NCBI RefSeq assembly: GCF_900167535.1
Contig: NZ_FUYE01000014.1
Location: 62,001-126,000, forward strand
DNA: 64,000 nt
Reading direction: 5' to 3'
Origin: Prosthecobacter debontii
GTDB lineage: Bacteria > Verrucomicrobiota > Verrucomicrobiia > Verrucomicrobiales > Verrucomicrobiaceae
This document shows positions 1 to 64,000 of the stretch, piece by piece; position 1 is the stretch's first letter; each line of letters starts with the position of its first letter. Position numbers and translations under genes: made by a program. Below the pieces are notes generated by a model. That model was not told the origin of the DNA. It did not search any database and saw nothing but the letters and a program-made list of their open reading frames with translations.

Positions 1-2313
1 CAGGCTCGGCATGGCGGGAGGGGTCTCGATGGTGACCAGTTTGGTGGCTTCAGGATCGAAGATGCCCTGAGCCTTCAGTTCACCGGCGATGTTGTAGCTG
101 GACCAGTCATTCGTGCTGCGATTGATCAGCCACCACATGGCATCACCATGGATTGGGGATTCCTTATCCTTGGCTACCGCCAGCATGGCTTGAGCGGCCG
201 AGGCGTCTTGGGTGAAGGCCAGGGTGTCCAGAGCCAGCTTGCGCTGGGGCGCACTCAGTTTGCTGGAGAGCGCACGAGTTTTCACCGCTTCTACAGCAGC
301 GGCGGGGTGCAGACGCCAGGTGACTTGGGCAAAGGCGTTGGTCCATTCTTCGGGAGCTACACCGTTGCTCAGTTTGTGAAGGGCCGCCCAAACCTCGGCT
401 TCTTTACCCGTGCAGCCGATGCCCCAGGCCTCAAGGTAAGAACGATCTTGTCCATCGGAACGTTTGGCCAGTTCCACCAGGATGTGCTCACTCTGGGCAA
501 ACGGCACATCGCGCATGGCGACGGCGATTTCACTACGGACGGCGGCGCTGTCATCGGCAGCCAGCGTGTTGAAAAGGTGCATGAGATCTCCTCCCGCAGC
601 GCGCAGTGCACGCAGAGCCACGAGGCGCTTGTTGGCATCGTCAGACTCCAGCCAGGTGCGGACTTTCAGGTTACCCTTTTCACCCATCTGAGCCAGCAGC
701 CAGACGGCACGTGCTGCGATGTAGGGATTGGCATCATCCAGCAAGGCGGTGACGGCAGGCAGGGCTTTGTCTCCCTGTTCCTTCAGCTTCACAAATCCGG
801 TATGGCGGACGTTGTTGGCGGGTGATTTCAGGGCTGCGATTTGACCTTCAATCGTGTCGTAGTTTACCTTGGTCACCTTGGGGTTGGTGCCCTTCGGCAC
901 GATGCGATAAATCGTGCCGCTGCAGGTCTCATCGGTATCCATGTGACCGCCGGTGCGTTTGTCAAACCAGTCGCTGATGTAGATGGCACCATCCATGCCG
1001 ACGCAGACATCGCTCGGACGGAACAGCGTGTGGCGCTCATCGGACATGTTGTCCTTGCCCCCCACGAAGTCGCTGCCCTTGAAGACACCGGTGGTGTTGC
1101 TGGTGCAGAAATCAAAGCGCTCCAGCTTCATGCCAGCGCCATCGGGTTTTGGCAGATAACCGAACACCACGTTGCGACCTGTTTCGCAGCTCAGCAGCAG
1201 GCCTTTCCATTTGTCGCCCAGCGCACCGTTTTCATAAAAGGTCATGCCGGTCGGGGCACCGCCCCCATAGACATCTCCAGCCGGGATGCTGCCGGGATCG
1301 TCCTGACGCCATTCCGCCACGGCAATGGTCTGACCAGGGCGTTTGTCGGCACGCCACTGGCGTTTGCCGTCGGGCGAGAAGAAGCCGAAGCTGCCGCCTT
1401 CGATGAGATGGCTGACGCGGCAGGCGGGGGGATCATCATTGTCATTCAGATACATGTCGCCGAAGGAGTTACGCACGCCCTCAAAGCTGTTGCGGTAGTT
1501 GTAACCGAGGATGCGCACGTTGTGGCCGCTCGGGTCCAGGCTGGCGGTGAAACCACCGACATAGACGTGACCGTCGTCACTCTTTTCGCCAGTGTAGCTG
1601 TTGTTCAAGTAACCGCTGCCGATGCGGAAGGTGTTACCGCTTTTATCGCTAAACTGGGCACCACAGTTGCCGTTGCTGAAATACCAGCGGCCATCCGGTC
1701 CCGCATACACCGCGTGGAGACTGTGATCGTGCTGAGGCTGCTCGAAGCCATCCAGCAGCACCTCACGCTTATCCACAGCCGGATCGAATTTGAGGTCACG
1801 ATTGACGTCGGTGTAAACGATGATGTTCGGGGCGTTGGAGACGACAATGACGTTGTCAAAGACCGCCACACCCAGAGGGCACTCCAGCTCCTTTTCCCGC
1901 ACGAAGACGTGAGACTTGTCCGCCTTGCCATCGCCATCGGTATCTTCCAGCACGCGGATGGCGTCCCCCTCACGGCTGCGGCCACTATGCCGGCGGTAGT
2001 TGATACCTTCCGCGACCCAGACACGGCCTTCGGCATCCACATCCATGTTGGCGGGGTTAAACAGCATGGGAGAGGTGGCCCAGACCGAGATCTCCATGCC
2101 CTCGGGCACCTTGAACATGCTGGTGTCCAGATGCTCGGGAGTCACCTGATTGGGATCAAAGGCTGGCACCGCTGGATCAGGGGTGAAAGCAGGCTTGGCA
2201 GCCACGAATTCTTTTTCCTTCTTGGCGGGCTTTTCGGGTCGATCCGGTTTGGCCGCGTAGAGGCTCACCGTGAGGCCGGCGAGGAGGGCTAGAGCTGTGA
2301 ATGGTCGGAGCAT
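1..2313 (-). CDS. PVC-type membrane-bound dehydrogenase (sorbosone-dehydrogenase-like), 3' end outside window
   Basis: The minus strand is open from an ATG at 2313 to the window edge, giving 771 residues without a stop. An N-terminal hydrophobic signal (FTALALLAGLTVSLYAA) is followed by a Pro/Lys-rich spacer. A beta-propeller with PVC dehydrogenase signatures comes next: FKVPEGMEISVWA near residue 65, NPANMDVDAEGRVWVAEG, repeated DTDGDGKAD-type segments, and PDGRWYFSNG. HEAT-like helical repeats follow (LKSPANNVRHTGFVKL, VTALLDDANPYIAARAVWLL). In this family a c-type heme CxxCH domain normally sits at the C-terminus; that part would lie left of base 1 and is not visible. Likely role is a periplasmic dehydrogenase of sugars or alcohols passing electrons to its own heme; the substrate cannot be read from sequence. 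A second protein of the same kind lies at 35971-38466. Confidence 0.88.
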   Translation of the reverse strand, partial: MLRPFTALALLAGLTVSLYAAKPDRPEKPAKKEKEFVAAKPAFTPDPAVPAFDPNQVTPEHLDTSMFKVPEGMEISVWATSPMLFNPANMDVDAEGRVWVAEGINYRRHSGRSREGDAIRVLEDTDGDGKADKSHVFVREKELECPLGVAVFDNVIVVSNAPNIIVYTDVNRDLKFDPAVDKREVLLDGFEQPQHDHSLHAVYAGPDGRWYFSNGNCGAQFSDKSGNTFRIGSGYLNNSYTGEKSDDGHVYVGGFTASLDPSGHNVRILGYNYRNSFEGVRNSFGDMYLNDNDDPPACRVSHLIEGGSFGFFSPDGKRQWRADKRPGQTIAVAEWRQDDPGSIPAGDVYGGGAPTGMTFYENGALGDKWKGLLLSCETGRNVVFGYLPKPDGAGMKLERFDFCTSNTTGVFKGSDFVGGKDNMSDERHTLFRPSDVCVGMDGAIYISDWFDKRTGGHMDTDETCSGTIYRIVPKGTNPKVTKVNYDTIEGQIAALKSPANNVRHTGFVKLKEQGDKALPAVTALLDDANPYIAARAVWLLAQMGEKGNLKVRTWLESDDANKRLVALRALRAAGGDLMHLFNTLAADDSAAVRSEIAVAMRDVPFAQSEHILVELAKRSDGQDRSYLEAWGIGCTGKEAEVWAALHKLSNGVAPEEWTNAFAQVTWRLHPAAAVEAVKTRALSSKLSAPQRKLALDTLAFTQDASAAQAMLAVAKDKESPIHGDAMWWLINRSTNDWSSYNIAGELKAQGIFDPEATKLVTIETPPAMPSL

Positions 2314-2382
2314 GGGGGGCTAAGGAACGAGGTGGGAAAGCCTCATCTTACGAGAGGTAATCCCTTTGTGACCAGCTTTGAG

Positions 2383-2422
2383 TTTTTCACATATCGAAGA
2401 AATTATGCACAAGTTATCCACA
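2383..2422 (+). promoter_or_regulatory. cluster of DnaA-box-like 9-mers upstream of dnaB
   Basis: TTATGCACA (2403-2411) and TTATCCACA (2414-2422) both match the DnaA-box consensus TTATNCACA exactly. They lie in the same orientation with an 11-bp start-to-start distance, one helical turn. A weaker TTTTTCACA (2383-2391, one mismatch) lies 20 bp upstream. All lie 60-100 bp before the dnaB start, in the divergent gap with the PVC dehydrogenase. A further exact box, TTATCCACA, is at 1769-1777 inside the neighbouring gene. Function is inferred: DnaA control of dnaB, or a DnaA-binding locus. Confidence 0.55.
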
Positions 2423-2483
2423 GGTTGTTCTCAAAGTTACTCTGATTGAATCCAGCGGTGGTTTCGGCCATGAATCTTCTGAC

Positions 2484-4019
2484 ATGGCAGAATCCGCTTC
2501 CAACCTTGTCCAAGCTGCAGCCGCCCCTGGTGAGCTGCCCGAAAAGGCGACCCCGAAACCGCAGTCCAATCCCTTTGGCCGTAAGCGGAATGAGATCCCG
2601 ACTGCGGAGGAATTGCTCGCCAACATCAACCGTCAGCTTCCCTTCAGTGACGAAGCGGAAAAAGGCGTCATTTCCAGCATTCTGCAGGACCCGAACGAAC
2701 GGCTCAGTGAGAGCCGCGTGACCCTGCCAGCGGCAGCTTTCTATCACGAGGCCAACCGGACCGTTTACGAAAAGCTCCTGGAGTTCTACGACAAGAATTT
2801 GCCTGTGGACCCAGTGATGCTCACCAATGCACTGCGGGATCAAAACCTGCTGGAGCGCGTGGGCGGGCCAGCCGCCATCACGGAGTTATTCACGTTCGTC
2901 CCGGTCCCGACGCATTACTCCTATTACAAAAAGATCGTCCTGGATAAGCATATCCTGCGGCAGATGATCCATGCCTGCTCGCTGAACATCGATGCGGCAT
3001 ACGAGTTCGGTAAAACGGAACTGGATGCGGATATCAATACGCTGATCGACCACAGTGAGCAGCGTGTGTTGGCGGTGCGTGAAGCCACGAATGGGAAGAG
3101 CGATGGTGTGAAGTCTCTGGCCTCCCACGTGGCCGAGGCCATCGATAACATCCAATACATGCTCGAGCACCCCGGGCAGCTCCGAGGTCTTTCCACGGGT
3201 TACAGCAAGCTGGATAGCATGAGCGGTGGTCTGCAGGGCAGTGAAATGTTCGTCATCGCGGCTCGTCCCTCCATGGGTAAGACCTCCCTCGCCATGAACC
3301 TGGTGGAGCACGTCGCCGTGGATTGTGACAAGCCTTGTGCGGTCTTCAGTCTGGAAATGAGTGCCACCATGCTGGTGCGCCGTCTGCTCGTCTCACGCGC
3401 CCAGCTTTCGTTAGGTGATCTCTCCCGCGGTCTCATGTCACGCGCTCAGATGGAGGCTTTGTCGAAAGCCACGCGTGAGCTGCAGAAGGCCACCATCCTG
3501 ATTGATGATACACCGGGTCTCGACGTGCTGGAAATGCGTGCCAAAGCGCGCCGCATGAAAAAGCAGCACGATATCCAGATGATCATGATTGACTACCTCC
3601 AGCTCATGACCTCCAGCAGCCGTCGTGCGCAGGATAACCGTCAGATTGAGATCGCGGAAATTTCAGCGGGGATCAAAGGCATCGCCAAAGAACTGAACGT
3701 GCCGATCATCGTCCTGGCCCAGCTCAACCGTTCCGTGGAAGGCCGTAAAGGCCAGCGCCCCGTGCTCTCCGACCTTCGTGAATCCGGCTCCATCGAGCAG
3801 GATGCCGACATGGTGGGCCTGCTCACCCGTGAAGACTACGCTGGCGGTAAGATGGAAGTCGGCACCGAGGAGGAAGAAGAGCGCAAGAAGGGGCAGGCCC
3901 TGCTCATCTTGGCGAAGAACCGTAACGGCCCGACCGATGACGTGCCCCTGCGCTTCATCGACTACGCCATGCGCTTCGTGGAACGTTTCCCTGAGGAAGG
4001 CGAAGCCGAGTCTCCTTGA
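2484..4019 (+). CDS. dnaB: Replicative DNA helicase DnaB
   Basis: 511 residues. An unusual Ala/Pro-rich N-terminal extension of about 50 residues precedes the helicase N-terminal helical domain (PFSDEAEKGVISSILQD, about 53-150). The RecA-like motor follows, with Walker A RPSMGKTSLAMN near residue 261, Walker B MIMIDYLQLM, and the distal motif SGSIEQDADMVGLLTRE. The hexamer unwinds DNA ahead of the replisome, hydrolysing ATP/dNTP. There is no intein and the motifs are intact. The ATG at 2484 was chosen because the protein then begins directly with the extension; no strong Shine-Dalgarno is visible. DnaA boxes lie just upstream. The gene stands alone, convergent with the cytochrome c peroxidase gene. 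Confidence 0.97.
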   Translation: MAESASNLVQAAAAPGELPEKATPKPQSNPFGRKRNEIPTAEELLANINRQLPFSDEAEKGVISSILQDPNERLSESRVTLPAAAFYHEANRTVYEKLLEFYDKNLPVDPVMLTNALRDQNLLERVGGPAAITELFTFVPVPTHYSYYKKIVLDKHILRQMIHACSLNIDAAYEFGKTELDADINTLIDHSEQRVLAVREATNGKSDGVKSLASHVAEAIDNIQYMLEHPGQLRGLSTGYSKLDSMSGGLQGSEMFVIAARPSMGKTSLAMNLVEHVAVDCDKPCAVFSLEMSATMLVRRLLVSRAQLSLGDLSRGLMSRAQMEALSKATRELQKATILIDDTPGLDVLEMRAKARRMKKQHDIQMIMIDYLQLMTSSSRRAQDNRQIEIAEISAGIKGIAKELNVPIIVLAQLNRSVEGRKGQRPVLSDLRESGSIEQDADMVGLLTREDYAGGKMEVGTEEEEERKKGQALLILAKNRNGPTDDVPLRFIDYAMRFVERFPEEGEAESP

Positions 4020-4073
4020 GTTGAATGAAGAAACCTTTTTCTTTTTTGGTTTTCATCGCAACTCGATGATGAC

Positions 4074-4129
4074 GTTGAACCTCTTTCGGATCGAAAGAGG
4101 TTCAACAATTCAGATCTTAAGAGGATCTG
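4074..4129. terminator. long perfect hairpin plus small hairpin between convergent genes
   Basis: A perfect 15-bp inverted repeat (GTTGAACCTCTTTCG at 4074-4088, loop GAT, complement at 4092-4106) is followed by a 6-bp hairpin (CAGATC 4111-4116 / GATCTG 4124-4129). It sits between the ends of dnaB and the peroxidase gene. Neither side has a clear T-run, so factor-independent termination is uncertain, but the position suits a bidirectional terminator or 3'-end stabiliser. Confidence 0.5.
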
Positions 4130-4178
4130 TTTCCACTTCCTGAAATCTGGCCAGCGGATCGATAGAACTCCATCGACC

Positions 4179-5198
4179 TCAGGCCTTCGGTGTATTTGGC
4201 CCGCTTTCTGGCAACCGAGGTTTGGCGATGTATTCTTTCGGCAACTCGCCTTTGAGTGACTTCAGAAAGGTCACAATACTGACGGTTTCTTCGTCTGTCA
4301 GTGTTTTGCCCAATTGATGCTCAGCCATCATTTTCACCATCTCATCCAGTGTCTTGACGGACCCATCATGGAGGTAAGGCCCTGTCTCCGTCACATTCCG
4401 CAGGCTCGAGACCTTGAAAAAGTGCTTGTCACTTTCCTGCTTGGTCGCCTCATAACGACCCAGGTCTTTGAGGCCCGGCCAAGCTTTCACGAGGCCTAGT
4501 TTATGATACATCGCGCCCCCAATAGCGGGACCGTTATGGCACGTGGCACACCCGGCTTTGGCAAAGGTTTCGTACCCTTTCTGCTCCTCTGCGGTCAGCG
4601 CTTCCTTGCGTCCCTTCAGGTATTCATCCCAACGGGCGGGAGTCACGAGACGGCGCTCAAAGGCTCCCACGGCTTTGCCAAAGTTGTCATAATTGACAGG
4701 ATCTTTTTCCTCAGGAAATGCTGCGTTAAAAGCCTCCACATAGCCAGGGATAGACTTCAGCACTTCCACGACAAAGTCAGCGCTCGGCATACCCATTTCC
4801 ACAGGGTTGAGCACCGGACCTTTGGCCTGTTCCTCCACGGATGGTGCACGACCATCCCAGAACTGAGCGATGTGTATCGCTGCGTTATAGACGGTGGGTG
4901 AACTCCGTCCCCCTAGCTTGCCTTCGTGTCCGGGAGAGAAAGGCAGATTGTCCTGGCCATACTTATCCAGCACATGGCAGCTATTGCAGGACATCTGACC
5001 GTTTTTCGAGATGCGTGTCTCGAAGTAGAGCATGCGGCCCAGTTTGATCTTGGCTTCAGTCAGTTCATTCTCAGGCGCAGGCATCTCCGTGGGGAGAGGC
5101 TTGAACATGGCCAAATAGGAGTCTGACAAGGCGTCCGCATGAGCCCATGAGGCGGCGAGGGCGAAGAACGTGGTCGTGATGAGATGTTTTGTTTTCAA
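4179..5198 (-). CDS. Di-heme cytochrome c peroxidase (MauG/CcpA family)
   Basis: 339 residues with a cleavable signal peptide (MKTKHLITTTFFALAASWAHA), so periplasmic. Two c-type heme sites are present, CNSCH at 71-75 and CATCH at 217-221, with the spacing of bacterial di-heme peroxidases. TGPYLHDGSVKTLDEMV near the C-terminus is the conserved block before the distal ligand region. Family role: reduction of H2O2 to water using cytochrome c or cupredoxin electrons; MauG-like oxidation of another protein cannot be excluded. The start is a TTG at 5198, because no in-frame ATG would retain the signal peptide. C-rich homopolymers (G6 at 5212-5217 and G8 at 5224-5231 on the plus strand) lie in its 5' leader. 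It is divergent from the TPR gene at 5391. Confidence 0.93.
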   Translation of the reverse strand: MKTKHLITTTFFALAASWAHADALSDSYLAMFKPLPTEMPAPENELTEAKIKLGRMLYFETRISKNGQMSCNSCHVLDKYGQDNLPFSPGHEGKLGGRSSPTVYNAAIHIAQFWDGRAPSVEEQAKGPVLNPVEMGMPSADFVVEVLKSIPGYVEAFNAAFPEEKDPVNYDNFGKAVGAFERRLVTPARWDEYLKGRKEALTAEEQKGYETFAKAGCATCHNGPAIGGAMYHKLGLVKAWPGLKDLGRYEATKQESDKHFFKVSSLRNVTETGPYLHDGSVKTLDEMVKMMAEHQLGKTLTDEETVSIVTFLKSLKGELPKEYIAKPRLPESGPNTPKA

Positions 5199-5390
5199 GG
5201 CTTAGGCGCTTGGGGGGTGGATTGGGGGGGGCGAAATTACGTCTCGCAGCTGTCCTTGATTACATACAATTTTTGATATCGAAGCCTCTCGCCGAAGGGT
5301 GCCCTTCACTTGCTTAAAGCTGTGCGTTTTTTGCGATCCGCAAGGGCACTTCCCCCCTTGCCTGTCGCGGCTCCGAAGCTAAGGTCCGTC

Positions 5391-6080
5391 ATGATTCTCC
5401 GCTGCGTCATCCCCCTCACGCTGGTGCTCGTAACGATCTTTTCCCAGGCTCAGGAGAAGACCTCTTCCGAGGTGCTCGAAAAGCTCAGAGAGGCGCAACG
5501 TCTGCAGCAAGAAAATCACTACAGCGAGGCCTTGCAAAAGCTCGACGAACTCGAAGCCGCGCACCCTGACATCCCGGACATTTACAACCTCCGCGGTTCC
5601 ATCTTTATGACCCCGGCCTTGCGGGATTTTGCAGAAGCGGAAAAGAACTTTGCCAAAGCCGAACAATTACGCCCGGAGGCCATCGAACCCCGCTTTAACA
5701 AAGGCGAATTGCTCTTCGTTAAGCATGAATGGGCTCAAGCGGAAGCCGCCTTCCAAAAGCTGCTCGATGACTACCCCAAGCTGCCGCTACAGATTCGTCA
5801 CCTGACGCTCTACAAGCGCCTCGTTTGTGAAGTCAAATTAGGTAAATTCGAAGCGGCAGAAAAGACATTGAAAGATCACTTCACCTTCATGGATGACACG
5901 CCGGCTTATTATTTCAGCCATGCAGCCATCGCTTTTGGTAAAACCCATGAGGGTGAAGCCAAAGACTGGCTCGCGCGTGCAGAGGCAATCTTCAAGCCCG
6001 CCGAACTGACCGCCTACCTGGATACCTTGATGGAAGTCCGCTGGGTGCCCAACATCAGCCTGCCCTTTTCAGAGCAATAG
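5391..6080 (+). CDS. Secreted TPR-repeat protein
   Basis: 229 residues from the ATG at 5391. An in-frame TTG at 5310 would add 27 non-signal-like residues, so the ATG was preferred. The signal peptide is MILRCVIPLTLVLVTIFSQAQ. Tetratricopeptide-like helical pairs follow (YSEALQKLDELEAAHPDIPD, FAEAEKNFAKAEQLRPEAIE, WAQAEAAFQKLLDDYPKLPL). No catalytic residues were recognised; TPR arrays usually hold protein partners. It ends 9 bp before the hydantoinase gene, so the two could be cotranscribed, though the functional link is not evident. Confidence 0.85.
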   Translation: MILRCVIPLTLVLVTIFSQAQEKTSSEVLEKLREAQRLQQENHYSEALQKLDELEAAHPDIPDIYNLRGSIFMTPALRDFAEAEKNFAKAEQLRPEAIEPRFNKGELLFVKHEWAQAEAAFQKLLDDYPKLPLQIRHLTLYKRLVCEVKLGKFEAAEKTLKDHFTFMDDTPAYYFSHAAIAFGKTHEGEAKDWLARAEAIFKPAELTAYLDTLMEVRWVPNISLPFSEQ

Positions 6081-6089
6081 CCTAAGATC

Positions 6090-9000
6090 ATGTGGAAAAT
6101 CGCAGCGGATACCGGTGGCACATTCACGGATGCCTTTGCCCGCGATCCCGAGGGTCGCGAAAGCCGCTGCAAGGTGCTCTCCACCGGCTTGCTACGAGTG
6201 CGTGTGACGGCGATCTCAGATGCTCATGGGTGGCACGTGGAGGCGCTACCCAACATGGGCCCTGGATTTTTCCAAGGCTTCATCGGGCAAGCTGGGCCAG
6301 TGCGAGTCTGCATCCGTCATTCCACGGCCGACCATCTTGAAATCGAACCTCAAGCGGCAGATGCTACTTTTCCATCGCTTCCTTTTCTGCTGGATCTTAG
6401 CACCGGCGAAGAAGCCCCCGTGCTGGCCGCGAGGCTTTTAACACACACCTCGTTAGGCCAAGAGTTCCCGCCCCTGGAGCTACGGCTAGCCACCACACGC
6501 GCGACGAATGCACTGCTGGAGCGTAAAGGCTCTCCCACCGTGTTCTTCGTCACCCGAGGATTTGGGGATCTGCTGCGCATCGGGGATCAGCGCCGGGCGG
6601 ATCTCTTTGCGCTGAAACACGAAGCCCGGCCGGTCTTCGCCAAAGCGGTGGCGGAAGTGGCTGAACGCCTCACCTCTGACGGTCAAATCATCGGGCCGCT
6701 GGACGAAGAACAGGTTCGCCAAGAGGCCGAGCGACTCGTGAGTGAAGGCTATCGTCATGCAGCAGTGGCGCTCCTGCACAGTTACGCGCACCCTGAGCAT
6801 GAGCAGCGTGTGGCGGAGATCCTCTTCGAGGCAGGCTTCAGCCATGTCAGCGCCTCCAGCCAAGTGGCTCCCTTCACCAAGATTCTACCCCGAGCTCAAA
6901 GCGCTGTTGCCAATGCCTACCTTACAGGGCCGGTGGAATCCTTTCTTCAAGGTGTGGCCCGTCCGATGAAAGACGCCTCTTTCTTCATCCTGAATTCTGC
7001 AGGCGGTCTCGAATCCACGGCCACCATCCAGCCCAAGGACTTGCTGCTCAGCGGCCCGGCAGGGGGTGCCATTGGCGCGGCCAATGCGGCTGCGCAACTC
7101 GGCTACTCCCGCATTCTCACGCTCGATATGGGAGGCACCAGCACGGATGTCGCCCGCATCGACGGGCAGCCTGGTTATCGTTTCACTCAGAATGTGGCAG
7201 GTATGCAACTTCTGGCCCCCTGCGTCGCCATCGAAACCGTAGCGGCCGGTGGCGGCTCCATCTGCCAGTGGACTCCGCATGGTCTGACCGTCGGTCCCGA
7301 GAGTGCGAGTTCTCACCCAGGCCCAGCCTGCTATGGTCGCGGCGGCCCGCTGACGATCACCGACGTCAATCTCTTGTTAGGCCGTTTTGATCCGGCACGA
7401 GCCCCCATCCCGCTCGATAAAGAAGCCTCCAGAGCCCGCTTGCGAGAGCTGCTGGCTCTGAGCAGTGGCTTTAAAAGCGAAGACGAACTGCTGCACGCCT
7501 GCCTTCAACTTGCCATTGAGCATATGGCGGATGCCATCCGCCGCATCTCAGTGGCGGAGGGTTATGATCCTGCTGACTATGCTCTACTCGCCTTCGGGGG
7601 CGCGGGGCCCCAGCATGCCTGTGAGGTGGCAGATCGCCTGGGGATGAGCACGATTCTGGCCCCTGAGCATGCGGGCATTCTCAGTGCCGTGGGCTTGTAT
7701 CAGGCATTGCCAGAACGTTTCGCTGAGCAGCAGGTGATTAGCCCTCTCGGCGAGTGCTTGGATGAGGTCGATACGTGGGTGCAAGCCTTGGTCGAGGAAG
7801 CAAGCTCAACACTGAACAGCACCGCCATCGCCCCCGACGAGACACGCACCCCTCAGGCATCATTCATGGCGGAAATGCGCTTGCGAGGGCAAGATACGCC
7901 GCTTCAGGTTCCCTTCCAAACCGCTGTGGAGCTTCCCGAAAAGTATCGGCAGTCCTATCAACGTCTTTTTGGTTATCCTCCCCCTGCCCAACGCACTGTC
8001 GAACTGGTCAGCCTGCGGGTCATCGTTCGCGCCTGCCCCCCCGATCCTTCATCATCCACCTCGGTTCCGTCATCCGAGTCTCTCGGTGAGGGTCCGCTGC
8101 TGATCCAAGATGCCTTCAGCACGCTGGTGGTGACGGCAGGATGGCGCACTGAACGTGTGCCTGGATTTGGCCATGTGTTAAAAAAGATCCCCCACGCTGA
8201 GTCCTCCATAACGAACGATTCTGCACAAGGGCTCATGTCTCAGGCCTCACGACGTGATCTCGTCCGCCATCGCCTGCACAGCATCGTCTCAGAAATGGGG
8301 GCATTGCTTTGCCGCACCGCCATCTCCACAAATATCCGCGAGCGGCTAGACTTTTCCTGCGCTCTGCTGGATGCCGAAGGGAGGCTCATCTCCAGCGCTC
8401 CACACATTCCGGTGCATCTCGGCGCGCTAGGTGTCTGTGTGCGAGAAGCGACACGCGGTTTTGACTTGCAGCCAGGAGACACGTTGATCACCAATCACCC
8501 GGCTTATGGCGGCTCTCACCTGCCGGATGTCACTCTCATCACACCCGTCTTTGATCGGGAGGAAAAGTTGCTCGGGTTTGTGGCGAACCGAGCGCATCAT
8601 GCGGAGATCGGCGGTATCACGCCAGGCTCCATGCCTGCCGCGGCCACCCGGCTGGAGCAAGAAGGCGTCGTCATCCCGCCTCAGCATCTGGTGAAAGTAG
8701 GCGCATCCTGTTTTGAAACCCTCGCCAGCCTCCTGACCACAGGGCCGTATCCCACGCGCAACCTGGCGGATAATCTCGCTGACCTGCACGCTCAACTTGC
8801 CGCCAATCTCCAGGGAGCTCAACGTTTCCTCGAATTGGCAGGAGATGACTCACCGGCACTGCGGCAATGTCTGGCCAGCATCCTGGATCACAGTGCGGAC
8901 GTCATGCGCAAGCGCATCCCCCAGATCCAAGCGGGCATGGCAGAGCAGTCTTTGGATGATGGTGCGACCATCCGCGTGCAGGTTTCCCCGACCACTCACG

Positions 9001-9767
9001 GCCATCTGAAGCTCGACTTCACTGGCACCGCGCCCGTTCATCCAGGCAATCTCAACGCCACCCGAGCCATCGTGAATAGCGCCGTGCTGTATGTGCTGAG
9101 GCTGCTTCTTCAGGAAGATCTGCCCCTCAATGAAGGACTGCTGGCGCCGGTGGAATTGCACCTACCAGACAATACGCTTTTAAACCCGAGCTTCCCGATG
9201 GATGCGGCTGAGGCACCCGCCGTGGTCGGAGGCAATGTGGAGGTGAGTCAGCGACTCGTGGATACACTGCTTCAGGTGTTTCAGCTCCAGGCGTGCAGCC
9301 AGGGCACCATGAATAACTTCTTGTTCGGCAATGCCCGGTTCGGTTATTATGAAACCATCGCCGGAGGGACGGGCGCTGGAGACGGTTACGCAGGAGCTGA
9401 TGCGCTGCATAGCCACATGACGAACACCGCCATCACGGATCCAGAGATCATTGAGCAGCGTTACCCTGTCCGTCTCCACCAGTTCGCAATCCGGCAGGGC
9501 TCAGGAGGCAGCGGCCTATGGCGCGGGGGGCACGGTGTCATTCGTGAATTTGAGTTCCTCGAACCCCTAACCGTCTCCATGCTCACCCAGCATCGTCGTC
9601 ACGCCCCTTATGGCATGGCAGGGGGTAGCCCAGGAGCCTGTGGACGACAGACGCTGTGGCAAAATGGCATCGAGACGGAATTGCCCTCCAGCACCAGTTT
9701 TGCCGTGCAGCCAGGAGATCGCGTGAAGATCGAGACTCCCGGCGGAGGTGCGTGGGGCGAGGCCTAG
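6090..9767 (+). CDS. Fused hydantoinase/5-oxoprolinase (HyuA-HyuB type)
   Basis: 1225 residues. The N-terminal half (about 1-650) is HyuA-like, with the ATP-binding loops [10 protein letters not shown] at residue 8 and [14 protein letters not shown] near 350, and [17 protein letters not shown]. The C-terminal half (about 715-1225) is HyuB-like: [36 protein letters not shown] and GGGAWGEA at the extreme end. Eukaryotic 5-oxoprolinase has this fused arrangement, and many bacteria encode the two halves separately. Expected reaction is ATP-dependent opening of a cyclic amide (5-oxoproline to glutamate, or N-methylhydantoin); the substrate is not decidable here. The linker at about 645-700 is Ser/Pro-rich. 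It is a cytoplasmic protein following the TPR gene by 9 bp. Confidence 0.93.
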
Positions 9768-9769
9768 GA

Positions 9770-9795
9770 AGGCTGGCCCCAATTTCCCCCAGCCT
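9770..9795. terminator. weak hairpin at convergent gene ends
   Basis: AGGCTGG (9770-9776) pairs with CCAGCCT (9789-9795) around a 12-nt loop, between the oxoprolinase stop and the stop of the convergent lipoprotein gene. There is no T-run; a weak bidirectional terminator is possible. Confidence 0.3.
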
Positions 9796-10274
9796 CACTG
9801 CGGCCCACGCAGATATTCGGTCACCCGATTGTTACGGAAGGTCACACTAGCGGCCTTATAAGGAATGTAAGTGACACTGGTGCCGTAACCTCCCCAGTAG
9901 GGATCCCAGGCCCCATAGTAGCCAAAACCACGCCCATAACGGCCGTAGCCTCCCCAGCCTCCACCCCAACCCCAGTTATCGGTGTAAACAGGCTGTGAGC
10001 CGAGATAGGTCCACTTCTCCGTCTTCACCCCTTTTTGGCTGCCAGCGGCCACGTTGTCAGGGCGGCCCCAAGCCAGGAAAACACCTTCCTTCGAGAGCCC
10101 CTCTCGAATGCGACCTTGATTAATCAGCACCTTATCGCTGTCAGAGAGCTTACTGTAGATCTCCGGGTTGCTGGAGATGCGCCGCTCGATCGGAGAGGCG
10201 CAGCTCATAAGGCCAACAGCACCGACGAGGGCAAGCAGCGCACGGCCTAGGTTAAAAAGAGTTTTTGTGTTCAT
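9795..10274 (-). CDS. BamE/SmpA-like small lipoprotein
   Basis: 159 residues. A signal peptide with lipobox (LVGAVGLMSCASP, acylated Cys at 25) indicates a membrane-anchored lipoprotein. The middle segment IREGLSKEGVFLAWGRPDNV has the 'G-x5-V-x4-G-x-P' pattern of BamE/OmlA-type domains. A Gly/Tyr/Trp-rich tail follows (about 100-140), and the protein ends with VTFRNNRVTEYLRG, a beta-strand-like closing segment. BamE itself is an accessory of outer-membrane protein assembly, but this protein is only BamE-like; the aromatic/Gly insert is unusual. It is transcribed alone from ATG 10274. Confidence 0.7.
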   Translation of the reverse strand: MNTKTLFNLGRALLALVGAVGLMSCASPIERRISSNPEIYSKLSDSDKVLINQGRIREGLSKEGVFLAWGRPDNVAAGSQKGVKTEKWTYLGSQPVYTDNWGWGGGWGGYGRYGRGFGYYGAWDPYWGGYGTSVTYIPYKAASVTFRNNRVTEYLRGPQ

Positions 10275-10345
10275 AACAAATCAAGATACGTCACCCGATT
10301 CCAGACTGAGTGCATTTGCGCTTTGTTCAATCAAGCGACGAGCGG

Positions 10346-10831
10346 TCACAATTTCATCGCGAAATGCACCTGTCGGCCGATTTCTTCAAATCCACAGCTC
10401 GGGTAGAGATTCTGACCGATCACGTTGGACGCCATGGTTTCAATCTTCGCCACCTTCAGATTTTGATCCCGAAAGTAATCCAGGGCGTGATGAATGAGAC
10501 GGCGTCCCAAGCCTAACCCGCGGGCAGCCTCCACCACGGCCAAATTGGGGATGCGGCCAATGGAATTGACCTGATCCACACGAGTGGTGATGTAACCGAG
10601 GATCTGCCCGGCACGCTCCGCCACGAAACAGCCCTCCGGGTTCACCTTGCAATCATCGTCGATGTTATCAGCCTTGCGGGCTTTCCAATCCCGCCCATTC
10701 CAGACGCCAAGGCGATCCTCCAGCATCTGATCCAGGGCCACTGCCCCAAAAGAATCCACCGTGATCTGGCGCAGCGTTTCCAGATCCTCGTGACGGTAAT
10801 GACGAATGGCGACAGGTTGCTCGGAGATCAT
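10346..10831 (-). CDS. GNAT-family N-acetyltransferase
   Basis: 161 residues covering a single GNAT domain. The start AIRHYRHEDLETLRQI is typical of beta1-alpha1. GCFVAERAGQILGYITT forms beta3-beta4, and the acetyl-CoA pyrophosphate loop is RGLGLGRRLIHHALDYF (about 100-116). VIGQNLYPSCGFEEIGRQ marks the C-terminal motif. The acceptor substrate is unknown; RimI-like proteins and small-molecule acetylases share these motifs. The start lies 6 bp after the stop of the LysM-peptidase gene upstream, so the two probably form an operon. Confidence 0.88.
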   Translation of the reverse strand: MISEQPVAIRHYRHEDLETLRQITVDSFGAVALDQMLEDRLGVWNGRDWKARKADNIDDDCKVNPEGCFVAERAGQILGYITTRVDQVNSIGRIPNLAVVEAARGLGLGRRLIHHALDYFRDQNLKVAKIETMASNVIGQNLYPSCGFEEIGRQVHFAMKL

Positions 10832-10837
10832 GCGGTT

Positions 10838-11488
10838 TTAAAAAGGCCAGCGATAGGGTGAGTTATGAATCAGTTTATTGCGAGGATACGCGCTGATTCG
10901 CACTTGGTTTGCGGAGTTCCCACTCAGCAGCCAGACATTCGTGGCATCCATCGCATGCAGAAAGCCGATGTGACCGCTGCTGGCCTGATCGGTCGTTAGA
11001 GGTTGGAGGATACACACTGCACCGTAAGTCGCTGCCACAGGCCTGCCCCATCCCCACCAGTCCGACACACGGCCGCTGCGCTGCCCCGGATAACCCGACT
11101 TCCACAGGCACCAGTAGGTGAAGGCCGCGCACCAGGCCGTTTCATCTTTGAGCAAATTGCCACTGATGCCCACGCTACGCAGATACTCCAGAATGCGTGG
11201 ATTATCCTGATCTCCAGGCCACTCCTGCACGCCCTGCTCCATGATGCCAATCTGCATCCATGGCGGCGGTGCATTGAAGCTGACCGGCTGTGCTACAGGA
11301 GCTTCCATCGGCTGTCCGGTGACAACACCGCTAACAGTCAATACCTGCCCAGGAAATAGCACCTTGCAGTTATCTGTGCCGTATTCACACAGACCCGGAT
11401 TCAGCTTCTGAAACTGGGACAGCGTCATCCCAAACTTCCGTGCGATCTTACTCGGGTTATCTCCTGGCTGAACGATATATTGGGCCAT
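10838..11488 (-). CDS. LysM domain plus NlpC/P60-like (TIGR02594-type) peptidase
   Basis: 216 residues from ATG 11488; a TTG at 11524 would add 12 residues (AWTQTSPKPLP). An N-terminal LysM module (YIVQPGDNPSKIARKFGMTL...NPG) binds peptidoglycan or chitin. After a Pro-rich linker comes a papain-like fold with likely nucleophile Cys in DETAWCAAFTYWCLW and His in SSGHIGFLHAM, the pattern of TIGR02594 cell-wall amidase/endopeptidase proteins. There is no signal peptide, which is odd for a murein hydrolase; it may rely on lysis, a nonclassical route or a phage-type release. Likely first gene of an operon with the GNAT gene. Confidence 0.82.
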   Translation of the reverse strand: MAQYIVQPGDNPSKIARKFGMTLSQFQKLNPGLCEYGTDNCKVLFPGQVLTVSGVVTGQPMEAPVAQPVSFNAPPPWMQIGIMEQGVQEWPGDQDNPRILEYLRSVGISGNLLKDETAWCAAFTYWCLWKSGYPGQRSGRVSDWWGWGRPVAATYGAVCILQPLTTDQASSGHIGFLHAMDATNVWLLSGNSANQVRISAYPRNKLIHNSPYRWPF

Positions 11489-11582
11489 AGGCAAAGGTTT
11501 AGGGGAAGTTTGTGTCCATGCCAAGGCGAATGCGCTGATGCAAATGAGCTTACCTCATGCAGATTCTCATTCTTGATCCACC

Positions 11583-12368
11583 ATGAATATCCACGCCGTT
11601 CAGCTTGATCCTGTCTGGGAAAACAAAACCGCGAACTTTGATCGGGTGCGTCGCCTGCTCGAGGCGACTCCCCCTAAACCTGGATCAGTCATCGTTCTCC
11701 CTGAGATGTTTGCCACGGGGTTCAGTTGCCAGCTCGACGTCACTCGCGAAGCGTCGGGCGGAGAAACCGAGCGCTTCCTGCATGAGTTGGCTTGTGACTG
11801 GGACTGCGCTGTCATCGGAGGTTTAGTGACCTCAGCTCCCGATGGACGCGGGTTCAATCAAGCCTTAGCCCTCACCCCCAACGGCCATGAACTGGCGCGC
11901 TATACGAAGATCCATCCCTTCAGCTTAGGCGGTGAAAGCGAAGTCCACACGCCAGGGGAACAGGTCCGTGTTTTCGAATGGCAAGGAATCAAAATCTCTC
12001 CGCTGATCTGCTACGACCTGCGTTTCCCCGAACTCGCCCGCGCGGCCTTAGCCCAAGGAGCCGAGTTCCTCATCTACATCGCCGCCTGGCCTGCGCGGCG
12101 TATTCAGCATTGGCTGACCTTGCTCCAAGCCCGGGCTATCGAAAACCAAGCTTACGTACTGGGCGTGAACCGCTGCGGTCAAGAGCCCCAATCCACCTAC
12201 TGCGGCCGCAGCGCCTTGGTGGACCCCCATGGGGTCATCGTCGCCGATGCCTCGGATGGAGAGAGGATTTTAACGTGCACCATCAGCCCTCAAACCGTCC
12301 GGAATTGGCGGCAGGATTTTCCCGCCGTGAATGATTATTTTGCAGGAAGCGGGAAGTCTATCCCTTAA
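11583..12368 (+). CDS. Carbon-nitrogen hydrolase (omega-amidase/YafV-Nit2-like)
   Basis: 261 residues, full-length nitrilase superfamily alpha-beta-beta-alpha domain. The catalytic triad is readable: Glu in IVLPEMFATGFS (about residue 40), Lys in ARYTKIHPFSLGGE (about 108) and Cys in ISPLICYDLRFPEL (about 142). The motif set resembles omega-amidases (YafV, Nit2), which hydrolyse alpha-ketoglutaramate or alpha-ketosuccinamate. Cytoplasmic. ATG at 11583 begins directly with the first beta strand (MNIHAVQLDPVW). It is followed 29 bp later by a small membrane-protein gene. Confidence 0.92.
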   Translation: MNIHAVQLDPVWENKTANFDRVRRLLEATPPKPGSVIVLPEMFATGFSCQLDVTREASGGETERFLHELACDWDCAVIGGLVTSAPDGRGFNQALALTPNGHELARYTKIHPFSLGGESEVHTPGEQVRVFEWQGIKISPLICYDLRFPELARAALAQGAEFLIYIAAWPARRIQHWLTLLQARAIENQAYVLGVNRCGQEPQSTYCGRSALVDPHGVIVADASDGERILTCTISPQTVRNWRQDFPAVNDYFAGSGKSIP

Positions 12369-12397
12369 TGTTAGGGCATCCGTAAGCCTCAACTGAG

Positions 12398-12640
12398 ATG
12401 CTCCACATGATTCTCGAATATTTGATCCTCATGTTCGCCCTTGGAGGTCTGCTGTCTCTCTTCGCGATGCTGCTTGGAAACATTTGGGGTGCTGGGCGCA
12501 TTTTTAACCTCTTACTTCAGTCAAGAAAGCCCACGGATACTGAACTCAAGAGCGTTCAGCGTTTTCGCACCGTCGCATCCCTATCATTCTTAACTTGCTT
12601 CATTCTCCTGATCATCTGTGCTTCTCTTCGCTCACGTTGA
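12398..12640 (+). CDS. Small two-helix membrane protein
   Basis: 80 residues, unrecognised. There are two hydrophobic helices (about 5-28, ending LLGNIWGAGR, and about 58-76, SFLTCFILLIICA), separated by a polar loop with SRKPTDTELKSVQRFR. An alternative start is the ATG at 12407. It probably follows the amidase gene in one transcript. Its function is not inferable. Confidence 0.65.
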   Translation: MLHMILEYLILMFALGGLLSLFAMLLGNIWGAGRIFNLLLQSRKPTDTELKSVQRFRTVASLSFLTCFILLIICASLRSR

Positions 12641-12651
12641 TTGAAGAGAAG
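12621..12651. terminator. inverted repeat at convergent gene ends
   Basis: CTTCTCTTC (12621-12629) and GAAGAGAAG (12643-12651) form a perfect 9-bp stem overlapping the stop of the small membrane-protein gene. CTCACGT (12631-12637) and ACGTGAG (12668-12674) form a second, alternative stem. It is convergent with the secretin gene. No T-run is present. Confidence 0.35.
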
Positions 12652-12683
12652 ATCAAACAAGCTGTTGACGTGAGTAACGCCGA

Positions 12684-15221
12684 TTAATTCTCTTCCAGTG
12701 CCATGGGAAAGTCATCCTCAGAAGGCTTATCGCGGCCGAAGAGCTTTTTGAACAAAGAACGAATGCGCCCTTCTTTGACGACTGGCAAATAAGCTTTTTT
12801 AGCCTCTTCGGCACTAAGACGTTTCTCGTGATTCATAAAATCCATCGATTGACGCCCGAAGGAGCTATTACCCACGCCAGCCTCGGCATTCGGTGGCAGA
12901 TCATATTTGTCCGCCACGATGCGAGGTTCAATGAAAATGAGCAGCTCACGTCGATCATCCTGAGTGGAAGTGGAACCTGTCAGGTATTTGAGAATCGGAA
13001 TGTCGGACAAAATAGGCACATTCACATGCCCTTTGTTCTTTGACTCTCGTATAAGCCCTCCCAGTAATACAGTAGAACCATTGCGGCACATCACCACCGT
13101 ATTCAGAAGCTGCTTAGTAAGCACCGGATAATCGTTACCAGCAATATTGGCTTCTTCGTCCGGCACGGATTCGCTGTTCTCCTGGGAGATTTGGAGCGTC
13201 AATTCATCCGAAGAATTGATGAGAGGGACAATGTTAAGGGTCAGTCCCACATCTTGATACTGCACATTGGAGAGCAGACCGTTGTTCGATCCACTACCCA
13301 CAAAACCTTGGGTAGAAGTGGCGATCGGGAAAGACTGACCACTACTGATTACCGCAGGGGTGTTGTTCATGGTGAAAACGGAAGGGCGTGAAATCACCTT
13401 AAAATTTCTGTTCGAGTTGGCAGCACTGATCACGACATCAAGTCCGTTACTGAGTCCACCATAGAGAGTAAAGCCTTGCTGAGCTGCTAAGTTGGCAAGT
13501 GAAACAGCTCCGCGCGGATCCAGGGGGGCGACCGAATTGCCAAGTTGGCTGGCGACGCCACTCGACCCGCCATTGCGGAACAGCCACTCCACGCCCAGTG
13601 AATCACTGCGCCCTAACTGGATTTCACCGATGACGGCAGAGATCAAGATCTGCTGAGGACGGCGATCCAATTCATCCAAAATCTCGTTGAGAACACGCAA
13701 ATGCTCTGGCGGCCCAGAGGCGAACAAGGAGTTTGCAGTGGGATCACTGATGAGGAGGGTTTTACCCACCACGATGGATCGCGGGCCATTGTTCACACGC
13801 AAAGGCTGAAGATTTCCACCACCACCGCCTCCGCCAAATCCGCCACCGCCTCCAAAACTGCTACCGGAACCGCCCAAACCACTGCTACCATTGCCAGTGA
13901 GGCTATTGCTACCGAAGCCGCTACTGCTACTGTTATTGTTCCCAAACAAGCCTCCACTGCTGTTCGATGAGGAGGAGTTGTTCCGATTGTTCGAGCTACT
14001 GTTAGGCTGGCCCAGACTATTCACACCGCTGCTGGCAGAGCCTGAATCCTCACCTTCGGTCCGGGAAATCGCATCACTGATGATGCCGAGGGCCGCCTCC
14101 ACGTCCAAGTAATTCAGGGTGCGGGAAACGAAAGTGCGCAGCTCTGAGGCGGAGTCGAGCTCCTCCACCAGAGTGGAGATGTAGTCGGCGGTCTCCGGCA
14201 TCGCCACAACTAACAAACGATTGGTGCGTGGGATCGCGAGAATCTTGGGCTTCACTTCGGCCGAGGTGCCGGCATCTGCGGAAAGATTCGGATTGATCGG
14301 GGCAGTGGCTGCCGGGATGGCACCTGGGGCCTGGCCTGCGGGCGTGATGGTAGGCCGTGGTGAGCTGCCGCTGCCTTCTTTTTCTTCAAGACCGAGGATT
14401 TCATCCAAGGCTTTTTTCACATCTTCCGCATCCGAACGCACCAGCTGGATGCGCTTGGTCACCGTGGCCCCGGGTTTCACGTCCAGACGATCTAGCAACG
14501 AAAGGATGGACCGGATGGTGCCGCTGTTTTCCACGATCACCAATGCCTTGGAATTGGGCACCGGGGTGATGGAACCATAACTGTGGCGAGGAATGACCTG
14601 ATCAATCGCCTTCACCGCATCATCAGGATTCAGATACTTCAAAATCGCCACAAAACTGACCACCTGCTCCGTCTCGGGAAGATCCGAAGCTGACTCATAC
14701 AGAGGGGCTCCTTCCGTCGGTGGCTTTTTGCCCTCGCCGAGGATCTTCACCATCCCCTCCCCTGCGGGCACGAAGGAATAACCGTTCAGCAAGAGACTCT
14801 TCTCAATGAACATGATGGCCCGGTCCTTGGGCAACTCACCCGTGGTTTCGATGGAGACCGTCACCTGCTCAATGGCGGCATCACGGATGATTTTCAGGCC
14901 GGTCAAATCTTCATACACCAGCAGGATTTGAGAGAGCGGGGTGTTTGGAAACTGGAGTTCGACACCACCATCGGGTTTGATCGCATCTTCAGGTCGAATG
15001 GCCGTGCGTTCCTCCCCTGCAGCAGCCTGTCCCTGACCGCTCACCCCTGGTCGAGGCGATGTCGGTGCTCCAGGGCGGGGCCGAGTGAAGGATGGATTAC
15101 CCCCAGGAGGCACGGCATTCGGATTCGCAGGGCGAGTCTGCGGTGGGATCTGGGACCAAGCCGTGGGAATCAGACCAGCCAAGCAGGTGACCAGGAAAAA
15201 GCGGCGGAGAAAAACGATCAT
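12684..15221 (-). CDS. gspD: Type II secretion/type IV pilus secretin (GspD family)
   Basis: 845 residues. The signal peptide (MIVFLRRFFLVTCLAGLIPTAWS) is followed by a Pro-rich stretch (25-80), an N0 domain (VELQFPNTPLSQILLVYEDL, about 87-160), and N1/N2-type ring domains (185-260 and 255-360). The third ring is interrupted by a Ser/Asn/Gly-rich insert (about 390-470) containing poly-Gly. The secretin barrel spans about 510-770: RRPQQILISAVIGEIQL, VISRPSVFTMNN, VVMCRNGSTVLLGGLI, and VPILSDIPILKYL. It forms the outer-membrane export channel. The insert falls where GspD proteins carry a flexible N3 loop, but here it is long. Last gene of the minus-strand export cluster, 21 bp after the PilP-like gene. 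No ATPase, pseudopilin or GspF gene is in the window. Confidence 0.93.
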   Translation of the reverse strand: MIVFLRRFFLVTCLAGLIPTAWSQIPPQTRPANPNAVPPGGNPSFTRPRPGAPTSPRPGVSGQGQAAAGEERTAIRPEDAIKPDGGVELQFPNTPLSQILLVYEDLTGLKIIRDAAIEQVTVSIETTGELPKDRAIMFIEKSLLLNGYSFVPAGEGMVKILGEGKKPPTEGAPLYESASDLPETEQVVSFVAILKYLNPDDAVKAIDQVIPRHSYGSITPVPNSKALVIVENSGTIRSILSLLDRLDVKPGATVTKRIQLVRSDAEDVKKALDEILGLEEKEGSGSSPRPTITPAGQAPGAIPAATAPINPNLSADAGTSAEVKPKILAIPRTNRLLVVAMPETADYISTLVEELDSASELRTFVSRTLNYLDVEAALGIISDAISRTEGEDSGSASSGVNSLGQPNSSSNNRNNSSSSNSSGGLFGNNNSSSSGFGSNSLTGNGSSGLGGSGSSFGGGGGFGGGGGGGNLQPLRVNNGPRSIVVGKTLLISDPTANSLFASGPPEHLRVLNEILDELDRRPQQILISAVIGEIQLGRSDSLGVEWLFRNGGSSGVASQLGNSVAPLDPRGAVSLANLAAQQGFTLYGGLSNGLDVVISAANSNRNFKVISRPSVFTMNNTPAVISSGQSFPIATSTQGFVGSGSNNGLLSNVQYQDVGLTLNIVPLINSSDELTLQISQENSESVPDEEANIAGNDYPVLTKQLLNTVVMCRNGSTVLLGGLIRESKNKGHVNVPILSDIPILKYLTGSTSTQDDRRELLIFIEPRIVADKYDLPPNAEAGVGNSSFGRQSMDFMNHEKRLSAEEAKKAYLPVVKEGRIRSLFKKLFGRDKPSEDDFPMALEEN

Positions 15222-15242
15222 GTCAAAAAAAGCTGGCGGAAC

Positions 15243-15983
15243 TTACTGCTGGGCTGGCGGCGGGGTGACAGGAGCGGGGATCAACTGCCGACGGCGAGAA
15301 ATGGTGGGTGGGGCGGCGGTAGGAGGCTGGCCCACAGGACCTGGTGTGATGTTGGGACGATTCACCGCCGCAGGTGTATTGGCGGCTCCTGGCATACCTG
15401 CATTCGGGACGGCTCCAGGAGGAGTCGCATTGACGGGCTGTCCAGGGCGCCCTGCGGCATTTGGAGTCCCGGGTTGTCCAGTCGGTGCTTTGAAGGTATT
15501 GGCCACCGTCACCGGCTTGGAACTCAGGTTATCGTCATACTTGAGTGTCGCCGTTTCACTGCCCCGGGCGATGTCCACAGAAGCTTCGTTGCGATTGCGG
15601 TTAAAGTTAGCCTTCACGATGCGGAACTCATCCTCGGGCTTCGCATCACTGGTGACACGCTTAAATTCACCCGTCTGTTTGTTTTGCAAACTGACCGTGA
15701 CCTTTCCAGTCGTGCTGCGATACATCCCGGCCAGAGCCCAGTCCGCGCTCCAGTCCACCTTAGGACCGGCAATGACAACGGTCTTGCGGAGAAACGGATT
15801 GCTCTTCCAGGTCGCTTCATAACGGTTATCCCCATAGGCCTGAGGGATGGTCGCTTCTTCACCAGGCACGGTCTCCGTGATCGCCGGTGCTGGAGCCTCA
15901 GGTGCCACATCTTCACCGTCTTGAGCCTGAAGACTCCAAGCCAAGCCGCCAACCAAACCGTATGTTAGAATCAGTCTCTTCAT
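15243..15983 (-). CDS. Periplasmic PilP/GspC-like protein, Pro/Ala-rich tail
   Basis: 246 residues with a signal peptide (MKRLILTYGLVGGLAWSLQAQ). The block YEATWKSNPFLRKTVV (about 54-69) carries the 'NPF' motif typical of PilP/GspC homology regions, which bind the secretin N0 domain. After a folded segment to about residue 160, the tail from about 168 is repetitive and rich in Pro/Ala/Gly/Asn (TGQPGTPNAAGRPGQP). Its place directly before the secretin gene (21 bp) supports a secretin-adaptor role. That role is inferred from context and one motif. Confidence 0.65.
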   Translation of the reverse strand: MKRLILTYGLVGGLAWSLQAQDGEDVAPEAPAPAITETVPGEEATIPQAYGDNRYEATWKSNPFLRKTVVIAGPKVDWSADWALAGMYRSTTGKVTVSLQNKQTGEFKRVTSDAKPEDEFRIVKANFNRNRNEASVDIARGSETATLKYDDNLSSKPVTVANTFKAPTGQPGTPNAAGRPGQPVNATPPGAVPNAGMPGAANTPAAVNRPNITPGPVGQPPTAAPPTISRRRQLIPAPVTPPPAQQ

Positions 15984-16010
15984 GAACGCCGTGATCTTGG
16001 GTTAATTTTA

Positions 16011-16035
16011 GTTAGGCCATGAGGAATGGCCCAAC
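16011..16035. terminator. hairpin between GspM-like and PilP-like genes
   Basis: GTTAGGCCAT (16011-16020) and ATGGCCCAAC (16026-16035) form a 10-bp stem with one mismatch and a 5-nt loop. Read on the minus strand it is followed by an A/T-rich stretch (TAAAATTAA). It lies in the 133-bp gap inside the export cluster, so it may attenuate or separate expression of the PilP-like and secretin genes. Confidence 0.4.
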
Positions 16036-16116
16036 TCACTGCACTACTGACAGTCCATGCCGGAACTCTGTTGAGAAGCGCCGCGTTCTGAGATTGAAAA
16101 AATAAAAGGTGAGCAT

Positions 16117-16641
16117 TCATGACGGTGGCAGGCGGAACCATTTTTGAATGTTCATTTTCACGACCACCTGACTGGTATCCTCTTCGTTAGGCACCATCGT
16201 CAGGATGGGGATACTGATGTAAGCGTCCGGTTTCTGGAGATCGTGCAGCCAGCGGTTCATGGCTTCCCAGTCTCCGCGTGCCTCGATGGTGAAGGAGGAG
16301 GAAATCAAACCGGCACGCTCGGCAGGTTCGATCGGCTGGATCTGCGGCAGCTTGATATCATGAGAGGTGGCGGAAGACTCAATCTGCTCCAGAAAGCTGG
16401 TATCGATCTCACCCCGACGGGTAAACTCAGGCTGCGTCTCCGTGAGCCAAGAGGAACGCTGCTGCCAGAAATCTTTCTGGGCGAGCAAATCATCCGCCTC
16501 CATCCGGCGAGTCTGCACCTCGATGGAACGCGCATCCACACGCTGCTTCCAGGATTTCAATTTGGTGAGGCCGATGAAGGCTCCGCCAAGGACAATCACG
16601 GCCCCCAGGCCCAGTGCGAGACGTTGTTCACTGGCGGTCAT
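16117..16641 (-). CDS. GspM/PilO-like inner-membrane assembly protein
   Basis: 174 residues from ATG 16641, which overlaps the upstream stop as ATGA; this coupling decides the start. One N-terminal membrane helix (LALGLGAVIVLGGAFIGL) is followed by a coiled-coil-prone segment (LKSWKQRVDARSIEVQTRR). A ferredoxin-like C-terminal domain follows (SSSFTIEARGDWEAMNRWLHDL; ISIPILTMVPNE), as in PilO/GspM. Known role of the family: inner-membrane platform of type II secretion or type IV pili. Assignment rests on architecture, size and position next to the GspL-like gene. Confidence 0.75.
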   Translation of the reverse strand: MTASEQRLALGLGAVIVLGGAFIGLTKLKSWKQRVDARSIEVQTRRMEADDLLAQKDFWQQRSSWLTETQPEFTRRGEIDTSFLEQIESSATSHDIKLPQIQPIEPAERAGLISSSFTIEARGDWEAMNRWLHDLQKPDAYISIPILTMVPNEEDTSQVVVKMNIQKWFRLPPS

Positions 16642-17918
16642 AGCTGGGTGATCTCGGTGTTTTCTTCGGCTCCCCCGATGGGGCGGCCTTCTGCACGGAA
16701 GGTGGCACGGCCATCTGGGAGGCTGGTCGGTTGTGGGAACTCCCACGTCCAACGCTTGAAGGCTTCTGCGGAAGTCAGTTTTTCGCGAAAATCAATGCCG
16801 TGTCCCAGGCTGGAAGCCTCCCCATCAATCACGATGCCGTCTTCCCTCACCTCAAAGCGGGTGATGCGGATGTTTTCATTGGGCAAGAGTAAGACCAACT
16901 GATGCAGGCTCTCCACCGGATACAGGTCGGGGGTGATGGCGAACTTCATGTCCTCCCACGCCGACTGCGCGTCACGAATACTCGCCAAGTCTGGTTCGAG
17001 GGCATCCAACTGCACGGCCTCTTGCGCAAGTGAATGCTCGCGAATCGCCACACGAACAGCAAAGGCACTCAAGGCCGCCACCAAAACGAACACGAAGGCT
17101 AGAGCCCCCATCATGACCATCCGACGTTGCTGCCGCTCCTGACGCTGCTGCACCACGGTCGCCGGAATCAAGCGTGACGGATGGTTAGGCACGACAGGCA
17201 TCTGTTCCTGGCGCAGATACACCGGTAGATCCAGGGCCTGGGCAAAGTCTTCGGAGATATGCTCCTGCCGCGCTACTTCCACAGCAGCTTCACCCGAAGC
17301 GTCGTCCGCCTTTAAAGCGCTGCTGACCACAGCCAGCGATTGCACATTCGGAGACAGACCACCTAACTCTAAGGATGCCAAAATGCAGCGAATCTCCGCT
17401 GCGGCATCGGCATCGAGCACACGTGCTGCGAGAGCCTGACAGTGCAAGGGGGCACCCGTATCATGCGGGATGGCCAGAACTAAGGTCTGAGCCTCACGCC
17501 AGATCAAGGCCTCCCCGGGTTCCAGATGCTGAAATGCGACTGAAGGAGCAAACTGAGCGTCCTTACCATCCTCCAAAACATCCCCTGGCAGTGGTGACAC
17601 CTGGATGAAGCTGGCCGCACGTTGATCCCGCTCGTCTTGGCCGAGCCTCCAGATATCAAAATTGTGTGTCTCCCCGATCTCAGCGCTGAACCCGGCAGCC
17701 TCCAATTCAAGCTGGGCCATGCCTTCCTGGCGTGCGGTGTCCACTCCCTGAAAACGCATGGGCACAGAAACCAAATTGCGTGCCGGCAAGGCGATCCATG
17801 TCACTCCACGGCGGGAGTAATGCTCAGGCTCCGGTTGAATCACTTGCCCGCCTTTAAGACGCCATGCACGGAAGCCCTCCTCGCGAGGGATGAGCATGAG
17901 TTCGTCAGGGTTTTTCAT
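16638..17918 (-). CDS. GspL/PilM-PilN-like inner-membrane platform protein
   Basis: 426 residues. The N-terminal cytoplasmic portion (1-265) has the low-conservation actin-like character of GspL (LMLIPREEGFRAWRL; EALIWREAQTLVLAI; VLDADAAAEIRCILASLELGG). One membrane helix (MVMMGALAFVFVLVAALSAFAV, about 270-292) is followed by a periplasmic part with a PilN-like segment (SLHQLVLLLPNENIRITRFEV). The protein thus looks like a natural PilM-PilN fusion, which is what GspL is. Translationally coupled (ATGA) to the GspM-like gene. First gene of the export cluster after the hypothetical gene at 18042-18674. Confidence 0.75.
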   Translation of the reverse strand: MKNPDELMLIPREEGFRAWRLKGGQVIQPEPEHYSRRGVTWIALPARNLVSVPMRFQGVDTARQEGMAQLELEAAGFSAEIGETHNFDIWRLGQDERDQRAASFIQVSPLPGDVLEDGKDAQFAPSVAFQHLEPGEALIWREAQTLVLAIPHDTGAPLHCQALAARVLDADAAAEIRCILASLELGGLSPNVQSLAVVSSALKADDASGEAAVEVARQEHISEDFAQALDLPVYLRQEQMPVVPNHPSRLIPATVVQQRQERQQRRMVMMGALAFVFVLVAALSAFAVRVAIREHSLAQEAVQLDALEPDLASIRDAQSAWEDMKFAITPDLYPVESLHQLVLLLPNENIRITRFEVREDGIVIDGEASSLGHGIDFREKLTSAEAFKRWTWEFPQPTSLPDGRATFRAEGRPIGGAEENTEITQL

Positions 17919-18041
17919 GGGGGACTAAAAAGGGAAGCCGTAAGGATATCAAATAGCGATGCAGAGTGCAAGGCATGAAGGGAGACAGCACTGTCACGAA
18001 GACAGTTCAATCTTTCGCCCCCAAACGGCTTGCGCTTGAAA

Positions 18042-18674
18042 TCACTGCTCCTGAAGAGTCTTTAACTCATCCGAAGCCCACTTATCCCAAGCTGTGAAGT
18101 CCGTGCCAAAATCATCTCCCGCGAGAATGGTCAGCACATTCCGCACTTCCTCATTTTGAGGATGTTTGGGATTTTTCAGAATGTTCATGAACAGAGGTAA
18201 TTGAAGCGCCCGATCACGATTCATGAGATCTGAAAACAGCACCTCGATCACATCCGGGTTCATTTTATCATCCACCAAGAAACCCGCGATCAGGCCGTAA
18301 TCTTCGTCACCGGTGAGATTCACGAGGTGGCGGCTGGCATTCACTTGGGCTTCACCATTCAGCTTTTTCACCAATTCATGAAGATCACGCGCCATCTGAG
18401 GGATCTCTTTGTCCGAGCGCAAAATCTCATCGATGAGCACATCCCCTTCCTCAGCCGTGGTGAGCTGTGTGGCCGGAGGCATGTTAGCAAGATCGGTCGC
18501 CTTAGGAGCCAAAGGCTGAACTTCGCTCTTCTTCGGCTCAGCAACTTTTTCTACCGCGGGTGGCGGAGCGGTCTCATTGCCAAACTGCCAGCCATAATAA
18601 AGAGCTGCGATTAAGACAATGGCAGCGCCAATGAAGATGATCTTTGTCTTATTGGAAGGAGGAGCAGAAGGCAT
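18042..18674 (-). CDS. Membrane-anchored hypothetical protein
   Basis: 210 residues, not recognised. An N-terminal helix (IIFIGAAIVLIAALYYGWQF, about 12-31) acts as signal-anchor, followed by a Pro/Lys/Glu-rich spacer and a helical domain (about 75-210) with HEAT-like segments (SRHLVNLTGDEDYGLIAGFL; VIEVLFSDLMNRDRALQLPL). It lies between rng and the GspL-like gene in the same direction and could belong to either set. The gaps (60 bp before, 123 bp after) are compatible with one transcript. Confidence 0.7.
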   Translation of the reverse strand: MPSAPPSNKTKIIFIGAAIVLIAALYYGWQFGNETAPPPAVEKVAEPKKSEVQPLAPKATDLANMPPATQLTTAEEGDVLIDEILRSDKEIPQMARDLHELVKKLNGEAQVNASRHLVNLTGDEDYGLIAGFLVDDKMNPDVIEVLFSDLMNRDRALQLPLFMNILKNPKHPQNEEVRNVLTILAGDDFGTDFTAWDKWASDELKTLQEQ

Positions 18675-18734
18675 ACGGTATAGCTGACAAGCGAAGGCTC
18701 AGGGTCTGTTCAAAAATCGAGAAGGCGTGAGGGA

Positions 18735-20327
18735 TCAATTACGAATCTCTTCACCTGTGGCCGCGTTGGCCAGTTTCATCTCTTCACGATGCAGGGAGGG
18801 ATCACTGCGGAAAGTCAGGCGAGCACTGTATTTGCGCTCCAGATCCACCAGCAGTTCACCATCCTCACTCTTCAGGCGCTGCATCACCTCTGGGTGGACG
18901 ACCACGAGCAGGCTCTTCTGCTCATCCTTGCCGCGTCCCAGGATAGCGCTGAGACGACGCTGCAGTTCCACACTCATGGTCATGGTGGTCTTCACCTGGC
19001 CATGGCCTTTGCAATACGGGCAGGGCTCATACAGAGCGCTGCTGAGGCTCTCATGCAGACGCTGACGCGTCATCTCCATGAGACCAAACTGACTGATCGG
19101 CAGCACCTGAGTTTTAGCCTTGTCGCGCTTCAGATGCTCCAGCATGGCTTTATAAACAGCCTGCTGGTCCTTACGATGCTTCATATCGATGAAGTCCACC
19201 ACGATGAGGCCGCCCATGTTCCGCAAGCGGAGCTGACGGGCCACTTCCTGAGCTGCCTCCAGGTTGGTATCCAAAAGCAGTTTTTCCTGATCCTTCGCGC
19301 CTTTGTTACGGCCCGTGTTCACGTCGATGGACACTAGGGCTTCCGTCTGGTCGATGACGATGTAACCGCCGCAAGGCAACCAAACTTGCCGATAGAAGGC
19401 GTTGTCGATCTGCTTCTGAATGCCGTAGTGCTCAAACAGTGCGGTCTGACCTTGATACAGGTTGATGCGGCTCTTCGCGCGACGGGAAATCAGCGCGGCC
19501 ATCTTCTGCATGCGCTCGACGGTGCCCGGATCATCGCAGGCCACTTCATCAATCTCCTCCGTGAGGAAATCACGCACGGTGCGCTCGATCAACTCCGGCT
19601 CTTGGAAGCAACAAACGGGTGCCTTCTGACCATCGCGCTTGGCAACGATTTCATTCCACTGCTCGATGAGCAAGCTGAGATCTCGAATGATGTGACGAGC
19701 ACGTTTGCCCGAGGCTTCGGTGCGCATGATAAGGCCCATCCCCTCAGGCAGATTGACCTTCTCAATGATCTTACGGAGGCGAGCACGTTCTTTGGGGTCT
19801 TCCACCTTGCGGGAAATACCGAACTGATCGTTCTGCGGCATGAGCACCAGCAGACGTCCGGCGAGGGAAATATTGGTCGTCACGCGTGGGCCTTTATTGC
19901 CGATCGGCCCTTTCGTGACCTGCACCATGATCTCCGACCCCACAGGGTAAAGTTCGGGGATGTCTTTGGCGTCGATCCGCTTACGCTTCTTCTGCTGGCC
20001 GCCACGAGTGACCTCCTCCATGCCTTGATTGGAAAGGGCCTCTGGAATGGCATCCCAGAAGTGTAGAAACGCATTTTTATCCAAGCCGATGTCGATGAAC
20101 ATGGCTTTCAGACCTTGCTCAATGTTTTTGACGCGGCCTTTAAAGATCGACCCCACGATGGTGCTCGTGCCGACACGCTCAATGGTGTATTCCTCCAGCA
20201 CGCCATTATCCAGAAGCGCCACGCGGTTTTCCAGCTTCTCGCAATTGATGACGAGACGGGTGCCGCTCTTAAGGTCCTTCTTTCCAGTGATGAATTCTTT
20301 GATTCGCTTCACGATTCCAAGAGGCAT
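18735..20327 (-). CDS. rng: Ribonuclease E/G
   Basis: 530 residues, RNase G size (no long C-terminal scaffold). An S1-type RNA-binding domain lies at about 40-140 (GSIFKGRVKNIEQGLKAMFIDIG). The catalytic core has the two Mg-binding Asp segments VSIDVNTGR and GGLIVVDFIDM. The Zn-link is CPYCKGHG with both Cys present. The 5'-sensor region FGISRKVEDPKERARL is present. It performs 5'-end-dependent endonucleolysis in mRNA decay and rRNA maturation. The gene lies 36 bp after mrdA, matching the mre-rng linkage seen in enterobacteria. Confidence 0.95.
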   Translation of the reverse strand: MPLGIVKRIKEFITGKKDLKSGTRLVINCEKLENRVALLDNGVLEEYTIERVGTSTIVGSIFKGRVKNIEQGLKAMFIDIGLDKNAFLHFWDAIPEALSNQGMEEVTRGGQQKKRKRIDAKDIPELYPVGSEIMVQVTKGPIGNKGPRVTTNISLAGRLLVLMPQNDQFGISRKVEDPKERARLRKIIEKVNLPEGMGLIMRTEASGKRARHIIRDLSLLIEQWNEIVAKRDGQKAPVCCFQEPELIERTVRDFLTEEIDEVACDDPGTVERMQKMAALISRRAKSRINLYQGQTALFEHYGIQKQIDNAFYRQVWLPCGGYIVIDQTEALVSIDVNTGRNKGAKDQEKLLLDTNLEAAQEVARQLRLRNMGGLIVVDFIDMKHRKDQQAVYKAMLEHLKRDKAKTQVLPISQFGLMEMTRQRLHESLSSALYEPCPYCKGHGQVKTTMTMSVELQRRLSAILGRGKDEQKSLLVVVHPEVMQRLKSEDGELLVDLERKYSARLTFRSDPSLHREEMKLANAATGEEIRN

Positions 20328-20363
20328 AAAAAATAGTCAGGGTTGGTTAAAAAGATAAACGGG

Positions 20364-22631
20364 CTACTGCCGAAAGAGCCGACGGAAAAAACCGCCCCCG
20401 TTGGAGGGAGGAGACGTCGAGTCGGAGTTGCCTCCACGGTTAAACAGCGGAGCTCTGCGGACAGGCTCTGCTTTTGGCACCGCACGGTTGGAGTTCACAC
20501 CTTCCGAGCCCTCACGATCCGCATTCTTGCGGATGTTCGGTGTGTTTTGTGGGCTCGGTGCTTCGTCAGTAGATTCATGCTGGGGCTCGCTGGTCCCCGT
20601 ATCGCCATCCTCATCCGCAGCTGCCACGACAGGCAGGGCCAGATCCGAGTAGGTGACGGCTTCGATCGGATTGAAATTACCCTCCACCTCACCCAGAGGC
20701 TCTGGGGTGACTTGATAGCCGTTGTCCAGCGCCAGGGCTTGCTCCAGGACACGGTGAGCCACCGGTGCGGCACAGCCACCGCCGGACTTTCCTCCCTGCA
20801 CGAGGATGCAGATGGCGAACTTGGGATTGACGTAGGGCGCGAAGGTAATGAACAAGGTATGGTTATCTACCACACGCACCCCCTTTTCGTTACGCCGCCA
20901 GTTTTGAGCGGTGCCGGTTTTTCCAGCGACCTCTACCCCAGGGATGCGGGCTCCCTTGGCGGTGCCGCCGGCGTCATTGACCACCTTCCACATGCCTTTG
21001 CGCACCAGCTCCAGGGACTTCGGATCGAAAAATTGGCTCAGGTCGGTGCGCAGGGTGGGTTTGTTTTCCATCACCAGCTCATCGTGATCCATCACCCGGT
21101 TCAACAGGTGGGGAATGTAGGACCTGCCCGAAGCCACAGCCGCCGAGACTGAGGCCATCTGTAAGGGCGAGGCCAGGACGCTGCCCTGCCCGATGGAGGT
21201 GTTAGCCGTATGACCATTACTCCAGCGATCCCGGGGGCTGGTCATGCGTAGCCAAGCCGGATTGGGCAAAATACCACCTTCATCTTCTTCCAACTCGATG
21301 CCCGTGCGTTCACCGAGCCCGAGCATCTTACCCACCTTGGTGATGTTATCGATCCCCGCCGCATTGCCATACTGGTAGAAGTAGCAATTGCAGGAGCGCA
21401 TGAGAGCGTCACTCAAGCCCAGGGAGCCGTGAGAGCCACCGCTCTGACGTTGAATCCAGCACTGCATGGCCTTGCTGCCGTAGGTGACGCTGCCTGCGCA
21501 GTTGAAATTACGATTCTGAATACCGGCCAAGCACCCGGCCAAAGCGATAGGCACCTTGTAAGTGGAGCCCGGCACGAAGGTGCGGGTGGCACGGTTCATC
21601 AGCGGCACCGTCTTGTTAGACAGCAGCATGTCATAGTCTGCCTGAGAGATGCTCGGGATGAAGCGATTCGGGTCATAACTCGGCACTGAGGCCATGGCCA
21701 GCACCTCTCCGGTCTGAGGCTGAATCACCACGACCGAGCCACGTCCCACTTTACCATCCCGCAAAGCTTTCTCGGCAATGTATTGGATGCGGGCATCCAG
21801 GGTGAGATACACGTCATTGCCTTTGCGCGGGGCTTCGTAGCTGACCTCTCCCACCAAGCGACCACGCTCATTCACCTGCATGGTGCGCACCCCGGGCTTG
21901 CCCCGCAGATGCTTATCGAAACTTTTCTCTACCCCCGCGCCACCGTAGTCATCTGGCATGTAGTAGTCCCAGCCTTTACGCTCCTCCACCGACACACGTT
22001 GATCATCTGGAAGGCGGACATACCCCATGATGTGACACGCCATGGCTCCATAAGGATACACACGGCTGCCGCGCTCCGCCACCGTCACTCCGGGTAAGCC
22101 GAGATTGTGCTCCGCAAAGCGGCTGAACTCGGCAAAGTTCAAACTGTCGCGATAGACCCACGGAATCACACCGCCAAAGCTGCGATAGTGCACACGCAGT
22201 GCGTCCGCATTGTAAGGCACTGCCAGCCCCATCTCATCCAAGCGGGAGATGATCAGCTCCTGAAACATGCGCACGATGTCCGGCTCCTCTTTTTTACGAG
22301 GCAGACCACGATCCATGTATTCGAAAGGCACCACTGGGATATCGACCTTCTTCTGACGGCATTGCCGTGCGTATTCCTCGAAGACTTCCCGCAAATTCAC
22401 CTGCACCTCAAAGGAGGCTTTGTTGGTGGCCAGCACGATCCCATTGCGATCCTTAATCTCACCGCGAACACCCGGGATACGAGCGAGCTGGCGCTTAGCC
22501 TCCGGCACTTTGTTCACGAACTCTAACTGCCGCACAATCTGCAGCGACCAGAGCCGATACACGAGCAACCCAAACCCGCACAGCATGGCGAGGGTCATCA
22601 GGTAGAGACGAAAGCGATATTTAACGACCAT
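20364..22631 (-). CDS. mrdA: Penicillin-binding protein 2 (elongasome transpeptidase)
   Basis: 755 residues. The N-terminal membrane anchor (LYLMTLAMLCGFGLLVYRLW) is followed by a class B PBP pedestal starting IPGVRGEIKDRNG (about 52-64). The transpeptidase motifs are all present: STYK at 356-359, SCN at 413-415 and KTGTAQ at 571-576. A Ser/Pro/Glu-rich C-terminal tail of about 100 residues (beyond about 655) is longer than usual and probably disordered. It cross-links peptidoglycan during elongation with the MreBCD/RodA complex. Its start overlaps the mreD-like stop by 11 bp, so the two are probably translationally coupled. No rodA gene follows. Confidence 0.94.
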   Translation of the reverse strand: MVVKYRFRLYLMTLAMLCGFGLLVYRLWSLQIVRQLEFVNKVPEAKRQLARIPGVRGEIKDRNGIVLATNKASFEVQVNLREVFEEYARQCRQKKVDIPVVPFEYMDRGLPRKKEEPDIVRMFQELIISRLDEMGLAVPYNADALRVHYRSFGGVIPWVYRDSLNFAEFSRFAEHNLGLPGVTVAERGSRVYPYGAMACHIMGYVRLPDDQRVSVEERKGWDYYMPDDYGGAGVEKSFDKHLRGKPGVRTMQVNERGRLVGEVSYEAPRKGNDVYLTLDARIQYIAEKALRDGKVGRGSVVVIQPQTGEVLAMASVPSYDPNRFIPSISQADYDMLLSNKTVPLMNRATRTFVPGSTYKVPIALAGCLAGIQNRNFNCAGSVTYGSKAMQCWIQRQSGGSHGSLGLSDALMRSCNCYFYQYGNAAGIDNITKVGKMLGLGERTGIELEEDEGGILPNPAWLRMTSPRDRWSNGHTANTSIGQGSVLASPLQMASVSAAVASGRSYIPHLLNRVMDHDELVMENKPTLRTDLSQFFDPKSLELVRKGMWKVVNDAGGTAKGARIPGVEVAGKTGTAQNWRRNEKGVRVVDNHTLFITFAPYVNPKFAICILVQGGKSGGGCAAPVAHRVLEQALALDNGYQVTPEPLGEVEGNFNPIEAVTYSDLALPVVAAADEDGDTGTSEPQHESTDEAPSPQNTPNIRKNADREGSEGVNSNRAVPKAEPVRRAPLFNRGGNSDSTSPPSNGGGFFRRLFRQ

Positions 22632-23238
22632 CGAATGAATACCTCAGTCCTTCATATTTGATTTCGTAACGCGACAGCCCGGCTAGCATGTAGAGGAGAA
22701 GGAAAATCAACGGAGATGCCAGCATGGCCAGGAGGGTATCTGTGACCATCTTGGTCCAGACTCCCGTTGGAAAATAAAGGCTGCCACGCAAAAAAGTCAT
22801 GATCATGTATTCGCTGAACAGCCAAGCGAAGGTGGTGAACCCCACCAACAGGACCGGCAGTTCCAGCCGTCCACGACGGAAAAGAGGCCGCACCCCCTGG
22901 AGGAAAGTGCCCAGCAACCCGAAAAGCAAAATGGACAGCCCGAAACCAAACCCGCCGGCCACCATGTCCAGCTCAGGCATGATCCCATTTCCCAGAAATG
23001 AATTCGTCACATGCTTCGCCGGCTCAAACACCCCCGGGACGTAGCGGGCATCCCAGAGGAAGCCTGTGACGAACGCCAGCATCAACATGACCGGAAAAGG
23101 CACCGCCACGGAAGCAGCAAAGAAAAACACCGGCGGCAGAAACAGCGTGGCATACTGAGCCATCGGGATCCCCGGAATGAACTCCTGCACCACGAAGGTG
23201 ATCAGCAGCAGCAGGAAAGTGACGGGATAGAAAACCAT
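22621..23238 (-). CDS. mreD: MreD-like membrane protein
   Basis: 205 residues with about five to six membrane helices (FYPVTFLLLLITFVVQEF; ATLFLPPVFFFAASVAVPF; PVMLMLAFVTGFLWDARYV; GFGFGLSILLFGLLGTFL). Sequence identity to MreD is always low. The call rests on size, topology, the DARYV-type segment after helix three, and its position between mreC and mrdA, where MreD belongs. Presumed role: inner-membrane part of the rod-shape complex. Confidence 0.78.
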   Translation of the reverse strand: MVFYPVTFLLLLITFVVQEFIPGIPMAQYATLFLPPVFFFAASVAVPFPVMLMLAFVTGFLWDARYVPGVFEPAKHVTNSFLGNGIMPELDMVAGGFGFGLSILLFGLLGTFLQGVRPLFRRGRLELPVLLVGFTTFAWLFSEYMIMTFLRGSLYFPTGVWTKMVTDTLLAMLASPLIFLLLYMLAGLSRYEIKYEGLRYSFDGR

Positions 23239-23368
23239 GGTCTTACGAAACGGCGGCCAAAGTCATGTTTTGTCCAGCGAGTGAGCAGAGACTAACCAAA
23301 TGCATCCCAAAGACCCCTGATGCATCATAGGTTCGCACATCTTTCATCGCCGGGATCATGTGGATACA

Positions 23369-24211
23369 CTATTTGTTGGGCGCAACAGGTTGAGCCGCTT
23401 CTTCGGCCGTCGGTTGCATTTCCACGACGAAAACATGCTCCAGCAGGGAGAAGTCCACTGCGGGCTCCACGACCGCCTCACCTGAGAGATCGCGGTTAAC
23501 AAAACGCTTCACACGGCCAACGAGCAGACCGGCAGGAAACAGCCCGCCTTCCCCCGTGGAGATCACATTGGCACCGGGATTGATAAACACGTTCTTGTTC
23601 AGAAAGCGCAAATGCAAATCCGGACGCAGGTCCAGCCCAGCACGCTCCCCAGAAAGAATGCCCTGTTCCAAGGTGCCCTCGATACGAGCCGACACACGGC
23701 AGGTCTCATCCGTGAGCAAAATGACCTCCGCCATATGCGGGGCTAGTTTGCCAGTCTTACCGATCAACCCAGCAGCGCTGATCACCGGACTATCCGTCGC
23801 CAAACCGTCCAGCGACCCTTTGTCAATGATCATGCTGTTCCACCAGGTGGAGGAGACACGCTTGATCACACGTGCTGCTGTGAGCTTAAAAGGAGCAGCT
23901 TGTTTGAACTCAAGAAGGTCCCGCAGCTTACGATTTTCCTCCAGTGTCTGCGCGTGCTTCTGCGAAATGATGCGCAGCCGGTCCACCTCAATCTGGAGCC
24001 GATCCGTTTCGCGCTTCAGCTCGCGTGGATCATCTGGGGAGGCAATCGCCCCGCTGACACTTTGCTCCACCGCCGCACTGGAGTGGATGAATGGAGCGAG
24101 CACCGTCATCGTCCGGCTCTGGATGTCCCTCGTCACAGGCGTATCCATCGTGAAGACGGATACGACCGCCGCGATGAACAGCAGCAGTGCCAGGATATTG
24201 AGCTTTTTCAT
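23369..24211 (-). CDS. mreC: Rod shape-determining protein MreC
   Basis: 280 residues. It has a short cytoplasmic N-terminus, one membrane helix (ILALLLFIAAVVSVFTM, about 5-21), and a coiled coil (RELKRETDRLQIEVDRLRI, about 63-95). The double beta-barrel MreC core follows: KRVSSTWWNSMIIDKGSLDG, SAAGLIGKTGKLAPHMAEV, and VISTGEGGLFPAGLLVGRV. It links the cytoplasmic MreB filament to periplasmic cell-wall synthases. It is 85 bp after mreB; the 130-bp gap before the mreD-like gene is larger than usual and contains a repeated TGATGCATC-type word. Confidence 0.93.
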   Translation of the reverse strand: MKKLNILALLLFIAAVVSVFTMDTPVTRDIQSRTMTVLAPFIHSSAAVEQSVSGAIASPDDPRELKRETDRLQIEVDRLRIISQKHAQTLEENRKLRDLLEFKQAAPFKLTAARVIKRVSSTWWNSMIIDKGSLDGLATDSPVISAAGLIGKTGKLAPHMAEVILLTDETCRVSARIEGTLEQGILSGERAGLDLRPDLHLRFLNKNVFINPGANVISTGEGGLFPAGLLVGRVKRFVNRDLSGEAVVEPAVDFSLLEHVFVVEMQPTAEEAAQPVAPNK

Positions 24212-24296
24212 GGTTCAGCCTTTGATCTTACTCCGCCTCATTCCTTCAGCCTCGCTGTGAACGGAGCAGGATGGGGTTCCATCGATGGCAGTTCCC

Positions 24297-25328
24297 TTAC
24301 ACGTCCGTGGTGCTGACCTTGCGCAGGAATTCCAGCTCGCTCAGCACGCGGCCTGTGCCTTCGCCCACGGCACTGAGAGGGTCCTCAGCCACATGCACGG
24401 GGAGGGCCGTCTCTTCCTGGAGCAGTTTATCCAGCCCCCGCAGCAGGGCACCGCCACCGGCGAGCATGATACCTCGGTCCACGAGGTCGGCAGAAAGTTC
24501 AGGTGGGCAGCGCTCCAGAGTGGTGCGCACGGCGTCGATGATGGCATTCAGCGGCTCCAGCATGGCCTCACGGACCTCTTGGCTGGTGATGGTGATCGTT
24601 TTTGGCAGACCGGCCACCATGTCGCGCCCTTTCACTTCCATCGTCGTTTCCTTACCCAGCGGGAAAGCAGAACCGATGCGCAGCTTGATCTCCTCAGACG
24701 TGCGCTCCCCGATCATGAGGTTATAGGCACGCTTCATGTAGTTGATGATGGCCTCATCCAGCTCATCCCCAGCCACGCGGACGCTGCGGCTGTAAACGAT
24801 ACCGCTGAGAGAAATGATGGCCACCTCAGTGGTGCCACCACCGATGTCCACGATCATGTTCCCAGCAGCCTCCTGCACGGGCAGACCGACGCCAATCGCA
24901 GCGGCCATGGGTTCCTCGATCAGATAAACCTCACGGGCACCTGCCTGCTCGGCACTCTCTTTCACGGCACGCTTTTCCACCTCGGTGATCCCCGAGGGCA
25001 CCGCGATGACCACACGTGGGCCACGCATCTTACGACCGCCGCCTTGGACCTTCTTGATAAAGTGACGCAGCATGGCCTCAGTCACGCGGAAGTCGGCGAT
25101 CACACCGTCCTTCAAGGGGCGGATGGCGGTGATGCCACCCGGCGTTCTCCCGAGCATGCGCTTGGCGTCATCCCCCACGGCGACCACCTCATTGGAGCCG
25201 GATTTTACCGCCACCACGGACGGCTCTCGGAGCACGATGCCATGATCTTTGACGTAAACGAGAGTATTTGCTGTTCCGAGGTCGATTCCGATGTCGTTGG
25301 CGACAAAGCCGAAAAGTTTGCCTAGCAT
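24297..25328 (-). CDS. mreB: Rod shape-determining protein MreB (actin homologue)
   Basis: 343 residues, full length. The phosphate-1 loop is [16 protein letters not shown] (about 11-26). The phosphate-2 loop is [17 protein letters not shown]. The adenosine motif is [18 protein letters not shown] near residue 290. ATP-dependent filaments under the inner membrane direct lateral wall synthesis. It is the first gene of the shape operon; the 260-bp gap to recF should hold its promoter, but I could not see convincing -35/-10 elements there. Confidence 0.97.
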
Positions 25329-25588
25329 GATGAAGCTGAAAATGTTGAGATTGAGAAAATTGTAGCAGCGGACCCTGTGGGGGAGTGGAAGGAATCCGGC
25401 TTTTCTCAGATCACAAAAGCAGCGCCACCCACGGGGCTCCTGAACTTGTCGGAAGATTAAGAGCGGGCTTTTTTAGGGTCAAGGGAAGAATCCCCGCTGA
25501 GAAAATTGAAATTTCGACTCCTGACAGTCATTGTATTGCAATACGCAATATTTAAAAACAAGATTAAAACTTAGGCGGCGTAAAGGTT
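25329..25588. other. recF-mreB gap with nested palindrome
   Basis: 260 bp between the end of recF and the start of mreB. At 25533-25544 there is a perfect 12-bp palindrome GTATTGCAATAC. The word TATTGC (25534-25539) is also repeated inverted as GCAATA (25545-25550), giving overlapping dyads in an AT-rich patch unlike the surrounding GC-rich sequence. It may be an operator or a recF 3' structure; no T-run terminator was seen. Confidence 0.35.
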
Positions 25589-26650
25589 TTACTTGAGCTC
25601 GATCCGAGCCCTATCGACCCCATACACCTGTCCGGGGAGAGACTCGCCCCGCGCCCAATCCAGCGTCGTGGTGGTGAGAACCTTTTGAGTGCCCGTGGGC
25701 AGGAGTTGAAGAAGCGCTCGGCGCCGATCCGCATCCAGCTCACCAAATACGTCATCCAAGAGCAAAAGTGGCGCGTTGCCCGATACCTGTTCCAAGGCGT
25801 GGGCCTGAGCAATTTTTAGAGAGAGCGCCATACTGCGCTGCTGTCCCTCTGAAGCAAAGGAGGTCGCATCCAGGTCATTGAGCTTGAGATCCACATCATC
25901 CCGATGCGGTCCCGCGAGGGTCTGCCGCAGACGCTGTTCCTCCTCACGCAACAGCCCAAGTTTTTCAAGCAAGGATCCCTCGATAAGACTGGGTGCATAG
26001 TTCGTTACGCCAACCTCGCCCCCAGCACTTAAGACTCCATGAATGCGGGTGACGTGAGGCTGAAGGATCGCCACCAACTCCTGTCTCCTGGCGATAATCA
26101 CCTGGGCGAAATCATCCATCACTTTGGCAAAGGCATCAGCTTGTTTCCAAGCGATAACGGCATCACGCTTGAGCACATAGTTACGCCCTCTCAGTGCACG
26201 CTCATAACCACGCAGGGCCTTAAGATAGTCAGGAAACATCTGGCTAGCAGCGAAGTCCAGATAACGCCGCCGATGCTCTGCGCCACCTCGCAGCAGATTC
26301 ATATCGCGATGGTCCATCCACACCAGCAGACCGCTGGATTGCAGATAATCTGCGGAGCGACCACACACCGCACCATCGACCGCCAATCGGCGCACCGAGG
26401 CGGACTGTGCACAGCGCAGCCGATGCCCATCCAGCGTGCCTTCGATCAGCAAGGTTTTAGCACCTAAGCGGATGAGTTCACCACGATTGCTGGTGCGGGG
26501 AGATTGTAGCCGGAGTAGCACACAAGCCGCCTCCATCAGAGAGGTTTTCCCCTGGGCATTACGCCCGATGAAGACCGTCATCTCAGGATGCAGCGTGACG
26601 CGGCATTCTTCAAAACAGCGGAAGTTTCGGAGCAACAGGTCAGTCAGCAT
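25589..26650 (-). CDS. recF: DNA replication and repair protein RecF
   Basis: 353 residues from ATG 26650, beginning MLTDLLLRNFRCFEE as RecF proteins do; an in-frame GTG at 26662 would add four residues. Walker A is GRNAQGKTSLMEA (about 34-46). The ABC signature region is ASEGQQRSMALSLK, and Walker B is PLLLLDDVFGELDADRR. The GPHRDDVDL segment is the RecF hallmark. It loads RecA at gapped DNA with RecO/RecR. It is not next to dnaA/dnaN here; instead it is divergent from hisS and upstream of mreB. Confidence 0.95.
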   Translation of the reverse strand: MLTDLLLRNFRCFEECRVTLHPEMTVFIGRNAQGKTSLMEAACVLLRLQSPRTSNRGELIRLGAKTLLIEGTLDGHRLRCAQSASVRRLAVDGAVCGRSADYLQSSGLLVWMDHRDMNLLRGGAEHRRRYLDFAASQMFPDYLKALRGYERALRGRNYVLKRDAVIAWKQADAFAKVMDDFAQVIIARRQELVAILQPHVTRIHGVLSAGGEVGVTNYAPSLIEGSLLEKLGLLREEEQRLRQTLAGPHRDDVDLKLNDLDATSFASEGQQRSMALSLKIAQAHALEQVSGNAPLLLLDDVFGELDADRRRALLQLLPTGTQKVLTTTTLDWARGESLPGQVYGVDRARIELK

Positions 26651-26727
26651 GGGGCATCCCACAAAGCTGTAGGACTCATTTTCGGTTGAAATTCGCAGCC
26701 CAGGCAGCCATGTGTCCGGCCCTTCTA

Positions 26728-28017
26728 ATGGCCTCCTTCCGCACCGTCAAAGGCTTTCGCGACTTCTTCCCAGAGGAGTGCGCATTGCGTAACTACATTT
26801 TCGACACCTGGCGTTCCGTCGCCCGCCGCTACGGCTTTGTCGAATACGAAGCTCCCGTCGTGGAGAGCACGGACCTTTACCGCAAAAAAAGCGGTGATGA
26901 GATCACGGCTCAGCTCTTCTGCTTTCAAGATAAAGCGGAGCGCGAAATCTCCCTGCGCCCTGAGGTGACCCCTTCCCTGGCCCGCATGGCCACCACCCGT
27001 CATCGCGATTACAAGAAACCTATCAAGTGGTTCCAGATCGGCTCCTGCTTCCGCTATGAAGAGCCTCAGGAAGGCCGCACGCGTGAGTTCATCCAGTTCA
27101 ATGCCGACATCCTCGGTGATGCCAGCCAAGGCACCGATGCGGAGCTTGTGGCCTTGGCCATCGATGTGATGCTCGCCTTCGGTATCTCTAAAGAAGACTT
27201 CGTCATCCGCCTGAGCAATCGCCAGATCTGGACCGATTTCCTCAAGGACAAAGGCATCGCGGAAGAACATGGCTCGGCCTTCCTTCAGATCATCGATAAG
27301 ATCGAACGCGCCAAGCCTGAAGAGACCGCCCAAAAGCTCACCGCCATTGGCCTAACCTTGGATGAGGTGCGTTCCTTCATGACCTCCACAGATGGTGATC
27401 ATCCAGCCTTCGCAGCCCTGCGTGCGGATCTCACCGCACGGGGTCTCTGGCCTTATGTGAAGATCGATGCCAGCATCGTGCGCGGTCTGGCCTACTACAC
27501 CGGCACCGTGTTTGAAGTCTTCGATCTCAAGCATGGCCTGCGTGCTGTGGCGGGTGGTGGACGCTATGACAAGCTCTGCGCTCTGATGAGCGATGGTCAT
27601 GTGGACATGCCAGCCGCCGGCTTCGCTATGGGGGATGTCGTACTTGGCATCTTACTCTCCAAAACTCCTGGTGCCCAGATGGGCATCACCGAATATCTGA
27701 ATGCCCAGCAAGGCGTGGATGCTTATGTGGTGATTGCCGATGAAGCCCAACGTGGTCATGCCTTAGCTGCCGTGCAGGCGCTTCGCTCCGCCAATGTGCG
27801 CGTGGACTTCAGCTTCGGCTCCCAGAAGGTTGGCAAGCAGTTCCAAGCCGCTGAAAATCAGAAGGCCCGCCTCGCCATCGTCTTCGGGGGTGAATACCCG
27901 CAGGTCACGATCAAAAACCTCGTCAGCCGCAGCCAGGAACTCATCGCCATCGAGGATCTCGTGAGCACGGTGAAAACCGAGCTCGCCAAGCCAATCACAG
28001 GGCATTTGATTGCGTAA
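26728..28017 (+). CDS. hisS: Histidyl-tRNA synthetase
   Basis: 429 residues from ATG 26728 (MASFRTVKGFRDFFPEE). An in-frame ATG at 26710 and a TTG at 26686 would add 6-14 residues without family features. Class II motifs: motif 1 in YEAPVVEST, motif 2 in CFRYEEPQEGRTREF, HisA loop RGLAYYTGTVFEVF and motif 3 around GGGRYDKL. The anticodon-binding domain follows from about 335 (DAYVVIADEAQRGHALAAVQAL). It charges tRNA-His. It is divergent from recF with a 77-bp gap. Confidence 0.96.
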   Translation: MASFRTVKGFRDFFPEECALRNYIFDTWRSVARRYGFVEYEAPVVESTDLYRKKSGDEITAQLFCFQDKAEREISLRPEVTPSLARMATTRHRDYKKPIKWFQIGSCFRYEEPQEGRTREFIQFNADILGDASQGTDAELVALAIDVMLAFGISKEDFVIRLSNRQIWTDFLKDKGIAEEHGSAFLQIIDKIERAKPEETAQKLTAIGLTLDEVRSFMTSTDGDHPAFAALRADLTARGLWPYVKIDASIVRGLAYYTGTVFEVFDLKHGLRAVAGGGRYDKLCALMSDGHVDMPAAGFAMGDVVLGILLSKTPGAQMGITEYLNAQQGVDAYVVIADEAQRGHALAAVQALRSANVRVDFSFGSQKVGKQFQAAENQKARLAIVFGGEYPQVTIKNLVSRSQELIAIEDLVSTVKTELAKPITGHLIA

Positions 28018-28031
28018 GTTCCACGAGCGAT

Positions 28032-28158
28032 GAATCAAGACGGGCGCTCTGACCGAGAGCGCCGCCGCGTCGACTGCTCAAAACAGAGGGCTTCCATAAA
28101 GACCAGAACTTCGACGGAGGCGGTAGCACACCCAGTGAAAACCTTTTGCTTGATTCCA
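28032..28158. repeat. short element with inverted ends and internal hairpin
   Basis: The gap after hisS contains GAATCAAG near 28032-28039 and CTTGATTC near 28150-28157 as inverted termini. Between them, just inside the left end, is a perfect 8-bp hairpin, GGCGCTCT (28043-28050) / AGAGCGCC (28056-28063). No T-run follows the hairpin. It could be a small non-autonomous repeat or simply the hisS terminator region; copies elsewhere would decide. Confidence 0.35.
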
Positions 28159-28196
28159 GGGTTTCTGATCGCAGCTTAGAGCATTGCTCGCTGCTT

Positions 28197-28352
28197 ATGC
28201 CCAAGATCCAGGTGCCTATCACCAAGCCCAAGACGATTTCGGAGGTCCGCAAGGTCTTCTCCGAAGCGCGGCAGCGGCAATTGAGCAATCAGGGCCCGAT
28301 GACCCTGGAAAAAGTCCAGGCGCTGCAGGCGACGATGAAACCCAGGCCCTGA
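28197..28352 (+). CDS. Short ORF, possible N-terminal part of a split gene
   Basis: 51 residues (MPKIQVPITKPKTISEVRKV...), basic and helical, with coding-like composition up to QALQAT and a stop at 28352. No family recognised. Coding-like sequence continues in another frame (one base back) from about 28334 into the kinase-like ORF below. The two may be one gene broken by a frameshift, or two overlapping genes. Confidence 0.4.
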   Translation: MPKIQVPITKPKTISEVRKVFSEARQRQLSNQGPMTLEKVQALQATMKPRP

Positions 28353-28408
28353 GCCAGTTTGCCAGCAGCACCGGCTTATGGCTGGACCCAACTGGCATCC
28401 GGGATTTC

Positions 28409-28912
28409 ATGGCAACGCATGCCATGCGCAGTGGCAGTGAACACAAAGTCGCGCATTTCTTATCTCAAAACCGCGTCGTCAAAGATCTCGACGTCCAGGC
28501 AGTCGCCACCGAATCCTTGTTCGACTATCGAACGGACCATCTTCTCTCAAACTACCTTTTCCAAGATTCCATCCACCTGGAGGGTTTTTATCTTTATGAT
28601 GGAAGGCTTCACATTGTCGTCTCACAACCTTTTGTCGAAGGAGTCCATCCACCTTGGGCGGCTCTAAAAGAGGGACTTGAAGCCAGGGGACTGCATCACG
28701 AATCTCCAAACTCATTGATCCCGAGTTTCACGGTTGGAGATTCCCTTAACTGCCATCTGTGCATCAATGATTTGCATGAGAACAATGTCATTTTAGACAC
28801 CAACGGTGAACTCCATCCCATTGATGCTCACTTCTATTTCAATACTCGGGCCGAACGTGTCGAAGCTCTCACGAATCTGGGTCTTTGGCCCACCGCTTCT
28901 CCATCCGAGTGA
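28409..28912 (+). CDS. Polyvalent-protein-type kinase-like ORF (start uncertain, possibly frameshifted)
   Basis: 167 residues from ATG 28409, but coding-like sequence (GLWLDPTGIRDF) already runs upstream from about 28334, so the true N-terminus is probably earlier. The protein resembles the Ser/Thr/Tyr-kinase-like domains of phage and plasmid polyvalent proteins. Matches are GSEHKVAHFL...RVVKDL (ATP-lysine region), LHIVVSQPFVEG, and a catalytic-loop-like INDLHENNVILD followed by GELHPIDAHF. These domains are usually embedded in mobile-element proteins; a solitary copy after hisS suggests a remnant or a small independent kinase-like protein. It ends 21 bp before panE. Confidence 0.55.
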   Translation: MATHAMRSGSEHKVAHFLSQNRVVKDLDVQAVATESLFDYRTDHLLSNYLFQDSIHLEGFYLYDGRLHIVVSQPFVEGVHPPWAALKEGLEARGLHHESPNSLIPSFTVGDSLNCHLCINDLHENNVILDTNGELHPIDAHFYFNTRAERVEALTNLGLWPTASPSE

Positions 28913-28932
28913 ATTGCACTTCCGTGTCAGAC

Positions 28933-29952
28933 ATGACATGGCCTCACGGAATATTTGTTTCTCCAAAACCTCCCACCTCCGTGTCTTCTGAATCTTCCGT
29001 GGTTGCCTCTTCTCATTCCTTTTCGTTAGGCCGCATTGCCATCATCGGGGCTGGAGCCGTGGGCTGCTACTATGGCGGCAGATTGGCTCAGCACGGACAC
29101 GATGTGCATTTTCTCATGCGCAGTGACTATGAAATCGTCACCCGCGAGGGCATGCAGATCACCAGTCCGCAGGGCGACGTCCAGCTGAAGGTGAACGCAC
29201 ATCGCAGCCCTGAGGAGATCGGTCCGTGTGATCTGGTGATCATCGCCCTCAAGGTCACGGCCAATGAAGCTCTGCTCGATCTCATCCCGCCGCTTCTTCA
29301 TGAGGGAACCTTGCTGCTCACGCTGCAAAACGGCTTGGGCAATGAAGAGTTCTTGGCCGAGCACTTCGGTGCGGAGCGCGTGCTTGGTGGATTGTGCTTC
29401 GTCTGCATCAATCGCCTCGCCCCAGGGGTCATTCATCATCTGGCTCAAGGCCGCATCAATCTGGGGGAACACACCCGCGCTCCTCTTCCCCGCACCCACG
29501 CCATCGCCCAGGCGTTTCGAGACAGTCTGATTGACTGCCAAGTCGTCGAAAGCCTCGCTGCAGCACGCTGGCAGAAGCTGGTGTGGAACATCCCCTTCAA
29601 CGGACTGTCCATTGCCGCCGGAGGCATCGATACCGCCGCCATCCTGGCTGATCCCACGCTGGAAAACCGCGTTCGTGAACTGATGACCGAGATCATTCAG
29701 ACCGCCGCCGCGCTCGGCCATCAACTCCCAGAAGGCCTCGTCCACGACATGATCGAGCGCACCCGCACCATGCAGGCCTACAAGCCCTCCTCACTCATCG
29801 ATTACCTCGAAGGTCGTGAAGTGGAACTCGAAGCCATCTGGGGACAGCCCGTGCGCCAAGCAGCGGCCGCAGGTCTAGCGATGCCCAAGGTGCAGGCGCT
29901 TTATGAGGAATTGAGTGGAGCGATTCGTGGACCTCAAGCCGCAGGTTGCTAA
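28933..29952 (+). CDS. panE: 2-dehydropantoate 2-reductase (PanE/ApbA family)
   Basis: 339 residues from ATG 28933; a GTG at 28981 is nearer the Rossmann fold and equally possible. The NADP-binding loop is RIAIIGAGAVGCYYGGRL. The conserved Lys/Asn helix WQKLVWNIPFNGLSIAAG carries the catalytic Lys and substrate-binding Asn. EGREVELEAIWGQPV is the substrate-binding C-terminal signature. It reduces ketopantoate to pantoate for pantothenate/CoA synthesis. Paralogues of this family act on other 2-keto acids, so the pathway role is probable and not certain. Confidence 0.88.
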   Translation: MTWPHGIFVSPKPPTSVSSESSVVASSHSFSLGRIAIIGAGAVGCYYGGRLAQHGHDVHFLMRSDYEIVTREGMQITSPQGDVQLKVNAHRSPEEIGPCDLVIIALKVTANEALLDLIPPLLHEGTLLLTLQNGLGNEEFLAEHFGAERVLGGLCFVCINRLAPGVIHHLAQGRINLGEHTRAPLPRTHAIAQAFRDSLIDCQVVESLAAARWQKLVWNIPFNGLSIAAGGIDTAAILADPTLENRVRELMTEIIQTAAALGHQLPEGLVHDMIERTRTMQAYKPSSLIDYLEGREVELEAIWGQPVRQAAAAGLAMPKVQALYEELSGAIRGPQAAGC

Positions 29953-29983
29953 TTTCTGCGGATGAGTTCATCATCTTGCCAAG

Positions 29984-30151
29984 ATGGCAAGGTTCATTGA
30001 ACTCGAAGCACAAGCGTTCCAGCTTCCTGAAGCTCAGCGCGCCATCTTCGATGAGGAGATTGCAGAGGCCATGCAGCGAGATGCAGAGCTGGATCATGAT
30101 CCCAGTGCGGGTATGACCCTGGAGGAATTCAAGACTGCCCTGGCCCGCTGA
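29984..30151 (+). CDS. Small antitoxin-like protein (addiction-module component type)
   Basis: 55 residues: MARFIELEAQAFQLPEAQ..., an acidic helical protein. The 'LEAxAFQLPEAQRAIFDEEI' pattern resembles putative addiction-module components (PF09720/TIGR02574), which usually precede a RelE/ParE-type toxin gene. No toxin gene follows; the next ORF, 23 bp downstream, is a membrane protein with HELAH. It is an orphan antitoxin or an unrelated small regulator. The ATG at 29984 is the only reasonable start. Confidence 0.6.
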   Translation: MARFIELEAQAFQLPEAQRAIFDEEIAEAMQRDAELDHDPSAGMTLEEFKTALAR

Positions 30152-30174
30152 TCGAGCTAACGGATCACCCATCT

Positions 30175-30762
30175 ATGGCAAGAAAAAATGACCTCCTCGC
30201 CATTGGTATCACAGCGGTCTTTATGCCACTGCTGATTCTCACCCATGAGCTGGCTCATTACAGCACAGCTCTTTCCCTGGGGGCTCACCCAAAGCTATGC
30301 TATGACCAAATGTTGCTGTCGTCCGCAGACATGCAAATTCTCGGCCAGAAATTGGCTTGGGTCATCCTGGCGGGTCCCATCATCGAACTCACCTTGGCTT
30401 CCCTCAGCATGGGGTGGCTGCTGTGGAGGAATCGGATGCCAAGTGATTTGATCAGACCCGTGGATTGGATCTTTACCGCGTTTGGAATGGCGAGTCTGCG
30501 GTGGCTCAAAGTGATTGTCGATGGGTCGATGTCTGACGAGGCCAAGCTCTCTGAGATACTCGGGTTTCATCACCTAGCATTGCCCATCTTCATGCTCATC
30601 TATCCGCTTCTTTCCGTCTTTGCTATGACCCGATTCCATGCACGACATGGCACTTTGAAATCTTTAGGATGGGCCGGATGCGCGAGTGTCTTTGCAGGAC
30701 TCGCTTGGATCTATTGGATAGGGCCTGCCCTTTTGCCCTATCCGCAGCATGACTCCCATTAA
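30175..30762 (+). CDS. Membrane protein with HExxH motif (M50-like putative metalloprotease)
   Basis: 195 residues with about five hydrophobic segments (LLAIGITAVFMPLLIL; LAWVILAGPIIELTLASLSM; IFMLIYPLLSVFAM; WAGCASVFAGLAWIYWI). The first helix ends in THELAHYSTA, an HExxH zinc-binding motif at the membrane boundary as in M50/SREBP-type proteases. The glycine-rich AGPIIEL segment in the next helix resembles the 'AGP' block of such proteins. A third zinc ligand (NxxPxxxLDG) was not seen, so activity is uncertain. Confidence 0.65.
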   Translation: MARKNDLLAIGITAVFMPLLILTHELAHYSTALSLGAHPKLCYDQMLLSSADMQILGQKLAWVILAGPIIELTLASLSMGWLLWRNRMPSDLIRPVDWIFTAFGMASLRWLKVIVDGSMSDEAKLSEILGFHHLALPIFMLIYPLLSVFAMTRFHARHGTLKSLGWAGCASVFAGLAWIYWIGPALLPYPQHDSH

Positions 30763-30849
30763 ACGATTCCGTCGCATGGTTATCACAAGATCAACCAGCG
30801 ACGAATCACGAAACGTAGAGTCACTTTCCCCAACTCTCCGATCTCTCGC

Positions 30850-31551
30850 ATGTCCAAGACCGATCCTGCTGCTTTTTTCACCGAAGACCACGCGGCGCAA
30901 TACGATAAGCGCTTTGAGAAAACCGCCCCTCTCCGAGATGCGCTGCATCTCTTGATCTGCGCCGTCTTTGATCCTCTACCCGCTGACGCTCGCATTCTCT
31001 GTGTGGGAGCCGGGACCGGGGCAGAGATTCTCAAGCTGGCCTCCATGTTTCCAGGCTGGCATTTCGCGGCCGTGGAGCCCTCTGCCCCCATGCTGGCGCT
31101 GTGTCGGAGGAAAGCCGAGGCGGCAGGGATTGCCGAGCGATGCGAGTTCCATGAAGGCTATCTGAATACCCTGCCTGCGACCGAGCCCTTTCATGCGGCC
31201 ACTTCCCTGCTGGTGTCTCACTTCATCGTGGATCGTGCGGCAAGAGTTCAGTATTACCGCGCCATCGCCGAGCGCCTGCTTCCAAATGGATTGCTGGTCA
31301 GTGCCGATCTGGCGGGAGACTTGCCTTCCCAAGGCTATCAAGAGGATCTCGAAATCTGGATGGCCCTCATGCGGCAGGCCGATGTGCCTGCCGAGAATGT
31401 CGAGAACTTACGTGTCGTTTACGGTCGTGAAGTGGCGATGATCCCGCCTGAAGAAGTCCGCTCTATTATTGCCGATGCAGGGTTTGAACCACCCGCACCC
31501 TTCCTGCAAACGGGGCTGATTCATGCCTGTCGCAGTCGGCGCGCGAGGTGA
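30850..31551 (+). CDS. Class I SAM-dependent methyltransferase
   Basis: 233 residues. SAM-binding motif I is ARILCVGAGTGAEILKLA (about 45-62). The acidic motif II is FAAVEPSAPML, post-I ICERCEF-like residues follow, and HAATSLLVSHFIVD is motif IV-like. It resembles small-molecule methyltransferases of the UbiE/CmoA superfamily; the substrate is unknown. It stands apart from its neighbours by 87 and 63 bp. Confidence 0.85.
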   Translation: MSKTDPAAFFTEDHAAQYDKRFEKTAPLRDALHLLICAVFDPLPADARILCVGAGTGAEILKLASMFPGWHFAAVEPSAPMLALCRRKAEAAGIAERCEFHEGYLNTLPATEPFHAATSLLVSHFIVDRAARVQYYRAIAERLLPNGLLVSADLAGDLPSQGYQEDLEIWMALMRQADVPAENVENLRVVYGREVAMIPPEEVRSIIADAGFEPPAPFLQTGLIHACRSRRAR

Positions 31552-31614
31552 AGCCATTCGAACCCCGAATAGACACTGGCGAACATCGGTTTTCCGTCTC
31601 CTTTCCACCGCCCC

Positions 31615-32187
31615 ATGAAAACCCAATACTACACCGCCACCAGTCTGGATGGATTCATTGCCACGGAAGATGATTCGTTGGAGTGGCTCTTCCCCCTGGG
31701 CGATGTGAATGAGACGACCTATCCAGAATTCATTGCTGGGGTCGGTGCCTTGGCGATGGGCTCAGGGACTTATGAATGGATGATGCGGAATGCGGAGCAG
31801 GTCGTGGCGGAGGTCGGCTCACCCTGGCCCTATACCCAACCAACGTGGGTTTTCACCAGTCGTGAATTGCCCAAGATCGAAGGAGCAGATCTCCGTTTTG
31901 TCCAAGGCGATGTGCGAACGGTGCATGAGGAAATGCGAGCCGCGGCTGGGGACAAAAATCTGTGGGTCGTGGGTGGCGGTGGGCTGGCAGGGCAGTTTTA
32001 CGATGCGGGTCTGCTCGATGAAATCATCGTGCAGGTGGGCTCGGTGACGTTAGGCAAGGGCAAGCCTCTGTTCCCACGGCATGCCACCCGCGCCTTCAAG
32101 CTGACGGCGGTGAAGCAACTCGGCACAGGTCTGGTGGAACTGCGCTATGATGTGCGCGGGGATGCACCTGCCGAAGTTGGAGCCTAA
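31615..32187 (+). CDS. Dihydrofolate reductase/RibD C-terminal-like reductase
   Basis: 190 residues. The start KTQYYTATSLDGFIATEDDSLEWL is the DHFR-superfamily opening with the SLDGxIA signature. GALAMGSGTYEWMM, DKNLWVVGGGGLAGQFYDAGL (NADPH-binding Gly-rich segment) and LLDEIIVQVGSVTLGKGKPLF complete the RibD_C pattern. These are mostly uncharacterised NADPH reductases (YyaP/YwjB group), not the essential FolA. A terminator-like hairpin follows at 32224-32256. Confidence 0.87.
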   Translation: MKTQYYTATSLDGFIATEDDSLEWLFPLGDVNETTYPEFIAGVGALAMGSGTYEWMMRNAEQVVAEVGSPWPYTQPTWVFTSRELPKIEGADLRFVQGDVRTVHEEMRAAAGDKNLWVVGGGGLAGQFYDAGLLDEIIVQVGSVTLGKGKPLFPRHATRAFKLTAVKQLGTGLVELRYDVRGDAPAEVGA

Positions 32188-32223
32188 TCCAAGAACGCGA
32201 CGACCTTCCAATGGCGCATCGGT

Positions 32224-32256
32224 GTTGATTCAAAAGTGCTCTTGAAATCAACTTTT
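32224..32256 (+). terminator. Probable intrinsic terminator after DHFR-like gene
   Basis: GTTGATTCAA (32224-32233) pairs with TTGAAATCAAC (32242-32252) with one bulged base and an 8-nt loop, followed at once by TTTT (32253-32256). It lies 36 bp after the stop of the DHFR-like gene. The stem is AT-rich, so efficiency may be modest. Confidence 0.6.
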
Positions 32257-32393
32257 CAAACCACTGATGGGCACTGATGATTGGACCACAGAAATCATTA
32301 GCGCATTAGTGCCTATTAGGGGTTCACAAGCATCTTGTGCACGAAACCCAAGACACGATTGCATTCCCAAACGCTAGGGGCATTGATCCGGCC

Positions 32394-33152
32394 ATGTCTT
32401 TGACCGCCTTTGAAAATGCCCGTCCTGAAGTTGCCATCGTGCTCGGCTCTGGCTTGGGGGAAGTGGCTGAGTCCTTGGGTATTGAAGCGGAATTGTCTTA
32501 TGCGGAGGTGCCGGGTTTGACCGCCTCCACCGTGCCGGGTCATGCGGGGCGATTTGTGCTGACGCAAGTCAAAAACCGGCCTGTGGTGGTGGCGCAGGGG
32601 CGACGGCATTTGTATGAAGGTCTCAGCGCTTATGAAGTCACGGCGGGCATCCGCTTTCTGCATTCACTCGGAGTGAAGGAGCTCATCCTCACCAATGCCG
32701 CGGGGGCGATCAATGCCGGGTTTGGTGTGGGGGATCTGATGCTGATCACGGATCATCTGAATCTCCTCGGCACCTCCCCTTTGTTAGGCGGACCGAACTT
32801 TCATGACATGAGCGCAGTGTATGATCCAGCTTGGCGCGAGGCCTTTCTGCAAGCCGCCACCCAGCTCGATCTCACACTGCATCAGGGGGTGTATGCGGCC
32901 ACGCTCGGCCCGCAGTATGAAACTCCGGCGGAGATCCGCATGATGCGCACGCTGGGAGCGGATGCGGTGGGCATGTCTACCGTGCCGGAGGTGATCCAGG
33001 CACGGGCTCTGGGCATGCGGGTGGCCGGAATCTCCATGCTGACCAACTGGGCGGCAGGGCTCAAGGACCAGACGCTGCACCACGCCGAGGTGGTGAGTGT
33101 GGGCCAGAGCGCCGGGGCAAATCTGACACGGCTGCTGAAAAGCGTCTTGTGA
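32394..33152 (+). CDS. punA: Purine nucleoside phosphorylase (trimeric type)
   Basis: 252 residues from ATG 32394; an in-frame GTG at 32337 would add 19 residues upstream of the usual start. The phosphate loop is VAIVLGSGLGEVAE. VVVAQGRRHLYEG carries the phosphate-binding His. LILTNAAGAINAGFGVGD and GPQYETPAEIRMMRTLG complete the PNP-I pattern, and VGMSTVPEV is the purine/ribose site. It phosphorolyses inosine and guanosine in purine salvage. The folP gene begins 31 bp downstream and may be cotranscribed. Confidence 0.94.
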   Translation: MSLTAFENARPEVAIVLGSGLGEVAESLGIEAELSYAEVPGLTASTVPGHAGRFVLTQVKNRPVVVAQGRRHLYEGLSAYEVTAGIRFLHSLGVKELILTNAAGAINAGFGVGDLMLITDHLNLLGTSPLLGGPNFHDMSAVYDPAWREAFLQAATQLDLTLHQGVYAATLGPQYETPAEIRMMRTLGADAVGMSTVPEVIQARALGMRVAGISMLTNWAAGLKDQTLHHAEVVSVGQSAGANLTRLLKSVL

Positions 33153-33183
33153 TTCGGCGGCATCTCGTCTGAACTGCCGACTC

Positions 33184-34023
33184 ATGAAATTCATCTGGCG
33201 CATCCACGGCAAGGAGCATGACCTCACCCAGCGCGGCCTGGTCATGGGCATCGTCAATGTCACGCCGGATTCTTTTTCCGATGGCGGACGTTATCACGAT
33301 ACTGGCCGGGCAGTGGAACATGCCCTGGAGCTCGCAACAGAGGGGGCTGACATTCTCGACATCGGGGGCGAGTCCACCCGCCCAGGAGCCGAGCCCGTCT
33401 CCGAAGCGGATGAACTCAAACGCGTACTGCCCGTGATCCATGCCGTGAGGTCACAAACCCAGGCGCTCATTTCGATTGATACCATGAAGGCCAGCGTCGC
33501 CCGTGCCGCGCTGGATGCCGGGGCCGATATCATCAACGACGTCACCGGCCTGCGGGGAGATCCCATGATGTCGCGAGTGGCCGCTGAGACCGATGCGGGC
33601 CTCGTGGTCATGCACATGATCGGCACCCCACGCACCATGCAGCAGCAGCCGCAGTATGCCGATGTCGTCGCTGAGGTGTGTGCCTATTTTGAAGAGCGCC
33701 TACGCGTGCTGGAGGAGCAAGGCATCGCGCCCCAGCGCATCGTCCTCGACCCCGGCTTCGGCTTTGGTAAAACTCTGGAGCACAATGCCACGCTCATGCA
33801 GGCCCTGCCAAAGTTGACCGTCCAAGAACGCCCCGTGCTGGTGGGCGTGTCACGCAAGAGCATGATCAAACAACTGCTGGAAAGCGAAGCCGTGGAAGAC
33901 CGAGATTGGCCCACGGTCGCGCTCACCTCCCACACCCGCGAACTCGGTGCCCGCATCTTTCGAGTGCATGATGTGAAGCCCAACGCTCAAGCCCTGCGCA
34001 TGACCGAGGCGATTTTAGGGTGA
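33184..34023 (+). CDS. folP: Dihydropteroate synthase
   Basis: 279 residues forming a complete TIM barrel. GIVNVTPDSFSDGGRYHD is the pyrophosphate-binding loop 1. DILDIGGESTRPGAEPVS is the second signature, and DIINDVTGLRGDP and IVLDPGFGFGKTLEHN follow. VGVSRKSMIKQ holds the pABA/pterin-binding Lys, and the end FRVHDVK has the conserved His/Asp. It condenses pABA with hydroxymethyl-dihydropterin in folate synthesis, the sulfonamide target. Confidence 0.96.
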   Translation: MKFIWRIHGKEHDLTQRGLVMGIVNVTPDSFSDGGRYHDTGRAVEHALELATEGADILDIGGESTRPGAEPVSEADELKRVLPVIHAVRSQTQALISIDTMKASVARAALDAGADIINDVTGLRGDPMMSRVAAETDAGLVVMHMIGTPRTMQQQPQYADVVAEVCAYFEERLRVLEEQGIAPQRIVLDPGFGFGKTLEHNATLMQALPKLTVQERPVLVGVSRKSMIKQLLESEAVEDRDWPTVALTSHTRELGARIFRVHDVKPNAQALRMTEAILG

Positions 34024-34049
34024 GGCTCTTGCCCTCAACATACAAGGCC

Positions 34050-34221
34050 GGATGTGTTCGGCGTATCCAAGTTGGCTGTCAGTTGTGGGTTCGTCGCCGA
34101 ACGATCCGGCTTCTTTGAACGCGCGCATGGTCTAGCGCTAACAACCTTCCCCAAACAGCCGGATCGTTTGGCGAAGGTAAATGGAATCAGGCAACCCAGC
34201 TTGTTTGCGCCAAACACATCC
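34050..34221. repeat. long imperfect palindrome with two strong stems
   Basis: The outer arms are GGATGTGTTCGGCG (34050-34063) and CGCCAAACACATCC (34208-34221), 14 bp with one mismatch. The inner arms are CGCCGAACGATCCGGCT (34095-34111) and AGCCGGATCGTTTGGCG (34157-34173), 17 bp with one mismatch, around a 45-nt loop. The sequence between the paired blocks is also partly alike when reverse-complemented, so translated short ORFs on the two strands begin alike (FGVSKLA / FGANKLG). It fills the gap between folP and yggS, and is interpreted as a palindromic interspersed repeat. Confidence 0.7.
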
Positions 34222-34244
34222 AGCCCACGTTTTGGCTTCCTCCC

Positions 34245-34937
34245 TCACGCCTTGGCCGCACGCGAACCAAAGATGGCGCTGCCGACGCGGACGATGGTGG
34301 CCCCTTCTTCAATGGCCACGTCAAAGTCATGGCTCATGCCCATGGAGAGCACCGGGAGCGGGGCTCCACCGAGCTTTTCCAGCTCATCCCGGATCTGCCG
34401 GAGTTGAGTGAAATACTTGCGGGTCTTTTCCGCCACGGGATCAAAGGGCGGGATGCACATGACTCCCTGGATATACAGGCGATCCAGACCATACAGGGTC
34501 TCCAGTTGCTCACGGATCACTTGAGGTGTGAAACCGTGCTTCGAAGACTCCGCCGCCAGATTGATCTCCAGCAGCACTTTGGGGTGCAAGCCCAGCTCAC
34601 CCGCGATGCGATTGATGTCCTGAGCGATCGAGACGCTATCCACGGCGTGAATCATCTGCACCAGAGGCAGCACCTTGCGCACTTTATTGGACTGCAAAGG
34701 CCCGATGAGATGCCACTGGAGACGTCCGGGCAGTTGCGGCTGCTTGAGCAAGATCTCCTGCACACGGTTCTCGCCAAACATCACCTGCCCTGCCTCGACG
34801 GCCTCCTGGATGACTTCGACAGGATAGGTTTTCGAAACCGCCAGCAGATCCACGGCATCGGCGACGCGGCCTGAGCGTTGCGCGGCCTCCGCAATGCGGT
34901 GACGAATCTCTTGAAGACGATCGGTAAGGTCTGACAT
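34245..34937 (-). CDS. yggS: PLP-binding protein YggS/PROSC family
   Basis: 230 residues, single alanine-racemase-like barrel. The PLP lysine lies in VDLLAVSKTYPVEVIQEA (about residue 36). FGENRVQEILLKQ, WHLIGPLQSNKVRKVLP and LPVLSMGMSHDFDVAIEEG (the PLP phosphate-binding Ser/Met block) are all typical. VRVGSAIFGSR closes the domain. Members maintain vitamin B6 and amino-acid balance; no catalytic activity is established. It lies 39 bp after the start region of the esterase gene upstream, in the same direction. Confidence 0.95.
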   Translation of the reverse strand: MSDLTDRLQEIRHRIAEAAQRSGRVADAVDLLAVSKTYPVEVIQEAVEAGQVMFGENRVQEILLKQPQLPGRLQWHLIGPLQSNKVRKVLPLVQMIHAVDSVSIAQDINRIAGELGLHPKVLLEINLAAESSKHGFTPQVIREQLETLYGLDRLYIQGVMCIPPFDPVAEKTRKYFTQLRQIRDELEKLGGAPLPVLSMGMSHDFDVAIEEGATIVRVGSAIFGSRAAKA

Positions 34938-34976
34938 GCCTCTTTTCTGAACGTGAAGCGCCGGACCTGCAAGCGG

Positions 34977-35840
34977 TCACTTTGCCGCAGGCTTCAGATG
35001 CTTGTCAAAAAAGGCCAGCACGAGCGGGCGTAGGTCCTTCTGTTTCGGCTGGAGATGAAAGGTGTGAGGCGCATCGGGGATGATCTCCAGGTGATGCTCG
35101 ATGCCGTGCTCCGTCAGCACCTTATCAAATGCCACGGATTGGCTCACATCCACCGTTTTATCGGCGGTGCCATGGAGGATGAGGAAAGGTGGATCGTTCT
35201 TATCCAGATAGGTGGACACGGTAAACTGCTTGTAGAGGGCTGGATTGGCCGCGCGGGTCGTGCGCAGGGCGGAGACGTCTTTCCATGCGGCGACATCCAC
35301 CGGGCCATACATATCCACCACGCAGTTCACCGCACAGGAGAACTCGCCATAAGGCCCTGCGGGATCGAGGCCATCCTTAGCCTGGGTCACGCCCACCATG
35401 CTGGCCAGGTGCCCGCCAGCGGAGCCGCCGATGACACCGATGTGATCCGGGTCCAGATGCAGGCGCTCGGCATTGGCTCGCAGCCAGCGCACGGCCGTCT
35501 TGCAGTCATGCAGATTCTGCGGCCAGCAGGGTTGCTCACTCTTGGAGTCGTGCAGCAGGTAGTCGATGCTCATGCAGACATACCCGTGAGAGGCCAGGGT
35601 GGTGCCGATATTGATCTCACGCGCCGCATCCTTGATGCCACTGGTCCAGCCCCCGCCATGGATGATCACCACGCCGGGATGCTTCTGCTCATTCGTGGGA
35701 GGAAGATAGAGATCGGCCTTTTCTTTCCGATCCGCAGGCAGGTAGGGGATGTTCTTTTCGATACGAACCTCCGGCTCCGCCGCCTGAAGAGAAGCGAGAC
35801 TGAAGCCGAGGAAAGTCAGAGCAAGTGCACGAGATAGCAT
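34977..35840 (-). CDS. Secreted alpha/beta-hydrolase (BD-FAE/carboxylesterase type)
   Basis: 287 residues from ATG 35840, which starts a clean signal peptide (MLSRALALTFLGFSLASLQAA); a GTG at 35888 would add 16 residues. The oxyanion segment is VVIIHGGGWTSG. The nucleophile elbow is GVIGGSAGGHLA, Asp is in LILHGTADKTVDVS, and His is in DAPHTFHL, so the triad is complete. PYLPADRKEKADLYLP resembles Planctomycetes/Verrucomicrobia polysaccharide-associated esterases. Likely periplasmic deacylation of sugars or small esters. Confidence 0.9.
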   Translation of the reverse strand: MLSRALALTFLGFSLASLQAAEPEVRIEKNIPYLPADRKEKADLYLPPTNEQKHPGVVIIHGGGWTSGIKDAAREINIGTTLASHGYVCMSIDYLLHDSKSEQPCWPQNLHDCKTAVRWLRANAERLHLDPDHIGVIGGSAGGHLASMVGVTQAKDGLDPAGPYGEFSCAVNCVVDMYGPVDVAAWKDVSALRTTRAANPALYKQFTVSTYLDKNDPPFLILHGTADKTVDVSQSVAFDKVLTEHGIEHHLEIIPDAPHTFHLQPKQKDLRPLVLAFFDKHLKPAAK

Positions 35841-35970
35841 GGCAGGATAGAACGGTCTGAAGCGGCTTCTTTTCAACATCATCACCAACGCCCGCTGGTG
35901 TTTTTGTGATGCTTTCGCTGGAATGACATTTCTTTGTGGAGAGATGCGCTTTGCGGGCGTTTATCTAAGC

Positions 35971-38466
35971 ATGTTTCGTTTGCGTCTGCTGCCTCTGCTT
36001 TCTCTCTTGCTGACCGCGCCCTCCGCCTTTGCCGCGCGCACAGGCCCGCCGACAATGCCGGAGGTGCCAGCGGAGATTGCTCCGGCCATCGAGATCCTCC
36101 AGCCCGGGGTGAAAATGACGCTGCTGGCGGAGCATCCTGACTTGGTGACCCCCACTGGCATCGATGTGGATGCCAAGGACCAAATCTGGTTGATCGCCTG
36201 CCACACCCACTTCCGCCCCGCCAACTACCCCGGCCCCGCCAAGGATGAGATCCTCATCTTCGATGCCGAGGGCAAGAACCGGCGCGTCTTTTACAACCGC
36301 ACCGAGGCGACGATGAATCTGCTGCACGGCCCCGATGGCTGGCTGTATCTGGCCGAGCGCTCCCGCATCCTGCGAGTGAAGGACAGCGATGGCGACGGCA
36401 TGGGCGATGTGGAGGAGACACTGGCCCGCCTAGAGACGGTGGAGGATTACCCGCACAACGGCCTCAGCGGCATGGCCTGGCATCCCGATGGTGGTTTGGT
36501 CTTTTCGCTGGGAGAAAACTTTGCCAAAGAATGGACCCTGATCGGCCAGGATGGCACCCGCCTCACGGGCCGTGGCGAGGGCGGAATCTTCCGCTGCGCC
36601 GCTGATGGAAAGGGACTGCGTCGCATTGCCCGTGGCTTTTGGAATCCCTTTGGCCTGCGAGTGACCAAAGCGGGGGAAATCTTTGCCGCCGAGAATGATC
36701 CCGGTAGCCGTCCTCCCTGTCGTCTCCTGCACATCGTGGAAGGGGCCGACTACGGTTACCAGCGCACCTATGGCAATGCCGCAGTGCACCCCTTTGTGGC
36801 CTGGAACGGTGAACTGCGGGGGACACTCGGGATGGTGCATCCTTGCGGTGAAGGCCCTTGTTCCATCCTGGATCTCGGTGGCGGCGTGCTGATCCCCTCC
36901 TGGAGCGATCATCGCCTGGATTACTTCCCCCTCACCCGCCAGGGCGCGGGTTATCGGGCCGAGCGGATCGAGCTTCTGCATGGCAGCGATTTCTTCCGCC
37001 CGGTCGGCATGGCGCGCGGTCCCGATGGCACGCTGTATCTCACGGATTGGGTCTTCAGCTCCTATCCCATCCATGGCCGAGGACGACTTTGGAAGCTGGA
37101 GGTGGACCCAAAACTTGCCACCTGGATCAAACCGCTGACCGATCCCCACAATGAAGCCACTGCCCTGGCACAAAAGCTCCGCTCTGGCGAAGAGACGCCC
37201 GAGCTCGCACAGCTCATGGGCTGGGCGAAAGGCAGCGACCCCTACATCCGCGATGCCGCCCTCACCGCCCTAGCCCGCAGCAGCAAAGACTGGACCCCCG
37301 AGAGTGTGCAAGCCATGCCCGCCGAGGATCAACCGTGGGCCGTGGTGGCGCTCCGCCAAGCCGACTTCAACGATGAAAAATGGGCACGGTCCTTGTTAGG
37401 TAGCACAAACCCTGAGGTTCAGTTTGAATGCCTGCGCTGGATCTCCGATGCGGACATGAAGAGCTTTGCCCCCGATGTGGAGCACCTGCTGACGAAGCCG
37501 GATCTGAGTTACCGCCTCTTTGAAGCCGCCCTCGCCACCTGGAACACCCTGCGTGGTGAACCCGAGGCAGGTGTGACCAGTCCCGATGTCCTCGCGGCCC
37601 GAGTGCAAGACACCGCCTCACCACCGCTCATCCGCTCCTACGCCCTGCGTCTGCTGCCTCCCACGCACAAGAGCCTAACCATCTCTTTGCTCAAGGAACT
37701 CCTGGCTCTGAACCAACCCCGCCTCACCGCCGAGGTGGCGCAGTGCCTCGCGGGCCGCAACGCGCCCGAGGCCTATGCCGTGTTGGCCGAGATCGCCGCG
37801 AACCCTGCTCTCTCTCTGCCCCCACGGCTCACCGCCATTGCCGCGCTCTCCATCTCCCCAAGGCCCGAAGACCTGGACCTCGTGGTGAAGCTGGCCGGAG
37901 ATCAAGAGCCCGCCATCCAGCAGGAGGCCCAGCGTGCGCTGCGTTTCACCACGCATGACAAACTCTTCGCGCTGAATCCCCTGCGCCCCCCTTTCAGCGA
38001 CACCACCGCGTGGCTGCGCTTGTTGGACTCACTCCCAGGTCAGGCGGATGTGGAGGCCGGACGCCGACTGTTTTTCCATCCCAAGATCGGCCTCTGTGCG
38101 AGCTGCCATCGCCACACGGGCCGGGGGAATATCGTCGGCCCGGACTTAACCTTCGTCGCCGCCCAGGGAGATCGCACCGCCATCCTGCGCAGCATCTTAG
38201 AACCTCAGCGAGAAGTGGCTCCGCAGTTTTATCCCATCCAGCTCAAGCTGGCCGATGGCTCCGACTTCATCGGCATCCTCCTACGCTCCTCAGATACGGA
38301 AGTGTATCGCGATATCACGGGCAAAGAACGCACCTTTAAGAAGCATGAGATCCTCAGTCGCACCGAGCTCAAAACCTCCCTCATGCCCCCGGGCCTTGTC
38401 GCTTCGCTCACCGATGCCGAGCTGCGGGATCTGCTGGCCTTTCTGATGACGCCCGCTGCGCAGTGA
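35971..38466 (+). CDS. PVC-type dehydrogenase with C-terminal cytochrome c domain
   Basis: 831 residues from ATG 35971, which opens a signal peptide (MFRLRLLPLLSLLLTAPSAFA); upstream ATGs at 35923 and 35944 would spoil it. A beta-propeller (about 35-390) carries the family words HPDLVTPTGIDVDAKDQIW, LLHGPDGWLYLAE and SLGENFAKEW. HEAT-like repeats follow (about 410-680), then a monoheme domain (CASCHRHTGRGNIVGPDLT, about 707-725) with the PVC heme-domain tail (FIGILLRSSDTEVYRDITG). Probably a periplasmic sugar/alcohol dehydrogenase that passes electrons to its own heme. The ceramidase-like gene starts 42 bp downstream. Confidence 0.93.
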   Translation: MFRLRLLPLLSLLLTAPSAFAARTGPPTMPEVPAEIAPAIEILQPGVKMTLLAEHPDLVTPTGIDVDAKDQIWLIACHTHFRPANYPGPAKDEILIFDAEGKNRRVFYNRTEATMNLLHGPDGWLYLAERSRILRVKDSDGDGMGDVEETLARLETVEDYPHNGLSGMAWHPDGGLVFSLGENFAKEWTLIGQDGTRLTGRGEGGIFRCAADGKGLRRIARGFWNPFGLRVTKAGEIFAAENDPGSRPPCRLLHIVEGADYGYQRTYGNAAVHPFVAWNGELRGTLGMVHPCGEGPCSILDLGGGVLIPSWSDHRLDYFPLTRQGAGYRAERIELLHGSDFFRPVGMARGPDGTLYLTDWVFSSYPIHGRGRLWKLEVDPKLATWIKPLTDPHNEATALAQKLRSGEETPELAQLMGWAKGSDPYIRDAALTALARSSKDWTPESVQAMPAEDQPWAVVALRQADFNDEKWARSLLGSTNPEVQFECLRWISDADMKSFAPDVEHLLTKPDLSYRLFEAALATWNTLRGEPEAGVTSPDVLAARVQDTASPPLIRSYALRLLPPTHKSLTISLLKELLALNQPRLTAEVAQCLAGRNAPEAYAVLAEIAANPALSLPPRLTAIAALSISPRPEDLDLVVKLAGDQEPAIQQEAQRALRFTTHDKLFALNPLRPPFSDTTAWLRLLDSLPGQADVEAGRRLFFHPKIGLCASCHRHTGRGNIVGPDLTFVAAQGDRTAILRSILEPQREVAPQFYPIQLKLADGSDFIGILLRSSDTEVYRDITGKERTFKKHEILSRTELKTSLMPPGLVASLTDAELRDLLAFLMTPAAQ

Positions 38467-38507
38467 AACGCGTCACTGGCCCAACCCACCGTCAACCAAC
38501 CACCTCG

Positions 38508-39932
38508 ATGAAACATCTCCTTTGGTGCAGTCTCCTGGCTTTTGCCCTATCGCCCCTCTGCTATTCCGCCGAGAAACCCGTGCTGGAAGCCGGTGCGGCG
38601 GCGGTGGACATCACCCCCGAGGAGTTTCCCATGAACATGCCGGGGGGATTCAATGCGAACATGGCCCAAAAAGCCCACGATCCCTTTCATGCTCGCGCCT
38701 TGGTCTTGAGCGATGGCCGAACTCAACTCGCCTTGATGGTGGTGGATAATCTGGGTGCGGGTCCCGATGTGCTGGATGAAGTCAAAGCCGCAGCCTCGGC
38801 GAAGACCGGCATCCCCGTGGAGAAGATGCTGATCAGCTCCACCCATACCCACAGCGGCCCCTCCCTGAATACCCGCAGCGAGATGGCTTCACGCTATTAT
38901 CAAAAGTTCGTTCACGGTGCCTCCGAAGCCATCATCCAAGCTCACGCGGCACGACAGCCTGCTCAGGTAGGCATGGCCGCCCATCCCCTGCCCGAGGAGG
39001 TCTTCAACCGCCGCTGGTATGTCAAAGAGGGCAAAATGCCGCTGAATCCCTTTGGGCGCCTAGACAAGGTGAAAACCAATCCCGGCACCAGCCCTGAAGT
39101 CATCGAACGTCCCGCAGGCCCCACGGATCCCGACATCACCATCCTCTCCATTCAAGACGCCAAGCGGAAACCGCTCGCCCTTTTTGCCAACTACTCCCTG
39201 CACTATGTCGGTGGAGCACCTGCGGGTGAAATGTCCGCCGATTACTTCGGTGAATTTGCTCGGCTCATGCCCGCCCGTGTCCGCGGTGGCGAGGGTTTTG
39301 TCGCCATGATGTCCAACGGCACCTCCGGCGATATCAACAACATCCCCTTCGGCGTCGTGCGGCCTCCGCGCGAGCCCTTCGAGCAAATCCGCATCGTCGC
39401 TCAGAAAGCCGCCGACACCGCCTGGCTAGCCCATCAAAAGATCGGCAAACACACCCCAGGCCTGACGCTGGATATGCGCCAGCGATCCGTCACCCTGAAG
39501 TATCGGAAACCTACCGCCCAACAGGTGGCCGAAGCCCAGGCTGTACTCGCGGTTAAAGACAAAAACGCGATCGAGCAACTGCCTCGTTTGGCCCAGAACT
39601 ATGCGCGTAACATCGTCAACGCGGCGGAGAATCCCGAAGAAACCGTCACCGTCATCGTACAGGCCATTCGCATCGGCGACTACGCCATCTGCGGCATCCC
39701 CTTTGAGACCTTCGTCGAAATCGGCCTCGATCTCAAAAAGCGCAGCCCCTTTGCCCAAACCATGGTCATCGGCCTAGCCAATGGAAGGCACGGTTACCTC
39801 CCCACTCAAGAACAGCATGCCCTCGGCGGATATGAAACCTGGTTAGGCACCAACCGCGTTCAGGAAGATGCCGCCACCCTCCTCACCGATCAGTTGCTGG
39901 AGATGCTGAAAGAGATGAAGGAAGCTGAGTGA
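38508..39932 (+). CDS. Neutral/alkaline ceramidase-like hydrolase (secreted)
   Basis: 474 residues from ATG 38508 with a signal peptide (MKHLLWCSLLAFALSPLCYSA). A GTG at 38463 overlapping the upstream stop would add 15 residues before the signal. LEAGAAAVDITPEEFPMNM is the opening of ceramidase-like domains. Zn-ligand/nucleophile blocks are ISSTHTHSGPS and MMSNGTSGDINN (catalytic Ser region). Family enzymes hydrolyse ceramides, but PVC bacteria encode many short versions lacking the C-terminal Ig-like domain, as here, whose substrates are unknown. It is cotranscribed with the PVC heme protein by position. Confidence 0.82.
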   Translation: MKHLLWCSLLAFALSPLCYSAEKPVLEAGAAAVDITPEEFPMNMPGGFNANMAQKAHDPFHARALVLSDGRTQLALMVVDNLGAGPDVLDEVKAAASAKTGIPVEKMLISSTHTHSGPSLNTRSEMASRYYQKFVHGASEAIIQAHAARQPAQVGMAAHPLPEEVFNRRWYVKEGKMPLNPFGRLDKVKTNPGTSPEVIERPAGPTDPDITILSIQDAKRKPLALFANYSLHYVGGAPAGEMSADYFGEFARLMPARVRGGEGFVAMMSNGTSGDINNIPFGVVRPPREPFEQIRIVAQKAADTAWLAHQKIGKHTPGLTLDMRQRSVTLKYRKPTAQQVAEAQAVLAVKDKNAIEQLPRLAQNYARNIVNAAENPEETVTVIVQAIRIGDYAICGIPFETFVEIGLDLKKRSPFAQTMVIGLANGRHGYLPTQEQHALGGYETWLGTNRVQEDAATLLTDQLLEMLKEMKEAE

Positions 39933-39977
39933 GGGACAGCCGTCGTCAAACCACAACAGAGCGTTTAGCTGCCACCT

Positions 39978-41129
39978 CTAACGATACACGCTTCGAATCA
40001 TCGCCAGTTCTTCGGGCATGATTGGGCTACCATATTGAGCGAGGTTATCTGCCAAGGCTTTCAGCAAAGCCGGAGAAGGAAATTCGATTTTCAGACTGAC
40101 GAGGCGGCTCTGGGGGATCACCTCAGCCAGTGCCGCCTGCCCCTGGCTCGTGATGCCATTGCCATCGAGTTCCAGATGACGGAGCACAGAAGCCGACGGC
40201 AAGGCCTCGGCGAGTGATCTCACACCACCATCCCCAAGAGCATTGGGCGAAGCTCCCAAAACCTTGGTGCTCGAGCTGCGCCCCAGTTCTAAACGCTCCA
40301 GAGTCGGATGAGATCGCAGCACCGGAGCCAAGATATCACCAGCCACCGGGCTCAAGCCATTGCTGCCGAGGCCGCACTCGCGCAGCGTCGTATTGTGCAG
40401 AAGCCCTTCGGCGAGCACCTCTAAACCAGCATCCTCTAGTCTGTTCACATTGAGATAAAGGCCGATGAGTTTGCCGGGCCTTTCCAACAGGCGCTTCAAG
40501 CTCAAGACAGCTCGTGAGTCCAAGACATTCCCGCCCAGATAAAGACGCTCAACACCAGGAGAAGCCACCAAAGCCTCCATCAGGTATTCCAAGGAGTCCA
40601 AGTCCATCTGCGTATGGACGAGATCCAGCGTCCGCAGATGAGGTGCATCCTTCAGCATGTCCGCCAAGCGCCTGATCCCTAGAGGCCCGATGGGGTTGCG
40701 TTTCATCCAGAGGGACTGCACCTGCGGGCTCTCGATCACAGCAGCGGCGAGATGGCTGACACCTTCAGAACCAATGGCATTGCACCCCAGATAAACGGTG
40801 TGCAGGTTCGGGGTTGTTGGCATCAAAACCGCCACCGCCCTGGCACCTTGATCCCCAATGGCATCCGTGCCCAGCATGAGGCTACGGAGGTGCGGATGCC
40901 CCCGCAAGGCCTGTGTCAGTTCATGACAACCGACCACGCCCAGATTCTGTTTGCACATGTCCAGCCGACCATCCGGCTGCACGGTGCCGCGAGGGAAGGT
41001 GATGCGTTCATCCACTGGCTTTTGCTCCCGCAGAAACCCCAGCAGCGGCTGCAGTTCATCGACACCATAAGGCGGCGTGGCAAGAGGTTGAGGATGCGGA
41101 CAATGCAAGGGTGACGGAGCTGCAGACAT
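39978..41129 (-). CDS. Leucine-rich repeat (ribonuclease-inhibitor-like) protein
   Basis: 383 residues from ATG 41129; a TTG at 41138 adds three. After about 70 residues come some nine RI-type repeats of roughly 28 residues (HLRSLMLGTDAIGDQGARAV, NLHTVYLGCNAIGSEGVSHL, VERLYLGGNVLDSRAVLSL, LRHLELDGNGITSQGQAAL). There is no signal peptide, so it is cytoplasmic. RI-type LRRs are protein-binding scaffolds. It lies 27 bp after the SDR-type gene, so one operon; a direct interaction with that enzyme is a reasonable guess. RI-type LRRs are commoner in eukaryotes. Confidence 0.88.
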   Translation of the reverse strand: MSAAPSPLHCPHPQPLATPPYGVDELQPLLGFLREQKPVDERITFPRGTVQPDGRLDMCKQNLGVVGCHELTQALRGHPHLRSLMLGTDAIGDQGARAVAVLMPTTPNLHTVYLGCNAIGSEGVSHLAAAVIESPQVQSLWMKRNPIGPLGIRRLADMLKDAPHLRTLDLVHTQMDLDSLEYLMEALVASPGVERLYLGGNVLDSRAVLSLKRLLERPGKLIGLYLNVNRLEDAGLEVLAEGLLHNTTLRECGLGSNGLSPVAGDILAPVLRSHPTLERLELGRSSSTKVLGASPNALGDGGVRSLAEALPSASVLRHLELDGNGITSQGQAALAEVIPQSRLVSLKIEFPSPALLKALADNLAQYGSPIMPEELAMIRSVYR

Positions 41130-41156
41130 GACAGACAAAGCGCAAGAACAAACAGA

Positions 41157-42545
41157 TCACCAAGGATAGGGCTGATAGTCTTTGAAAAAGTTTCCCCAAC
41201 ACGGCACATCAGGCTGAGTGGTCCCGCGAATGATCGGATCATAAACTCGTGCCATACCATCCTCCGCATCCAGAGGCGGAATGAAATGCTGCTCGCTGAG
41301 AATGCGTGTCTTTTTGGGAAACGGATTCTCATCAGTGACCCACCCCGTATCCACACTGTTCATCCAAATGGCATCAGTGGCAAAGTCTTGTGCACTCGTC
41401 CGAGTAAACATATTCAGCGCCGCTTTAGCCATGTTGGTATGAGGATGCGAGGCAGTCTTACTCGGACGATTAAACTGCCCCTCCATGGCAGAGACATTCA
41501 CCACAAACCGGGGCGAAAAAGAGCTGCGCTGCATCAGCGGACGCAATCGGCTGGCCAACAAGAAGGGCGCACTCTGACTGACCAGCAGCACCTCCAGCAA
41601 TTCTGCCGTCGAGACATCTCCGGCACGCGCCGTCCAGCTATTCGTTGGAGTGAGGTCCACCTGCTGACCATCTGCATCCAGCATTTTCGCGGGCAGCCAA
41701 GGCAATGCATCTTGGGGCATAGCGGCCAAGGTTTCTGAAGCAGGCGCAGCCAGTTGGCCGAATCCCGAACTTACCCAAGTAGGCACATGCGCGGGTAAGG
41801 GCACCAACTCCGTTTCCCGTAAGTGCTCATAAAAAGCCGGTGACCGACGAATGGTCTGCGCCGCATTGTTGATCAAGATATCGAGCGCAGACTCTGTCTC
41901 CAACAAATGACGGATGAAGTTCTCCAGCCCCGTCACATTCCTAAAATCCAGTCCATGGATCACCAGCCTGTCTCGCCAGTCCTGACAATCCATCTCTTTG
42001 GCAAACCGCAGTGCTGCATCATGAGGAAAACGCGTGGTGACGATGACCCGAGCACCATCACGCAACAGCCGAAGAGCAAGCTGCCAACCGATTTTAATCC
42101 GACCTCCAGTGATCAAGGCCGTGCGGCCTGACAGATCCACACGCGCCGATCTCCGAGCCTCGTTGATCTCCGCACAAGGCGGACACAGCATATGATAGTG
42201 ATGATGAACCTGGCTGAAAGGCCCTTTACAGACATAACACGCCCGGGGTGCATGCAGCCTACCCACGCTATTCGATGCCTGATCTGCCACAGATGATGTC
42301 GCCATAGGAAGCACCGGATGATTAGCCTCCGCATTGGCCTGCCAGAGGCGGGTTTGGGAGATTAACTGCCGGTCCTGAGTAGCCGCTTCATTTCGTTGCC
42401 GCTTTTTGGCATCCCGAGACAGCTTGGTCACCAACCCTTTGAGGGTCATGACGTCCAATGCAGCATCCGGGTCACGCGACAACACCTGCAATACTTTGAT
42501 GCAGGTATCCCACTCGGCTTGGCTGAAGGTTTTGGAACTGCTCAT
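41157..42545 (-). CDS. SDR-fold protein with Cys-rich N-terminal module and lost catalytic Tyr
   Basis: 462 residues. The N-terminal helical region (1-95) is followed by a probable zinc ribbon, CYVCKGPF...HHHYHMLCPPC (about 103-125), with two CxxC pairs and a His cluster. The Rossmann domain begins SGRTALITGGRIKIGWQLAL; ILINNAAQTIRR is the NNAG-equivalent and the Ser is in VVNVSAMEGQF. At the YxxxK position the sequence reads TNMAK, so the catalytic Tyr is Thr while the Lys remains. A Pro/Ala-rich insert lies between about 250 and 310. The enzyme may not be a classical dehydrogenase. Cotranscribed with the LRR gene; two tRNA-like sequences lie just upstream of its ATG. Confidence 0.85.
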   Translation of the reverse strand: MSSSKTFSQAEWDTCIKVLQVLSRDPDAALDVMTLKGLVTKLSRDAKKRQRNEAATQDRQLISQTRLWQANAEANHPVLPMATSSVADQASNSVGRLHAPRACYVCKGPFSQVHHHYHMLCPPCAEINEARRSARVDLSGRTALITGGRIKIGWQLALRLLRDGARVIVTTRFPHDAALRFAKEMDCQDWRDRLVIHGLDFRNVTGLENFIRHLLETESALDILINNAAQTIRRSPAFYEHLRETELVPLPAHVPTWVSSGFGQLAAPASETLAAMPQDALPWLPAKMLDADGQQVDLTPTNSWTARAGDVSTAELLEVLLVSQSAPFLLASRLRPLMQRSSFSPRFVVNVSAMEGQFNRPSKTASHPHTNMAKAALNMFTRTSAQDFATDAIWMNSVDTGWVTDENPFPKKTRILSEQHFIPPLDAEDGMARVYDPIIRGTTQPDVPCWGNFFKDYQPYPW

Positions 42546-42563
42546 GAGCCATCAAAAGAATAA

Positions 42564-42634
42564 AAAGGCCGGTGGGACTCGAACCCACATCCCCTGCTTG
42601 GCAAACAGGTGTCTTTCCTTTGGACCACGGCCAG
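42564..42634 (-). tRNA. tRNA-Gly-like sequence (GCC), degenerate acceptor stem
   Basis: Read on the minus strand, there is a perfect T-arm GTGGG-TTCGAGT-CCCAC and an anticodon arm CCTGT-TTGCCAA-GCAGG with anticodon GCC. The short D-arm GTC-CAAAGGAAA-GAC contains GG. The acceptor stem pairs only over five bases (GGCCG/CGGCC); the outer two are T-T and C-T mismatches, and no CCA is encoded. About 70 nt, with a 4-nt variable loop. It ends 19 bp before the ATG of the SDR gene. It could be a real but aberrant tRNA-Gly, a decayed one, or a leader structure. Confidence 0.5.
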
Positions 42635-42701
42635 AAGCCGGCCGGACTCGAACCGACATCTGCCCTTTGGTGGGGTATCTTTCCGTTCAAACGACAGCTT
42701 C
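42634..42701 (-). tRNA. second tRNA-like sequence, abutting the first, abnormal anticodon arm
   Basis: 68 nt on the minus strand. The acceptor stem GAAGCTG/CGGCTTC pairs fully (one T-G), and the T-arm is GTCGG-TTCGAGT-CCGGC. The anticodon arm is poor: only CCC/GGG pairs around CACCAAA, and the position before the presumed anticodon (CCA if a 7-nt loop) is A instead of the invariant T. The D-loop contains ACGGAAA. It shares its last base with the first base of the neighbouring tRNA-like unit, and the two align over most of their length, suggesting duplication. Identity is unclear. Confidence 0.4.
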
Positions 42702-42798
42702 CACAACCATCATCTGCCAGTCAGATCGGCATGCCAAATTTAATCTTAGCAAAGGTTTTAATACCCGCCATCGCATGTCATCCATGGCACCAAGGCGA

Positions 42799-43281
42799 TC
42801 AAGGTAACCACCGTGTGAAAGAGGCAGTTTCCTCCACATTGATCACCATCCCTTCTCTCAGTAATCCACCACAGATCACTCGCATGCCAATCCCCGCACC
42901 ACGCCCGAGGGCCTTGGTCATGCCGGGCTGGGTGATCCGCTGGAGGTAGTCACAGGGGGGCCGGGGACGATGGTATTCCAGCAGCACTTCTCCAATCTTG
43001 AGGCGCTGGCCTTGGAGAGAGCGGAGGTCCAAACCACGCGTTACCAAATTCCTTCGATGTTGGCCCTCTAACACTGGCAAATGATCCTCGCCAGCTACGG
43101 ATTCGAGAACCTCGGCTTCGATCAAAGTCACCTCGCAGTCATAGCGACCCGAGTAATATCCCAGCCCTGCGGCATAGCGATCCCCGACCAGTCCTTGCCC
43201 AGCCATAGCCACCACCCTTTCCACCCGCTGCATGGGCTGCCCCCGCGCCGGAGCGATGTAAATGGCTTCCAGCACTGGCAT
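42799..43281 (-). CDS. MOSC-domain protein
   Basis: 160 residues, MOSC domain only. The opening EAIYIAPARGQPMQRVERVVAMAGQGLVGDRY is the family N-terminal block (with VTLIEAEVLE next), and the RRNLVTRGLDL segment is the hallmark. The putative Mo/sulfur-carrying Cys lies in RPRPPCDYLQR. Family members handle molybdenum cofactor sulfur or reduce N-hydroxylated bases (YiiM type). ATG 43281 begins at the domain. It lies 7 bp after the LysR gene, same strand: probable operon. Confidence 0.9.
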   Translation of the reverse strand: MPVLEAIYIAPARGQPMQRVERVVAMAGQGLVGDRYAAGLGYYSGRYDCEVTLIEAEVLESVAGEDHLPVLEGQHRRNLVTRGLDLRSLQGQRLKIGEVLLEYHRPRPPCDYLQRITQPGMTKALGRGAGIGMRVICGGLLREGMVINVEETASFTRWLP

Positions 43282-43288
43282 GCTAGGG

Positions 43289-44209
43289 CTATCCTTTGGT
43301 GTGTCGCAGGTGCAGATCCATCGTCCCTGCGCGTTTCAACTCCTCGACAAAGACCGCCAGGACTTTGTCATGCTTCAGACGATCGAGCATTCCAGCCGCA
43401 ATGCTCACCGGCTCGGGCTGAGGTTTCAGCGTTTTCAAAACCACTCGCTCGGGAATGAGGCAGGCCGTATGCTCCACCACGAGGGCGATGCCCAAGCCCG
43501 CATCCACCGCGGAGATGAGACTGGTGATGCCATCACATTCACTGGCAATGCGAGCATTGATCTTTTGCTGGCGGAACCAGCCGCCGATGGCAGCCCAGTA
43601 ATCGGGATACTCCTTCTGGCTATAGACCACGAGCCGTTGCTCATTGAGATCTTGAGGCTCCAGTACCTTTTTACCTAACAATGGATGCTGCCGCGACATC
43701 GCGACCCGCCAGGATTGCTGCTGCACAGTGGTCCAGGTGATATCGGGGATGTCCTTCAGGGGCGGCACGGTCAAGGCAATGTCGAGAGACCCTTTTTGCA
43801 GGGAATCCACCATCTCATTCGTGGTGAGATCGAAAAGCTCCACGCGCGCTTTTGGGTGCACTTGAGTGAAGGCTTCCATGGCTGGAGATAGGATACCGGC
43901 GGTGAGTGACGGCGAGTAGCCAATGCGTATCGTCTGGGCCTTGGCGGTGGCACGCACACGCTGTTCCAACAGATCGGCACGCTCAATCAAGATCTTGCCT
44001 TCCCGTAGCAGCAGCTCACCCGCCGGAGTGAGGCTGAAGGAGTGGGCTCCACGCTCCAGCAGAGGCACGCCCATTTCATCCTCCAAACCCTTGATCTGGC
44101 GACTGAGCGCCGGCTGAGTAAGATGCAGACGCGCCGCCGCACGGCTGATGTTGCCATCCTCGGCAGCGGCGATGAATGAACGCAAGGGGCGAAGCTCCAA
44201 AGAAGGCAT
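43289..44209 (-). CDS. LysR-family transcriptional regulator
   Basis: 306 residues from ATG 44209 (MPSLELRPLRSFIAAAEDGN), the usual LysR opening; an upstream start at 44248 adds an untypical leader. The winged HTH is ISRAAARLHLTQPALSRQIKGLE (about 21-43). The periplasmic-binding-type effector domain runs from about 90 (IRIGYSPSLTAGILSP) to 290. It is divergent from the pirin gene, sharing a 172-bp intergenic region, so the pirin gene and its own MOSC operon are the likely targets. The effector is unknown. Confidence 0.92.
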   Translation of the reverse strand: MPSLELRPLRSFIAAAEDGNISRAAARLHLTQPALSRQIKGLEDEMGVPLLERGAHSFSLTPAGELLLREGKILIERADLLEQRVRATAKAQTIRIGYSPSLTAGILSPAMEAFTQVHPKARVELFDLTTNEMVDSLQKGSLDIALTVPPLKDIPDITWTTVQQQSWRVAMSRQHPLLGKKVLEPQDLNEQRLVVYSQKEYPDYWAAIGGWFRQQKINARIASECDGITSLISAVDAGLGIALVVEHTACLIPERVVLKTLKPQPEPVSIAAGMLDRLKHDKVLAVFVEELKRAGTMDLHLRHTKG

Positions 44210-44381
44210 GAGGGGGAGAAGATTCGGCCTTCTTCTAAGCATGTCCACCAGGGATTACAAGTCCGAGCGGAGCGGTCCGTCCTTCCAACCACCGGATCGC
44301 CCCAGCATACCCAAGATGTAGTCTCAGGCTAAAACCGCCGCATTGGTCATGCCGCCCGATTCAGAGCAAGATGCCGCTGTC

Positions 44382-45083
44382 ATGAAAACCCAAATTCGCA
44401 AATCCCACGAACGAGGCCACGCCGACCACGGCTGGCTGGACAGCCACCACACCTTCAGCTTTGCCGACTACTATGATCCCGCTCACATGGGCTTCCGCAG
44501 TCTGCGAGTGATCAATCAAGATCGAGTTGCCCCCGGTGGAGGTTTCCCCACACACCCGCACCGGGACATGGAAATCTTCAGCTACGTGCTGGAGGGTTCC
44601 CTGGCCCACAAGGACAGCCTCGGCAACGGCCGCGAGCTGAAACCTGGACAGATCCAGCTCATGAGCGCTGGTAAAGGGGTGCTGCACAGTGAGTTCAACC
44701 CCTCCCGCTCAGACCCGGCCCATTTCCTGCAAATCTGGATCCAGCCCCAGGCTCGCAGTCTCGTGCCCAGCTACACCGAATGGCATCCTGATCCTGCTTT
44801 GGAGAAGGAACCCAAGGTGCTGGTCATCTCCCCCGACGGACGTGAAAACTCCGCGGTCATCCACCAGGATGCTGAGGTGTATCGTGTGCGCTTGGAGGAT
44901 GAGGCTCAAGTCACTCACGAGGTGAAAACCGGTCGTGGGGTGTGGTTCCAGCTCATCAGAGGTCAAGTCACCGCCAACGGTCAGACCCTGAACCCAGGCG
45001 ATGCCCTCAGCACGGAGGATGCAGGCACCTTGACCCTGACCTCGTCCGGAGAAACCGAGGGCTTGCTCTTTGATCTGGGTTGA
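44382..45083 (+). CDS. Pirin family protein (bicupin, YhhW-like)
   Basis: 233 residues from ATG 44382 (MKTQIRKSHERGHADHGWL). Earlier in-frame TTG 44343 and ATG 44349 lack support. The metal-binding cupin motif is GFPTHPHRDMEIFSYVLEG, with the distal His in GKGVLHSEFN, matching the iron/copper site of bacterial pirins such as the quercetinase YhhW. QIWIQPQARSLVPSY is conserved in the group. Cytoplasmic, divergent from the LysR gene and followed by a good terminator. Confidence 0.92.
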   Translation: MKTQIRKSHERGHADHGWLDSHHTFSFADYYDPAHMGFRSLRVINQDRVAPGGGFPTHPHRDMEIFSYVLEGSLAHKDSLGNGRELKPGQIQLMSAGKGVLHSEFNPSRSDPAHFLQIWIQPQARSLVPSYTEWHPDPALEKEPKVLVISPDGRENSAVIHQDAEVYRVRLEDEAQVTHEVKTGRGVWFQLIRGQVTANGQTLNPGDALSTEDAGTLTLTSSGETEGLLFDLG

Positions 45084-45093
45084 TGCCAGTCAC

Positions 45094-45131
45094 GCCAGGA
45101 GTTTGCAGTCCCCTGCCAGCTCCTGGCTTTT
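45094..45131 (+). terminator. Intrinsic terminator after pirin gene
   Basis: A perfect 8-bp stem GCCAGGAG (45094-45101) / CTCCTGGC (45120-45127) contains an inner GCAG (45105-45108) / CTGC (45113-45116) stem. It is followed directly by TTTT (45128-45131). It lies 11 bp after the pirin stop, the clearest factor-independent terminator in the window. Confidence 0.75.
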
Positions 45132-45239
45132 AAATCGTCGCTTTTCACCGCCACGAGTCTCCGCAAGGGTTTCTCCTTGCCTCGTCTGCAAAGGCATCTA
45201 GAGGATGAGATGCGGGGGTCCATTTCTTGAAGAAAGAGG

Positions 45240-46268
45240 ATGCTATCGCACCCCCCTTTTCTAAAACGGATGGATGCTCAGCGCAATGTCACCCTAGATC
45301 TTTGGAGGCTCTTTTTTGCCTTTGGGGTCGTTATCATTCATCTGGCTCCCAACCAACCTCATGCCGAATGGCTCGGGGGTTCGTTCAACGTTTTTTGCGT
45401 TCCGTTCTTCATCGTCATCGGACTGTTTTACTTTGATCGGAAGCAGAATCGCTCAGGTTCCTTTTCATGGTCCAAGCTGCATGAGTTGCATCTGCATCGG
45501 TTGTTACTTCCTTACCTGTTTTGGACCCTTGCCTATCTGGGCATGCGCGGAGCCAAGCACGCCTTTCAAGGCGAGTCGCTCCACGCTGATCTTATCGGAG
45601 CCGCCTTTTACGGGGAGAGTGCCGTACAGATGTATTTCATCCCTCTCTTGCTGACATGTCAGGCCTTGCTCCTGGGTTTACGTCAGTTGTCAGGTCAGAA
45701 GTATGTCTTGGGAGGCACCCTGATTGCAGCCTCACTCTTGTTTTCCTACGTGGGCTCTGTCCGGCATTATTTTGGCTTCGATCATGCCGTTGAAATGAGC
45801 TGCCTTTATGTAGCAGCTGCTGTCCTGCTTGGGAAAGTCCAACGTCTCGATTGGAGATGGCTCAAGGGCGTTCTAAGTGCGGCGATTGGCGGTGCTTTGT
45901 TATTCCTCACCCTCACGGAAAAGCCCTGGCTGGACTCGATGTATATGAAGCCTTTGGCTGGTTACGCCGCAGCAAGTTTTGCCTTGGCTCTGCCTGCGAT
46001 CTCCTCAAAGTCGCTCTCCAAAACTTTGCTCACTCTATTGAGTTGCTCCTATGGCATCTATCTCATGCATCACGCATGGATTGAAGTCATTGAATTCGCC
46101 GCTCAGAAATCTGGACACCCCCTCCCTCCCTACAGTGTGCCAGGAAAGATGGTGATCGCACTGCTGATCTGTGCCTGTTGCGTGGCATCCATCGGAATCA
46201 TTCGTTTGAACCCGATGGCTCGCCGCTTTTTACTGGGTGAAGGCTCGGCTGCAAAATCTAGGCCTTGA
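45240..46268 (+). CDS. Acyltransferase-3-type membrane protein
   Basis: 342 residues from ATG 45240. The ATG at 45270 (MDAQRNVTLDLWRLFFAFGV) is an equally good start and is closer to the family opening. About ten hydrophobic helices; helix 1 carries the LDLWRLFFAFGVVIIH pattern, whose Arg and terminal His are the acyltransferase-3 active-site region. PFFIVIGLFYF and the late YGIYLMHHAWI are typical. Family members O-acetylate or succinylate envelope polysaccharides. The gene overlaps the upstream region of the pseudouridine synthase gene only if a distal start is used there. Confidence 0.85.
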   Translation: MLSHPPFLKRMDAQRNVTLDLWRLFFAFGVVIIHLAPNQPHAEWLGGSFNVFCVPFFIVIGLFYFDRKQNRSGSFSWSKLHELHLHRLLLPYLFWTLAYLGMRGAKHAFQGESLHADLIGAAFYGESAVQMYFIPLLLTCQALLLGLRQLSGQKYVLGGTLIAASLLFSYVGSVRHYFGFDHAVEMSCLYVAAAVLLGKVQRLDWRWLKGVLSAAIGGALLFLTLTEKPWLDSMYMKPLAGYAAASFALALPAISSKSLSKTLLTLLSCSYGIYLMHHAWIEVIEFAAQKSGHPLPPYSVPGKMVIALLICACCVASIGIIRLNPMARRFLLGEGSAAKSRP

Positions 46269-46299
46269 CGCTCCGCTCATCATTTCAAGACTTTCAACC

Positions 46300-47046
46300 A
46301 TGCCCTCGACGGAAGGCCCACCAATCACCCAATGCCCCATCCTGCATCAGGATCGTTTCATCATCGTCGTCAATAAACCGGCGGGGGTGCTCTCGCATCC
46401 GAACAAGGCCCGCAGCACGGAGCTGGCGGCCTTTGAGGGGAGCTATGACCTGGAGGAAAAATGCTTTGAGGGCCCTGGTGGCAAAGTTTGGCTGATCCAC
46501 CGCCTGGATCAAGATACCTCCGGGGTGCTGCTGGGGGCACGGGATGCCAAAACAGCGGAAAAATGCCGCGCTTTGTTTGAGACGGATGGCGTGCGGAAGC
46601 AGTATCTCACGCTTGTGCGTGGCAACCCGGGCACCGAGGGCACTTGGCAGGATCACCTCACCACCAGTCGTGAAAAAGGCCGCGTCCGCACCACGGTGCT
46701 GAAAGGCCGACCGCCCAATGCGGAGCTGGATTTCAAAACGCTGGCTCAACATCCCGGAGAGCGGCTTTCTCTGCTCAATATCGATCTCATCACGGGTAAG
46801 ACTCACCAGATTCGTGTGCAGGCATCGTCACGTCAGCATCATCTGTTAGGCGATGATGTTTACGGTCACTTTGATCTCAACCGCAAGATGAAGAAAGACC
46901 TTGGTCTCAAGCGGCTCTTTCTCCATGCGCGCACCCTGACGCTCAAGCACCCGACCAGTGGTCAGGTCCTGCGCGTGGAGGCTCCATTGCCCGACGATCT
47001 GAGCGGTGTTCTCACCAAACTGGGGATGATGTCAGTGTTCAGTTAA
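46300..47046 (+). CDS. RluA-family pseudouridine synthase
   Basis: 248 residues from ATG 46300; an ATG at 46237 would overlap the acyltransferase gene by 32 bp. FIIVVNKPAGVLSHP (about 20-34) opens the catalytic domain. The catalytic Asp is in WLIHRLDQDTSGVLL (about 75-90). GKTHQIRVQASSRQHHLLGDDVYG and LHARTLTLKHP are conserved. No S4 domain is present, as in TruC/RluA/RluE-like proteins. It modifies uridines in rRNA or tRNA; the target site is not decidable. Confidence 0.92.
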   Translation: MPSTEGPPITQCPILHQDRFIIVVNKPAGVLSHPNKARSTELAAFEGSYDLEEKCFEGPGGKVWLIHRLDQDTSGVLLGARDAKTAEKCRALFETDGVRKQYLTLVRGNPGTEGTWQDHLTTSREKGRVRTTVLKGRPPNAELDFKTLAQHPGERLSLLNIDLITGKTHQIRVQASSRQHHLLGDDVYGHFDLNRKMKKDLGLKRLFLHARTLTLKHPTSGQVLRVEAPLPDDLSGVLTKLGMMSVFS

Positions 47047-47053
47047 CAGTGTT

Positions 47054-47088
47054 CGGTATTCAGTTCGATCACTGCCCACTGAATACCG
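47054..47088. terminator. inverted repeat inside a mosaic of repeated words, convergent gap
   Basis: CGGTATTCAGT (47054-47064) and ACTGAATACCG (47078-47088) form a perfect 11-bp stem with a 13-nt loop, between the ends of the pseudouridine synthase and nspC genes. Flanking sequence repeats the same words (CAGTGTTCAGTTAA, CAGTGTTCGG, TAACTGAATACTG), so the 65-bp gap is built from variants of one ~10-bp unit. Bidirectional terminator or repeat element. Confidence 0.5.
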
Positions 47089-47111
47089 ATAACTGAATAC
47101 TGCCCCCTGTC

Positions 47112-48302
47112 CTACGACAGCTTGCGCTTAAAGTCCTCGTAGCCGAACCGACGCACGACGCGCACCTCTCCCGTGGCGGGGTCATAGAGATCAATGTCGG
47201 GATGCGGCACCCCGTTGAAGGTGCTGGTTTTCACCATGGTGTAGTGCGCCATGTCGGTGAAGACGAGCTTTTGCCCCAGCTTCAGAGGCTCAGGGAAACT
47301 GTATTCATTGATCACATCTCCCGCCAAACAGGTGAGCCCCCCGAGGCGGTAGGTATGCGGCAGGACACCGGGGAGATCTGTGCCGATGATGTGCGGACGA
47401 TACGGCATCTCCAGCGTGTCTGGCATGTGTGCCGTGGCGGAGGTATCCAGAATAGCAGTGGGAATATCGGTCGGCACGATGTCCTGCACCTCCGCGATGA
47501 GGTAGCCGGTATTCAGGGCCACGGCTTCACCCGGTTCCAGATACACTTCCTTACCCCAGCGCTCTTTGAAGCTGCGGATGACACGCACCAGGCGCTCCAC
47601 ATCATAGCCCTGACGGGTGATGTGGTGCCCGCCGCCCATGTTCACCCACTGGACCTGAGCCAGCAGTTTAGGAAAGCGCTTCTCGACTGCGGCCAGAGTG
47701 CGCTCCAGCACGTCGGAGTCCTGCTCGCAGAGCGCATGAAAATGCAAGCCCTCGAGACCACTCAAATCCTGGTCCTCGACATCCACGGAGCGGGTGCCCA
47801 GGCGGCAGCTTGGTGAGCAGGGATCATACAGACTCCACTCCACCTCGCTATGCTCAGGATTCACTCGGATACCCGGGCTCGGCACATGCTGCCCAGCGGC
47901 GCGCGCGGCCTCCAGCATGGGACGGAAGCGCTGCCACTGCGCGGGGGAATTGAAACTGAGATGGTGAGCGATTGGGATCAGCTCTTTCATCTCCGCCTCT
48001 TTGAAAGCAGGAGCATAGACATGCAGTTCCTTGCGGAATTCCTCATGGCCCAACAGCGCCTCGTGAATGCCACTGGCGCAGCAGCCATAGAGATACTGAC
48101 GCACCAGATCAAAGGTGGAAAACATGGAAAATCCCTTGAGCGCCAGCAGGATGCGGGCTCCGGAGCGGGCCTGCACATCCGCCAGTTTCTCCAGATTTTT
48201 CTTCAGCAAACCCAGGTCCACGACATAGGCGGGGGTCTCGATGGTGGAGACATCGAAGGCGGGGGCTGGCTGTTCAAAAACGTGCGGAGGGGTTGGGGCC
48301 AT
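47112..48302 (-). CDS. nspC: Carboxynorspermidine decarboxylase
   Basis: 396 residues, PLP-dependent alanine-racemase-fold decarboxylase. The PLP lysine is in ILLALKGFSMFSTF (about 53). NPEHSEVEWSLYDPCSPSCRLG, GLHFHALCEQDSDVLERT, WVNMGGGHHITRQGYD and GPLTCLAGDVINEYSFPE-type residues (here GLTCLAGDV) match CANSDC. It decarboxylates carboxyspermidine or carboxynorspermidine in the alternative spermidine pathway. Its usual partner, carboxy(nor)spermidine dehydrogenase, is not adjacent and not in the window. ATG 48302 was chosen. Confidence 0.93.
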   Translation of the reverse strand: MAPTPPHVFEQPAPAFDVSTIETPAYVVDLGLLKKNLEKLADVQARSGARILLALKGFSMFSTFDLVRQYLYGCCASGIHEALLGHEEFRKELHVYAPAFKEAEMKELIPIAHHLSFNSPAQWQRFRPMLEAARAAGQHVPSPGIRVNPEHSEVEWSLYDPCSPSCRLGTRSVDVEDQDLSGLEGLHFHALCEQDSDVLERTLAAVEKRFPKLLAQVQWVNMGGGHHITRQGYDVERLVRVIRSFKERWGKEVYLEPGEAVALNTGYLIAEVQDIVPTDIPTAILDTSATAHMPDTLEMPYRPHIIGTDLPGVLPHTYRLGGLTCLAGDVINEYSFPEPLKLGQKLVFTDMAHYTMVKTSTFNGVPHPDIDLYDPATGEVRVVRRFGYEDFKRKLS

Positions 48303-48400
48303 GGGGCGTGCTTTTTAGAGAGATGTGGCGCAGGTTCCAGTGATAGTTTGTCACACATGCTTGCACCGCAAGGCTGCCTCATGATAAACCCGTCGAGATC

Positions 48401-49711
48401 ATGCAAAAAATCACCCTTTGCCTCAGCCTTCTGCTGATCGCCAGCCTGCCTGCTCAGATGGCTGGAGCCGTGCGCTCATGGACGGACGATGCCGGGAGAA
48501 CGGTGAATGCGGAATTCGCCGGGATGGATGGCGATAGCGTGCTGCTGCGCATGAGTCCTGAGAAAACCGTCCCCTTCCCGCTGGCCCGACTCAGTGCGGT
48601 GGATCAGGCCTTTGTGAAAGAAGCCGTGGCCAGCACGGGCGGAGGCGCCGCCGTCCCTACTGCGGCAACTTCCGTCAGCGACCCAAATCGTGTGCCCATC
48701 GCGCAACGCACCTGGCCCGAAAACGTCACCGTTCCACCTCGTTCGATTGAGATTACCACGATCTCTGAAAGCGTGGCTCAGCGGAAGTATGTGTATCAGT
48801 CTGAGGCGTTCGAGTTCAGCTCGCAGGCCAAGCTCGCAGGCAGCGTGATGAAGGAAGTGGCCCGCACCTTTGAAGCCACACGCTCCCTCATCAATGCCCT
48901 GCCCTGGGGGGTCGTCTGCCGCCCACCGGAAGGCATGCAGCGCTTCCAAGCGGCGCTGTATGAATCCCGCCAGGACTACTTTGAAGCAGGGGGGCCGGAA
49001 AACTCGGGCGGCGTTTACAACACCGGTGAGAAGATTTTCAAGATCCCCTTCCCCAGCTTGGGATTGGAAAAGCGTGGACAGACGTATTTCAAAAACGACA
49101 GCTACAGCAACGGCACCCTTGTCCATGAGATCACCCATCAGCTCATGGATGATTATCTCGGCTTCATGCCCACCTGGATCATCGAAGGCACGGCCGAGTA
49201 TGCGGAGATGCTGCCCTACAAATCCGGCACCTTCCGGGCAGATGCGCATAAAAACGCCATCAAGGACGACATCTCCGTGTGGGAGAAAAATGAAGGGTTT
49301 CCCCCGAGCATCGACAGCCTGAAGAAACACATGACCATGCCCCGCGAGCAATGGGTGGCCGAATGCTCCACGCCTAGCCGCATGAGTGAAATGTATCACC
49401 GCTCGCAACTGCTGGTGTATTACTTCTGCCACCTGGATGGGGATGGCAAAGGCACCCGCTTCATCCGCTTCATGGAAGCCGTGTATGGTGAAGTGCAGGC
49501 CAAACGCGCCTTCTTTGCCGATCCCCGCGTGAAAATGCTGGGCGGCGGGCGCTTCAGCTACCCCCGCTCCCTCACCCCGCCGGACATGAGTGAAAACGCC
49601 GGATTCAAGCACCTGCCCATTCTCCTGGAGGAACGCTCCTATGAGAAAATCGCCGCTGAGATCATCGCCGCCTACAAGAACATCGGCGTCAAGGTGCAGG
49701 TGGCCCCCTAA
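48401..49711 (+). CDS. SHD1-like domain plus zincin-type putative metallopeptidase
   Basis: 436 residues with a signal peptide (MQKITLCLSLLLIASLPAQM...). Residues 25-75 resemble an SHD1-type module common in PVC exported proteins (RSWTDDAGRTVNAEFAGM...VPFPLARLSAVDQ). The remainder holds a gluzincin-like site, HEITHQLMDDYLGFMPTW followed by IIEGTAEYAEM, giving HExxH and a downstream Glu. The architecture resembles DUF1570-type peptidases. It probably acts in the periplasm or outside; the substrate is unknown. Stands alone, divergent from nspC. Confidence 0.82.
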   Translation: MQKITLCLSLLLIASLPAQMAGAVRSWTDDAGRTVNAEFAGMDGDSVLLRMSPEKTVPFPLARLSAVDQAFVKEAVASTGGGAAVPTAATSVSDPNRVPIAQRTWPENVTVPPRSIEITTISESVAQRKYVYQSEAFEFSSQAKLAGSVMKEVARTFEATRSLINALPWGVVCRPPEGMQRFQAALYESRQDYFEAGGPENSGGVYNTGEKIFKIPFPSLGLEKRGQTYFKNDSYSNGTLVHEITHQLMDDYLGFMPTWIIEGTAEYAEMLPYKSGTFRADAHKNAIKDDISVWEKNEGFPPSIDSLKKHMTMPREQWVAECSTPSRMSEMYHRSQLLVYYFCHLDGDGKGTRFIRFMEAVYGEVQAKRAFFADPRVKMLGGGRFSYPRSLTPPDMSENAGFKHLPILLEERSYEKIAAEIIAAYKNIGVKVQVAP

Positions 49712-49891
49712 CCAGGGACAAAAGACTGAAAACCAAAGCTTTCCATGCCTCTCGACCTTCTCCAGACCGCTGGCTGCTAGGAGCGAGAAACAGGGCCGTT
49801 CGGTCATGTGAGCTGCCGCCCTGAGGGTCCGGCTTGTGAAATTTTTCACAAACCTGCTTGCCGCCCTTCGCCGGAGTCGGATACTGGCGCT

Positions 49892-51289
49892 ATGGCAGCA
49901 GTCCAGTATCTCCCCGGCAAAGAGCCTCACGCGCGTGAGAAACGCCTCATCTTCAAGAACATCGACCGAGTCGGTTATGACCCGTCCATCGAGTGTTACC
50001 TGAATGACGGCGGTTACGAGCAGCTCAAGGTGGCGCTAACGATGGAGAAGACGGCCATCATCAATGAGGTGAAGGCCGCAGGATTGCGGGGCCGTGGCGG
50101 CGCAGGCTTCCCCACCGGCGTGAAGTGGGGTTTCATCCCACCCACGAACACCAAGCCCGTTTACCTCATCTGCAATGCCGATGAATCCGAGCCCGGCACC
50201 TTCAAGGACCGCTACATTCTGCATCAGGACCCCCATCAGCTCGTCGAAGGCATGGCCATCGCTTGCTTCGCCGTGGGGGCAAAGCTGGCCTACATTTACA
50301 TCCGCGAGGAGTTCCCCTACGCGGCCAAGATCGTCGAAAAAGCCATCGCCGAAGCTCGTGCCAAGGGTTTCTTGGGCCAAAACATCCTGGGCAGCGGTTT
50401 CGACTGCGAGATCTACGTGCACCGCGGTGCCGGGGCCTACATCTGCGGTGAAGAGACCGGCCTGATCGAGTCTCTGGAAGGCAAGCGCCCCTACCCACGC
50501 ATCAAGCCTCCGTATTTCCCAGCGGCCCTCGGCCTCTACATGTGCCCTACCATCGTGAACAACGTGGAGTCTCTCTGCCATGTGAAGCACATCATCCAGA
50601 TGAGCGGTGCGGAGTATGCGAAACTGGGCACGCCGAACAACACTGGCACCCGTATCCTCTGCGTGAGTGGCGACGTGCAAAAGCCCGGCTACTACGAGGT
50701 AGAAGTGGGCAAGGTGACCATGGGTGAAGTGATCAACGACCTCTGCGGCGGTCTCAAACCCGGTCGCAAGCTCAAGGCCATCATCCCTGGCGGCTCCTCC
50801 GCCAAGGTCCTGCGTGCCGATGAGAAATTCAAACTCAAGGACGGTCGTGAGCTGACCATCATGGATATCCCGATGGACTTCGACACCATGGCCGCCTGCG
50901 GCTCCATGGCCGGCTCCGGCGGTGTGATCATCATGGATGACACCCGCAGCATGACCTGGGTCATCAACAACCTGAACAACTTCTACGCCCACGAATCCTG
51001 TGGCCAGTGCACCCCCTGCCGCGAAGGCAGCCTGTGGATGAAGAAGCTGAGTGACCGTATCGTCTCCGGCAATGGTAGCCCGGATGATGTGGACACCCTG
51101 GAGAGCGTGGCCAACCAGATCGAAGGCAAGACCATCTGCGCCTTCGGCGAAGCCTGCTCCTGGCCGACCCAGAGCTTCATCAAGAAATTCCGCGATGAAC
51201 TCAAGAGCGACTGCAAACCCGATCTGGCCAACAAGATCGTCTCTGAAGAAGGCATCCTCGCCGCCGCCGGTCTGCCCGTGAAAGCCTGA
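49892..51289 (+). CDS. nuoF: NADH-quinone oxidoreductase subunit F
   Basis: 465 residues from ATG 49892 (MAAVQYLPGKEPHAREKR). An upstream start at 49808 gives an implausible Cys/Pro leader. The NADH/FMN loops are GLRGRGGAGFPTGVKW and YICGEETGLIESLEGKRPYP. The N3 iron-sulfur ligands are CGQCTPCREGS plus C in TICAFGEACSWP. It takes electrons from NADH in complex I. Unusually it is alone: the neighbours are a peptidase and a K+ channel, with no nuoE or nuoG nearby. Because nuoE-nuoF-nuoG normally lie together, a split nuo locus or a paralogue is likely. Confidence 0.95.
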   Translation: MAAVQYLPGKEPHAREKRLIFKNIDRVGYDPSIECYLNDGGYEQLKVALTMEKTAIINEVKAAGLRGRGGAGFPTGVKWGFIPPTNTKPVYLICNADESEPGTFKDRYILHQDPHQLVEGMAIACFAVGAKLAYIYIREEFPYAAKIVEKAIAEARAKGFLGQNILGSGFDCEIYVHRGAGAYICGEETGLIESLEGKRPYPRIKPPYFPAALGLYMCPTIVNNVESLCHVKHIIQMSGAEYAKLGTPNNTGTRILCVSGDVQKPGYYEVEVGKVTMGEVINDLCGGLKPGRKLKAIIPGGSSAKVLRADEKFKLKDGRELTIMDIPMDFDTMAACGSMAGSGGVIIMDDTRSMTWVINNLNNFYAHESCGQCTPCREGSLWMKKLSDRIVSGNGSPDDVDTLESVANQIEGKTICAFGEACSWPTQSFIKKFRDELKSDCKPDLANKIVSEEGILAAAGLPVKA

Positions 51290-51341
51290 GGCCGTTCGCG
51301 GCTTCAGTTCAAAGTTTCCGCCTCCGGGCTCAGGGGTCTGA

Positions 51342-51420
51342 GTTCGGAGCCCCGCCTGTAGGCAGAATCAGTGAGCTTCGATTCTCCCTAGACCTTCCGG
51401 CTGAAGCCGGGGCTCCGAAC
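51342..51420. repeat. palindromic repeat element between nuoF and K+ channel gene
   Basis: GTTCGGAGCCCCG (51342-51354) and CGGGGCTCCGAAC (51408-51420) are perfect 13-bp inverted ends. An inner hairpin CCGGCT-GA-AGCCGG (51397-51410) overlaps the right arm. Similar-looking GGCTTCA words occur at 51300-51306. The element looks like a REP/MITE-type interspersed repeat, distinct from the palindrome at 34050. Confidence 0.6.
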
Positions 51421-51472
51421 GCTGCCTGCGGGGAGCCGACACCCATAAAGTCATTTCCATGAAGGCGCTGGC

Positions 51473-52522
51473 ATGGCTCCGGCTGGTAAGAGGGCACGCT
51501 ACGCCCCGACCATGCGCCCCCGTTTCAGCCGGCCACTGACCCATCTGATTTACGCGATCCTTTTTGAGGCGGCGGTGATGGTGGTCTTTTCCATCGGTTA
51601 CCGGGTGGCCGGGTGGTCGTGGGGAGATGCCATCTACATGGTGGTGATCACAGACTTCAGTGTCGGATTTGGGGAGGTGAGGCCGATCACGGAGCCTTGG
51701 CTGCGGGTCTGGACCATGGCCCTCATCGTCTTGGGCTGCACGGGCACCATCTTCATCACCGGTTCACTCGTACAGTGGCTGACGGAGGCTCAAATCCACC
51801 GCGCATTGGGAGGAAAACGTATGGAAAACGAAATCGAAAAACTCACCGGGCACGTCATCATCTGCGGGTATGGCCGCATCGGCCGCATGATCGCCAGTCA
51901 GCTTGAGAGCGGTGGCACCCCGTTTGTCATTGTGGACCAATCGGCCGAGAGGGTGGCTGAGGCTCGGGAGTCCGGTTGGCTGACGCTCTCTGGAGAGGCC
52001 ACAGATGAAGAGGTGCTGAGAATGGCCGGGGTGGCACGTGCCAAGGTCCTGGCGACGGTGCTGCCCAACGACGCGGCCAATGTTTTCATCACTCTCAGTG
52101 CCCGGAATATGAATCCGCAGATCCAGATCATCGCCCGAGGGGAGGTACCGTCCACGGAGCGCAAGCTCCTCCAGGCCGGCGCCAATCGAGTGGTGCTACC
52201 GGCTCACATTGGGGCGGATCGGATCGCCCACCTCATTCTACATCCCAATGCGCGGGAGCTCCTGGGCGGGAAAACCAAGTCGAGCCTCGACTTTGAGCAT
52301 CACCTCACCGAGCTGGGGCTGGACATGGAGGAGATCGAAATCGGCCCGAACTCCCCCTGGCTGCATCGGCGGGTGGAGGACCTGGAGGCGGAGGCCGCAG
52401 GCCGACTCATGGCGCTGGCCATCCTGCGTAAGGAGGGCGGGACCGATATGAACCCCAATCCCACCGCCATGCTCATGCCTGGGGATGCCCTCGTGGTCAT
52501 GCGGCGCAGTGGCCGTGGCTAA
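51473..52522 (+). CDS. Voltage-independent K+ channel with RCK (TrkA-N) domain
   Basis: 349 residues from ATG 51473; ATG 51512 (MRPRFSRPL) is an alternative. Two membrane helices (LIYAILFEAAVMVVFSIGY; TMALIVLGCTGTIFITGSLV) flank a pore helix with filter TDFSVGFGE, unlike the usual TVGYG: Thr-Val-Gly-Tyr-Gly reads Ser-Val-Gly-Phe-Gly. The RCK domain begins GHVIICGYGRIGRMIASQL with VIVDQS (NAD/adenine site), and a TrkA-C-like segment ends the protein. Architecture is MthK-like; selectivity and ligand are not known. Confidence 0.9.
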   Translation: MAPAGKRARYAPTMRPRFSRPLTHLIYAILFEAAVMVVFSIGYRVAGWSWGDAIYMVVITDFSVGFGEVRPITEPWLRVWTMALIVLGCTGTIFITGSLVQWLTEAQIHRALGGKRMENEIEKLTGHVIICGYGRIGRMIASQLESGGTPFVIVDQSAERVAEARESGWLTLSGEATDEEVLRMAGVARAKVLATVLPNDAANVFITLSARNMNPQIQIIARGEVPSTERKLLQAGANRVVLPAHIGADRIAHLILHPNARELLGGKTKSSLDFEHHLTELGLDMEEIEIGPNSPWLHRRVEDLEAEAAGRLMALAILRKEGGTDMNPNPTAMLMPGDALVVMRRSGRG

Positions 52523-52559
52523 TGAGCGAAACCCACATCCCCTAAAGAGGGCGAAAATC

Positions 52560-53651
52560 TCAGCCAACGAAGCGGTAGATGACGCGATAGATCACGTAGG
52601 AAAGCAGGGCCGTGACCGGGATCGTCATGACCCAGGCCCAGACGATGCGCTCCACGAGACTCCAGCGGATGGAGTTCCAGCGCTTCGCCGCACCGACACC
52701 CATGATCGAGGTGGTGATGACGTGGGTGGTGGAGACGGGCATGCCCATGTGGCCGGTGGCATACAGGATCGCGGCGGCAGTCGTTTCAGCAGCAAAGCCG
52801 TGCACAGGTTTCATCTTCACCATCTTGTGACCGAGGGTCTTGATGATGCGCCAGCCTCCCGCCCAGGTGCCAGCCGCCATGACCAGTGCGCAGGTGATTT
52901 TCACCCAGGTGGCGACCTCAAACGTGGGCGTGCGCAGGAAGCTCAGGAAGCCTGGCGCACTGTCCAGCGTGCCCGCCGAGGTGGCGGTGAAAAGCGTGAG
53001 CGCGATCACGCCCATGGTCTTCTGGGCATCGGCGAGACCGTGACTGAAGCCCATGCCGGCAGCCGAGACGATTTGCAGCTTCGCAAACAGGGAATTGATG
53101 AGGCGCGGACGCCAGTTTCGGATCAACCAAAACAAGAAGCCCATGACGATGAAACCGACAATGAAGCCGAGAATAGGAGAGGTGATCATGGGGATCACCA
53201 CCTTGTGGAAAAGACCGTCCATGGTGACGGCACCCGTCTTGGCATCTACCTTAGCTTTGGACCAGATAAGCACATGCCAGTTACCGTGAGCCGAGGCCAG
53301 GGTGGCTCCGCAGAGACCACCGATGAGGGCATGGCTGCTGCTGCTGGGCAGGCCAAAATACCAAGTCACGAGGTTCCAGATGATGCCACCCAACATCGCA
53401 CACAGGATGGTGGTGGTGGTCACATGAGCGACATCCACGAGGCCTGAGCCGATGGTCTTGGCCACGGCGGTGCCGGAAAAAGCACCGATAAGATTGGCCA
53501 TGGCGGCCAGCGCCAGGGCTTGACGTGGAGTCAGCACCTTGGTGGAAACCACGGTGGCGATGGCGTTGGCGGTATCGTGAAAGCCGTTGATGTATTCAAA
53601 GGCGAGCACCACCAGCAGCACCACGAGGAGCAAGAGCAGGGCGGAAGTCAT
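52560..53651 (-). CDS. pit: Low-affinity inorganic phosphate transporter (Pit family)
   Basis: 363 residues, about ten membrane helices. The Pit repeat signature GFHDTANAIATVVSTKVL lies at the N-terminus and its partner AGTWAGGWRIIKTLGHKMVK about 260 residues on. Also present are GLPSSSSHALIGGLCGATL, FSHGLADAQKTMGVI and GMPVSTTHVITTSIMGVG. The transporter imports phosphate (or metal phosphate) with protons. It begins 22 bp after its DUF47 partner gene ends. Confidence 0.95.
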   Translation of the reverse strand: MTSALLLLLVVLLVVLAFEYINGFHDTANAIATVVSTKVLTPRQALALAAMANLIGAFSGTAVAKTIGSGLVDVAHVTTTTILCAMLGGIIWNLVTWYFGLPSSSSHALIGGLCGATLASAHGNWHVLIWSKAKVDAKTGAVTMDGLFHKVVIPMITSPILGFIVGFIVMGFLFWLIRNWRPRLINSLFAKLQIVSAAGMGFSHGLADAQKTMGVIALTLFTATSAGTLDSAPGFLSFLRTPTFEVATWVKITCALVMAAGTWAGGWRIIKTLGHKMVKMKPVHGFAAETTAAAILYATGHMGMPVSTTHVITTSIMGVGAAKRWNSIRWSLVERIVWAWVMTIPVTALLSYVIYRVIYRFVG

Positions 53652-53673
53652 GCAGAGCGGGCTGGACTGGAGA

Positions 53674-54303
53674 TCAGGAGTTCTTCAGCACGATGTGGGA
53701 GACCACGTTCCCGGCATCACGGCAGCGGTCATAGACCTTTTCCATGAGTTCGTAGAGGTCCTTTAGCATGATGATCTGGATCGGGTCACGCTCCCCGGCG
53801 TAGAGGGCTTGCAGCAGGTCCAGCATCAGCTTGTCCGCTTCACCTTCGATGTGCTGCAGCTTCGCATTGTAGTCCTTCACCTTCTCCAGATGCAGCTTCT
53901 TGCGCAGTTCCTTAACGATGGTGACCACCGTCGTGGTGGCGTCGCGCATCATGGTGAGTTGGCGGCTGAAGTCCACATCACTGAGGCGGGTGCCGGCGAT
54001 GATCACACGTTCGGCGATCTTCTCGACCGTCTTGGGGATCTTATAGAGCACGTTGGAGAGTGCCTCGATGTCTTCACGCTCCAGCTCCGTCACAAAAGTG
54101 CGGCAGAGTTCCTCATTGATCTGCTCGGTGATTTTCTTGTCCTTCCGGCGGGTGAGGATGAGTTCATCCATCTTCCGCTCTGCCGCAGGCTGAGAAATCA
54201 ACTTCTCCAGCGCTTGCACGCTGTGCAGTGCTTCTTCAGCACTGGCTTCCAGCAGGTCAAAGAAAATGTCGTTTTTACCAAAAAGCTTCTGCAGTGAGAT
54301 CAT
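53674..54303 (-). CDS. DUF47/PhoU-like Pit accessory protein
   Basis: 209 residues from ATG 54303 (MISLQKLFGKNDIFFDLLEAS), the canonical opening of TIGR00153/DUF47 proteins. An upstream ORF extension to 54474 is hydrophobic and untypical. All-helical, with PhoU-like helix-bundle motifs (SADEALHSVQALEKLI-like, ITEQINEELCRTFVT, DIEALSNVLYKIPKTVEKI). Family members regulate Pit-type transporters; the role is inferred from the neighbouring pit gene 22 bp downstream. Confidence 0.93.
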   Translation of the reverse strand: MISLQKLFGKNDIFFDLLEASAEEALHSVQALEKLISQPAAERKMDELILTRRKDKKITEQINEELCRTFVTELEREDIEALSNVLYKIPKTVEKIAERVIIAGTRLSDVDFSRQLTMMRDATTTVVTIVKELRKKLHLEKVKDYNAKLQHIEGEADKLMLDLLQALYAGERDPIQIIMLKDLYELMEKVYDRCRDAGNVVSHIVLKNS

Positions 54304-54664
54304 GGGCGGGGGCGGGCCGCTACGGGAGCGGATGCCACAGACGGAACAGAGCATGACGAAAGTGTCAAATCTGTAACATAACTCAAAAGCCTCTAAGAAC
54401 GGAAAAAGCCATACGTTAAGTGCCTCAGCATCAAGCTTAAAGATGCACAACGCGGACAACAAAAAGAGTGTCAAAGGATCAAGAACAGTCGTGACAAAAA
54501 ATCAGCAACTGAGTATTTCTTGTCACTTTTCCGTTAAAAATGACTCGTTTGTGCCCAACCACCAAACGTCAGGAGACAGGGATATTCACCCGAGGAACCA
54601 CGGCTGAACAGGGTTTGGCATTGCTCCCGAGGAACGGGCTGTGATTTACTTTTTCGTGTCCATC
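54304..54664. other. 361-bp divergent regulatory gap (phosphate genes / TPR-Exb operon) with dyad
   Basis: No gene recognised. A 12-bp dyad with one mismatch, GTGACAAAAAAT (54491-54502) / ATTTCTTGTCAC (54515-54526), is followed by TTTT (54527-54530). Between divergent genes a terminator is unlikely, so it may be an operator. AT-rich sequence at 54470-54550 contrasts with the neighbouring coding DNA. A TGTCAAATCTGTAAC string at 54364-54378 resembles a Pho-box half only loosely, with 9-bp period instead of 11. No promoter hexamers were convincing. Confidence 0.4.
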
Positions 54665-57517
54665 ATGCGAAGCTACGTTTTCCGTCTTCTTTTGCTCACC
54701 GCCCTGTGCCAGCAGGTTTCGGGCCAGACACCCCCTCCTGCTCCAGCGGCACCCGGCAGCCTCAATATCCAGCAGGAGACGGAGGCGCTGATGGCGGATG
54801 CCCTGCAATTTTTCCAGCAGGCCAAATACGCCGATGCGTTGAAGAAAATCGATCAGGTCAAAACCAACCTGAATAACAAACCCTTCGCGCAGGTGCTGTT
54901 TGTCGAGGGCGCATCCTACTTCAATCTCAACGAGTATGACAAAGCCATCCTGGCCCTCGAGGAGTATGTGAAAAACTTCCCCGATGGCGAATACCTGGGC
55001 GTGGTGCAGATGGCCCTGGGCCGCAGCTACATCAATAAAGGTGATACGAACAAGGGGGTCTCCGTCCTCAAAGACCTGGCGGCTCGCTCCCCCGACATGA
55101 AAGCGGAGGCCGGACTCTTCATCGCCGAGGCGCTGAAAAAGGAAACCAAGTTGGATGAAGCGCTGACCGTGTTGAACTCCGTGCTGGAGGGCGGCATCCG
55201 CAGCAGTGAGGCCATCCAGGCGGCCATGATGGCGGCGGATCTCTATGTGGCGAAGGGTGAGCTGGATCAGGCCAGTGCGCTCATGGAAAAGGTGAAAGGC
55301 TTTGCCACCGGGGGCGACAACGTGGCGCAGATGAACAACATCTACCTCAAGCTCGGGGATCAGATGCTGGAGAAAAAGAGCTTCCGCGAGGCCCTGGGTG
55401 CCTATCAGCTCGTGCGCCGGAAAAACGAGATCACCCGCCTGCAGAAAGAGGTGATTGGGAAAATCGAACAAAGCCTGAAAACTCCAGGCCGGGGCCCCAT
55501 CCGCGGCACGAAAGAAGAACTGGAGGGAAAGCTGCAAACCAACAAGGCTCTCCTGGCCGAGATCGAAGGCCGAGCCGACTACGATGCCTCTCTGTATTAT
55601 CGGTTAGGCCGTTGCTACTTTGAGATGGGCCGACTCTGGGAGTCACTGCTGGCCTTCGAAGTGATCGTTCGGGACTTCAAGGAATTCCCGCAGCGGGATC
55701 GCTGCCTGTTCGGCATGATCATCGCGAATGCCCAACTCAAGCGGGTGCGCACGGCCCGTAAGCTCTGCGAGCGCTACATCAGCGACTTTCCAGAGGGCAG
55801 CGAGCTTGGCACCGTCTCCGAGATGTATGGCATGCTGGCTTATGAAAACGGCCAGCTTCAGGAGGCTGCGGATGCTTTCCAGAAAGCCGAGAGCTTTCCT
55901 CAGGCCGATAAGGAGCGGCTGCGCTTTCTGCGCGGCAACGTGCTCTTTGAGATGCAGCGTTTTGACAAAGCGCGCGAGACCTTCGAGCAACTGGTCAAGG
56001 AGTTCCCCGAGTCCGCCTACAAAGACGATGCGCTCTACCGCGTCGCGTTGATCTACTTCTATCAAAATGACTCCGTCAGCACCAACAAGGCGCTGAAGAA
56101 CTACATCGAGCAAAACCCGAAAGGCCAATACGTGGTGGATGCACGCTACCGGCTGGCCTTCATCAAGTTCCAGGCGCGGGATGTGGACGGCTCCATGAAG
56201 GATCTGCAGGAGATCATCAAGGATGCACCCAATGATCAAAACATCGGTCAAGTGCATGCCCTGCTGGGAGATGCCTACAATCAAAAGGGCGAGTATGACA
56301 AAGCGCTGGAGCACTTCGCCCTCGGCGTGGATAAAGCCAAGTCCGAAGACGTGCTCAGCTACGCCCTCGATCAAGCCACAGACCTGTATGCCGGCACCGG
56401 TCGGTGGAAGGAACTCGGGGACATGTGGCAGAAGTATCTCACCACGCACAAGGACAACGAAGACCAGGAACTGAAAGCCGTGCTGTGGATCTCACGAGCC
56501 CGCGTGAAAGAGAACAAAGTGGAGGAGGCCAAGCAACTGCTGGCCGAGGCCATCCGTCCGAAGATCCCCAATGCGACGAACCAACAGGTGGAAGGCCTGA
56601 TTCAGCAGCTCGTCACCCTCAGTGCACCGAAACGCCGCCGTCCTGTGCCCACGACTGCCAGCAAGGATGCACCCGCGCCTGCCCCTGCAGCCGAGGTCAC
56701 CTCCGCTCAGCTGGAAAAGGATCTGGAAACCCTGATCACGCCTCCAGAAGCTGCCATGAATGGCACGGCCCAGATGCGCATCCTGTTTGCCAAAGCCTGG
56801 CTGGCCAAGGTGATGCGCGAGCCTGTCAAAGCGGAGAAACTTTTCACCGTGATCATTGAGGTGGCCAAGCCCGAAGACCTCAGCCCCATGCTGCTCTCCA
56901 CGGTGGGGGACAATGCACGGCAGAAGGGTGATCTGGAAAAGGCTGCCGCCTGCTACACCCGCCTGAACGAATTTTACAAAGACACCGAGTATGCCGATGG
57001 AGCCGCTGTGGGCCTGGCCGAGATCGCCTATGCCAAGGGCGAGTATGAAAAGGCGCTGGAACTCTTCACAGCCGCCATTGAGGAATACGCCGCCAGCTCC
57101 CGCCTCCAGGATGCCACGCTGGGTAAGGCCAAGAGCCTGTTCAAACTCAAGAAGTATGCCGATGCCAAGAAGCTCTACGAGCAGATCCTGAACACCAAAG
57201 AATGGCGTGGTGAAGCCCATGCCACCGCGCTTTTCATGCAGGGCGAGATCGAGTTCGCTAACCAAAAGTGGGGTGAAGCCATTCCGTTCTATCAGCGTGT
57301 GTTCATCGCCCATCAGAAATGGAAACCCATCATGGCCCAGGCTTACCTGCAATGCGCCCGCGCTTTCCTGAAGCTCAATCGCCCGGCAGAGCCGCCAGAA
57401 CGTAAATATGAGGATCGTGAGGCCGCCAAACTCCTGCTGATCGAAATGACCAAGCGCCAGGACCTAAAAGACCTGCCTGAGATGCAGCAGGCACAGCAAG
57501 AACTCACCAAACTGTAA
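54665..57517 (+). CDS. Large periplasmic TPR protein
   Basis: 950 residues from ATG 54665 with a signal peptide (MRSYVFRLLLLTALCQQVSG); an in-frame GTG at 54641 adds eight residues. At least a dozen TPR/Sel1-like units fill the protein (YADALKKIDQVK, YDKAILALEEYVKNFPDGEY, FDKARETFEQLVKEFPESAY, YEKALELFTAAIEEYAASS). A Pro/Ala-rich break lies near 665-690. There is no catalytic motif. It is probably a periplasmic scaffold; it heads the Exb operon, with 12 bp to the next gene. Confidence 0.9.
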   Translation: MRSYVFRLLLLTALCQQVSGQTPPPAPAAPGSLNIQQETEALMADALQFFQQAKYADALKKIDQVKTNLNNKPFAQVLFVEGASYFNLNEYDKAILALEEYVKNFPDGEYLGVVQMALGRSYINKGDTNKGVSVLKDLAARSPDMKAEAGLFIAEALKKETKLDEALTVLNSVLEGGIRSSEAIQAAMMAADLYVAKGELDQASALMEKVKGFATGGDNVAQMNNIYLKLGDQMLEKKSFREALGAYQLVRRKNEITRLQKEVIGKIEQSLKTPGRGPIRGTKEELEGKLQTNKALLAEIEGRADYDASLYYRLGRCYFEMGRLWESLLAFEVIVRDFKEFPQRDRCLFGMIIANAQLKRVRTARKLCERYISDFPEGSELGTVSEMYGMLAYENGQLQEAADAFQKAESFPQADKERLRFLRGNVLFEMQRFDKARETFEQLVKEFPESAYKDDALYRVALIYFYQNDSVSTNKALKNYIEQNPKGQYVVDARYRLAFIKFQARDVDGSMKDLQEIIKDAPNDQNIGQVHALLGDAYNQKGEYDKALEHFALGVDKAKSEDVLSYALDQATDLYAGTGRWKELGDMWQKYLTTHKDNEDQELKAVLWISRARVKENKVEEAKQLLAEAIRPKIPNATNQQVEGLIQQLVTLSAPKRRRPVPTTASKDAPAPAPAAEVTSAQLEKDLETLITPPEAAMNGTAQMRILFAKAWLAKVMREPVKAEKLFTVIIEVAKPEDLSPMLLSTVGDNARQKGDLEKAAACYTRLNEFYKDTEYADGAAVGLAEIAYAKGEYEKALELFTAAIEEYAASSRLQDATLGKAKSLFKLKKYADAKKLYEQILNTKEWRGEAHATALFMQGEIEFANQKWGEAIPFYQRVFIAHQKWKPIMAQAYLQCARAFLKLNRPAEPPERKYEDREAAKLLLIEMTKRQDLKDLPEMQQAQQELTKL

Positions 57518-57529
57518 CCGCCGTCCTTC

Positions 57530-58444
57530 ATGAACTCTCGCTCCACTTCCTTCATGCGGCCCCGGTTAGGCACCCTGCGTCTGGCGCTGGCCATCGTCAG
57601 CTTCGCCGCCATGGCTTTCGGTCAGGCCATCGTGCTGAAAGACGGCACCCGCGTGCCTGAAAATGAATTCAAGCTCGATGGCGATAAGATCCTGCGCACC
57701 CTCAACATCGGCGGCAATACCGCCACCACCGTGCTGCCCTGGCAGAACGTGGCCTATCTGGAATGGCCCGAGCCGGCGGAACTGCTGGAAGCCAAGGATC
57801 TGATGGCTCAGGCCAAGTTCGATGAAGCGGTGGCCCTATTGAAGAAGTCGCTCGATTTCTTCCAGAAGTTCGAAAAGATCGAGGGAAACTGGTATCAGCC
57901 CATCTTCTTTGCCTATGTCGAAACCTTGAGCCAGGCGGGAAAATTCGAAGAGACCATCAAGCTCTTGCCGCAGCTCCGTGCCCTGCCTCTCACTGACGCG
58001 CAGAAGATGACGCTGCGCATCATCCAGCTCGATATCGACCGCCAGACCTCCACGGAATACACCTCCATCCTGGCTGAGGCCGAGGGCATCCTGAAGGACA
58101 CCGATGACTCCGCTGTCGGCGCGGCCATCTGGATGATCATCGCCGACATTCATGCCAAAAAGAAGGAGTGGGAAAAGGCGCTCATGGCCTACCTGCGCAT
58201 CCCCGTCTTCTTTGGCACCCAGATGCAGCGCGTGCCGGAGGCCGAGCTGAAGGCAGGCCAGATGCTGGTGAAGATGAAACGCTATGAGGATGCCCACGCC
58301 ATCTTCACCCGCCTCGTGGAGGGCTACAAAGGCTCCGCCATCTCCGAAGCCGCCACCAAGGAAAGCGCGGCCATCAACGGCATGAAAAACGAACCCGAGC
58401 CGGAAACCGATGCCGCGCCCGATGCGCCTGCCAAGCAAAGCTGA
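57530..58444 (+). CDS. TPR-like periplasmic protein, second gene of the Exb operon
   Basis: 304 residues. The start is ATG 57530; ATG 57554 (MRPRLGTLRLALAIVSFAAMAFG) gives a cleaner signal peptide. Residues about 35-75 form a beta-rich domain (IVLKDGTRVPENEFKLDGDKI, TVLPWQNVAYLEWP), resembling DUF-type 'KDG' modules. TPR-like helices follow (FDEAVALLKKSLDFFQKF, FEETIKLLPQLRALPL). The tail is acidic and Pro/Ala-rich. It lies 12 bp after the TPR gene and 65 bp before exbB. Function unknown. Confidence 0.85.
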   Translation: MNSRSTSFMRPRLGTLRLALAIVSFAAMAFGQAIVLKDGTRVPENEFKLDGDKILRTLNIGGNTATTVLPWQNVAYLEWPEPAELLEAKDLMAQAKFDEAVALLKKSLDFFQKFEKIEGNWYQPIFFAYVETLSQAGKFEETIKLLPQLRALPLTDAQKMTLRIIQLDIDRQTSTEYTSILAEAEGILKDTDDSAVGAAIWMIIADIHAKKKEWEKALMAYLRIPVFFGTQMQRVPEAELKAGQMLVKMKRYEDAHAIFTRLVEGYKGSAISEAATKESAAINGMKNEPEPETDAAPDAPAKQS

Positions 58445-58509
58445 CTGACTTTCTCCCCCACTGCCACCCTCCCTTTCATTCACGAATCCCAACCATCCCA
58501 GCCCCGTCC

Positions 58510-59391
58510 ATGACCCTCCGTTCTCTGTCCTCCGTGACTCGTCCCCTCACCCGCCTCCTGGCCCGTTTCAGCGCCTGTGCTTTTCTCCTCGGCGGCAGCC
58601 TGCTCATCGTCGCCCCTGTGCATGCTCAGGAGGAGGAGGCCGCGGCGGAGGGAGATGCCAAAGCCCCGACAGGCCATGAGAAAACCCTGATGGATCAGTT
58701 CCATGAAGGCGGCTGGGTCATGTATCCCATCACCGCCTGCTCCGTCGCCCTGATTTGGTTGATCACTGATCTGTGGTCCCGCACCAATATCCGCCGCATG
58801 GCTCCGGGAGAGCATGTCACTCAGGTGCAGGATCTCTTCCGCGCGGGTGACTACGTGGGCGCTTACCAGTTCTGCAAAAATAACAACTCCGCCTTCTGTG
58901 ATGTCTCGCGTGTCGCCCTCAGCTTCGTAGGAGATGGTGAAGAAGCGGTGGAAGCGGCCCTGTTCACGGAACTGAATAAGGTGAACTCCATCATCCAAAC
59001 CCGCATCAACTACCTCTCCGTCATCGGGGTCTGCACCCCGATGATCGGCCTCACTGGCACAGTGACCGGGATGATGAATGCCTTCGAAACCCTCGGCACC
59101 AGTGGCGTGGGTGACCCCTCGAAGCTCTCCGCCGCCATCGGTGAGGTGCTCGTGGCCACCGCTTCCGGCCTGTTCATCGCCGTGCCTGCCTTCATGTTCT
59201 TCTACTTCCTGCGCAATCGACTCCAGGGCTCCATGCATCAGCTGCAGGAGGTCGTCGGGGCTCTTTTCCGCAAGATGCCTTATGCGCACCTGAAGGATGC
59301 CCACGTGGGTGAAGAAGAGTTTTACGCCGCCATCCCGAACTGGGTGGCCGGTGCCGGTGAGCCCGCTGTGGCTGTCGCAGTGGCCGGCTAA
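58510..59391 (+). CDS. exbB: MotA/TolQ/ExbB proton-channel protein
   Basis: 293 residues. It has a longer N-terminus than TolQ: a signal-like hydrophobic stretch (FSACAFLLGGSLLIVAPVHAQ, about 20-40), an acidic spacer, then helix 1 (MYPITACSVALIWLIT, about 72-87) and the paired helices 2-3 (INYLSVIGVCTPMIGLTGTVTGM; IGEVLVATASGLFIAVPAFMFF). The conserved Thr/Gly pore faces are present. It forms the pentameric stator that uses proton-motive force with ExbD. Next gene 53 bp downstream. Confidence 0.93.
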   Translation: MTLRSLSSVTRPLTRLLARFSACAFLLGGSLLIVAPVHAQEEEAAAEGDAKAPTGHEKTLMDQFHEGGWVMYPITACSVALIWLITDLWSRTNIRRMAPGEHVTQVQDLFRAGDYVGAYQFCKNNNSAFCDVSRVALSFVGDGEEAVEAALFTELNKVNSIIQTRINYLSVIGVCTPMIGLTGTVTGMMNAFETLGTSGVGDPSKLSAAIGEVLVATASGLFIAVPAFMFFYFLRNRLQGSMHQLQEVVGALFRKMPYAHLKDAHVGEEEFYAAIPNWVAGAGEPAVAVAVAG

Positions 59392-59444
59392 ACCCGTCCG
59401 GACGAACCTAACCAACTATTAATCAACCTCAAACTGACACGCTT

Positions 59445-59882
59445 ATGGCTGGAGGAGGCGGAGGTGGAGATGGAGAACCGGAGTTTCAAATCGCTCCGAT
59501 GATCGACGTGCTGCTGGTGCTGCTCATTTTCTTCATGAGCATCACCTCAGCTCAAGTCCTGCGCATCGATCAGGACATTCGTCTGCCCGTGGCGGCAGAT
59601 GCCAAGAAAAAGGATGATAAGAACGCCATGTTCGAGGCATCCATCAATGTCAGTTGGATCGCCGCCCGGCAAGAGGCCAAGATTAAGCTGGATACCCAGG
59701 AGCTACCCAACGAAGAGATCGTCAAGGTGCTCACGGAGCGGAAGAATAACAACCCCACTTACCGCGTGATCATTCGAGCAGATCGGGATGTGCTGGCGGT
59801 GGAAATCCAAAAGGTCATGGCCCTCATCGCCCAGGCGGGCATCGACGACATTTCCTTTTCAACCCTCAACCAGGACTCCTGA
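59445..59882 (+). CDS. exbD: ExbD/TolR biopolymer transport protein, first copy
   Basis: 145 residues. It has a short Gly-rich cytoplasmic N-terminus, then one helix with the essential Asp (QIAPMIDVLLVLLIFFMS), then a periplasmic peptidoglycan-binding-like domain (YRVIIRADRDVLAVEIQKV, near the C-terminus). The Asp carries the proton through the ExbB pore. The gene's stop (59880-59882) is 2 bp before the ATG of the second exbD. Confidence 0.93.
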   Translation: MAGGGGGGDGEPEFQIAPMIDVLLVLLIFFMSITSAQVLRIDQDIRLPVAADAKKKDDKNAMFEASINVSWIAARQEAKIKLDTQELPNEEIVKVLTERKNNNPTYRVIIRADRDVLAVEIQKVMALIAQAGIDDISFSTLNQDS

Positions 59883-59884
59883 GC

Positions 59885-60352
59885 ATGGCGCACAAAAAGA
59901 AACATCGCACGCTGGACACGGAGCAGGTCAACATGGGCTTTCAGATCGCCCCCATGATCGACGTGGTCTTCGTCATCATGCTGTTCTTCATGGTCATGGC
60001 CGGAGCCGTGAAGGTGGAGCGGGAATTGAAGACTCAGCTCCCCGGCCTGGGCACCCCTGCACTGGCGGATGAAAACACACCACCGGATGAGATTCTCGTC
60101 ACCGTGGAGGAGACGGGCATCGTCACACTCAATGAGGAAGAGTTCGATACGCCCACGGATAAAGCGCTCCCGAACTTCACCGCCACCCTGCTGCGCCTCA
60201 AGCAAGAGGCGGATCACCGCAATGCCAAAGTCATGGTGACGATCCAGGCCGAGGAACAGGCTCGCTACGAGCGCGTGATCGACGTTCTCAACTCCATGGC
60301 CAAAGCCAAGATCGCCAACGTGACCTTCACCGTCGGCGGCGACGATTTCTAA
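59885..60352 (+). CDS. exbD: ExbD/TolR biopolymer transport protein, second copy
   Basis: 155 residues, paralogous to the first copy. A Lys/His-rich N-terminus (MAHKKKHRTLDTEQVNMG) is followed by the Asp-bearing helix QIAPMIDVVFVIMLFFMVMA. The periplasmic domain ends VMVTIQAEEQARYERVIDVLN. It differs from the first mainly in a longer acidic loop (ADENTPPDEILVTVEETGI). Two ExbD paralogues next to one ExbB suggest a heterodimer at the channel. Confidence 0.93.
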   Translation: MAHKKKHRTLDTEQVNMGFQIAPMIDVVFVIMLFFMVMAGAVKVERELKTQLPGLGTPALADENTPPDEILVTVEETGIVTLNEEEFDTPTDKALPNFTATLLRLKQEADHRNAKVMVTIQAEEQARYERVIDVLNSMAKAKIANVTFTVGGDDF

Positions 60353-60421
60353 GCCGTTCATGAACCGCCGCTAAACCGGACCCAGCCCTTTTCGTTTCAA
60401 CATCCAAACCCATCGTTTGTT

Positions 60422-62308
60422 ATGTCCGACCATCCATCATCTCCGCAGGGCGATGAGTCCTCTCCTCCAGTGCCGCCTAAGATCACCGGCACCCAAAAGC
60501 TGGGACCACCGCCGAGCTATGGGCCAGGGCATCTCGGATACCCGGGAGCGGCCCCGACGAATTCTCTGGGTTATCCGGTGCAGAATGAGCTGGGCTATCC
60601 CATCCAGCCGGGGATCCCTGGGTATCCAGCGGCTCCCCAAGCATCCTCCGCTGAGCCCGTGAATGCGGCTCTTCCGGTGGACGAGGAACTGACGGTGGAC
60701 GCCGTGGCTGGAGAGGTCTTCCATCCTCCTGCCTTGACCCACTTTGAGACGAAGCGGCGCAATCCGCTCATCGAAGCTTGGCGTAAAGTGGGCGGGGGAT
60801 CACTCACCCTCAGCGTCATCATCCACGTCGGCATTTTGCTCGTCGGCGGCGTGATTGTGATCACCCAGCAGCAGGCGGAAAAGCAGGTGGACTTCCTCCC
60901 TGGCGGAGGCACTCAAAAAGGCGCACTGGCCTCGGCGGAGATGCAGCACAAGGTGCAGCAGAAAAAGCGCACCTCGCTGAATAAAACCATGCCGATGAAG
61001 AAGATCGTCAGCACCAATGCCAACTCTGAGATCACCCTTCCCGATGCACCGCCAGATCTGCTGGACGTGCCGGATGTGAGTTCCGCGCTCGGCAGTGGCA
61101 GTCTCGGTGCCCCCGGCTTCAGCAAATCGAGCGTGAATCTCACCTTTGGCTCCGGCAAGAGCATGAGCAGCATGGCCAGCTTCGTCACCCTGCCTCCCTC
61201 CATGAAGCAGCGCTGTGCCACCTCTGAGCGCTTGGAAAAACTGCGTCAGAATGGCGGCAATGCCGAATGTGAACGTGCCGTCTCAGCCTCGCTCGAATGG
61301 CTGAAGAGCCAGCAGCATAAAGACGGCTACTGGGGCCAGGCAGGAGGCAAACGAGATCGCGCTGCCATGACTGGTCTAGCCCTGCTCTGCTACCTCGGCC
61401 GCTGTGAGACGCCTGACTCGCCTTTCTATGGTGATAACGTCATGGACGCCATCATGTTCCTCGTGGAGCTGTCCAAAAAGAACCCCTACGGGGCCATCAC
61501 CGAAGACTTCAAAAGCAACCACGGGGCCTATGAGCATGGCATCGCCACCTATGCCCTGGGGGAAATGTATACCCTGGCCCGACTGGGCAGCAAGCAGCTC
61601 CCCGGCATGCGCGAGGCATTTGAGAAAGGCGTGAAGCTGATCATCGAGACCCAAAACAAGGCCGATGCCAAGAATGCCGAAGGCTCCTGGGACTATTACA
61701 CCAAGAACCTCGCTGAAGGCAAAAAGACCTCGAATCGCGAAGACCTCTCCGTGGCGGGCTGGCAGTATCAGGCCCTCAAAGCGGCCAAATACACCGGCTT
61801 GAAAATCGATGGTCTCTCCTCCGCCATCAATCGCACCTGCGACTACATCGAGCGCCTGCAGACCAAGGATGGCGGCTATGGGAAACCGGGACGCGACATG
61901 CACTACAACCAATGGAGCCTCACCGGCGTAGGCACCCTCGGACTCCAGACCCTGGGCAAGGGCCGCACGGCCTCCATCAAAAAAGGCATTCGTTTCCTGC
62001 GCGACTTCCTCACGGAGGAGCCGCTGGACTGGGAAAAGAACTGCAACCTCTACTGCTGGTATTATTACACCCAGACCTTCTTCCAAGCCGGTGGCGAGGA
62101 CTGGAAGTTTTACAACGAGCAATTCCTTCCGCAGATCTTGGCCGCGCAGCAGCCCGATGGCAGCTTTAAGAAAGGCCGCCCCAACTGGCCCATCGGCGAT
62201 GCCGCTGACCCCGTTTACCGTCAGGTGCTGTGCACCCTCATGCTGGAGGTCTATTACCGCTATCTGAAGGTGGGAGATCGTGAAGAAGAGAGCTTCTTTG
62301 ACCGATAA
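60422..62308 (+). CDS. Membrane-anchored protein with GYP repeats and alpha/alpha-toroid (squalene-cyclase-like) domain
   Basis: 628 residues. The cytoplasmic N-terminus is Pro/Gly/Tyr-rich with four GYP words (residues 39, 50, 58, 67). One membrane helix follows (LTLSVIIHVGILLVGGVIVI, about 128-147). A Lys-rich, low-complexity periplasmic spacer runs to about 280. The C-terminal domain (about 285-620) shows the repeats of prenyltransferase/squalene-cyclase-type toroids (WLKSQQHKDGYWGQ, YLGRCETPDSPFYGD, YIERLQTKDGGYGKPG, QWSLTGVGTLGLQTLGKG). No catalytic Asp cluster (DxDD) was seen, so it may be a binding toroid. Its topology and place after exbB-exbD-exbD fit a TonB/TolA-like energy transducer. 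Confidence 0.8.
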   Translation: MSDHPSSPQGDESSPPVPPKITGTQKLGPPPSYGPGHLGYPGAAPTNSLGYPVQNELGYPIQPGIPGYPAAPQASSAEPVNAALPVDEELTVDAVAGEVFHPPALTHFETKRRNPLIEAWRKVGGGSLTLSVIIHVGILLVGGVIVITQQQAEKQVDFLPGGGTQKGALASAEMQHKVQQKKRTSLNKTMPMKKIVSTNANSEITLPDAPPDLLDVPDVSSALGSGSLGAPGFSKSSVNLTFGSGKSMSSMASFVTLPPSMKQRCATSERLEKLRQNGGNAECERAVSASLEWLKSQQHKDGYWGQAGGKRDRAAMTGLALLCYLGRCETPDSPFYGDNVMDAIMFLVELSKKNPYGAITEDFKSNHGAYEHGIATYALGEMYTLARLGSKQLPGMREAFEKGVKLIIETQNKADAKNAEGSWDYYTKNLAEGKKTSNREDLSVAGWQYQALKAAKYTGLKIDGLSSAINRTCDYIERLQTKDGGYGKPGRDMHYNQWSLTGVGTLGLQTLGKGRTASIKKGIRFLRDFLTEEPLDWEKNCNLYCWYYYTQTFFQAGGEDWKFYNEQFLPQILAAQQPDGSFKKGRPNWPIGDAADPVYRQVLCTLMLEVYYRYLKVGDREEESFFDR

Positions 62309-62337
62309 CCTGGAGGCGAATAGACCGCTCGGGCCGT

Positions 62338-62793
62338 TTACCCACGTCGCTTGAGCTGGATGCGTTTAAACCGTGCATCCCCCTCCTCCACGCTCACGCT
62401 CTGCACCTGAGGATCGTTCACAAACACGTTGTGGATGAGACGCCGATAGTAGCTGTTCATGGGGTCCAGCATCTGCGCCTGACCCGTGGCCCGCACGCGC
62501 TCGCCCATCTCCCGGGCCTGCTCCACCATCTTATCCTCCCGCATGGAGCGGAAATACTCGATATCTACACGGATGCGCGGTGCCTGGGGCACGTGCCGCT
62601 GCAGGATGCGGTTCACCAGATACTGGATGTCCTCCATCGTCGCCCCGCGCCGCCCGATCAGCAGTTGGGAATCCTCCGTGTGGATCTGTAGCGTCGGCCC
62701 CTCCGGACCCTCCAGTTCATCAATCGTCACCGTAAAGCCGAGGTAACCCAGCATGGTATCCACAATCTGGCGGGCATGGGAGAGAGGAGTCAT
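62338..62793 (-). CDS. KH-R3H RNA-binding protein (KhpB/Jag-like)
   Basis: 151 residues. It has a KH-type segment (LLIGRRGATMEDIQYLVNRIL, with GxxG in IGRRGATM, about 47-66) and an R3H domain (MNSYYRRLIHNVFVND, about 112-127). It lacks the long Jag_N linker found in Firmicutes KhpB. In those bacteria it binds RNA with KhpA and affects cell elongation; here that role is inferred. ATG 62793. Confidence 0.85.
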   Translation of the reverse strand: MTPLSHARQIVDTMLGYLGFTVTIDELEGPEGPTLQIHTEDSQLLIGRRGATMEDIQYLVNRILQRHVPQAPRIRVDIEYFRSMREDKMVEQAREMGERVRATGQAQMLDPMNSYYRRLIHNVFVNDPQVQSVSVEEGDARFKRIQLKRRG

Positions 62794-63094
62794 GGCGCTG
62801 AGGAGTGAAAATCCGTGAACACCCCCATCTTACGCAGCGAATGGGAAATGCCAAACGCCGAACGCTGAATGACGAAAAATCAATAGGAGCACGGAGTGAA
62901 TTCCGCGCTCCATCCACCTTTGCGTTTCCAATCAGCAACGCATTCCATGCCCCCAATCCAAGCCCACCTCACGGCTACAAGACTGAAGCAAAATTACACT
63001 CCTCGAACGGTGAAGCGTCGCTTTGATCGTTCTCAGCGCATCAAAAGCCTTCCATCTTTCGAATCCTCTGCAACAGTCCTACCGCTCTCGTTCC
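62794..63094. other. 301-bp gap with a hairpin repeat and fragment-like sequence
   Basis: No gene recognised. GGAGCACGGA (62886-62895) and TCCGCGCTCC (62902-62911) form a 10-bp stem with one mismatch and a 6-nt loop (GTGAAT). Just before it is a stretch GCCGAACGCTGAATGACGAAA that looks like worn repeat words. The plus-strand permease gene begins at 63095, so its promoter should lie here, but no clear hexamers were seen. Confidence 0.35.
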
Positions 63095-64000
63095 ATGAAA
63101 AACTTTCCCACGGCCTTTCAGCGTAGCGCCCTATGGACCGCAGTCACTGCGCTCTCCATCACCGTCATCGGCGCACTTAGCATTGGCTTCATCTTCCTGG
63201 GCACCAAGGTCATTGGTTTTCTCCAACCCATCTTGACCCCTTTTGCCGTGGCGGGGGTCTTGGCTTACCTCCTCGATCCCGGCGTCGCTTGGCTGGAGAG
63301 ACGTGGCCTGCGTCGCCAGCCCGCTGTGTTGATCATCTTTGCCGCCTTCAGCATCGCCCTGTTCGGCATCGGGTGGTGGGTCGTGCCTAAGCTGGGGGAG
63401 CAGACCTCTTCCTTTGCGAAAAAGGTGCCCGGTTACACGGTCAAAGCGCGCACGGCAGCGCTGGACTTCGCCGCCCGGATCGAGCGTGACTATGGCATCA
63501 CTCTCATTCCGCATAGCACCCCCACGACTTCCTCGGAACCAAGCCCATCTTCCGACGTCACGCCCGAGCTTCCGACATCCAATCCAGCTCCAGCCCAGCC
63601 TGTCTTGGAAGTGCCTTCGGGCGGTATCGCTCCCACCATTGCCCCCCCCGAGGAGGCAGCGGTTGAGACTCGCCCTTTACTCACCTCTCCCGCTGAAACG
63701 GACTCCCCCATTACCGCTATGGATGTGGATTTTCAGGCCCTGCTCTCTGGAGACTGGGTCAAGACCGCGCTTCCCTCGCTGCTGACGAACTCGTGGAACT
63801 TCCTCAAATCCACCTTCGGCGGTTTCCTCGGCATCTTCGGCTTCCTGCTCTCCTTCATCATCGTTCCGCTTTATCTCTATTATTTCCTGATCGAGAGCGC
63901 ACGCATCAAGGCCACTTGGTCCGACTATCTCCCACTGCGGGCCAGCGCCTTTAAAGACGAAGTCGTGTCCTGTCTCAACGAGATCAATCGCTACCTCATC
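63095..64000 (+). CDS. AI-2E-family transporter (permease), 3' end outside window
   Basis: 302 residues visible and in frame to the window edge. The N-terminus has helices FTALWTAVTALSITV-like segments, SIGFIFLGTKVIGFLQPI and FAVAGVLAYLLDPGV, followed by the AI-2E hallmark VLAYLLDP. GFLLSFIIVPLYLYYFLIES comes after a long insert. Between about residues 143 and 210 there is an unusual Pro/Ser/Thr-rich hydrophilic stretch (TTSSEPSPSSDVTPELPTS) that is not typical of the family. Family members move small molecules (AI-2 exporter TqsA is one); the substrate is unknown. Confidence 0.87.
   Translation, partial: MKNFPTAFQRSALWTAVTALSITVIGALSIGFIFLGTKVIGFLQPILTPFAVAGVLAYLLDPGVAWLERRGLRRQPAVLIIFAAFSIALFGIGWWVVPKLGEQTSSFAKKVPGYTVKARTAALDFAARIERDYGITLIPHSTPTTSSEPSPSSDVTPELPTSNPAPAQPVLEVPSGGIAPTIAPPEEAAVETRPLLTSPAETDSPITAMDVDFQALLSGDWVKTALPSLLTNSWNFLKSTFGGFLGIFGFLLSFIIVPLYLYYFLIESARIKATWSDYLPLRASAFKDEVVSCLNEINRYLI

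Follow-up and report, generated by a model that had tools for sequence, protein, structure and literature searches.

The force transducers described so far are TonB, TolA and, since 2025, a vWA kind. This last was proposed as a class from the vWA proteins of the PVC group (PMC12204202). According to that paper, such a protein has a transmembrane helix with a Ser/His motif, a linker and a globular periplasmic head, and upstream of its gene lie a TPR gene, a tolQ-like gene and two different tolR-like genes. In the E. coli motor as resolved by cryo-EM (PMC12215075), TonB Ser16 and His20 contact ExbB Ser34 and Trp38, and Trp38 also contacts Pro190.

An operon of six genes in the window (the whole 64,000-nucleotide stretch of Prosthecobacter debontii DNA that was analysed) resembles the vWA loci. 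Here too, the genes for TPR proteins, a TolQ-like protein and two distinct TolR-like proteins precede the gene for a protein with a Ser/His-bearing transmembrane helix, a linker and a globular periplasmic head. It differs from what PMC12204202 reports in that the head is an alpha/alpha toroid and in having two TPR genes rather than one. The word "toroid" is absent from that paper, and our literature search, mostly at the level of titles and abstracts and with subscription papers and preprints largely outside it, turned up apparently no paper on toroid or PA14 heads. An earlier note on this DNA had called the operon a possible new energised envelope machine. Conservation of the operon, topology and contact residues all favour a machine of this type; its novelty is narrower than supposed. 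Since a similar vWA-headed gene set was already proposed in 2025 (PMC12204202), the window set is a new head on that platform. We think it probable that the six genes specify a Ton/Tol-type machine that spans the envelope and is driven by protons, in which the toroid protein would be the TonB/TolA-like transducer, coupled to the motor and bearing an exchangeable head.

Layout of the operon

According to the list of open reading frames, the six genes lie on one strand between 54665 and 62308 in the order TPR, TPR, ExbB, ExbD, ExbD, toroid. The intergenic gaps, in gene order, are 12, 65, 53, 2 and 69 bases. The features are these:

54665..57517, + strand: TPR1, 950 aa; signal-peptide-like N terminus (by eye); Pfam TPR_6 at 3e-38, and others
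57530..58444, + strand: TPR2, 304 aa; signal-peptide-like N terminus (by eye); weak Pfam TPR matches, one above cut-off
58510..59391, + strand: ExbB/TolQ-like proton channel; Pfam MotA_ExbB at 2.4e-24
59445..59882, + strand: ExbD1; Pfam ExbD at 3e-19
59885..60352, + strand: ExbD2; Pfam ExbD at 3.1e-19
60422..62308, + strand: putative toroid-headed transducer, 628 aa; Pfam SQHop_cyclase_C at 8.4e-7
60800..60868, + strand: transmembrane helix with Ser131-x3-His135, corresponding to TonB Ser16/His20 (alignment A1)
60881..60910, + strand: KQVDFLPGGG segment after the helix, candidate motor box (alignments A1 and A6)
61184..62305, + strand: predicted periplasmic alpha/alpha toroid head, residues 255-628 (model m7a22cfdbbcfb)

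The compact single-strand layout, with gaps of 2-69 bases, and the identity of the first five products (Pfam TPR families, MotA_ExbB and ExbD twice) are as the earlier note had read them. An in-frame GTG at 54641 is a possible alternative start for TPR1. Among NCBIfam models, TPR1 scores above the cut-offs of YbgF and BamD, and reaches 96 bits with PorW/SprE, below the cut-off of that model. The genes on either side of the operon are on the opposite strand. Judged by eye, those upstream resemble PhoU and phosphate-permease genes, the one downstream resembles a KH/R3H gene, and neither TolB nor Pal is in these flanks. A scan of the operon for promoters and terminators gave no signal clearly over chance. 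Elsewhere in the window, one tRNA gene at 42567-42632 on the minus strand is the sole Rfam match at the gathering threshold.

Contact residues of the helix and the motor

The toroid protein starts with a tail rich in GYP, followed by a single hydrophobic helix at about residues 127-149 and, at the C terminus, the alpha/alpha toroid. Basic residues precede the helix, and the N terminus would therefore be on the inside. A Pfam scan of the protein found toroid families only, with no TonB_C or TolA C-terminal domain, which bears out the earlier description of a TonB/TolA topology with a toroid standing in for the TonB C-terminal domain. The GYP tail is characteristic of close relatives. The distant member L040 lacks it, and other members have a short one or none.

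In alignment A1, His135 is invariant (19 of 19) and Ser131 nearly so. Interface residues, which the earlier note had thought worth looking for in this helix, are thus present as Ser-x3-His. Read against E. coli TonB, the leucine and second serine of the SHLS motif, which we take to be TonB Leu27 and Ser31, are absent from the window helix, the equivalents being Gly142 and Val146. The VDF.P part of the KQVDFLPGGG segment is largely conserved in all three head classes (toroid, vWA and PA14-like) in alignments A1 and A6, and by reference to PMC12204202 we regard the segment as a candidate motor box.

For the channel, E. coli ExbB and TolQ were added to an ExbB alignment from the 57 loci with motor genes (below, motor loci), using three MAFFT modes. 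Window Ser78 corresponds to E. coli ExbB Ser34 and is a serine in 52 of the 57. Pro226, the counterpart of ExbB Pro190, is kept in all of them, as are Thr184 and Thr217, which correspond to the pore residues TolQ Thr145 and Thr178. ExbB Trp38 is not conserved in the 57 motor loci; the position is mostly V, A, I or L, and Ile82 in the window. ExbD1 Asp21 aligns with TolR Asp23, and so does ExbD2 Asp26 (alignment to TolR, E 0.0035). The operon therefore shares with TonB-ExbB-ExbD and TolA-TolQ-TolR the channel threonines, the ExbD aspartate and the equivalents of TonB Ser16/His20 and ExbB Ser34/Pro190, but it differs from them in having two different ExbDs and TPR partners, in lacking a TonB/TolA C-terminal domain and ExbB Trp38, and in having no receptor or Pal adjacent in the window.

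In the five motor loci where ExbB Ser78 is missing, the helix motif is missing as well (5/5). In L125, the helix motif is lost and the ExbB serine is kept. On the tree, two losses of Ser78 suffice, both accompanied by loss of the transducer motif; because so few losses are needed, the covariation read from these sequences rests on two events, a number that cannot reach significance, and is suggestive only.

Distribution in Verrucomicrobiota and other heads on the same module

All 68 genomes of the family have a match to the toroid protein; some of these matches are incomplete or fall on related toroids that lie outside the operon. Among 387 genomes sampled evenly across the phylum (completeness at least 85), 211 have a match to the toroid profile. 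Besides the window and L040, 100 regions were examined, making 102 loci in all. Twenty of the regions were chosen for diversity (including the genome's own vWA locus, L058, and the second copies L059 and L060), and 80 were the best-listed matches, one per genome with few exceptions among the matches listed, some at contig starts being skipped (e.g., G082, G211 and G286). Thirteen of the 100 regions are shorter than 7.5 kb owing to contig ends, and motor genes may be missed there. A full-length membrane-anchored toroid is present in 99 of the 102 loci, with ExbB and two ExbDs upstream of it in 57 of the 99. The order TPR1-TPR2-ExbB-ExbD-ExbD-toroid is found in 56 of those 57, which are spread over about 25 family groups and 39 genus groups, with one record uncoded. 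The distant member L040, at 36% identity, has the identical gene order. With 56 of the 99 toroid loci sharing this order, the gene set is not a chance arrangement, and the conservation that the earlier note had proposed to check extends through the phylum.

In 15 of the 57 motor loci (e.g., L049, L056, L085, L093, L095, L097, L099 and L100), a gene that we presume from its IAAGEVV motif to be mutL lies no more than 150 bases downstream of a toroid gene, and in L090 it is 1.7 kb away. This adjacency points to old, vertically kept loci. No shared functional partner was seen among the nearest downstream ORFs listed for the toroid loci. Several toroid matches cross one in-frame stop codon, e.g., G020:C12:182306 and G310:C1:4319954.

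The helix motif, relaxed to Ser, Ala, Gly or Thr followed by x3-His, is present in 51 of the 57 motor loci versus 16 of the 42 loci without adjacent motor genes (Fisher 7e-8, with loci counted singly and relatedness ignored). Counting family groups once per state gives 20 with and 5 without the motif where there is a motor, and 9 with and 8 without it where there is none; by family, the contrast is thus less marked than single loci imply. Family f2 contributes 19 of the 26 loci lacking both motor and motif. The six motor loci without the motif are L085, L109, L122, L125, L139 and L142, and among the 16 loci that have the motif but no adjacent motor genes, some are truncated at contig ends.

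Akkermansia-like genomes (group g12: L044, L045, L061, L076-L078 and L080-L084) encode membrane-anchored toroids, frequently as tandem pairs or triplets; the helix lacks Ser-x3-His, and the flanks fetched contain no motor genes. It follows that the toroid head can exist uncoupled. In L045, two toroid copies are identical over an N-terminal stretch at least 160 residues long. The operon was also considered as an Akkermansia mucin utilisation locus, and this was rejected, given that the g12 toroids lack the motif and have no motor genes beside them in the flanks fetched, and that the mucin locus MUL2, amuc_1099-1102, is centred on a type IV-like pilus (PMC13174399). Near 647 kb of one Akkermansia-like genome there is an ExbB-ExbD-ExbD-TPR locus in another gene order (L192, G179:C1:640000-657000, at 2891-9119), which might be the mucin locus MUL1.

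The helix and linker form a module that also carries other heads. Protein L041 of the same genome matches residues 111-248 of the toroid protein only (45% identity over 138 residues, 1.1e-29); the domain that follows has a vWA-like DxSxS motif and no Pfam match at 0.1. With L041 as the query, matches are found in 66 of 68 family genomes, a tally that includes toroid proteins because they share the module of the query; among the matches listed, the vWA-like domain is reached in at least 55 of the 68. A profile of the module (A6, helix plus linker) has matches in 32 of 57 genomes of the order, at up to nine places per genome. The 20 regions fetched contain 23 module proteins, assigned by sequence pattern as 11 vWA, 9 PA14-like and 1 toroid, with 2 unassigned (L238 and L240), in both of which PA14 is above the Pfam cut-off. 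Pfam was run on 10 of the 23; of the others among these, L243 is at the PA14 cut-off, L241 has VWA above its cut-off and six are below or unmatched. The helix motif is kept in all 23.

The complete TPR1-TPR2-ExbB-ExbD1-ExbD2 set precedes vWA heads in L194, L250 and L253; those scanned with Pfam score below the VWA cut-off. In L238 it precedes a PA14 head. L195 is alike, except that its second TPR is matched only weakly. PA14 is also above the Pfam cut-off in L046:866 and L067:897, and these two were subtracted from the 123 membrane-anchored toroids first counted to leave the 121 used below, with locus counts unaffected. The PA14-headed relatives (L238, L046:866, L067:897 and L240) have the helix-linker module of the window protein but a PA14-like head instead of the toroid; the one at L238:6683-8317 lies behind a complete motor set and has a SAM domain in its cytoplasmic tail. 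At L234:7570-11915, there are three tandem transducer genes with PA14-like, vWA and PA14-like heads, and no motor genes were found in the 19 kb fetched. Toroid proteins without a match to the module occur at L051:5975-7057, just before TPR1; at L249:8552-9721, after a vWA transducer; and at L042:1384-2511, apart from the operon in the same genome. By eye, the L051 and L042 proteins begin with what look like signal peptides. The P. debontii genome has ExbD at eight places, and only in the window do two adjoin; its orphan vWA protein may for that reason share the window motor.

The toroid head and the proposed role of the operon

The head was modelled over residues 255-628 from seven sequences (alignment A4). 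The model is almost wholly helical, with a mean pLDDT of 77 and a pTM of 0.84. In VIA-align, it matches the squalene-hopene cyclases 8paj (Z 25.4) and 2sqc (Z 25.1) over 294-298 residues, and also cellobiose epimerases and GH76 mannanases; the Foldseek list includes complement TED domains. By sequence search of the whole toroid protein against solved structures, the best E is not below 0.17. The squalene-cyclase-like toroid named in the earlier note is thus upheld by structure prediction, at a Z of about 25, and so is its remark that there is no obvious DxDD, since the catalytic motif is absent from the window protein. With squalene-hopene cyclases and other (alpha/alpha)6 toroids, the window head shares the model fold and three QW-like repeats. 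Unlike the cyclases, it has no DxDD and is a single toroid on a membrane-anchored predicted transducer. Residues kept in at least 90% of the 121 toroids include Arg264, Gln298, Trp304, Tyr370, Glu381, Asp441, Ser443, Trp447, Gln450, Tyr547, Tyr548, Gln551, Trp561, Asn565 and Arg613. The retention of this polar and aromatic set suggests that the head carries a conserved site.

Such a site would also suit a membrane-anchored enzyme, terpene-cyclase-like or sugar-active, which shares the operon and is not driven by the motor. The best fold matches are mostly enzymes, the polar and aromatic core is nearly invariant, and there are toroids without adjacent motor genes or motif, that of L042 even without the module. 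We nevertheless consider an enzyme unlikely: the window protein lacks DxDD (a short pattern that 12 of the 121 relatives match), 51 of 57 motor loci retain the motif for motor contact, and the same module bears vWA and PA14-like heads. A terpene cyclase as the main reading was rejected on the missing DxDD and the shared module.

The toroid protein might instead regulate, plug or anchor the ExbB-ExbD1-ExbD2 complex, for example by opening the proton channel when it senses a ligand. A large head could serve such sensing, and in PMC12215075 it is suggested that movement of Ser16/His20 reaches the pore of the Ton motor. This has a low probability in our judgement, as the helix-linker-head topology is that of TonB/TolA and of the vWA transducers proposed in PMC12204202, and the linker is conserved with the vWA paralogue over 138 residues.

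Elsewhere in the genome, at C17, ExbB and ExbD are encoded together with a TonB_C protein. There are also eight matches to the TonB-dependent receptor plug, and at C4 an ExbB-ExbD-x-x-OmpA locus that is Tol-Pal in appearance (TolA and TolB labels by eye); TolB_N was not found in this genome by a search whose control found it in E. coli. That the operon is the genome's own Ton or Tol-Pal with a diverged transducer, as ExbB/ExbD homology and the YbgF score of TPR1 might suggest, is very improbable and was rejected on these separate Ton and Tol-like loci and the absence of TonB_C from the toroid protein.

If the operon is a proton-driven machine with the toroid protein as transducer, its motor would consist of ExbB, ExbD1 and ExbD2, presumably as five ExbB with one of each ExbD by comparison with Ton and Tol structures. 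The helix of the toroid protein would dock on the exterior of ExbB through Ser131 and His135, and proton flow through ExbB/ExbD would move or put tension on the flexible periplasmic linker. The toroid head, in place of the TonB/TolA C-terminal domain, would hold a partner or ligand near the outer membrane. It probably binds a conserved one, possibly a glycan or an envelope protein. The TPR proteins, probably periplasmic or at the outer membrane, would receive or position the head.

If a widely conserved toroid head and a PA14-like one both use this module and these motor genes, the swapping of heads would be a design rule of such machines. The system spans a phylum known for taking up large polysaccharides, and from the biology of the phylum (PMC13174399) we would guess at a role in the uptake of large polymers. 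More tentatively, and with doubt outweighing confidence, Verrucomicrobiota may have a third general class beside Ton and Tol, in which a two-ExbD motor works with interchangeable toroid, vWA and PA14-like heads. A genome would have several such heads for its few motors, and they would grip large polymers or surface structures and carry them across the outer membrane. If true, this class would provide the "selfish" polysaccharide uptake of Verrucomicrobiota with an energised step.
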